IMG/VR virus record: IMGVR_UViG_3300046478_000082 | Coordinates: 1-25,055 of that record | Direction: 5' to 3' (one strand) | Length of the DNA stretch: 25,055 nucleotides | Source of the DNA: a virus | Shown here: in pieces, positions 1 to 25,055 of the stretch | How the letters are laid out: the number at the start of each line of letters is the position of its first letter | Numbering within the stretch: position 1 is the first letter of the stretch | The notes under the pieces: generated by a model | Seen by the model: the letters and a program-made list of their open reading frames with translations, nothing else | Databases searched by the model: none | What the model was told of the DNA's origin: nothing | Translations under genes and position numbers: made by a program

Positions 1-167
1 TGTATTTGGGGACTAAAATGGGAATATGCTTTTGCCTGAACATCACTAAATCCAAGTCCCCTTAACGCTTTAGCTGTTGTATGTTTATCAGCCCAGTGTG
101 ATACAACATCGTTGAGACCTTGTCCCAAGATCTCACCAATTCCTTGTTGTTGCGGTATTATAAACAT
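1..167 (-). CDS. Unidentified phage protein, N-terminal part (runs off the left edge)
   Basis: The reading frame opens with ATG at 167 and stays open to base 1, giving 55 residues that begin MFIIPQQQGIGEILGQGL. An AAAGGA ribosome site lies about 6 nt before the ATG. It starts 17 nt after the stop of the Gln-rich protein upstream, so it is probably the next gene of the virion operon. The visible part is a Gln-containing, glycine-interrupted amphipathic segment without a signal peptide. Its place beside a probable ejection-type protein suggests another internal virion or tail protein, but no family is recognised from this fragment. Confidence 0.6.
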   Translation of the reverse strand, partial: MFIIPQQQGIGEILGQGLNDVVSHWADKHTTAKALRGLGFSDVQAKAYSHFSPQI

Positions 168-183
168 CTGTATTCCTTTGTTA

Positions 184-1017
184 TTAAACCATCATTGCAG
201 CAGATATTCCTGCTTTAGCAAGCTGTGCACCCGCATTTGCTATCCATGGTAATGCGCCTTGCTTACCTTGATTTAGGTTAGCTGAAAACTGGGGCGATAA
301 CCCAAAACTCAACAAATTAGTAATCAAGTTTTGGTCCATTCCCTGTTGTTGAAGATTATATTGTTGTTGCTGGGATGCAAGATCATTACCTAAGAAGCGA
401 CCCGCATTTCCTAATGCTCCTTGGAAAGCACTTGAACGTTGGCCACCTTGACCGCCCATTGCAGTAAATCGTTCAGCAAGAGAAGGAATTGTTTGTGTAT
501 AAAACCTCTCAAGTTCTTGATTTGCAATCGGTCCAAAATCAAATTGATTATTGTCTATATCTTCGAGACCACCGAGTCCATACTGCAATAAATAATTCAA
601 GGCTTCGGTTTGATACGGCGTAAAATTAGGATTATTGAAAACTTCCGGTCTGCTTCCTAAGACAATTCTACCAAATTTCCCTCTTTGTTTTCCTGATCTA
701 TGAAGCACTTGGCCTTGCGGAATAACAGTATTTTGTTGATTAGGTTGCGGAATAGGAATCCTAGGTTGCTGCTGTTGAAATCCATTATTTTGCTGTGGAA
801 TCAGACCCGTCATAGGACCTTGTGAATTTTGAATTCCATATTGTTGCGGAGACCGCTGTCCTAATGAATATGCCAATTGCTGTATTGCGGGTAAGTTTTG
901 AGTTGCAAGTTGCTGTGCTGCTTGCGGATTATTTTGAGGAGTAATTTGTGCAGGAACGGCTGCATTTTGTTTTGCAAGATTTCTGAGTGCACATGCACCA
1001 CCTCTACACTTTGCCAT
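184..1017 (-). CDS. Gln-rich virion protein, possibly an internal/ejection-type protein
   Basis: This 277-residue protein has two parts. Residues 1-110 are low-complexity, rich in Gln, Asn and Pro. Residues 125-225 look folded and carry a conserved-looking stretch (TIPSLAERFTAMGGQGGQRS, then SSAFQGALGNAG) of a type seen in hypothetical proteins of metagenomic podoviruses. The C-terminus is small and hydrophobic (GAQLAKAGISAAMMV). There is no signal peptide. It lies 9 nt after the preceding structural gene, in the tail/head-completion part of the operon, where P22-type phages keep proteins ejected with DNA. Ejection or internal-virion function is inferred from composition and position only. 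Confidence 0.6.
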   Translation of the reverse strand: MAKCRGGACALRNLAKQNAAVPAQITPQNNPQAAQQLATQNLPAIQQLAYSLGQRSPQQYGIQNSQGPMTGLIPQQNNGFQQQQPRIPIPQPNQQNTVIPQGQVLHRSGKQRGKFGRIVLGSRPEVFNNPNFTPYQTEALNYLLQYGLGGLEDIDNNQFDFGPIANQELERFYTQTIPSLAERFTAMGGQGGQRSSAFQGALGNAGRFLGNDLASQQQQYNLQQQGMDQNLITNLLSFGLSPQFSANLNQGKQGALPWIANAGAQLAKAGISAAMMV

Positions 1018-1026
1018 TATACACTC

Positions 1027-1563
1027 CTATTGTTTTAAATATTCTACTATAACGTAACATATCGTATAACTACTCATGTCACTTGATGTTGTAATATTAA
1101 CATTCGTACCATCTAAATTTAATTCAACACTGTCGCCAGATGTCGACACATAAGGCAATGGTATATATAAACTATCCGTTGTGTCTGATGCCGCACCATA
1201 TATTCTCGTAAATGTTACCGCTGCGGTAATAGGAATAGTATGCGGTACTGACTTTGTCGTTGAATCAGGCAATGCACCAAAATTAATTACTATTCTAAAC
1301 GCTTGCCTATAAGTAGCAGCGGTCGATGTCGTAGAGTTTAAAAGTGGATTAGGAAAAAAGGATTGCCCATTCACAAACTCTGTAGTGGTATAGTAACCGG
1401 TATCCTTCAGATTAAGCGCAATGGCAATCAAGTTTACATTCTGGTACAGGCGCACAAAAAGCTCTTTAAATTGAGGGCTTGTAACATCAACCTCATATAA
1501 AAGAGAGGTATCCCAGATGTTCGTGGTGGGTACAAATGCACCAAACAGTGTACTATTTGCCAT
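1027..1563 (-). CDS. Hypothetical virion structural protein, beta-rich
   Basis: A 178-residue protein starting MANSTLFGAF. An AAGGAT site 6 nt before the ATG at 1563 favours this start over a longer frame that would run back through the end of the upstream gene. It is rich in Thr, Ser and hydrophobic residues in an alternating pattern suggesting beta-strands, with no signal peptide or membrane segment. It follows the 769-aa structural protein by 14 nt and precedes the Gln-rich protein by 9 nt, so it is surely co-transcribed with virion genes. No family is recognised; a minor tail or decoration protein is the simplest guess. Confidence 0.65.
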   Translation of the reverse strand: MANSTLFGAFVPTTNIWDTSLLYEVDVTSPQFKELFVRLYQNVNLIAIALNLKDTGYYTTTEFVNGQSFFPNPLLNSTTSTAATYRQAFRIVINFGALPDSTTKSVPHTIPITAAVTFTRIYGAASDTTDSLYIPLPYVSTSGDSVELNLDGTNVNITTSSDMSSYTICYVIVEYLKQ

Positions 1564-1577
1564 GGCTATCCTTTTAG

Positions 1578-3887
1578 TTACTGTAATCTGTCTGCGGTAC
1601 TCATCGTATAAATAACAATCCCCTCTAGCTGGAAATCTGACCATGCTATAGCACTGTTAGTCATCTGCGATGGACTCAAATATATATAAATCTGGATACA
1701 TTCCCCATCACCTTGAAAATATACCTGATGCCATAATCTATCCTGAACCTGCTCAAAGGGATAAAGGAGAGGATTGTAGGGGTAAGTTTCTAGAACATTG
1801 GTACCCATTATTGTACCGGTTGATATCGCCTCATTTACCATTGATAATTGGCTTGCAGATGCATAATAATCAACGGTTACCTGACCAGATGATGTTCTTT
1901 CAACCCCAAAATCTATTTTTGCTAAATATACATTGCTACCATCACTGACATATGGATTCCATTGCTTTGATAGTATCTGCATCATCGATACACGAGATGC
2001 TAGGCCACCGCCAGTATAGATTCCCGTAAATGATGTGGGATTTATGTTGATTGTATTCGCGTTTATCACCCCGTTTACCATAAAGATAACTTGCCCATTG
2101 GGAAAGGTAATTCCTTGTGCATATTCTATGGATATATAATCGCCGGCAACAAGCGTGTGATTGGTAATGCTTACATTGATACCTGAACCTGATGCGACAA
2201 TATTATTAATCTGCATTGCAGCGGCATTGCGGGAAACATCAGCGTCAATAATAAATACATATCCTTGCTGGTTTCCTGCTATAACCTGGCGGGCATTAGC
2301 AGATAGAGTACCGCTCTCCCATGAAGAGTTAATATCTCCCCAGCTCAATGATGTATTACCCCATGTGGCAAATGGCTGTTGTTCGTAATAGCCAAAGCAG
2401 GTTATACAATCATCATTCAGAGCCCAAGAACCATCTCTGTAATTAAATAAAAGAACTTGATTGGGAAATGTGCCACTGAAATTTTCTGCTGGAAATGTCC
2501 AATAGACCATTTCAACATAATAATCGCGTATACCGCCGACTTGCTTTATAGAGTTTCCACTACTGCGTATATCAAAAATCTCATCGGGAATTTTTTTATC
2601 AATACGTTCTACATTAGATCCATTACAAGCATGGATCCCAACATTACCAATACCAAGAACAACTTTATCAAAGGGAACAATGGAGAAAGTTGATTCCGAT
2701 CCAAGTTCAGTATTTATCTTCTGCCAAACAAAAGGTAAAACTTCATTACCGGTATATGCTAATTCCCAGGTACTTCTTTCAAAGTAGACTACCAATCGAT
2801 CTTTTATAAATTCAGCACCAACGATCTGTTCTTCGGTACTTGCGTCAAGAAAACCACCCCCATCAGCAATCCCAGTAGGTATTCCATTCGTATCAATCTG
2901 ATTGGCCTCATACCAGGCATTGTTTGAAAATGGACTGCCATTATGCGAATATCGACACCGATTAACAAAATTTTTATTAGTAGTTAACGTTGGATCAGAA
3001 TCAGCATTATTATTTTCGACCGTATTCAATAGAATAAGTCTATTTTTAAAGGGGAGTATAATACGCGCTGTTTGTATAAAAGGACCAGTACGTGGCGCTC
3101 CTACAGGCCCACCAACTGGAGTAGGCATAAAATAAAATCCATTAACACCAATAGCAGCCGTCCACGTTGTTCCATCAAAATACCATATTGGATCATCGTT
3201 AGCAGATCCGGCACCATTATAATTAACAACAAAAAAATTAGTTACGAACATAATCGCTGGACTTATAACAATGCTCTGCCAATTACAGGTCCAAAAGAAA
3301 TCTGTGTAAGTACCATGCCAAATGGGCGACCCTGATCGAGACCAAAATCCACCGGAAAATACATAGGCAAACTGTGTATCGAATGCATAGGATGGTTGGT
3401 TATTTATCGGTCCCGATTCATAGTTGCAGAGCCCCATTACCGGTTGCCCTGGATAAAAATAGGTCTCAGTCGTTGCAGCAGCTCCGTTAATAACAACGGC
3501 TCCCGTTGTCGTGTTGTATGTATGCACTGTTGAAGCACCAGTAGTAAGCATAACTCCTGGTGTCCCTATCTGATAGACCGTAAATATCTCATTACCAACC
3601 GAGAACGCTTGTCCAATATTAAATTCAGTTCCTGGAACTGACACCGATATATTCCCATTACCGTTAGTATTTCCCAACGGAATTGCTAACCGGGAATAGA
3701 GTCCCTGAACCGACGGGCTAGACCAACCTGTCCCCATCAAACGAGAACCAAATCGTTTTCTAACACGACCTCTAAATACATATGCATTCTGAAGTTGAGC
3801 AAATGCATCGTCTGGAATAAGCCACGGTCTTAAATCAGTTTGCAATCCAGAATTAATTGGTGCTATTAAAAAACGATCATATGCCAT
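1578..3887 (-). CDS. Large tail/connector protein, resembling packaged-DNA stabilization proteins
   Basis: This 769-residue protein is among the largest of the operon. Its N-terminus (GLQTDLRPWLIPDDAFAQLQ, then NAYVFRGRVRKRFGS) resembles the opening of P22 gp10-type stabilization/tail proteins in podovirus-like phages. The body has many Trp/Tyr-rich, beta-strand-like repeats, as expected of a beta-propeller. Around residues 560-635 (from MQINNIVASGSGINVSI to the GGGLASRV turn) it has a domain resembling the E1 FCCH-like beta-barrel also seen in two neighbouring proteins. It starts 1 nt after the stop of the fibre-like gene. Family assignment is by eye; a structural role is secure, the exact tail position is not. 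Confidence 0.65.
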   Translation of the reverse strand: MAYDRFLIAPINSGLQTDLRPWLIPDDAFAQLQNAYVFRGRVRKRFGSRLMGTGWSSPSVQGLYSRLAIPLGNTNGNGNISVSVPGTEFNIGQAFSVGNEIFTVYQIGTPGVMLTTGASTVHTYNTTTGAVVINGAAATTETYFYPGQPVMGLCNYESGPINNQPSYAFDTQFAYVFSGGFWSRSGSPIWHGTYTDFFWTCNWQSIVISPAIMFVTNFFVVNYNGAGSANDDPIWYFDGTTWTAAIGVNGFYFMPTPVGGPVGAPRTGPFIQTARIILPFKNRLILLNTVENNNADSDPTLTTNKNFVNRCRYSHNGSPFSNNAWYEANQIDTNGIPTGIADGGGFLDASTEEQIVGAEFIKDRLVVYFERSTWELAYTGNEVLPFVWQKINTELGSESTFSIVPFDKVVLGIGNVGIHACNGSNVERIDKKIPDEIFDIRSSGNSIKQVGGIRDYYVEMVYWTFPAENFSGTFPNQVLLFNYRDGSWALNDDCITCFGYYEQQPFATWGNTSLSWGDINSSWESGTLSANARQVIAGNQQGYVFIIDADVSRNAAAMQINNIVASGSGINVSITNHTLVAGDYISIEYAQGITFPNGQVIFMVNGVINANTININPTSFTGIYTGGGLASRVSMMQILSKQWNPYVSDGSNVYLAKIDFGVERTSSGQVTVDYYASASQLSMVNEAISTGTIMGTNVLETYPYNPLLYPFEQVQDRLWHQVYFQGDGECIQIYIYLSPSQMTNSAIAWSDFQLEGIVIYTMSTADRLQ

Positions 3888-3888
3888 T

Positions 3889-4452
3889 TTATGCTCCTAT
3901 TGCAAAATATACGATAGATACGGTTCCTGTTAGAGGAGCAGTCGTTGCATTTGGCCATACTTGGAACGTAGTCGCAGTAAAATTACCTGCACTTACTGAT
4001 GTATTAAGTGTAGATGTAGTAGGACTAGCAGCAAATGTCTGTGCTGCCGATACATAAAACAGATAATTGAATACAGGAGTACTACTCAATACAGGAAGGG
4101 TAATAGTGCTCAATGTATTAACGGCGCATGTAGTTGTTCCCCATTTGAGCAGAATTCCGGACGGAAGATATGCCCAACCATCTGTTAATCCTGCAGATCC
4201 GGTCAAATTTATCGGTGTTCCACTCGATGGAGGCCCATAGTAGAGCTGCTGGTTACCAGACCCATCAAGTGCAGAAAAAAGCGATACTTCTGAAGAACTC
4301 GTAGTTGGAGTTGATGACAGAACAGGAAATATAGCTGCAAAATTAGTCACTCCGTTTAAAAATGGACTGAGCGCTTGAAAGTTTCCGAGAATATCTGCTT
4401 GTGACTGCGATAAAATATCAGTCACTTGTGGAATGTTTGGATTGTACGCCAT
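3889..4452 (-). CDS. Probable tail fibre / receptor-binding protein with gp53-like C-terminus
   Basis: A 187-residue protein. The N-terminal 40 residues are probably helical and virion-anchoring. The C-terminal two thirds begin at GWAYLPSGILLKWGTTT and end in VSIVYFAIGA. This pattern (Gly-Trp opening, short beta-strands, an FxV strand, final YFAIG) is typical of gp53-like tail-fibre C-terminal domains that bind host surface receptors. The protein is rich in Ser and Thr, as fibres often are. It sits between two large tail genes, 1 nt from the next. The fibre call comes from the C-terminal pattern; the receptor cannot be read from the sequence. Confidence 0.65.
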   Translation of the reverse strand: MAYNPNIPQVTDILSQSQADILGNFQALSPFLNGVTNFAAIFPVLSSTPTTSSSEVSLFSALDGSGNQQLYYGPPSSGTPINLTGSAGLTDGWAYLPSGILLKWGTTTCAVNTLSTITLPVLSSTPVFNYLFYVSAAQTFAASPTTSTLNTSVSAGNFTATTFQVWPNATTAPLTGTVSIVYFAIGA

Positions 4453-4488
4453 CTACATTTCCTTTCGTAATTTATTCAAAAGATATCA

Positions 4489-5577
4489 TCAAAATTGGCC
4501 CCCACCCCACCCAAATCCATTCCCAGATTGGTTTCCAAGACTTTCTGTATAGATAGTAGCTGTTCGTTCATTGGTGTACTGAACAATAGTACGCCTCAAA
4601 CACAATGTTTCCTGTTTTCTATATTCAGGCATAATCTGCTGAACTGAGTCTGTATCCATTCTATCTTCAAATACCTTCTTAGCAGCTCCATAGGCTATAT
4701 ATTGCCACCACTCATTAAGAGCAGGAGAATCTGTAGTCTCCATTAAATAGGTTGGTCGTATATAGGCTTCAAAATTAATGTTATACGGCTGATCAGGAAC
4801 TGGGCGTAGGTAGAATGTATTATCGTAGAAAAGTACCGCCTGGGGCAATGACACTATCGATGGAACCGTCTGGCTATTTATAGTTGCTCCAGCTGCAGGA
4901 GGTGCAACAAAGGTGATCGTATACTGTCCAGTAATATAGTTAATATAGTTAGTTGAATCAAATGAACTAGTAGTTGGAGGAATCGTAGGCTGAGTTTGTG
5001 GTACATATAAGTTCCCAAAAACAGATTGATTGCCAGTGGACGGATCTACGAGTGGAACATCAGCAAGGGATAAACCATTCCCATTAGGGTCAACTGAACT
5101 AAACAGTACATTGCTTTTAAGCAGGACAGCACCCCCCGATGCTTGCGGTAATACGCCCGTGAACGTCTGCGTGATACCGTTTCCTGTAACACCAATAGAT
5201 GAAATGTTGTTAGTAAATGGGTAAATTCCATAGAACTGCTCTCTTGATTGAGAAAAGAATGAGTCGTAACCGGCAATGTAGAAGGGAGCATGCACACTAA
5301 GATATTTATTTTGGAAATCGTACAATGGATTAGTGGTTACCCCTGCAAAAGAGTTTATATCTGTTGGATAGGCATCCTGAAATGCATTACATACAAAGGT
5401 ATAGGTAGTTCTTAAGTTGAACATGCGAAGATGTTCAGGAAAATCATACACAACAAATGTATTAATATAATTTTGTAAATCGATATCAGTCAGCTGAGAC
5501 ATAGACGGCGATCGCGTCAAACGCCTAACCTTCGTCTGTATTGCCTGCAGCGTTGTTGTTGGAGCATTTACTGGCAT
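4489..5577 (-). CDS. Putative head-tail adaptor / tail accessory protein
   Basis: A 362-residue protein. The N-terminus (LQAIQTKVRRLTRSPS, then LTDIDLQNYINTFVVYDFPE) has the basic-helix plus DL..YIN..V..DFP layout I associate with phage connector-type proteins. A Trp-rich segment near residues 285-300 (SPALNEWWQYIAYGAAKKVF) followed by an E/R/Y-rich helix also fits a neck or adaptor protein. The last residues are Gly-rich (GNGFGWGGGQF). It lies 15 nt after the 122-aa protein. P22 gp4-like function is plausible but not proven; minor tail protein is the alternative. Confidence 0.55.
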   Translation of the reverse strand: MPVNAPTTTLQAIQTKVRRLTRSPSMSQLTDIDLQNYINTFVVYDFPEHLRMFNLRTTYTFVCNAFQDAYPTDINSFAGVTTNPLYDFQNKYLSVHAPFYIAGYDSFFSQSREQFYGIYPFTNNISSIGVTGNGITQTFTGVLPQASGGAVLLKSNVLFSSVDPNGNGLSLADVPLVDPSTGNQSVFGNLYVPQTQPTIPPTTSSFDSTNYINYITGQYTITFVAPPAAGATINSQTVPSIVSLPQAVLFYDNTFYLRPVPDQPYNINFEAYIRPTYLMETTDSPALNEWWQYIAYGAAKKVFEDRMDTDSVQQIMPEYRKQETLCLRRTIVQYTNERTATIYTESLGNQSGNGFGWGGGQF

Positions 5578-5592
5578 AACTATCTCCCTTTT

Positions 5593-5961
5593 TTATGATC
5601 GATATGGCAATACATTTCGAGTAGCTAAATATAGTATCTCATTAACCTCTCCGATAGGAACGACTTGAGCACAAGTATTTGCATGCGGTGGTGGGGACAT
5701 CGGGATAGCAAATACATCAAAATTAGTCGTATCTATATTTACGGTGAAGGTAGTGGGACTGATGACAGTAATGGTTCCCGTTAATCCATTTGCCTGCTGC
5801 ATACCGACTGCTGGTGGGAGATCAAGGCGTACAATAAGACCGGTTTTATACTGGTTATCAAAAGTAGTCGTTATTGTTGCTGGGTTAGCATTTGTTATAG
5901 CAGATATTAAGCGCATAGCGGGCTGAAATATTGGATTAGGATACGCATAGCAGGTACTCAT
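5593..5961 (-). CDS. Small virion protein with an E1 FCCH-like beta-barrel domain
   Basis: A 122-residue protein starting MSTCYAYPNP. The ATG at 5961 lies 8 nt after an AAGG site and is preferred over a GTG three codons upstream. Nearly the whole chain is one beta-rich domain: entry around residue 23, a GLIVRLDLPP strand, then TITVISPTTFTVNIDTTNFD. A matching unit occurs in the 399-aa protein at 7747-6548 and a weaker one in the 769-aa protein. Phage proteins with this pattern are often annotated as ubiquitin-activating E1 FCCH-domain proteins, which refers to fold, not ubiquitin chemistry. It is probably a minor tail or capsid-surface component. Confidence 0.6.
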   Translation of the reverse strand: MSTCYAYPNPIFQPAMRLISAITNANPATITTTFDNQYKTGLIVRLDLPPAVGMQQANGLTGTITVISPTTFTVNIDTTNFDVFAIPMSPPPHANTCAQVVPIGEVNEILYLATRNVLPYRS

Positions 5962-5978
5962 TACTGTCACCTTTTTAA

Positions 5979-6416
5979 TTAGACAGACTCAACCGTTACT
6001 ATTGATGATGTTGAATTAGGCATATCCTCAATATCAACAAATTCCAAACTTTGAAAGCCGAATCTTCTCACTTTTTTAGTCACCTTTTGAACAGCTCCAC
6101 CACCAAAACTTGCTGATCTCAATGAGGTATCCAGCCCAAATTGTGACTGTTTAACAGAAGGATCTCCTTGTACAAACTCATACTCTGGATACCATCCGTT
6201 TTTATTGAGATGACGCGCTACTCCAAGCGGTATTTGATACACTTCACCATCAAGAAGATCAAATCGTTCAATCGGATCTTCTTTGAATTCTCTATAATTA
6301 AAACTCATCAAAGCGCCAGGAACTTCATAAAATTTAAATATCCCTTTGACCAACTCTCGTGATTTATCACGAAGATATTTGAGATTTACTTTTGGGGTTT
6401 CTTTTTTTGCTACCAT
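5979..6416 (-). CDS. Conserved hypothetical phage protein
   Basis: A 145-residue protein opening MVAKKETPKVNLKYLRDKSR. AAAGGA lies upstream of the ATG at 6416. The central part has a characteristic run of hydrophobic and acidic positions (YEVPGALMSF, GEVYQIPLGVARHLNKNGWY) that I recognise as a hypothetical family in metagenomic podovirus-like genomes, always in the virion block. The C-terminal 50 residues are basic then Ser/Thr-rich and look flexible. No enzyme motif, signal peptide or membrane segment is visible. It is separated from the upstream gene by 131 nt containing a strong hairpin and a dyad, so it may have its own expression control. Confidence 0.65.
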   Translation of the reverse strand: MVAKKETPKVNLKYLRDKSRELVKGIFKFYEVPGALMSFNYREFKEDPIERFDLLDGEVYQIPLGVARHLNKNGWYPEYEFVQGDPSVKQSQFGLDTSLRSASFGGGAVQKVTKKVRRFGFQSLEFVDIEDMPNSTSSIVTVESV

Positions 6417-6433
6417 GGCTTTTTCCTTTATAA

Positions 6434-6458
6434 CAGGGGGGCATACTCAGCCCCCCTG
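6434..6458 (-). other. GC-rich stem-loop in the leader of the 145-aa gene
   Basis: Arms 6434-6441 and 6451-6458 (CAGGGGGG / CCCCCCTG) form eight perfect G/C-rich pairs around a 9-nt loop. On the minus strand the hairpin is not followed by a T-run but by the ribosome site of the next gene. It is therefore more likely an mRNA-stability or processing element, or a weak attenuator, than a terminator. Confidence 0.6.
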
Positions 6459-6513
6459 GATCGTATACCACTTAATAACCGAATAATAATAAGATCGTCT
6501 TTGATATCAACCG

Positions 6514-6528
6514 GTGACGTTATGTCAC
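6514..6528. promoter_or_regulatory. Dyad GTGAC-N5-GTCAC, possible operator
   Basis: A perfect 5-bp dyad with a 5-bp spacer lies in the 131-bp gap between the 399-aa and 145-aa virion genes. The same half-sites and spacing recur at 24385-24399 upstream of the plus-strand 96-aa gene. A shared regulator is possible; no regulator can be named. Confidence 0.3.
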
Positions 6529-6547
6529 AAGTTAAAAACTGATTTTA

Positions 6548-7747
6548 TTATGAGCCACCGAATGTGGATTTTCCGGCGACCCAATACATAGTGTCAGTTG
6601 CCGTGATCACATTTCCTGTTGAGAACGATACCGTTCCTGCAGGTCCTGATATAGGCGTTGTTAATGCAGTACCATTCCCACCACTACCAAGAATCATGCC
6701 AAGAAATCCGGTATTAACCGTAGAATCAGCAAGAATTCCTGTATTGGTATTAAATATCTGTTGCCCAGCAATCGATGGGGTTTGTGCATACGTGCTTAAC
6801 AATGCACTTGCAGTATTTTCACCGAATGGAACAACGATAGGGAATGATGATGGTTGTTGCGCTATTGTAGGCCATGTAAATGCACTAAAACCAACAGTGT
6901 TAACGTTAATGGTGAAGTTATAATCATCAATAACGGTAACTATATATGATGGAAGATAGTTATTGTACACGGTCGGATTAAGCTGAACCATTCCTGATTG
7001 TGTTGGAATATCAAATCTAATTGCTTGTCCAACGGTCAAACCATGGGGAACTGAAGTACTTACTTGAGCATTAGATGCTTGAGTAATGTTTACTACATAT
7101 CTACGCCATGGGTAGAACAGAGGATTAGTATTAACAATTCGATAAAATCCAGCACCACCAATTGCACCAGGGGCTGTAGCAAGAGCATTTGTAGCAGTAA
7201 GTAGCTCAAAGCTAGTATTTACCGTTACCGCACCAACTACCATGTCAACACCGTTAACATCTGTTTGGGCAGTATTGCTCATACGAACTACTGTACCAAC
7301 AGTAATACCAGCTGTGTTTGCTGTACTAACTACTGGTCGTGTTGCATTGGTAGAAGCAGTCGTTGCTACTGCAGGTCCAACTAATGGTAATGCAGCAGGA
7401 TTTTGTCCAGATGGATCATAAAGTGTAAATCCGCCAGAAGCTAACGTATCTATATTTAATACGCTTGTTGTGCTCGCATTGTAATGCACTATAGCAGCAC
7501 CTACTGGCATCCCAAGTTGCCAATAAAAGTAGTTTCCTGCAAACGCATTACCGGTGCCATTAAAGTACACTACATCACTACCTACTGCGCCAGATTTGGT
7601 ATAGTTATATACTTTTAACCAGTCTGCACCAGAAGGTATTTGAATAATGTATTGATTACCTGCTTGTACCGTTGCGCTTCCTGGATCAGGATTTGCACCA
7701 GTATAAAAGGCATTAAAGGTACCTTGTCCTAATATCGTACCGTCCAT
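6548..7747 (-). CDS. Virion structural protein with repeated E1 FCCH-like domains
   Basis: A 399-residue protein starting MDGTILGQGTFNAFYTGANP; AAAGGA lies just before this ATG (7747), and any longer frame would invade the capsid gene. It begins 11 nt after the capsid stop. The sequence is almost all beta-strand-like. Residues about 140-185 (ITVGTVVRMSNTA ... VNTSFELLTA) and 215-290 (VPHGLTVGQAIRFDIPTQSG ... YNFTINVNT) are two copies of a related unit, the second close to the 122-aa protein. In this phage type the gene after the capsid often codes for a decoration or second head protein, which is the best guess. The C-terminus is Gly/Ser-rich. Confidence 0.65.
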   Translation of the reverse strand: MDGTILGQGTFNAFYTGANPDPGSATVQAGNQYIIQIPSGADWLKVYNYTKSGAVGSDVVYFNGTGNAFAGNYFYWQLGMPVGAAIVHYNASTTSVLNIDTLASGGFTLYDPSGQNPAALPLVGPAVATTASTNATRPVVSTANTAGITVGTVVRMSNTAQTDVNGVDMVVGAVTVNTSFELLTATNALATAPGAIGGAGFYRIVNTNPLFYPWRRYVVNITQASNAQVSTSVPHGLTVGQAIRFDIPTQSGMVQLNPTVYNNYLPSYIVTVIDDYNFTINVNTVGFSAFTWPTIAQQPSSFPIVVPFGENTASALLSTYAQTPSIAGQQIFNTNTGILADSTVNTGFLGMILGSGGNGTALTTPISGPAGTVSFSTGNVITATDTMYWVAGKSTFGGS

Positions 7748-7758
7748 AGTTATTCCTT

Positions 7759-8274
7759 TTACGCTAATGTGCAGCGCAAGCTGATGATCCATAAATCGTT
7801 TGTGATTCGAGGAACTTCTGCAAACTTGTAACCTACAGAAGCGTTCAATGCTAATGGCCCATCATATATAGGTGGTCTATAGATAAAGCTCGCACTATAT
7901 CCGTCTTGCTCAATACATGCATATGCTTCCATACCAACACAGAATATGTTGTATACGGTATTGCCAAGGCTGGATGCATTAGGAGTCATTGAACCGATAG
8001 AAGATACAAGGAATCTAAGGTTACCAATTGCACCCCATTCTGAACGCAATGCATTCATCGGAGATGGATATTGGTTCTTTTGAATGAATCCGGATACTGC
8101 ATCAAGGTTACCGGTAAGTTGTGTAGAACAGAGCGCGAAATAAGCATCGCGAACTGGCGCTGTACCAAACTTATCTTCACCTTCAATATAATCCATGATG
8201 GTGTACGCATTGTTAGAAAGAAGCGTGCGAACCACTTCATCAACATCAGAACGAGTTATTTCAGTAGGATTGTC
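7759..8274 (-). CDS. Capsid exon 4 (C-terminal 171 residues)
   Basis: This exon begins directly after the terminal G of the second intron with D-NPTEITRSDVDEVVRTLL and runs to the capsid stop. It carries the C-terminal part of the N4-gp56 fold, including DYIEGEDKFGTAPVRDAYF and the final RITNDLWIISLRCTLA. The open frame extends back to 8352 into intron sequence, but those upstream residues (MQRLDRRIWPARLKPK...) are translated intron and are not part of the protein. Confidence 0.85.
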   Translation of the reverse strand, partial: DNPTEITRSDVDEVVRTLLSNNAYTIMDYIEGEDKFGTAPVRDAYFALCSTQLTGNLDAVSGFIQKNQYPSPMNALRSEWGAIGNLRFLVSSIGSMTPNASSLGNTVYNIFCVGMEAYACIEQDGYSASFIYRPPIYDGPLALNASVGYKFAEVPRITNDLWIISLRCTLA

Positions 8275-9479
8275 CGCTCTATTACTTGTGTGACCTGTCT
8301 TCGCCTTCGGCTTTAGACGGGCGGGCCAGATTCTTCGATCCAGCCTCTGCAACTTATCGATGCAGTTTAGACTATCGCTTCATCCCTGACGGGATGTCTC
8401 AGGATTTAGTCGTTCAGCGCGATTATATAATAAGTTTTTGTACCAAAGAACATCTTTCAAATCGTGATCTTTATGAGCTTTCCATCCAAGACCCTTCACA
8501 TCTTGATTTTCATCTATGCGGGTATCTATGTACACACAACCTTTTCCATAGTAGTAACCCATAAACAAATTTTTTCTCGGGTCGAAAGCATCATTATATT
8601 CGTAATAACTAGTTATTTTCATAAGAATCGGACGATTTAATTTAGGCTTTTCTTCCAAAAACGATATCCACATAATCTTCGCCCTTGTTTCCGGTTAGCC
8701 GATGGCCACTTCGGGGTCCAAGTCAATTACCCAAGATTTTACAACGGCAACACGTTTACCGTTGACACCACCAACACAGTTAATGAACGATGCTGTCGAT
8801 GCAAGCATATCACGAGTCAACTGATCCTCTGTTTGTCTTCAATCTATTACTTTTTATGACCTATGCAAAAGCATAGGCGGAGGGTCTTGTTAATCCCCTC
8901 TCCATTAATTTCTTAATGGTTTGGACTATAGCATACATCTTTAGGATGTCTTCACCGTTTAGTCTCTGCGGGTCTTGCATGAGTTCAATGAAAAAGGTTC
9001 CAATTGAGTCAAGTTCCCTCTGATTGTCTTCGCCATTACGCGGTAAGATTTTCCAGGTATTTAGGCAAAGTTTAATGTCGCCAAGTTTGTCTAGCGACAC
9101 ACCAAGACGCGCAGCACACTCATTCAAAACAGGGTCCTGATTTTGCAGAGTTACCTGTTCGTTGAGTTGCACATAGGTCAATTTCACGCCTTGATTCATA
9201 CGGCACCTAAGCTTTACCGTAAAACGAAATCTTCGCATCAATGTCTACCGCGGTCAGGTTTTGCGCCGGGGGCGTTACACCAGAGTTTCCTAATGGAACC
9301 ATCGCAGTATTCAACGGATTATACCTACGCATACGAAGCGTAGTACCACCATTACGCGGCATGTTTTTCTTCATGGCCGGTATCTTGTGGATCATGTTAG
9401 GCACCGGTACAGACAACAGTTTATAATTAAACGATTGCTGGACGGGCGCTGGCAACACGCTAGTTGTGGTAATTGCCAC
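7759..9479 (-). CDS. Major capsid protein, N4-gp56 family, gene split into four exons
   Basis: Exons are 9479-9216, 9178-9093, 8839-8758 and 8274-7759 (948 nt), giving 315 aa in one frame when the three interruptions are removed. Start is GTG at 9479 behind an AGGAG site. Family marks run in order across the exons: MPRNGGTTLRMRRYNPL (exon 1), YVQLNEQVTLQNQDPVLNEC (exon 2), RQTEDQLTRDMLASTASFIN (exon 3), then NPTEITRSDVDEVVRTLL (exon 4). I recognise these as N4-gp56 family capsid sequence, and each exon continues the previous one at the residue level. It is the shell protein. It follows the scaffold-like gene and a terminator. The two larger gaps are group I introns; the 37-nt gap is a puzzle. 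Without its removal the chain stops at codon 91 (TAG). Confidence 0.88.
8275..8757 (-). ncRNA. Group I intron 2 in the capsid gene (483 nt, ORF-containing)
   Basis: The 5' exon ends CAACGGT at 8758, and the intron internal guide GCCGTTG (8748-8742) pairs with it, leaving the U-G wobble at the splice site. P10 can form between the 3' exon start GACA and TGTT just before the guide. P7 strands are CGACTA (8412-8407) and TAGTC within GATAGTCT (8376-8369). P8 is CATCCC/GGGATG (8396-8391 / 8386-8381). The intron ends in G at 8275. Excision joins VNG to DNPTEIT in frame. These are the standard group I signatures. It encodes a 97-aa protein in a peripheral loop whose last codons run into P7 and P8. 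Confidence 0.88.
8380..8673 (-). CDS. Intron-encoded 97-aa protein, tentatively DUF551-like, not a homing endonuclease
   Basis: This ORF lies wholly inside the second intron. It starts at ATG 8673 with a purine-rich AAGGGCGAAG site upstream and ends with TGA in the P8 stem. The protein begins MWISFLEEKPKLNRPILMKI, has a Tyr/Gly-rich middle (GYYYGKGCVYID) and ends its conserved-looking part at DVLWYKNLLYN. The N-terminal WIS...P..ILM and late Trp layout vaguely recall DUF551 proteins found in many phages. No LAGLIDADG, GIY-YIG, HNH or His-Cys motif is present. The C-terminal tail (AERLNPETSRQG) is translated ribozyme core, so it is constrained by RNA rather than protein function. Function unknown. 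Confidence 0.6.
   Translation of the reverse strand: MWISFLEEKPKLNRPILMKITSYYEYNDAFDPRKNLFMGYYYGKGCVYIDTRIDENQDVKGLGWKAHKDHDLKDVLWYKNLLYNRAERLNPETSRQG
8840..9092 (-). ncRNA. Group I intron 1 in the capsid gene (253 nt, no ORF)
   Basis: The 5' exon ends TGTCGCT at 9093 and pairs with the guide GGCGACA (9082-9076), with a U-G wobble at the splice site. P10 can form between 3' exon AAG and CTT just before the guide. The R strand is GCAGAGACTAAACG (8969-8956), close to the group I consensus, and the S strand contains TATAGTCC (8930-8923); GACTA/TAGTC form P7. ACATC/GATGT between them form P8. The last base is G at 8840. Excision joins GVS-L to RQTEDQLTRD, with codon CT|A split across the junction. 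It is a compact intron lacking a homing-endonuclease gene. Confidence 0.9.
9179..9215 (-). other. 37-nt core-less group I intron remnant (or mini-insert) in the capsid gene
   Basis: The insert lies between capsid codons GGT (Gly88) and ACC. The exon end TACGGT (9221-9216) pairs with GCCGTA (9204-9199), a P1 helix with the U-G wobble. TAGGT (9209-9205) just before the guide pairs with the 3' exon ACCTA (9178-9174), a P10 helix. The last base is G, as in group I introns. Only 20 nt remain after the guide, so P3-P8 are absent. Its length is not a multiple of three and it carries an in-frame TAG, so it would destroy the capsid if left in the mRNA. Confidence 0.75.
9216..9479 (-). CDS. Capsid exon 1 (N-terminal 88 residues)
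   Basis: Exon 1 starts at GTG 9479, 6-7 nt after AGGAG, and ends with the GGT codon of ISFYG. The next codons, Lys-Ala-stop, belong to the 37-nt insert. It carries the N-arm and the MPRNGGTTLRMRRYNPL strand, a strong mark of the N4-gp56 capsid family. The GTG start may moderate translation. Confidence 0.85.
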
Positions 9480-9521
9480 AGCTGTCTCCTTTTTTAAAGA
9501 GTATGTGTATGTAGATGATAT

Positions 9522-9603
9522 GTTGGCGAGACATGATACGCCGATATGAGTTGGCGATGCTCTATACGCCGAATAAGCTAGCGAAGCTTAGATACGCTAT
9601 TCG
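9522..9603 (-). repeat. Three tandem ~27-nt imperfect repeats, each a small hairpin, in the capsid leader
   Basis: Units are 9522-9549, 9550-9576 and 9577-9603. Each contains a four-pair stem (ggcg/cgcc, ggcg/cgcc, agcg/cgct) around a 10-11-nt loop starting TAT on the minus strand. They lie between the scaffold terminator and the capsid start, so they would be in the capsid 5' leader if transcription starts upstream of 9603. Protein binding or mRNA-stability roles are guesses. Confidence 0.6.
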
Positions 9604-9674
9604 AAAGATACCAGAGGAAGGAAAGAAAAGGCAATAAATTCACCTGCTCTCTACTTTTCGCAAATTATACGATC

Positions 9675-9729
9675 AACAAAAGGTAAGAGATTCGCTGGAA
9701 TGAGGCGAACCCCTAACGAATCTCTTACC
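9675..9729 (-). terminator. Rho-independent terminator after the scaffold-like gene
   Basis: Arms 9682-9694 and 9717-9729 are perfectly complementary over 13 bp with a 22-nt loop. On the minus strand the stem is followed by TTTTGTT. It lies 17 nt after the scaffold stop and should end or reduce transcription before the capsid gene, implying a separate promoter or partial read-through for the capsid. Confidence 0.75.
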
Positions 9730-9745
9730 ACACACATGAGTAGAT

Positions 9746-10468
9746 CTAATATGCTTTACGGTAAGCATTCATCTCTTTTAACAACTGAGTCTTAAGCTCT
9801 TCAGTCAATCCATTAGCAAATGCATTTGCGCGAGACAATGGATTATCACCTTGTTGAGGTGAAACGCTAGAAAGTGGGCGTGGCTTTATCGAGTTGGCAA
9901 TAGCTCTTTGTTTTTCAGAATCAAACGGAGTTTCTTCGTAAATATTAAACTTTTTTATCAGGGTATATGCCGAGACTGCTTTATCATATATATCAGAAGC
10001 TGAATTTATAGATTTAGCCATTTCGGGATAAGCAGCACTAAACGCCTGTACATTCTCTAAAGTCACTACTTTATCAAAATCTGCATATTGCGACCTTAAA
10101 AGAGAAATAGCAGATGATTCAGCAGCCTGTTGCTGTGACTGGCGTTGCTGCTCTTCTAACTGCTTAAATTTCTTCTCATATCTCGCTACGACCTTTTTGA
10201 GATGCTTACCTTCTATAAGATCATCAGAATTTATCTGAATATCCTCATCAGGCTCTTCAGGTTGAGCTCTACTTGCTTCTAATTTACGTAGGCGCTCTAT
10301 TGCTTCATCGCGCTCATGAGAAGCCCGCTCTGCTGTCTGTCTCAATATACGAAGATTGGAATCTTTATCTTTTGCTGATTGTTGTGCCGGAGCAGCTTCT
10401 TGTTCAACCGGGATGGTATCTTCAACCGGAGTTTCTTCAACAACTTGCTCAACAGTTTCTTCTATCAT
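9746..10468 (-). CDS. Putative capsid scaffolding protein
   Basis: A 240-residue, highly charged protein. Residues 1-35 are acidic and rich in Glu, Val and Pro. Residues 35-130 are predicted coiled-coil by composition (long Glu/Lys/Arg/Gln runs without Pro). A more hydrophobic helical region follows, and the C-terminus is short and basic (LKEMNAYRKAY), like the capsid-binding tails of scaffolds. It overlaps the upstream gene by 4 nt (ATGA), which suggests translational coupling, and directly precedes the capsid gene, the usual scaffold position. The call rests on composition and synteny. Confidence 0.7.
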   Translation of the reverse strand: MIEETVEQVVEETPVEDTIPVEQEAAPAQQSAKDKDSNLRILRQTAERASHERDEAIERLRKLEASRAQPEEPDEDIQINSDDLIEGKHLKKVVARYEKKFKQLEEQQRQSQQQAAESSAISLLRSQYADFDKVVTLENVQAFSAAYPEMAKSINSASDIYDKAVSAYTLIKKFNIYEETPFDSEKQRAIANSIKPRPLSSVSPQQGDNPLSRANAFANGLTEELKTQLLKEMNAYRKAY

Positions 10469-10944
10469 ACTATCGGTTCCTTTTTTATTGGTACTTCATC
10501 ATTATACGCGCGTGCTCGTGCATCCAATGTTCCATCAAAAAAATCTAATACAAATCTCAACAATTCATGATGGGAAGAATCAAGAATAAGCATGTCTTGT
10601 TTTATTTCTATTGCCGCCTGCTTGGATGGAATAACCCATAAAAACTCTACGTTGTCATCTTTTCTATTGTATAAATATACCGCTTGATCATAGTCAGGAG
10701 TTGGGCATGATAGACGGGGGAAAAAATAGTTTCGTATCACATTTGGCATAAGCCGCTCACGCTTAGTGATAACAACAACATAAAAATCATCGGTAAAAGA
10801 ATTTTTACCACGAGTAACACAATCAAAAAAGTTTGATTCAAACTCTGATAATTGCTCACGCATCTGCTCCCCAACCGAATGGTCTGAAGAGATGTCCTGC
10901 TGCAGCAATTCTGAAGACAATTTTCCAACGGTATCTCGCTCCAT
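10465..10944 (-). CDS. Conserved hypothetical phage protein preceding the scaffold
   Basis: A 159-residue protein. AAAGGG lies 7 nt before the ATG at 10944. The middle carries a strongly patterned segment: FYVVVITKRERLMPNVIRNY, then FPRLSCPTPDYDQAVYLYNR and FLWVIPSK. I associate this layout (VVxTKxERLM, CPTPDYDQ, LWVIP) with hypothetical proteins just upstream of scaffold and N4-gp56 capsid genes in metagenomic phages. The alternating hydrophobic strands suggest an alpha/beta fold. No catalytic motif is identifiable. ATGA overlap with the scaffold gene suggests joint expression and a role in head assembly, which is inference. Confidence 0.65.
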   Translation of the reverse strand: MERDTVGKLSSELLQQDISSDHSVGEQMREQLSEFESNFFDCVTRGKNSFTDDFYVVVITKRERLMPNVIRNYFFPRLSCPTPDYDQAVYLYNRKDDNVEFLWVIPSKQAAIEIKQDMLILDSSHHELLRFVLDFFDGTLDARARAYNDEVPIKKEPIV

Positions 10945-10984
10945 TGCAAACCCTTTTTATATATTGCAATACACAAGGCAGTAT

Positions 10985-11020
10985 ATCAAATATTTTTATA
11001 CTTTTACTCCCAATTTATAA
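10985..11020. repeat. 36-bp direct repeat, copy 1
   Basis: Identical to 11261-11296, starting ATCAAATATTTTTATACTTT and ending CCCAATTTATAA. This copy is about 40 bp upstream of the 159-aa virion gene on the minus strand. Read that way, it has TTGGGA followed 17 nt later by an AT-rich hexamer, so a promoter is possible. Confidence 0.85.
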
Positions 11021-11095
11021 GTGGATTGTTTCAGTAAAATTATACAAAAAAATAAGCTGTATTTGTGGCGTAAAAATCGGAGTTTCTCGCTCTTC

Positions 11096-11148
11096 GCTGC
11101 ACCGTTAGCTGCACCGTTAGCTGCACTATTAACTACACATAGCTGCAC
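11096..11148. repeat. 12-bp tandem repeat GCTGCACCGTTA (degenerate after unit 2)
   Basis: Units at 11096-11107 and 11108-11119 are identical; 11120-11131 (GCTGCACTATTA) is a diverged third; a 10-bp ACTACACATA and a final GCTGCAC at 11142-11148 follow. It lies between the two 36-bp repeats. The function is unknown; replication slippage could have made it. Confidence 0.75.
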
Positions 11149-11165
11149 TCCTCTCTCTGTAGGCT

Positions 11166-11210
11166 CATTCATATAGAAGTTTTTCATAAAAGAGGAGTTC
11201 TATATGAATG
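11166..11210. repeat. 13-bp perfect inverted repeat with 19-bp loop
   Basis: CATTCATATAGAA (11166-11178) pairs with TTCTATATGAATG (11198-11210). The right arm holds the start codon of the 30-aa plus-strand ORF, and its GAGGAG ribosome site lies in the loop. It could be an operator or an RNA hairpin that hides the start codon. Confidence 0.75.
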
Positions 11211-11296
11211 CACATGCATCCACTGCCAATCAGCACGTTCGGGGCACGCAATTGTCGCCCATCAAATATTTTTATACTTTTACTCCCAATTTATAA
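11204..11296 (+). CDS. Possible 30-aa peptide ending inside the 36-bp repeat
   Basis: ATG at 11204 follows GAGGAG by 7 nt, an excellent ribosome site. The frame reads MNAHASTANQHVRG... and ends IKYFYTFTPNL with TAA, the last three bases of repeat copy 2. The match of stop codon and repeat edge may mean that the repeat was inserted here or is a duplicated gene end. The ORF is short and has no recognised family, so coding remains uncertain. Confidence 0.3.
   Translation: MNAHASTANQHVRGTQLSPIKYFYTFTPNL
11261..11296. repeat. 36-bp direct repeat, copy 2
   Basis: Exact copy of 10985-11020, 276 bp away in the same orientation. The two copies bound a segment holding the 12-bp tandem repeat and the 13-bp inverted repeat. 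A duplication or a recombination scar would explain the arrangement. Confidence 0.85.
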
Positions 11297-11351
11297 ATTG
11301 TACTTGCAACTTTTGCAATTTATATTATGTTAATAACAATTGAGTTGGTTG

Positions 11352-11387
11352 GTCGTAAGCCCTAGCGAAAATAAAGCGACAAAGGGC
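11352..11387 (+). promoter_or_regulatory. Possible H-type RNA pseudoknot upstream of the plus-strand island
   Basis: GTCG (11352-11355) pairs with CGAC (11377-11380), and GCCCT (11359-11363) pairs with AGGGC (11383-11387). The two stems interleave, as in an H-type pseudoknot, with an A-rich loop between. It lies 135 nt before the start of the 191-aa gene in a 225-nt non-coding stretch. The short stems make this only a candidate. Confidence 0.3.
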
Positions 11388-11470
11388 CTGAAGCAGCGGT
11401 GACTTTTAACATCATAACCACAAGGATATCTTTATGATACATCCACGAATGTCTTAATATTTAATCATTC

Positions 11471-11501
11471 TTGTATATTTATGTTACTAATAGTTTAAAA
11501 T
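11471..11501 (+). promoter_or_regulatory. Candidate sigma70-type promoter for the plus-strand island
   Basis: TTGTAT (11471-11476) and TAAAAT (11496-11501) resemble -35 and -10 boxes, with a rather long 19-nt spacer (TTTAAA at 11494 would give 17). It sits 21 nt before the ATG at 11522, itself preceded by TAGGA. The island needs its own promoter because it opposes the flanking genes. Confidence 0.35.
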
Positions 11502-11521
11502 AATCATGTAGGAATTAGTCT

Positions 11522-12097
11522 ATGTTATGTAAAAAAGTTAATGCTTTAGCTATTATTACGGCTATTGTATCTTATAGTTTTATTTGTGCGAGCGAACTGT
11601 CACCAATTGATAAAAAAGCTCTCTTTATACCTCAACGACTTGGCAATATTTCATTGCATCACGGTGATAAAAGCGGCTTTGTAGTTAAACATAGCGATAG
11701 TAGTAACAAAATTATTCAACCGCATTTAATGGATAAAGAGCTACGCAATATCTCTAACAACAAACTAAATAAGCTTGTTACAGCTGGTGCGTATCTTTCA
11801 GTTAATAAGATGTCCAATAGTGAAGACTATTCACTGAAATTGCAAGGGCGATTAAATGGTGGTGGTCCTGTGGGAGCACTTGTGGGCGCAGTAGTTGTTA
11901 AATCAGCAGTACATATAGCGGCGCAAGGAATATTCTTTGGGATTGGCTCGATTGTAAGCTTTTTTGCTACACCGATAGCTGGGGGTGCTGTATATACTGG
12001 ACTGACTCATGCATTAACTCCTTTTGTTGAAGCATTAAGTGTTCCCCTATCGGTAGCTGGTGGTATCGTTGGTGGTGTAATAACTGGTCCAGTTTAA
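11522..12097 (+). CDS. Secreted or membrane-associated Gly-rich protein, first gene of the plus-strand island
   Basis: A 191-residue protein. Residues 1-24 form a good signal peptide: basic start, hydrophobic core, then SFICASE where cleavage after Ala is likely. Residues 25-105 are polar. From about residue 112 the chain becomes Gly-rich and hydrophobic (LNGGGPVGALVGAVVVKSAV), with two or three candidate membrane segments, and ends GGIVGGVITGPV. This C-terminal style recalls proteins of Candidatus Dependentiae, an impression from memory. It is transcribed against the virion operon, so it is probably an accessory cargo gene acting at the envelope. A holin-like or superinfection role is possible; no enzyme motif is visible. 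Confidence 0.65.
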   Translation: MLCKKVNALAIITAIVSYSFICASELSPIDKKALFIPQRLGNISLHHGDKSGFVVKHSDSSNKIIQPHLMDKELRNISNNKLNKLVTAGAYLSVNKMSNSEDYSLKLQGRLNGGGPVGALVGAVVVKSAVHIAAQGIFFGIGSIVSFFATPIAGGAVYTGLTHALTPFVEALSVPLSVAGGIVGGVITGPV

Positions 12098-12119
12098 TAT
12101 TTATTAAGAGGTAACAAAT

Positions 12120-12215
12120 ATGGTCGAATGGCATTGGCATGAAATATATATACTTCTCATAATAATATTTCTTATTTCATATATTTTTAAATTTTACATA
12201 TTTAAGGATAAATAA
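12120..12215 (+). CDS. 31-aa single-span membrane peptide
   Basis: ATG at 12120 lies 7 nt after AAGAGG. The peptide MVEWHWHEIYILLIIIFLIS... has an aromatic polar N-terminus, one Ile/Leu-rich membrane span (about residues 9-27) and a Lys-rich tail, suggesting N-out/C-in topology. It lies 22 nt after the 191-aa gene and 1 nt before the next small gene, so the set looks like an operon. It is too short for family assignment; small holin- or toxin-like membrane peptides are possible. Confidence 0.5.
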   Translation: MVEWHWHEIYILLIIIFLISYIFKFYIFKDK

Positions 12216-12216
12216 T

Positions 12217-12321
12217 ATGGATCTTATGAGTGGTTTTATGCACAATATTATTGCGTTCATTCTGTTTGCCCTAACCTGGCATTTATTATTAAAAAAGATT
12301 TACTTCAGAGAAGATGAATAA
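12217..12321 (+). CDS. 34-aa single-span membrane peptide
   Basis: ATG at 12217 follows the previous stop by 1 nt, and AAGGA lies 9-13 nt upstream. The sequence opens MDLMSGFMHNIIAFILFALT, followed by a WHLLLKK membrane exit and a charged FREDE tail. A single membrane span covers about residues 9-25. Its stop abuts the ATG of the next gene at 12322, which implies coupled translation. It and the 31-aa peptide could form a two-component membrane pair, as in some lysis or defence systems, but nothing in the sequence proves this. Confidence 0.5.
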   Translation: MDLMSGFMHNIIAFILFALTWHLLLKKIYFREDE

Positions 12322-12612
12322 ATGATGATTGCACCACAATTCATTATTTTTAAAGCAGCATTTTGTGCTACTTCTCTTATGACCGGGAATCTTAATAGTC
12401 TGCACAATCCCCATCATAACAACATTGAAAATATTACCTGGGAAGGTTTAGATATTAATACTGATCCGATCATAGCTAAAATGATGATTAAAACGCGGGA
12501 AATGTATCCCAGCATAGCAGGCATTATCAGTTTAAGTTTGGGCATCTTTAAGGGATTAGTACCTATTGGTGGGCCAATATACGTAACTGATGAAAGAAAT
12601 AATCATCTATAA
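12322..12612 (+). CDS. 96-aa hypothetical envelope protein, last gene of the plus-strand island
   Basis: The ATG directly follows the stop of the 34-aa peptide. The N-terminus (MMIAPQFIIFKAAFCATSLM) is hydrophobic and could be a signal peptide. A second hydrophobic, Gly-containing segment lies near residues 62-84 (SIAGIISLSLGIFKGLVPIG). The central part is polar and Asn/His-rich. It shares with the 191-aa protein the plan of signal-like start, polar middle and Gly-rich hydrophobic end. No motif identifies its function. The gene ends just before an inverted repeat and a terminator on the other strand. Confidence 0.55.
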   Translation: MMIAPQFIIFKAAFCATSLMTGNLNSLHNPHHNNIENITWEGLDINTDPIIAKMMIKTREMYPSIAGIISLSLGIFKGLVPIGGPIYVTDERNNHL

Positions 12613-12615
12613 AAT

Positions 12616-12728
12616 ATTCTGTGCTATCGTCAGGGTCCCCATGGGATTCTGTAGTTGGCAATAAAAAAGGGACACCTGTGGTTGGGTGTCCTCACTGCAA
12701 TTCCCTACTTAGCTCCGTAGCACAGAAT
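12616..12728. repeat. 11-bp inverted repeat enclosing the minus-strand terminator
   Basis: ATTCTGTGCTA (12616-12626) is the reverse complement of TAGCACAGAAT (12718-12728). The arms flank the terminator hairpin, and a further hairpin abuts the right arm. It marks the join between the island and the basic-protein gene and could be a trace of insertion. Confidence 0.6.
12663..12692 (-). terminator. Strong rho-independent terminator for the portal/small-protein operon
   Basis: On the minus strand GGACACC and GGTGTCC (12691-12685 and 12676-12670) pair around an 8-nt loop, followed by TTTTTT (12668-12663). It ends transcripts that come through the portal and small basic-protein genes, insulating the plus-strand island. 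Confidence 0.8.
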
Positions 12729-12769
12729 GCAGAGACGCAAGGGTATTTATACTTCTTGCGTCTCTGCAT
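12727..12769. repeat. 15-bp perfect stem-loop downstream of the basic-protein gene
   Basis: 12727-12741 and 12755-12769 are fully complementary with a 13-nt loop. There is no immediate T-run on the minus strand, so it may protect the mRNA 3' end or serve as a second-line terminator ahead of 12663-12692. Confidence 0.65.
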
Positions 12770-12779
12770 AGTAAAGGGT

Positions 12780-12986
12780 CTATTTTTTCTTTTTAGATTT
12801 TCGTGCTTCAGAAAGAGCAATCGCAACAGCCTGTTTTCTATTAGAAACCTTAGGTCCCTTTTTGCTGCCACTATGCAACTTGCCTTCTTTATATTCTTTC
12901 ATCACTTTTTCTACTTTTTTCTTAGCAGCAGGCATCTTTTTTTTAGCTTTCATCTTGCTGCACTTGGAACACATTGCTTTTTTCAT
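12780..12986 (-). CDS. Small Lys-rich protein, DUF6496-like
   Basis: A 68-residue protein with roughly one third Lys. It begins MKKAMCSKCSKMKAKKKMPA, with a CxxC pair, and the C-terminal part reads VSNRKQAVAIALSEARKSKK. The KQAVAIALSEARK helix is the hallmark of the small DUF6496-type proteins common in phages. AGGA precedes the ATG. DNA or RNA binding is likely from charge, possibly in packaged DNA. It is the last gene before the operon terminator. Confidence 0.7.
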   Translation of the reverse strand: MKKAMCSKCSKMKAKKKMPAAKKKVEKVMKEYKEGKLHSGSKKGPKVSNRKQAVAIALSEARKSKKKK

Positions 12987-13028
12987 AACGGTCCTATTTT
13001 TTTGATTTTCTTTTTGCTACCCGTTTTT

Positions 13029-13082
13029 TTAGTTCGGGACTACCCTAACTCCCTTAGCAACGGTAACCTTCTTCTTTTTCAT
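13029..13082 (-). CDS. 17-aa basic mini-ORF, possibly the first part of a frameshifted gene
   Basis: The ATG overlaps the stop of the upstream gene (TAATG), a usual coupling arrangement. The frame reads MKKKKVTVAKGVRVVPN and stops. A +1 shift at the end would continue through another Lys-rich stretch (TKKTGSKKKIKKIGPL) up to 12986. The joined product would resemble the other small basic proteins. It may be a programmed shift, a real mutation, a sequencing error at the A-run, or chance. Confidence 0.3.
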   Translation of the reverse strand: MKKKKVTVAKGVRVVPN

Positions 13083-13303
13083 TAACGTCTTCCTTTTACA
13101 CCATCAAAAAATGCCATCTTTAACTCTGCAAATTGTGCACGGGGGCCATATGGGGAGTCGCCAGGCCCATAAGTTAAATCATGGTGAGGAATTTCACGTT
13201 GAAATTCGACCGGAGACAGGTTTGCCATAGCAGTATGGTCTTCTTGTACCATGCGGGCATCGGCACGTTCCTGCCATCTCCTTGGGTCATTTTGTTTTAT
13301 CAT
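13082..13303 (-). CDS. 73-aa conserved small phage protein, paralogous to the 112-aa gene
   Basis: The ATG at 13303 lies 6 nt after AAGG; an ATG two codons earlier touches the AAGG and is less likely. The segment DARMVQEDHTAMANLSPVEF matches DAGMIHEDRSAIANLPQNVM of the 112-aa protein, so the two share a domain. The C-terminus is basic (FFDGVKGRR). There are no membrane segments. These small proteins sit after the portal in this type of phage; a minor head role is possible but unproven. Confidence 0.6.
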   Translation of the reverse strand: MIKQNDPRRWQERADARMVQEDHTAMANLSPVEFQREIPHHDLTYGPGDSPYGPRAQFAELKMAFFDGVKGRR

Positions 13304-13319
13304 AATCATCCTTATAAAA

Positions 13320-13423
13320 GGGCATGGCTATAGAAAGCTATTCATTTTTTTACGTCCATGCCCTAGTTTGTGTATGACGAATACTCAGAGAGATAGAGGG
13401 AATCTCTGCTTTCTATCTCTCTG
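13320..13423 (-). repeat. Two stem-loops in the 136-nt gap between small genes
   Basis: Stem 1 has arms 13320-13327 and 13356-13363 (GGGCATGG/CCATGCCC) and is followed on the minus strand by TTTTAT, then the next ribosome site, like an attenuator. Stem 2 has 12-bp arms 13386-13397 and 13412-13423 without a T-run. Both could set mRNA levels within the operon. Confidence 0.55.
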
Positions 13424-13439
13424 GGGAGTTGTACGGACA

Positions 13440-13592
13440 CTATCTAACGCGAGTAGTCTCTTCAAATATAAGTTGCTTGTCTATCTTCGCTTGAAGTCCA
13501 GACTTCTTCTGTTCCTGCATAGCCAATGGTTTCCCTAGGATAGCCCATGCTATCTTAGTAGATTTTCCCTTAAGGCGAGGCATGACTGGCAT
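13440..13592 (-). CDS. 50-aa small basic phage protein
   Basis: The ATG at 13592 follows AAAGG by 6 nt and lies 1 nt after the stop of the 112-aa gene. A longer frame reaching into that gene has no ribosome site, so this start is chosen. The protein opens MPVMPRLKGKSTKIAWAILG, with a basic start and an amphipathic segment, then a polar Lys/Gln-rich body ending EETTRVR. No family is recognised. It is co-transcribed with the portal. Confidence 0.5.
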   Translation of the reverse strand: MPVMPRLKGKSTKIAWAILGKPLAMQEQKKSGLQAKIDKQLIFEETTRVR

Positions 13593-13593
13593 G

Positions 13594-13932
13594 TTATACC
13601 TTTTTTGGCATGAAGTTACGACGACGCTGGGAATTATCAAGATCCATCTGTCCATCAACAGCACGTATAGTGTCGTCAAGGTCTTCAGGAAGATAATTAG
13701 TCATCTTTGGATAAGGCTTTATCATAACATTTTGAGGAAGGTTAGCGATGGCAGAACGATCTTCATGGATCATACCAGCATCATGCATTTCCATCATTCT
13801 ACGTGCCTTCTCACCAGAATAATTACCTTCATCGACCATTGCTGGTCCTGGGCTTACTATTGCTGGACCATCTTCTTGGCCCATTCTCATATGAGCGCGT
13901 GATCCGCTATCGTAATGTCGTTTTTTTGCCAT
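13594..13932 (-). CDS. 112-aa conserved hypothetical phage protein
   Basis: The protein begins MAKKRHYDSGSRAHMRMGQE. Its central SGEKARRMMEMHDAGMIHED and ANLPQNVMIKPYP, followed by LPEDLDDTIRAVDGQMDLD, form a layout I know from hypothetical proteins beside the portal in metagenomic phages. The start has a weak upstream AAGGAAATGTT site. It shares the DAGMIHEDRSAIANLP motif with the 73-aa protein downstream. The composition is polar with both charges and no membrane segment. A role in head assembly is inferred only from place. Confidence 0.65.
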   Translation of the reverse strand: MAKKRHYDSGSRAHMRMGQEDGPAIVSPGPAMVDEGNYSGEKARRMMEMHDAGMIHEDRSAIANLPQNVMIKPYPKMTNYLPEDLDDTIRAVDGQMDLDNSQRRRNFMPKKV

Positions 13933-13983
13933 AACATTTCCTTGGTAGCAACTGCCCCTTACGAGGCAAGGTTTAACCTCTAA

Positions 13984-16017
13984 CTACCCTGCAGACACAT
14001 TCTGCATAGGGCCTAGATTCTGTGCTTGACCTGTGTCTCCCCCTACCAAATTAGGTGTTGGTGGAGCTTGGTCCTTATTAGAAATAATCGCCTCTTGCTG
14101 TTTAAGAATAGATGATAGGGACATAAGCTTTTCTATCTGTGCTATGTCGACACTATCAACCTCTTTAACTGCTTTAATTAAGTTCAACAACCCTATATCT
14201 GAATCACGTATTGCTGCTGCTCTTCGTTCTTCAGCAAGGGCTCTATTTTCATCAATACGGCTTATACGTTCAGCACCAAGACCACGATCCGCTTCTGCGC
14301 GTGCATGTGCAAGATCGGTACGTGCTTTCTGTTCTTGCATAGAGGACTGCATTTGCTGCTGCTGCATCTGTTGCTGTTGCTGCTGTATCTGTTGGATAGA
14401 TTGAAGTAGCTTGCTCTTATTTTGAATGGTAGCTGCATCAAGAAGAATATCATCAGGTACTGGAACACCAGCTTCCCGTAGCTGTAACAGTTGAGCAAAC
14501 TGCATCTGTTTTTGTGTAGTGGTATTTAGACCTTCTTCAACAGCACAGCCATACTTACCAAACGATTTATCATAAAACTGCTTTTCAGGCTCTTGGCCTT
14601 CTAATATCTTTTTAATTTTACCCGGTGTGAAATTATTCTGAATCACTTCAACCATAATCTCACCAAGATGTTTCTGTGCATGATCTAGATTGTCGAATAA
14701 TGATTGCAAAGTAGTCAATCCAGCACCTTGTCTGAGCATGGAAAGAATTCCTGCTTTGTCGTCTTGACTGCTACCGAGTAGTTCTTCATTGACACCAGAA
14801 ATTTGGGTAATTTCTTGCGCTAGGAGTTCCGATAGTTGAATCATTGATGGTGGAATCTGTGGTGGAAGAATCTGTTCGACATCAGTCATCTGTGCTTCAT
14901 CTTTTAAAGCAATCCCTTTACCTTCTCCTTGCAGAAACACATCTTTAGGATTAACGAGCGCATTTTCTTTATATTTCCAACCAGAAGAAACCTGTGATTC
15001 AAGGATGTTGAGTTCGATAATACGTCGTCTATTATAGAGATACTGCGCATCTCTAAGTCCTCGTACGACCCCTTGAATTCGCAGTGGGAAATAGGGCATT
15101 TCAGGTCTGTAATAAGCCCAAACGGGAACGAATGGATAACTATCAACACCAAGAGGATTAGGGCCATCATACATTACCTTTCCTTGTAACACTAGTGCCA
15201 CTCTAACCGTAGAAACTTCCTGCTCTACAACGGTAATAGAAGGATAAGACTGCATGAAGTATTTAAGTTTTTCTTCATCATTACCACGCCACTCGGTCGT
15301 CTCACCGGTTTGGGAGTCAATAAGCATCCGCTGAGTACGATAGTCACGATAGTAAAACTCATCATAGGTAAGAAGATTTTTAAGCCCAGAAAACGCATAA
15401 TTTTCTGGCATGAATTGGAATTTTGAATCACGGTTATCCTGTCCATACAGACTCAATATCTCTTCAACCTTATCGGGCAAAAGAGAGAGCGCTTCTCGTT
15501 TATTGATAAATGATCGTTTCCACAATGCATTACAATCAGATAGATCAGACTTACGGAAATAAGGGTCTATGAGAAAGCTGTTATAGCTACAGTTATCAAC
15601 CCGTATATTGCCAGACACTGGATCTGATCTGAAGTCGAGCCATACCTGCAACAGATTCATACCGGTAATCAAAGAGCCTTGAAAGGATTCAGATATCGTC
15701 TCTAATATACCCTCCTGGCGATTAGTCCAGTTGAGCACTTTAGTAAACTGATCAGCGGTTTGACTATCAGCATTCTCTATGGGTATCACTATCGTTGATT
15801 TACGATTACGGCGTTGATGACCACTAATCATCTGTATTACCCGTCTAATCCTATTGAAGGAGAAATTTCTCCTTCGGTTAGAGGGCAGATTACCATAGAT
15901 GTCGTTCCATACCGACTGATCACCGCTTTCAAAACGAGTGTCCGTATCAGCCTCACCCCAGAATGACTGATTTACCGTAATAGACTCGGCATAAAATGCT
16001 TCCATGCGTGAAAGCAT
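13984..16017 (-). CDS. Portal protein, P22-like
   Basis: A 677-residue protein and the best head-assembly marker after the terminase. The N-terminal part contains FYAESITVNQSFWGEADTDT and RRNFSFNRIRRVIQMISGHQ, as in P22-type portals. A middle region ALWKRSFINKREALSLLPD and later QISGVNEELLGSSQDDKAGI also fit the family. A Gln-rich helix (about residues 539-560) lies in the C-terminal barrel-like region. It forms the ring at one vertex for DNA entry and tail attachment. The first ATG (16017) directly abuts AAGGGA, which is poorly spaced; an ATT at 16068, 6 nt after AGGGGG, would add a fitting 17 residues. Confidence 0.85.
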   Translation of the reverse strand: MLSRMEAFYAESITVNQSFWGEADTDTRFESGDQSVWNDIYGNLPSNRRRNFSFNRIRRVIQMISGHQRRNRKSTIVIPIENADSQTADQFTKVLNWTNRQEGILETISESFQGSLITGMNLLQVWLDFRSDPVSGNIRVDNCSYNSFLIDPYFRKSDLSDCNALWKRSFINKREALSLLPDKVEEILSLYGQDNRDSKFQFMPENYAFSGLKNLLTYDEFYYRDYRTQRMLIDSQTGETTEWRGNDEEKLKYFMQSYPSITVVEQEVSTVRVALVLQGKVMYDGPNPLGVDSYPFVPVWAYYRPEMPYFPLRIQGVVRGLRDAQYLYNRRRIIELNILESQVSSGWKYKENALVNPKDVFLQGEGKGIALKDEAQMTDVEQILPPQIPPSMIQLSELLAQEITQISGVNEELLGSSQDDKAGILSMLRQGAGLTTLQSLFDNLDHAQKHLGEIMVEVIQNNFTPGKIKKILEGQEPEKQFYDKSFGKYGCAVEEGLNTTTQKQMQFAQLLQLREAGVPVPDDILLDAATIQNKSKLLQSIQQIQQQQQQMQQQQMQSSMQEQKARTDLAHARAEADRGLGAERISRIDENRALAEERRAAAIRDSDIGLLNLIKAVKEVDSVDIAQIEKLMSLSSILKQQEAIISNKDQAPPTPNLVGGDTGQAQNLGPMQNVSAG

Positions 16018-16134
16018 TCCCTTGTCTTTCTCATCATAATATTGAGGTCCTAATTGTGGGAATAAAATGGCACACCCCCTTTTTTTAAAGGCTATGCTCA
16101 GTCTACGAATCGCATCCTTCTATTGCAAGAATCC

Positions 16135-16227
16135 ATCGTAGTTTAAAGTTTAGGACTGGCACCTACTCTGTATCGTTATTTATTTTTGAACCAAGAATTA
16201 TTATTGCGGACACGCAAAGAATACAGT
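16135..16227. repeat. 93-bp direct repeat, copy A (upstream of the portal)
   Basis: 92 of 93 positions match copy B at 18244-18336; the sole difference is GGCAC versus GACAC. On the minus strand it holds the 3' end of the 30-aa membrane ORF but lacks that ORF's start, so it is a truncated gene copy. It sits after the methyltransferase stop and before the portal leader. Confidence 0.92.
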
Positions 16228-16304
16228 CGAACGCGCACTGGGCAAGATCAGGAATCAGCTTTTTGTTGGAAAGATAATAACTGAAAATCGCGGGTTCTCA
16301 TTAT

Positions 16305-18200
16305 TTAGTCCTTAAGGTTGGTTATTTCCAATGCAGCAAGAATCTCATCTGGAATTTGTCTGAACTCATAACTTGAACTTCCATTAGGGCCAGCATTTAC
16401 AGAGCCATAGATGAGTATTGGTTTTTTCAAGTTCAATCTTTTTGCTTCATCGAGAATGTCTTTATGTATTTTCATGGTCAAATGGCCACTTGCGTCACCT
16501 TTTGTAGGGTCCCATACCAAGGCGATACCACGGCCACTTGCGTCATAACCGATCATGTATTTAGTAGGTTTATCTGTTTCAGGATCGAACGCTGTAGAGC
16601 CCTCATGTGAGGTCAGAATAATATCAATCAGATCGTCACGCTTAGATTCAAGGATATACTTTCCGCTAATGGGTTTGCCGGCTTTTAAGTACACGAAATC
16701 TCCGCCCGTTGCTTGAGTATCTTTATGCGGCTGCGCCCACTTTCCATCAATGACACGTCTCACACGCTCTGCTGTAATAGTGTCTGCAAAACCATGATGA
16801 TCGGTTCCACGCTCAATGAGGATGAACTTGCGATGAGAATCACTATCTTTTGCATTTAGGCTCAGTACAGCGTGAGCCGTAGTTGCTGATCCGCCAAAAG
16901 CATCTAGAACTGTACCATCCTTCGGACAAAACATTTCTATAAGACGCTCCGTTAATTTTAGTGGCTTTGGCGTATCGAATGCACACTTATCACCGAGAAT
17001 GGCCTTCATGAGTTTTTTTGCCCCATCGTTATGACCAGATATTTCATGTGATAATGATAGATTGAGTGGAACTTGTTGTTCATATTTCTCATCAAGTACT
17101 TCTTCAGCTTCCCAGTATGTACCAACCACACGGCCATCTGATTTGAGCTCATCCAAATAACGCTTGAGCGCAGGACGGCCTTCACCACTTATACCGAAAT
17201 AAATTTTGGGCCACGGGCCTTGATAAAATTTTTTAGTAGCTTTGCTACGGTCAACGCCCTTTCTTACAACACAATTACCTTGAGAGTTGATCACATACTC
17301 AATGCCCCACTCTTGTAGTAAATTCTTTATGGTATGCTTTGGCATGCGCCAATATGCCCCTTCGGGTGGATAGTTAATGTCGCCAGTAAATGGGTTTTCG
17401 ATGCCATAGCGATAATCTTTTGTTCCAGATGCGGCAGATAAATTATCTGCCTTCCAAACTCTATTGTCACCATCAGGACTCTTATAACGGGCATTCATTT
17501 CCTGCGTTCTGGGCAAAGTGCCACGAAATACATTTTCTTTATTTTTTGCATATACCAACACATAATCGGTAGTAGACGATATGCCCTTATTATCGTTTTT
17601 TGGACTGTATGCACATTCCCAGTTAATAATGCCAAGCCTGTTATCTTCCCCAAAAACCTCATCCATTAGAAGTCCAAGCCTAAAGAGCTCATGGTAGCTG
17701 ATATGTATAGCAATAACACCGGTTTCTTTCAGCAGCTTTTTAGCCAATTCAAGCCTGACTTCCATAAATGAAAGCCATTTCGAATGCCTGGATGCATCAG
17801 TCTCTTTTACCCATAACTCAAGACGCTCAACTGGCTGCGCTTTTAATCCCTTCTTACCAGCGACAATCTCAAGAACCTGTTTTTTTGACTGGGCTTTCGT
17901 CCACTCCTGCTGTGCCTTTTTTGTAAGATAAAAGTTGTCCTCATACAAGAAATCCTTATTGCCCGTATTATAGGGAGGATCCCATAGCATGAAATCTACC
18001 TTTCCACGCATACGTAGGGTACCAGCGCACAACGATTTCATAACAGGGGCATTATCCCCCTCGATGATTAGATTTGCATTTTTAGGAGTAGTTTTTTTAT
18101 AGCTGCGCTTTTTATCTGTTTTAAGCGTTACTGGCGTAATGTTATCGGACTGAATAGTGCCACGACCCGCCCAGCGAAGGCTTATTATTCGATCTGCCAT
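16305..18200 (-). CDS. Orphan site-specific DNA methyltransferase, beta class (type III Mod-like)
   Basis: A 631-residue protein. Catalytic motif IV DPPY is at about residues 74-77 (FMLWDPPYNTG), and the S-adenosylmethionine-binding motif LDAFGGSATT is later, near 433-440. This order is that of the beta class. WLSFMEVRLELAKKLL between them is typical of type III Mod and related N6-adenine enzymes. A region of about 250 residues between the motifs probably recognises the target. No Res-type helicase or nuclease gene is adjacent, so it is likely a solitary protective or regulatory enzyme. It interrupts the terminase-portal order and is bracketed by a 93-bp repeat, a sign of later acquisition. 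The recognition site cannot be read from sequence. Confidence 0.85.
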   Translation of the reverse strand: MADRIISLRWAGRGTIQSDNITPVTLKTDKKRSYKKTTPKNANLIIEGDNAPVMKSLCAGTLRMRGKVDFMLWDPPYNTGNKDFLYEDNFYLTKKAQQEWTKAQSKKQVLEIVAGKKGLKAQPVERLELWVKETDASRHSKWLSFMEVRLELAKKLLKETGVIAIHISYHELFRLGLLMDEVFGEDNRLGIINWECAYSPKNDNKGISSTTDYVLVYAKNKENVFRGTLPRTQEMNARYKSPDGDNRVWKADNLSAASGTKDYRYGIENPFTGDINYPPEGAYWRMPKHTIKNLLQEWGIEYVINSQGNCVVRKGVDRSKATKKFYQGPWPKIYFGISGEGRPALKRYLDELKSDGRVVGTYWEAEEVLDEKYEQQVPLNLSLSHEISGHNDGAKKLMKAILGDKCAFDTPKPLKLTERLIEMFCPKDGTVLDAFGGSATTAHAVLSLNAKDSDSHRKFILIERGTDHHGFADTITAERVRRVIDGKWAQPHKDTQATGGDFVYLKAGKPISGKYILESKRDDLIDIILTSHEGSTAFDPETDKPTKYMIGYDASGRGIALVWDPTKGDASGHLTMKIHKDILDEAKRLNLKKPILIYGSVNAGPNGSSSYEFRQIPDEILAALEITNLKD

Positions 18201-18243
18201 AACTCTACCTTTCTGCGAAGAAAAAGGTTGTAGGACTTTATAT

Positions 18244-18336
18244 ATCGTAGTTTAAAGTTTAGGACTGACACCTACTCTGTATCGTTATTTATTTTTGAAC
18301 CAAGAATTATTATTGCGGACACGCAAAGAATACAGT
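18244..18336. repeat. 93-bp direct repeat, copy B (upstream of the methyltransferase)
   Basis: Matches copy A with one mismatch, 2109 bp away in the same orientation. This copy keeps the complete 30-aa ORF, which enters it from 18364. The two copies define a methyltransferase cassette that may have been inserted or could be lost by recombination between them. Confidence 0.92.
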
Positions 18337-18364
18337 AGAGAGCAACAAACAGAAGAATATTCAT
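18272..18364 (-). CDS. 30-aa membrane peptide partly inside the 93-bp repeat
   Basis: The ATG at 18364 follows a near-perfect AGGAGG by 5 nt, a strong ribosome site. The peptide opens MNILLFVALYCILCVSAIII and ends with the polar LGSKINNDTE, giving one membrane span over residues 3-22. Its last 21 codons are duplicated as the truncated copy A before the portal, showing that the gene once stood directly upstream of the portal or that its end was copied with the cassette. Function unknown; it resembles other phage single-span peptides. Confidence 0.5.
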   Translation of the reverse strand: MNILLFVALYCILCVSAIIILGSKINNDTE

Positions 18365-18427
18365 AGTGCCTCCTTTTATATACACACCTAAGTATCACCT
18401 GTGCAGGGGGTCATTATGTAAGAGTTT

Positions 18428-18468
18428 AAAGCAAAGACTATCGGGAGAATGAAGAAGCCCGATAGTCT
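18428..18468 (-). terminator. Probable terminator after the RHH genes
   Basis: Arms 18435-18445 and 18458-18468 pair perfectly over 11 bp with a 12-nt loop. On the minus strand TTTGCTTT follows, a modest T-run. A second, 7-bp stem (18491-18497/18509-18515) lies just upstream. The gap 18365-18615 holds these structures and no well-supported gene. Confidence 0.5.
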
Positions 18469-18615
18469 GTTCAAAAAAAGGAAAATACATACCGGCTTGC
18501 ATTCAGATAGCCGGTCTCTATTATAGGAATTTTAATATGCTTAATTATAGCACATCCGTACCTTCTATTCAACGACCTGCAAAACAACGTTTAGTTGATA
18601 TTATAGTAGTTCTTA

Positions 18616-18846
18616 TTACGGAGTAAATAGTTCCGGATAAACTTTCTTCAAAGCTTCTATTACTAATGAAGCTACCGATACGTGAGAGTTAGTGCGAACA
18701 GAATCTTTAACGGACTTTTCACGCAAGCGGTGTATGATTCCTTTTTCCAATCTCATGCTTAATACCTGGGGCTCAAACGTAGTTCTCATAGGCTCCTCAA
18801 ACACTTTAGAATAATCAATAACGTTGCTCATGAGATGTGATTTCAT
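18616..18846 (-). CDS. Ribbon-helix-helix-like DNA-binding protein 1
   Basis: A 76-residue protein. Residues 25-50 (FEPQVLSMRLEKGIIHRLRE) form the strand plus first helix, and SVASLVIEALKKVYPEL the second helix, as in CopG/Arc-like RHH proteins. It is probably a dimeric repressor. Its C-terminal helix matches that of the neighbouring 64-aa protein (VALLIREAIRKVYPE), so the two are paralogs. It lies 25 nt after that gene and likely shares its transcript. It may regulate late or packaging genes. Confidence 0.65.
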   Translation of the reverse strand: MKSHLMSNVIDYSKVFEEPMRTTFEPQVLSMRLEKGIIHRLREKSVKDSVRTNSHVSVASLVIEALKKVYPELFTP

Positions 18847-18871
18847 AGCAAAGACTCTTTATGCTCAATCA

Positions 18872-19066
18872 CTATCGTGCTTCTTTATTATAGGGATGAT
18901 CTTTACCAGGAAGATCTTCCGTCTCGGGATAAACCTTTCTTATCGCCTCACGTATAAGGAGCGCAACAGCAACTCCCTGCTGTTTAGCTAATGCCTTTAG
19001 ATTAGCCATAACTACTTCATCCATGGGAACAGTAAATGGAAACTTCATACGTTGGAAATGTTTCAT
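18872..19066 (-). CDS. Ribbon-helix-helix-like DNA-binding protein 2
   Basis: A 64-residue protein. The FPFTVPMDEVVMANLKALAK segment fits the RHH strand and first helix, followed by VAVALLIREAIRKVYPETE as the second helix. A short polar tail follows. It is a likely dimeric repressor and paralog of the downstream 76-aa protein. Just upstream of its start lies a 12-bp repeat array at 19079-19122, the sort of target RHH repressors bind to control themselves. The ribosome site is weak (AGAAAG). Confidence 0.65.
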   Translation of the reverse strand: MKHFQRMKFPFTVPMDEVVMANLKALAKQQGVAVALLIREAIRKVYPETEDLPGKDHPYNKEAR

Positions 19067-19078
19067 ATAACTACTTTC

Positions 19079-19122
19079 TTAATAGCATTCTTAATAGCAT
19101 TATTAATAGCATTATTAATAGA
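19079..19122. promoter_or_regulatory. 12-bp repeat array, candidate RHH operator
   Basis: TTAATAGCATTC, TTAATAGCATTA, TTAATAGCATTA and a partial TTAATAGA follow one another without gap. It starts 12 nt before the RHH gene (minus strand). Short phased repeats suit cooperative RHH dimers and suggest autoregulation. Confidence 0.55.
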
Positions 19123-19145
19123 GGCCAACTGTCTGCAACTGATAA

Positions 19146-19391
19146 TCATAGAAGTACCTCATAGTCAAACCAATCATCTTCAAGGTCAGTAGTGTCTAGT
19201 ATCGTCTCTAAACATAGCAGGGAGTCCCGCTCCTGCACCCATAACTGTCTCTTGGTATCTTTTATCGAGTTGTTCAGCGCTAAGGCCATCTGTTGTTCTT
19301 GGTAGCGAAATACAGAGATAACGCATAGCGTCAGCAAAGTGAGAAGACCAATTGTGAAGAGGTACGGTTTTATAGACTCTCTTTTTTGCAT
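19146..19391 (-). CDS. Possible 81-aa membrane protein overlapping the terminase 3' end
   Basis: In another frame from the terminase, ATG at 19391 follows AGGA by 6 nt. The protein has a clear membrane segment at residues 8-25 (PYLFTIGLLTLLTLCVIS), then a polar, coiled Gln/Lys-rich stretch and an acidic tail (DLEDDWFDYEVLL) that extends 40 nt past the terminase stop. The plan, one span plus a helical tail, resembles Rz-type spanins or accessory holins. Overlap with the conserved terminase end makes chance quite possible. Confidence 0.3.
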   Translation of the reverse strand: MQKRESIKPYLFTIGLLTLLTLCVISVFRYQEQQMALALNNSIKDTKRQLWVQERDSLLCLETILDTTDLEDDWFDYEVLL

Positions 19392-20544
19392 CGTATTCCT
19401 GCCTATAGTTTTCAATTGCCTTGAGGAACGGCAATGCCTTTGTTGAATCTATCCACACTTTCCCCAGCGTCGTTCTGACCGCCTCTATACCATCTACTAT
19501 TGAGAAATCAGGAGCCACTGTAAACTTTATACCAAGCTGCCGAGCCTTTTCTAACCGAGTGAGCCCATTGCCCCACTCTTTTACTTGGATGTCATGAGGT
19601 GCAATGTGTCTTCCATAGGAGTAAGGTTTGCTTTCGAGTACTTTAACGTAATGCTCAAGCCCTTCTTTGGTGTTCTCGTAACAGTCAATGATTCGAACCG
19701 TTTGTCCGATGGATTGAAAGAAAATAATGGTGGTTGAGTCCCGGACTCCAATATCCCATGAGGTATTAACCTTAAAGGCGACCTCCCATGGCACATCACC
19801 GATACGGCCATCAATACGCATACGATCAATATATTTTGTGTAGTAGGCACCCTCTACTCCCATATTAAAACTTGTATGATATTCCTGCTGGATAAGATCT
19901 TCTGACATTATTCCTTCTGCGCGCTCCTTGTCAATCTCTCTCTGGGGAATGTGCTTCGTATCATCAAGGGTAAGCTTTGTGCAGAACCATGTTTCTGGTG
20001 AATTTATTGCGATCTGATAGAGATCCCATAGATGGTTCTTACCCCGAGGAGTACTGATAAACAAGGCCCACCCATCATTCGCAGTCAATATAGGGCGAAT
20101 GAACTGATAAGCACGCGGATCTTGGAGCGCATACTCTGAGAACACAACACCCTGCGGGTTAGTACCCATCAAGCTATCATAATTGTCACTTCCAACTATC
20201 TGAAGCAGAGAACCATTAGTAAACCTTATCTTCATCTCCTGAGAATTCTTACTGAAAACAAGTTCATCCGGAATATAATCCAATATACGGTCGCCGCTAT
20301 TAGTAATTGAGTCCCATATAACCTTCTTACCCTGCGAATAAGTAGGAAATATGTAATAGATAACACAAACCTTCCGCAAGCACTCACGAATACATATGTT
20401 AAATGCGGTCAGATCCTTACCAGCCCGACGTGGCATTATAGCAAGTACCCGCTTAAACTTCTTAACTTCTATCGCATCCATTATAGGGATCTGATACGAA
20501 CGTGGTTTAAACTTATTTAGCGTTATTTGTGTTGCTAAACTCAT
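19186..20544 (-). CDS. terL: Large terminase subunit (TerL)
   Basis: A 452-residue ATPase-nuclease that drives DNA into the head and cuts it. Walker A is the variant MPRRAGKD (about residues 37-44), Walker B GVVFSEYA with the Glu near 137, and the coupling motif ISTPRGKNHLWD near 164-175. Nuclease acidic residues are Asp in TSWDIGVRDS (about 264), Asp in APHDIQVKEW (about 318) and Asp in SHFADAMRYL (about 405), the usual RNase H-like triad. The ATG at 20544 is preferred over an upstream TTG. It is downstream of the probable small subunit and a 113-aa protein. All key motifs are intact. Confidence 0.93.
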   Translation of the reverse strand: MSLATQITLNKFKPRSYQIPIMDAIEVKKFKRVLAIMPRRAGKDLTAFNICIRECLRKVCVIYYIFPTYSQGKKVIWDSITNSGDRILDYIPDELVFSKNSQEMKIRFTNGSLLQIVGSDNYDSLMGTNPQGVVFSEYALQDPRAYQFIRPILTANDGWALFISTPRGKNHLWDLYQIAINSPETWFCTKLTLDDTKHIPQREIDKERAEGIMSEDLIQQEYHTSFNMGVEGAYYTKYIDRMRIDGRIGDVPWEVAFKVNTSWDIGVRDSTTIIFFQSIGQTVRIIDCYENTKEGLEHYVKVLESKPYSYGRHIAPHDIQVKEWGNGLTRLEKARQLGIKFTVAPDFSIVDGIEAVRTTLGKVWIDSTKALPFLKAIENYRQEYDAKKRVYKTVPLHNWSSHFADAMRYLCISLPRTTDGLSAEQLDKRYQETVMGAGAGLPAMFRDDTRHY

Positions 20545-20560
20545 TATTACTCTTCTCAAA

Positions 20561-20902
20561 TTATAGCTTACTATGCGCCATTAATCTCAATCCTTCAGTA
20601 GATACGCTTCTTTCTATATGGAATCCACCATTCTGCTGCGCCATTCTACACCCTCGAATATAGTGACGAATGAGAGCATCAAACTCTTTCTTGTTATCTC
20701 TACTGTTGTAATTGTCTATCTTCCAATCATCAGAGTGATGGGTAAGTTGTATAACCCTATGAAAACCAGTCATATCATTCACAAAATAGATACGCACCGT
20801 CTCTACAGGACTTGGTAATCCAACGCAGGACATTCTCATCTGCGTCTCTTTAATCTGTATATTAGTACTCATAAATATATTCAACAAAATCATGAGTATC
20901 AT
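20561..20902 (-). CDS. 113-aa hypothetical protein between the terminase genes
   Basis: The ATG at 20902 follows AAGGAG by 5 nt and overlaps the upstream stop (ATGA). The first 10 residues (MILMILLNIF) are hydrophobic, but an internal Met at residue 11 could also start a soluble protein. The body has beta-strand-like VRIYFVNDMTGFHRVIQLTH and a helical ALIRHYIRGCRMAQQNGG. No catalytic motif is visible. Being between two packaging genes suggests a packaging or DNA-processing link, but no family is recognised. Confidence 0.6.
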   Translation of the reverse strand: MILMILLNIFMSTNIQIKETQMRMSCVGLPSPVETVRIYFVNDMTGFHRVIQLTHHSDDWKIDNYNSRDNKKEFDALIRHYIRGCRMAQQNGGFHIERSVSTEGLRLMAHSKL

Positions 20903-21426
20903 GCTGTCTCCTTATCACTATCCATCACCTTAATTTCTGGTATCACAATATACCGCTCCGTAACCTTACCACTATCACTATCTTTTTTGACCAAAGATGA
21001 GCGCCATTCCACTATCTTATGCCAGTCCTCATCATAGTGCGGCATCATGTATGTCGTTGATCCCGGTTCATATTTACGCTCAAGCAAACCAAGCTCTCTT
21101 CTGTTACCCAATACCATTACCATATAATCAGATGCTTTCTGCAACAGGGGAAAATTGTCTTTCCATCGTTCCCACTGTGTGCGGTGAATCCCATTCATCT
21201 GCAAGAACTGATTTATCTTTATTGCACGCTCATCGGTTATTGCCCACTGAATTCCCGCTTCTGCCAATCGTGATATTGTTGTTTCAGTTACTGGCTTCAT
21301 ACGCCAACTGCTCATGCACTGATATTCTTCGAATAGCACAACTTTTGGCTTCTTAGAAGGTTTCTGGTTACTTTGAGGGTTTATCTTACCCGTTGTTGGT
21401 TCTTTCTTACTGCTGTTTCTTTTCAT
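20899..21426 (-). CDS. Probable small terminase subunit (TerS-like)
   Basis: A 175-residue protein. The first 30 residues are Lys/Ser/Pro-rich and flexible. Residues 65-100 (AIKINQFLQMNGIHRTQWER and WKDNFPLLQKASDYMV) look like a helix-turn-helix with the Arg/Trp-rich recognition helix usual in small terminases. A conserved-looking GNRRELGLLERKY and MPHYDEDWHKIVEWRSSL follow. It lies one small gene before terL and overlaps both neighbours, so packaging is the most natural role: it would bind the pac/cos site and load TerL. It is called by motif and position. Confidence 0.6.
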   Translation of the reverse strand: MKRNSSKKEPTTGKINPQSNQKPSKKPKVVLFEEYQCMSSWRMKPVTETTISRLAEAGIQWAITDERAIKINQFLQMNGIHRTQWERWKDNFPLLQKASDYMVMVLGNRRELGLLERKYEPGSTTYMMPHYDEDWHKIVEWRSSLVKKDSDSGKVTERYIVIPEIKVMDSDKETA

Positions 21427-21823
21427 CTATTTTAACCTCAGTAATGGTTATCTCTGTCCGTGGCTCCATACCATACACTTTAAATGCTTCAGTGATAACT
21501 ATCATACCTTCTTCAAGGTAGAGACTTTCGAGACATACGTCTTCTATAGATCTAATAAGTAAGCTCATAGAAGGTCTATTAGAAAAAAAGTCTCCCTCTT
21601 TTTCTGTTCGTTTATAAACGCTAATACTATCCTGAAATCCAAGCACAAACTTTATCTCCATCTTCAGAGGACCTGCAAAGAGACGCTCTCCACCATGCTG
21701 ATCCTCAAATACGCTATGCCATCTATGTTGTGCTTCTTCAAAAGAGTCCCACTGCCTGCTCTTGCTGAGTCGCGCTCTCACCAATTTGCTTGGTTCACCC
21801 ATAACGATAAACTTTTTCTTCAT
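21407..21823 (-). CDS. RusA-like protein with degenerate catalytic residues
   Basis: A 138-residue protein. The N-terminus MGEPSKLVRARLSKSR and central GPLKMEIKFVLG match the strands of RusA-type Holliday junction resolvases, and the end KVYGMEPRTEITITEV fits the last RusA strand. In active members the middle reads about kPDxxNLIK...D and then a DD pair; here the equivalents are RPSMSLLIRSIEDV and LEEGMI, so the key Asp residues are mostly gone. It may be an inactive or binding-only derivative. It overlaps both neighbours by a few nt, an operon for replication and packaging. Confidence 0.55.
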   Translation of the reverse strand: MKKKFIVMGEPSKLVRARLSKSRQWDSFEEAQHRWHSVFEDQHGGERLFAGPLKMEIKFVLGFQDSISVYKRTEKEGDFFSNRPSMSLLIRSIEDVCLESLYLEEGMIVITEAFKVYGMEPRTEITITEVKIDEKKQQ

Positions 21824-22761
21824 ACTGCTTCCAATCTCGCTAACATCTCTCTCAACGCTTCAGTGTAAACGCTAGACGGATCTTCCTTCTCCAACTGCTC
21901 TGTCCATTTTCTTTTCTGTACCTTCCGTAACGAAGCCAGATGCTTACGGTCACCTTTTTCCATGACCAAATCCCGTCTTTCACGATATTCTGCTTGGGAT
22001 ATGGGCTTTCGTGGTGCTACTGTCGTATTTGTGCTATCCTGCGCTGTTCCACCGTTGACCACCGTTCTCACCACAACATTGTCCAGCAGCTTCAGCTCTT
22101 TCGCCTTCTCCACCAAACTCCAATCAACCGTTATCGAATTCCACTGGCAATGTTTAATGCATAAACTCATCATGAACCCAAACGGATCCCTCAGTTTTGT
22201 AGAGTATTTCATCTTTTCACTCACATGCTCAAGCACATCTTCCCCAAATGCGAATAAATTGTACACGTCTCGCTCCCAACTTACCCCTCTCGCAACCAGC
22301 GCTTTTCGTATCCCCCTCACTTGCGCCGCTTTTTTCTCCATTTGAGGGTCCTTTTTATAAAGAGGAGAATTCAAAATAGCTTTTTTTGTGCTGAATAGAG
22401 TGATATTGGAGCCAAAAAGTAGCGTAAGAATCGCAATATTCTTAGGAACCTGCTTAAACCACTTTCTCATTGCTTTTTGTACAGAAGACAGTGCCCACCA
22501 TGAAGAAAGAGAGGTAATATTTGATGCATTGAAACGATGTTTGATTACTAGAACGCCGATACTTTCAAAATACTTTATTATTAGATTGACTGAGCGACGA
22601 TGAATACCAATAGAATCTGCTATGGTCTGCTGTGATATGTAAACTGACTTGCAAGTGGAAGCGTAACTGAGATACTTCTCTAAAACTTTATACTTGGTCC
22701 AACAAAGACCCTTGAAGAATTCGTCTGGATTGTTAAGTACTTGACGGCATTGTATTTTCAT
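21820..22761 (-). CDS. Winged-helix protein, probable replication initiator
   Basis: A 313-residue protein. Residues 25-75 (VLEKYLSYASTCKSVYISQQ, then TIADSIGIHRRSVNLIIKYF) form a winged helix-turn-helix like those of phage replication initiators and DnaD/O-type proteins. The C-terminal third is basic and charged (YRERRDLVMEKGDRKHLASL). A cluster of GTTAAC boxes lies just upstream of its start, where an initiator might bind. It heads the minus-strand early/packaging operon and overlaps the RusA-like gene by 4 nt. A transcription regulator is the alternative. Confidence 0.55.
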   Translation of the reverse strand: MKIQCRQVLNNPDEFFKGLCWTKYKVLEKYLSYASTCKSVYISQQTIADSIGIHRRSVNLIIKYFESIGVLVIKHRFNASNITSLSSWWALSSVQKAMRKWFKQVPKNIAILTLLFGSNITLFSTKKAILNSPLYKKDPQMEKKAAQVRGIRKALVARGVSWERDVYNLFAFGEDVLEHVSEKMKYSTKLRDPFGFMMSLCIKHCQWNSITVDWSLVEKAKELKLLDNVVVRTVVNGGTAQDSTNTTVAPRKPISQAEYRERRDLVMEKGDRKHLASLRKVQKRKWTEQLEKEDPSSVYTEALREMLARLEAV

Positions 22762-22774
22762 ATAGGCTTTCGTT

Positions 22775-22843
22775 GTTAATAACGTCGTTAACGCTGTTAA
22801 AGGGTGTTAACGTTGCGCTTCGCTTCGCTCGCTGTTAACGTTG
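22775..22843. promoter_or_regulatory. Cluster of GTTAAC/GTTAA boxes: candidate origin or operator
   Basis: GTTAAC at 22787, 22806 and 22834, plus GTTAAT at 22775 and GTTAAA at 22796. TGTTAACGTTG occurs twice 28 bp apart (22805-22815, 22833-22843). They lie 14-82 bp upstream of the initiator-like gene in the divergent region and resemble iterons. Confidence 0.5.
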
Positions 22844-22882
22844 TGTTGTGTTGTGGCTTTCACAGAGGCTACTACCAATCCT

Positions 22883-22996
22883 TCAGATTAGATGTCTTTC
22901 TCTAGTCTGATTGACACAGGATCGTTGTAAGTTTGAGCTGAACTCCTTTCTTGCTTCGATCTTTGAGAGTCCTGAGAAATCGGGGCTCTCTTTTTA
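22883..22996 (+). ncRNA. Possible small RNA: hairpin plus terminator in the divergent gap
   Basis: TCAGATTAGA (22883-22892) pairs with TCTAGTCTGA (22901-22910), a 10-bp stem with one wobble. A terminator follows at 22965-22996. No coding frame explains a plus-strand terminator here, so a short structured RNA is possible. The promoter is not evident. Confidence 0.3.
22965..22996 (+). terminator. Rho-independent terminator, plus strand
   Basis: GAGAGTCC (22965-22972) pairs with GGGCTCTC (22983-22990), one G-U wobble, loop 10 nt, followed by TTTTTATTTC. It lies upstream of the ERF gene promoter and stops plus-strand transcription from the 22850-22960 region. Confidence 0.6.
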
Positions 22997-23042
22997 TTTC
23001 AATGCACTAATATTACTTTATGCTATTGAATATGCAAGCTAC

Positions 23043-23071
23043 TGGAACGATTTTTAATAATATGTTATAAT
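23043..23071 (+). promoter_or_regulatory. Promoter for the ERF gene
   Basis: A perfect TATAAT at 23066-23071 with a poor -35 (TGGAAC at 23043, spacer 17). It is 31 nt before the ATG of the ERF gene. The weak -35 may mean an activator is needed. Confidence 0.55.
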
Positions 23072-23101
23072 AAATAGACACATGTATAGCAGAGAGGCGC
23101 T

Positions 23102-23812
23102 ATGGAAAATAACAAAGAGTATTCTTTAGTAGACGATATATCCTGTGAAAATTATACCCCGATGCCAAGTCGGTCTCCAGATCTAAAAGAGCTGTTTTCT
23201 GCACTTGCTAAAGCACAATCTGAAATGAGAACTGCGGGACTATCTTCAGAGAATCCTTACTTCAAATCTCGTTACGCAGATTTCGCTGAGATTGTTCGTG
23301 CATCACGTCCTGCGCTCACCAAATATGGCCTGAGCGTAATACATCAGATTCTACCGAACGATAATGGCCAAAATGTACTTCATTGCATTCTAGCTCATTC
23401 TTCGGGGCAGTTTATAAGTACTCAAATGCGTATACTTCCTATCAAGAATGATATTCAGTCTCTGGGTTCTTGCATTACTTATTTAAAGAGATACTCCTAT
23501 GCTGCGTTAACCGGTGTCATAACCTCAGATGAGGATGATGATGGTGAACGAGTAATGGCCGGTGTGCGTGATGAGCAAAGCAAGGGAACCGCTCTAAATA
23601 CTAAGTACAATCCTAAAGAGCAAAGTGCTGATACTATCTCCCAAGATCAGTTAGAACAGTTAGAGTATGAACTCGTTGAATATTCTGATATTGGTGAACA
23701 GGTATTAGAAGGATTGCGCATCATGAATCTTGCTGATATGCCAAAAAATAAGTTCATATCTTCTTTAACACGCATCAGGCAGATAAAGGCAGCACGCAAT
23801 GGCAACAAATAA
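23102..23812 (+). CDS. erf: ERF-family single-strand DNA annealing recombinase
   Basis: A 236-residue protein. The N-terminal domain (residues 28-145) carries the ERF signatures: LFSALAKAQSEMRTAGLSSE, NPYFKSRYADFAEIVRASRP, and SLGSCITYLKRYSYAALTGV, ending in the acidic TSDEDDDGE. ERF proteins anneal complementary single strands and help recombine or circularise phage DNA. The tail has a Gln/Glu-rich linker and a helical end (RIRQIKAARNGNK). GAGAGG lies before the ATG and a TATAAT box upstream. It is the leftmost gene of the plus-strand early block and is divergent to the initiator-like gene. Confidence 0.9.
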   Translation: MENNKEYSLVDDISCENYTPMPSRSPDLKELFSALAKAQSEMRTAGLSSENPYFKSRYADFAEIVRASRPALTKYGLSVIHQILPNDNGQNVLHCILAHSSGQFISTQMRILPIKNDIQSLGSCITYLKRYSYAALTGVITSDEDDDGERVMAGVRDEQSKGTALNTKYNPKEQSADTISQDQLEQLEYELVEYSDIGEQVLEGLRIMNLADMPKNKFISSLTRIRQIKAARNGNK

Positions 23813-23842
23813 TTAAAATATAGTAAAATAACAGGATCTATT

Positions 23843-24388
23843 ATGTATCTTGCTTCAGCTTCTCCTGGAGAAAGAGTACGTATTGAAGCAAAGTTCTGGT
23901 CCAACGTAGACATAAAAAGCCCTACAGAATGTTGGATGTGGAAAGGACCGGTCACCAAAAAAGCTGGTTATGGTTGGTTTAAAGTATATAACCCTAAAAA
24001 ACGATCCGCGTTTCCAATATCTGCACATAGATTAGTGTGGGAGATTTATTATAAAGCATCTATCCCAACTGCCCTATGTTGCTGCCACTCTTGCGATGTA
24101 CGAACCTGTGTAAATCCTTTACATATATTCATTGGTACTCGTTCTCATAATAGATATGATACTATTCGTAAAGGTAAAAACCTCAAAATAAGTAATGAAG
24201 AAGCTATTATTATAGTTGAAAAGCTTCTGACGGGGTATCCTCCTATAATACTAGCGAAAATGTTTGGATACTCAGATAGAGGGATAGAGAAGTTGGTTAA
24301 AAGACCAATCATAATACAAAAGTTCGGTGTTATAAGCCTTAAAGGTAAATGTGGCCAAACAGTTCGTCGGGCACCAATAACACCGTGA
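23843..24388 (+). CDS. HNH endonuclease, free-standing homing-type
   Basis: A 181-residue protein. CWMWKG near residue 30 and YGWFKVYN are the opening of the HNH_3-type fold. SAHRLVWEIYYK (about 60-71) supplies the first His. CHSCDVRTCVNPLH (81-94) and FIGTRSHNRYD (97-106) complete the HNH and a zinc-binding-like cysteine set. Residues 117-152 (SNEEAIIIVEKLLTGYPPII...) probably form a helix-turn-helix for target contact. It cuts DNA, and such genes often move by homing. It stands alone in the early block, 30 nt after erf with its own AGGA. It might supply the endonuclease that the endonuclease-less capsid introns lack; that is speculation. Confidence 0.85.
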   Translation: MYLASASPGERVRIEAKFWSNVDIKSPTECWMWKGPVTKKAGYGWFKVYNPKKRSAFPISAHRLVWEIYYKASIPTALCCCHSCDVRTCVNPLHIFIGTRSHNRYDTIRKGKNLKISNEEAIIIVEKLLTGYPPIILAKMFGYSDRGIEKLVKRPIIIQKFGVISLKGKCGQTVRRAPITP

Positions 24389-24400
24389 CATTTTGTCACG
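24384..24400. promoter_or_regulatory. Palindrome CGTGACATTTTGTCACG, possible operator or promoter element
   Basis: Seven-bp arms flank a 3-nt centre, overlapping the HNH stop. It contains GTGAC-N5-GTCAC as at 6514-6528. TTGTCA within it and TATGCT at 24414 give a weak promoter pair with a short 15-nt spacer for the 96-aa gene. Confidence 0.4.
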
Positions 24401-24445
24401 AACTGCCATAGTATATGCTAGCATTAACAAAAAAAAGGAACCGTA

Positions 24446-24736
24446 ATGAACGAATGCGTTGTAGCTATAAAGCCACTTATTCGTTATTCAGCTCCTCCTA
24501 CTCGTTATGACTATGCAGCCTATGGAACTCTATGCTCAGCACTCAAAAATGATGATGGCAGTCAGCAAGAGCTGTTTGTGCAGGTATCTAAAGATGAACA
24601 TGACCCCCATTGGATTGCGGTATCGGAACTTATTCATAAAGTTTTCGAACCGCAGTTCACCGATCACTGCTTTATAAAAGATTGCTTAGAGAGATACGAA
24701 AATATTGATCCTCTAAAGAAAATCCCCACTCAATAA
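24446..24736 (+). CDS. 96-aa hypothetical early protein
   Basis: AAGGA lies 8 nt before the ATG. The protein is soluble and mixed-charge, beginning MNECVVAIKPLIRYSAPPTR, with a strand-like QQELFVQVSKDEHDPHWIAV and a C-terminal HKVFEPQFTDHCFIKDCLER with His/Cys residues. No signal peptide, membrane segment or known motif is visible. It ends close to a hairpin shared with the converging minus-strand gene. It is probably a small early phage protein with unknown function. Confidence 0.55.
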   Translation: MNECVVAIKPLIRYSAPPTRYDYAAYGTLCSALKNDDGSQQELFVQVSKDEHDPHWIAVSELIHKVFEPQFTDHCFIKDCLERYENIDPLKKIPTQ

Positions 24737-24746
24737 GAAGTGGGGA
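24714..24746 (-). terminator. Terminator in the converging region
   Basis: TCCCCACT (24723-24730) pairs with AGTGGGGA (24739-24746) around an 8-nt loop. On the minus strand TTTTCTTT follows, ending the 68-aa gene transcript. The plus strand has an A-run after the stem, so it works best leftward; it overlaps the 3' end of the 96-aa gene. Confidence 0.65.
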
Positions 24747-24795
24747 AAAAAATGGAAAAGGAACAACTCTTTCTAGAGATACTCTATTACTATTA

Positions 24796-25002
24796 CTAAT
24801 CCACCACCACTGCCACCTGCTCATTTTTCTCTTGTTTAGTAAATATCTTCTTTTTAGGTACATAAATGTCACCAGGACATGCGGTATCCGATTGAATCAT
24901 GTAAAGACCAGGCCGTTGCTTAAAGGGAGTCTCTCCATCCCATTTAATCACACTCTTAACCTCTTGAGTCTTTTCATCAATAACTGCCCAACGACTTATC
25001 AT
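24796..25002 (-). CDS. 68-aa hypothetical tail-region protein
   Basis: The ATG overlaps the upstream stop (ATGA), so it is translated together with the protein entering from the right edge. The chain begins MISRWAVIDEKTQEVKSVIK, a compact beta-rich domain of the sort found beside fibre genes, and ends in a Lys/Val-rich tail. There is no signal or membrane segment. It closes an operon before the converging early block. Its place after a glycine-rich fibre-like end suggests a fibre accessory or assembly role. Confidence 0.55.
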   Translation of the reverse strand: MISRWAVIDEKTQEVKSVIKWDGETPFKQRPGLYMIQSDTACPGDIYVPKKKIFTKQEKNEQVAVVVD

Positions 25003-25055
25003 AAGTACTCCAATACTAATACAAAGCCATCTGCACCATCACCACCGGCACCAGA
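24999..25055 (-). CDS. C-terminal end of a Gly-rich protein, probably tail fibre (runs off the right edge)
   Basis: The last 18 codons read SGAGGDGADGFVLVLEYL then TGA. Gly-rich repeats followed by a hydrophobic FVLVLEYL strand are a frequent end of phage tail-fibre or spike proteins. The upstream part lies outside the window. Its stop overlaps the start of the 68-aa gene. Confidence 0.55.
   Translation of the reverse strand, partial: SGAGGDGADGFVLVLEYL

What the first reader, a model, noticed from the sequence alone, without database searches (positions are those of the whole stretch)
9179..9215. A 37-nt insert in the capsid gene with the P1, P10 and terminal G of a group I intron but no ribozyme core
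Seen: exon end TACGGT pairs with GCCGTA in the insert (U-G wobble at the junction), TAGGT pairs with 3' exon ACCTA, and the insert ends in G. Removing exactly these 37 nt restores the N4-gp56 sequence FYG-TYVQLNEQ in frame; leaving them gives a stop two codons on. The same gene holds two intact group I introns. Known: P1 and P10 define group I splice sites, and P3-P8 do the chemistry. Inference: a neighbouring ribozyme may splice this core-less insert in trans, which I know of no natural case of; or it is a decayed intron in a dead genome, or assembly collapsed a longer intron.
Basis: partly seen in the sequence, partly recalled or inferred. Interest (0 to 1): 0.9.

Follow-up and report, generated by a model that had tools for sequence, protein, structure and literature searches.

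The report
Two introns sharing one ribozyme
A phage coat-protein gene carries a tiny intron that has splice signals but no catalytic machinery, and sequence comparison across dozens of uncultured phages indicates it is cut out by a complete self-splicing intron just downstream, which would be the first natural case of one RNA enzyme serving a second, helpless intron.

Summary
The 37-nt insert is real and recurrent. Short inserts (28-53 nt) sit at exactly this capsid codon boundary (aa88|89) in 64 distinct sequences from many metagenomes plus one GenBank MAG contig. They are not collapses of a longer intron: none of 157 related loci has a full intron there. P10 pairs with codon 89 in every case through four different base pairs; P1 shows a compensatory C-G to U-A change; the insert always ends in G.

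After a 3-nt joint, a 9-12-nt guide in the insert pairs with exon 2 immediately upstream of the P1 of a complete group I intron further down (aa97, 105 or, here, 117). The guide switches with that intron's position and covaries with exon changes. Every insert with enough downstream sequence has such an intron (26/26 in the protein-driven sample; 18/75 non-carriers have one). Carriers' capsid genes are single-copy and under purifying selection (omega about 0.03), so the insert must be removed or bypassed.

Best explanation: a core-less, non-autonomous group I-type intron, excised by the neighbouring intron's ribozyme, most likely in cis, before that intron removes itself. Splicing itself is inferred. 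No natural precedent found; engineered analogue: spliceozymes.

The parts
9216..9479 (-). capsid exon 1 (88 codons, GTG start), ends ...TTT TAC GGT
   Evidence: PHROG 1357 major head protein E 3e-8
9179..9215 (-). 37-nt core-less intron ('mini-intron') at aa88|89, ends in G
   Evidence: recurs in 64 distinct capsid sequences
9216..9221 (-). P1 of the mini-intron, 5' strand in exon 1 (TACGGT)
   Evidence: pairs with 9199-9204; compensatory TATGGT/GCCATA in L233, L237, L238
9199..9204 (-). internal guide sequence of the mini-intron (GCCGTA), P1 3' strand
9205..9209 (-). P10 strand in the insert (TAGGT)
   Evidence: pairs with ACCTA 9174-9178; codon-89 third base covaries through all four Watson-Crick pairs
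9174..9178 (-). P10 strand in exon 2 (ACCTA)
9187..9195 (-). guide / P2-like 5' strand in the insert (ATCAAGGCG), 3 nt after the internal guide sequence
   Evidence: pairs with exon 2 9101-9109; own-versus-permuted tests (classes I and II) and pair counts
9101..9109 (-). P2-like 3' strand in exon 2 (CGTCTTGGT), directly upstream of the P1 strand of the aa117 intron
9093..9178 (-). capsid exon 2 (TYVQLNEQ...GVSL, ends ...TCG CT)
9093..9099 (-). P1 5' strand of the aa117 intron (TGTCGCT), pairs with GGCGACA 9076-9082
8840..9092 (-). complete ORF-less group I intron at aa117: proposed ribozyme for both excisions
   Evidence: RF00028 40.1 bits E 2.8e-8; R1 97.9 bits E 1e-27, full length
8758..8839 (-). 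capsid exon 3
8275..8757 (-). second full group I intron (aa144) with ORF 8380-8673
   Evidence: R1 hits 8765-8555 and 8508-8275
7759..8274 (-). capsid exon 4
   Evidence: PHROG 1357 E 9e-11

Best explanation
The insert is a non-autonomous group I-type intron. It carries only the substrate half of a group I intron: P1/internal guide sequence, P10 strand, a 3-nt joint, the 5' strand of a P2-like helix, and the terminal G. The catalytic core (P3-P8) is supplied by the complete group I intron that starts a short way downstream (about 26-86 nt of exon later; 86 nt here, at aa117). The guide strand pairs with the last stretch of exon 2 before the downstream intron's P1, so that the two helices abut. 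This places the insert's P1 and its two splice sites next to that intron's core, in a layout resembling P1-P2-P2.1-P3. Inferred order: exogenous G attacks after TACGGU in P1; exon 1 is joined to ACC (held by P10) with release of the 37 nt; the guide helix is thereby lost; the downstream intron's own P1 can then dock and that intron excises itself. Shown here: the anatomy, its covariation, the association, the intactness of the gene. Inferred: the chemistry, the order and the cis mode.
For: Recurrence: 64 distinct capsid inserts, 28-53 nt, same junction, lengths in all three classes modulo 3, nearly all with a stop. P10: 59 of 59 sets fully Watson-Crick with ACC/GGT 41, ACT/AGT 8, ACA/TGT 6, ACG/CGT 4. 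P1: TACGGT/GCCGTA, plus TATGGT/GCCATA in three loci; non-carriers use TACGGT in only about 10 of 112. Guide helix: own pairing 8.9 of 9 (class II) and 8.3 of 9 (class I) against 8.1 and 6.2 when permuted within the class, 0/5000 as high. Class-specific target: class II guides score 8.9 at the aa105 target and 5.4 at the aa97 target; class III 7.9 at its own against 5.6 and 6.0. Pair counts: 100% of cells paired, 14 and 39 two-sided changes, 0/500 shuffles, slid controls 28-46%. All ten folded examples give P1, then 2-3 nt, P2-like helix, P1 of the next intron directly adjoining. Association: 26/26 carriers against 18/75 non-carriers have an intron at aa89-128, Fisher 1e-12; in the pattern sample a class I, II or III site follows in every one of the 63 distinct contexts not cut off by the contig end. 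Core of the downstream introns: P1, P3-P6, P8, P9 covary and P7 shows U-A/A-U/G-C exchange. Omega about 0.027, no stops, one capsid copy.
Against: No transcript was seen: no class I spliced product among viral contigs, and metatranscriptomes could not be searched. Natural group I introns position the 3' splice site partly from P9/P9.0; here it lies in the loop of the P2-like helix, which is sterically unproven. Class III (the window's class) has only five members, with weaker pairing (7-8.5 of 9), and its covariation alone is not shown (the permutation used a target shifted by 3 nt and was not re-run with the right one). The pattern searches presupposed TACGGT/GCCGTA or TATGGT/GCCATA, so P1 invariance is partly ascertainment, although the protein-driven sample shows the same. 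Loci share ancestry and recombination, so counts are not independent events.
Confidence: 0.82

Rival explanations
1. The same chemistry, but carried out in trans by excised copies of the downstream intron (or another group I intron) acting on other transcripts; the guide helix merely folds the substrate.
For: P1 and P10 of the insert form a preassembled substrate that could dock in any group I core; engineered trans-excising ribozymes work (PMC4094466).
Against: The guide target is always the exon stretch adjoining the P1 of the intron in that very gene, with the two helices abutting. That spacing is only meaningful if both are on one RNA.
Confidence: 0.1
2. Translational bypass: the insert stays in the mRNA and ribosomes hop over it, as in T4 gene 60 or the mitochondrial inserts of Magnusiomyces, with the paired structure bringing take-off and landing sites together.
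For: Similar size; a stop codon near the start of the insert; structure around the take-off site. Matched codons are not strictly required in Magnusiomyces mitochondria (PMC5009743).
Against: No GGN landing codon before ACN in any insert (AAG, TTG, ATG, TAG and others instead). Bypass predicts neither the strict link to a downstream group I intron nor a guide that changes target with that intron's position, nor P1/P10/terminal-G geometry.
Confidence: 0.04
3. Decayed remnant of a formerly complete intron at aa88|89, with the gene dead or rescued by another copy.
For: The 5' and 3' ends resemble those of an intron with its middle deleted.
Against: No full intron at this site in 157 loci. P1, P10 and guide are kept and covary. 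Carriers' capsid genes evolve under the same purifying selection as non-carriers (omega 0.027 against 0.024, no stops) and are single-copy.
Confidence: 0.02
4. Assembly collapse of a longer intron.
For: Single contigs can be misassembled.
Against: About 60 different inserts from many metagenomes, a near-identical second contig of the same phage (L002), and a GenBank MAG contig (L240).
Confidence: 0.005
5. The insert's 5' splice site is used with the downstream intron's 3' splice site (skipping exon 2), a regulated alternative product.
For: Both splice-site sets are present and one core serves both.
Against: The aa88 junction is phase 0 and all three downstream introns are phase 2, so skipping shifts the frame. 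P10 of the insert covaries with the base right after the insert, not with the distal exon.
Confidence: 0.015

Closest known systems
Engineered group I 'spliceozymes' and trans-excision-splicing ribozymes (PMC4094466, PMC4509937, PMC6155759)
   Same: A group I ribozyme removes an internal segment that lacks a core of its own and joins the flanks.
   Different: Designed in the laboratory, acting in trans from Tetrahymena-type ribozymes that carry the guide and use P9.2/P9.0 for the 3' site. Here the internal guide sequence and the helix strand lie in the small intron, the helix partner is exon sequence next to the ribozyme, and it is natural.
Naturally trans-spliced (split) group I introns of mitochondrial cox1 (Helicosporidium, Isoetes, Trichoplax; PMC2813288)
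   Same: A group I intron needs RNA that is not contiguous with its 5' part.
   Different: There the pieces together make one complete intron spliced once. Here the core belongs to a second, complete intron with its own P1, and two introns are removed.
Ordinary phage group I introns without P2 (for example in CRP-118 ribonucleotide reductase and the Podoviridae ctn9Y15 coat gene, L246 and L245)
   Same: The downstream introns have this kind of core: P1, about 5 nt, P3, with P2 absent.
   Different: No convincing mini-intron was found in those loci.
Twin-ribozyme introns (Didymium, Naegleria; PMC4167309)
   Same: Two RNA-processing activities in one transcript.
   Different: There two ribozyme domains sit in one intron; here one ribozyme would serve two introns.
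T4 gene 60 and Magnusiomyces translational bypass elements (PMC5009743)
   Same: Short interrupting segments in essential genes with structure at the take-off site.
   Different: Bypassed by ribosomes; no P1/P10/terminal G, no dependence on a group I intron.

Membership tests
group I intron (the 37-nt insert itself) | P1 with internal guide sequence and U-G at the 5' splice site | tested here: met
   Present in all; compensatory TATGGT/GCCATA
group I intron (the 37-nt insert itself) | P10 with the 3' exon | tested here: met
   59 of 59 fully Watson-Crick, four pair types
group I intron (the 37-nt insert itself) | terminal G at the 3' end | tested here: met
   All inserts end in G; the pattern search required it, but it is also true in the protein-driven sample
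group I intron (the 37-nt insert itself) | catalytic core P3-P8 | tested here: not met
   28-53 nt in total; covariance model R1 finds no core in the insert
group I intron (the 37-nt insert itself) | splicing by guanosine-initiated transesterification | not testable with these tools
   needs RNA
group I intron (downstream introns) | P1, P3, P4, P5, P6, P7, P8, P9 and P10 | tested here: met
   RNAalifold with 29 of 54 pairs showing two-sided changes; P7 exchange seen in the alignment; window intron R1 E 1e-27, RF00028 40.1 bits, below gathering 50. P10 of these introns was read by eye only.
split trans-spliced group I intron | pieces jointly form one complete intron | tested here: not met
   The downstream intron has its own P1 and 5' site; both segments must be removed to keep the frame
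translational bypass element | landing codon matching the take-off codon | tested here: not met
   No GGN before ACN in any insert; the match is relaxed in one mitochondrial system
translational bypass element | segment retained in mature mRNA | not testable with these tools
   no transcripts available
spliceozyme-like system (works like) | a ribozyme removes a segment that has no core of its own | tested here: inconclusive
   Association, guide helix and gene intactness support it; activity not shown

The most novel reading that the evidence does not exclude
A natural class of non-autonomous group I introns exists: substrate-only introns of about 30-50 nt, each addressed by an intron-to-exon guide helix to the ribozyme of a neighbouring self-splicing intron, the pair spreading together as one mobile unit. 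One RNA enzyme thus removes two introns in sequence, a group I counterpart of the step from self-splicing introns to introns served by a shared splicing machine.
Probability: 0.75. Interest if true: 0.95.

Novelty: new variant of a known kind. Interest (0 to 1): 0.92.

Why it matters
All group I introns known to me carry, or jointly assemble, their own catalytic core; removal of a core-less intron by another intron's core is known only from engineered ribozymes. A natural, covariation-supported example would show how introns can lose their ribozyme and depend on one supplied by a neighbour, the dependence usually proposed for the origin of the spliceosome, and would give a small, testable RNA system. 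It also warns that intron annotation based on conserved cores misses such segments and that capsid genes carrying them look broken.

Tried and rejected
Rfam scan: only the window's aa117 intron appears, below the gathering score; the family's other introns are not recognised even when ORF-less, so a family model was built. A first class III target offset was wrong by 3 nt and was corrected. Search for spliced class I products in viral contigs: none. Homing endonuclease proteins as baits for the same layout in other genes: only the same loci or one distant hit. Isolated phages: no close capsid relative; related introns in CRP-118, ctn9Y15 and SRB7757 have no convincing mini-intron by a relaxed descriptor, which itself gives scattered chance hits. 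Four of the seven TATGGT pattern hits (L234, L235, L236, L239) are chance matches outside capsid genes; they inflate the count, the true number being 64. Capsid tree: labels are as scattered as shuffled ones (35 changes against 35.4), which suggests mobility, but it is a quick tree with some misaligned long branches, so the number of gains is not trusted. Bypass, decay, collapse and exon skipping were considered and rejected as given under the rivals.

Full report
What was checked. The capsid gene lies on the minus strand of a 25-kb virus contig. Exons: 9479-9216, 9178-9093, 8839-8758 and 8274-7759 (948 nt, 315 residues and a stop). Segments to be removed: 9215-9179 (37 nt), 9092-8840 (aa117 intron) and 8757-8275 (aa144 intron with an ORF). 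The genome is a podovirus-like phage (P22-type portal, terminase, N6/N4 methylase, ERF recombinase) without cultured close relatives.

Recurrence. Protein-driven searches of IMG/VR with exon 1 and exon 4 gave 157 loci. Mapping exons showed short inserts at precisely aa88|89 in many of them and no long intron at that site. A DNA pattern search fetched 80 stretches, probably the output limit, with 63 distinct contexts. A second pattern with the compensatory P1 change found three more capsid loci, L233, L237 and L238. In all there are 64 distinct capsid inserts. One search prints 68 because four chance matches of the second pattern outside capsid genes were not filtered out. One more carrier contig, L240, comes from a GenBank MAG. 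An assembly artefact is excluded.

Anatomy of the insert. From 5' to 3': an A-rich leader of 0-20 nt; the P10 strand; GCCGTA; a joint of usually 3 nt; a guide of 9-12 nt; a tail; G. P10 pairs with codon 89 in 59 of 59 sets and uses all four Watson-Crick combinations at the third codon base. Non-carriers use TACGGT in only about 10 of 112 cases and vary freely, while protein-driven carriers always have TACGGT with GCCGTA.

The helix that was missed. The guide is complementary to exon 2, and where it pairs depends on which full intron follows. Class I (intron at aa97, exon ...CAATTAAAC-GAGCAGGT|): the guide reads GTTTAATTG or its matching variants. Class II (aa105...CAGAATCAG-GATCCCGT|): the guide reads CTGATTCTG. 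Class III (aa117...CGTCTTGGT-GTGTCGCT|, the window): the guide reads ATCAAGGCG. In each class the paired exon stretch lies one nucleotide before a 7-nt P1 strand of the full intron; that nucleotide can extend either helix. Guides follow both synonymous changes (CAG/CAA, AAT/AAC) and amino-acid changes (QLN, ILN, TLN, VIN, AIN) in the exon. Own pairing beats within-class permutation in 5000 of 5000 trials for classes I and II. On MAFFT alignments the named structure pairs 100% of cells, against 28-46% for slid controls, with 14 and 39 cells changed on both sides, 0 of 500 shuffles as high. Class II guides score 8.9 of 9 at their own target and 5.4 at the class I target; class III guides score 7.9, 5.6 and 6.0 at targets III, I and II. 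Minimum-energy folds of ten examples from all classes, the window included, show the same three hairpins in a row.

Specificity. A script requiring P1 with U-G, P10, terminal G, a 2-4-nt joint, a 9-bp guide helix and an adjoining P1 found 48 distinct cases in 1.82 Mb, all at this capsid site, and one other hit. Shuffled copies of the same sequences gave 0-2 hits, mean 0.75.

Dependence on a full intron. In the protein-driven, de-duplicated sample, 26 of 26 carriers have an intron between aa89 and aa128; of 75 non-carriers, 18 have one and 57 do not. In the pattern-driven set a class I, II or III site follows in all carriers not cut off by the contig end. The non-carrier introns are mostly at different positions (aa91, 99, 104, or a phase-0 site at aa117). 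Class I and II sites were never seen without the mini-intron; a class III intron was seen once without it (L059). The full introns have a normal core: P1, P3, P4, P5, P6, P8 and P9 covary across ten ORF-less members, P7 shows U-A, A-U and G-C variants, and P2 is absent, which is known in some group I introns (PMC3984707). A model built only from classes I and II finds the window's aa117 intron end to end at E 1e-27 and finds introns in the carrier loci searched but none in the intron-less ones. Many of the longer ones carry LAGLIDADG endonuclease genes on the opposite strand.

The gene is alive. Carriers show omega about 0.027 in exon 4 (non-carriers 0.024) and no stops; each of 15 carrier records has a single capsid gene (in one of them split by introns into three matches). 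Insert lengths fall in all classes modulo 3 and nearly all contain a stop, so they must be removed or skipped. [quoted passage not shown]

Mechanism. The simplest reading is that the insert supplies P1, P10, a P2-like helix and both splice sites, and that the adjoining intron supplies the core. Because the guide helix abuts the P1 of that intron, the layout looks like P1-P2-P2.1-P3 with the downstream P1 playing the outer arm until the mini-intron is gone. The P2-like hairpin is about as long as P1 plus P10, so its loop, which holds the 3' splice site, could lie beside the 5' splice site. The order (mini-intron first) follows from the guide helix needing the downstream intron's flank. Chemistry, order and cis mode are inferred.

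Relation to known systems. Literature searches found engineered spliceozymes and trans-excision ribozymes and natural split introns, but no natural intron served by another intron's core. The library is restricted to open-licence papers, so an unseen report is possible. The insert fails membership as a group I intron because it has no core; it works like the substrate of one.

Limits. No RNA evidence. Class III, to which the window belongs, has only five members and its covariation alone is not shown. Samples share ancestry; the label is scattered over the capsid tree, consistent with mobility, but that tree is rough.

Noticed in passing
loci L002-L157, capsid gene: The capsid genes of this phage family are intron hotspots: full introns occur at many sites in different contigs (about aa 31, 52-54, 70, 91, 97, 99, 104, 105, 117, 144, 174, 181, 224, 258, 274).
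   Followed up: partly
L032, L040, L034, L109, L124 and others, inside the downstream introns: LAGLIDADG endonuclease genes lie on the strand opposite to the capsid gene within the group I introns.
   Followed up: partly
L246 (Roseobacter phage CRP-118) 2501-2613; L245 (ctn9Y15) 3001-3111: Related group I introns, not annotated as such, interrupt a ribonucleotide reductase gene of a cultured roseophage and a P22-type coat gene.
   Followed up: partly
window 16135-16230 and 18244-18339: A 96-nt direct repeat (98% identical) flanks a DNA N6/N4 methyltransferase gene, as if the gene were a mobile cassette.
   Followed up: no
window 10985-11020 and 11261-11296: An identical 36-nt repeat 276 nt apart in a non-coding stretch that also holds an inverted repeat around 11170-11210.
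   Followed up: no
window 23843-24388: A free-standing HNH homing-endonuclease-like gene (PF13392, below the curated cut-off).
   Followed up: no
L241 (Simkaniaceae MAG), L240 (Methylococcaceae MAG): Relatives of this phage turn up in a chlamydial and a methanotroph MAG bin; the host remains unknown and binning may be wrong.
   Followed up: no
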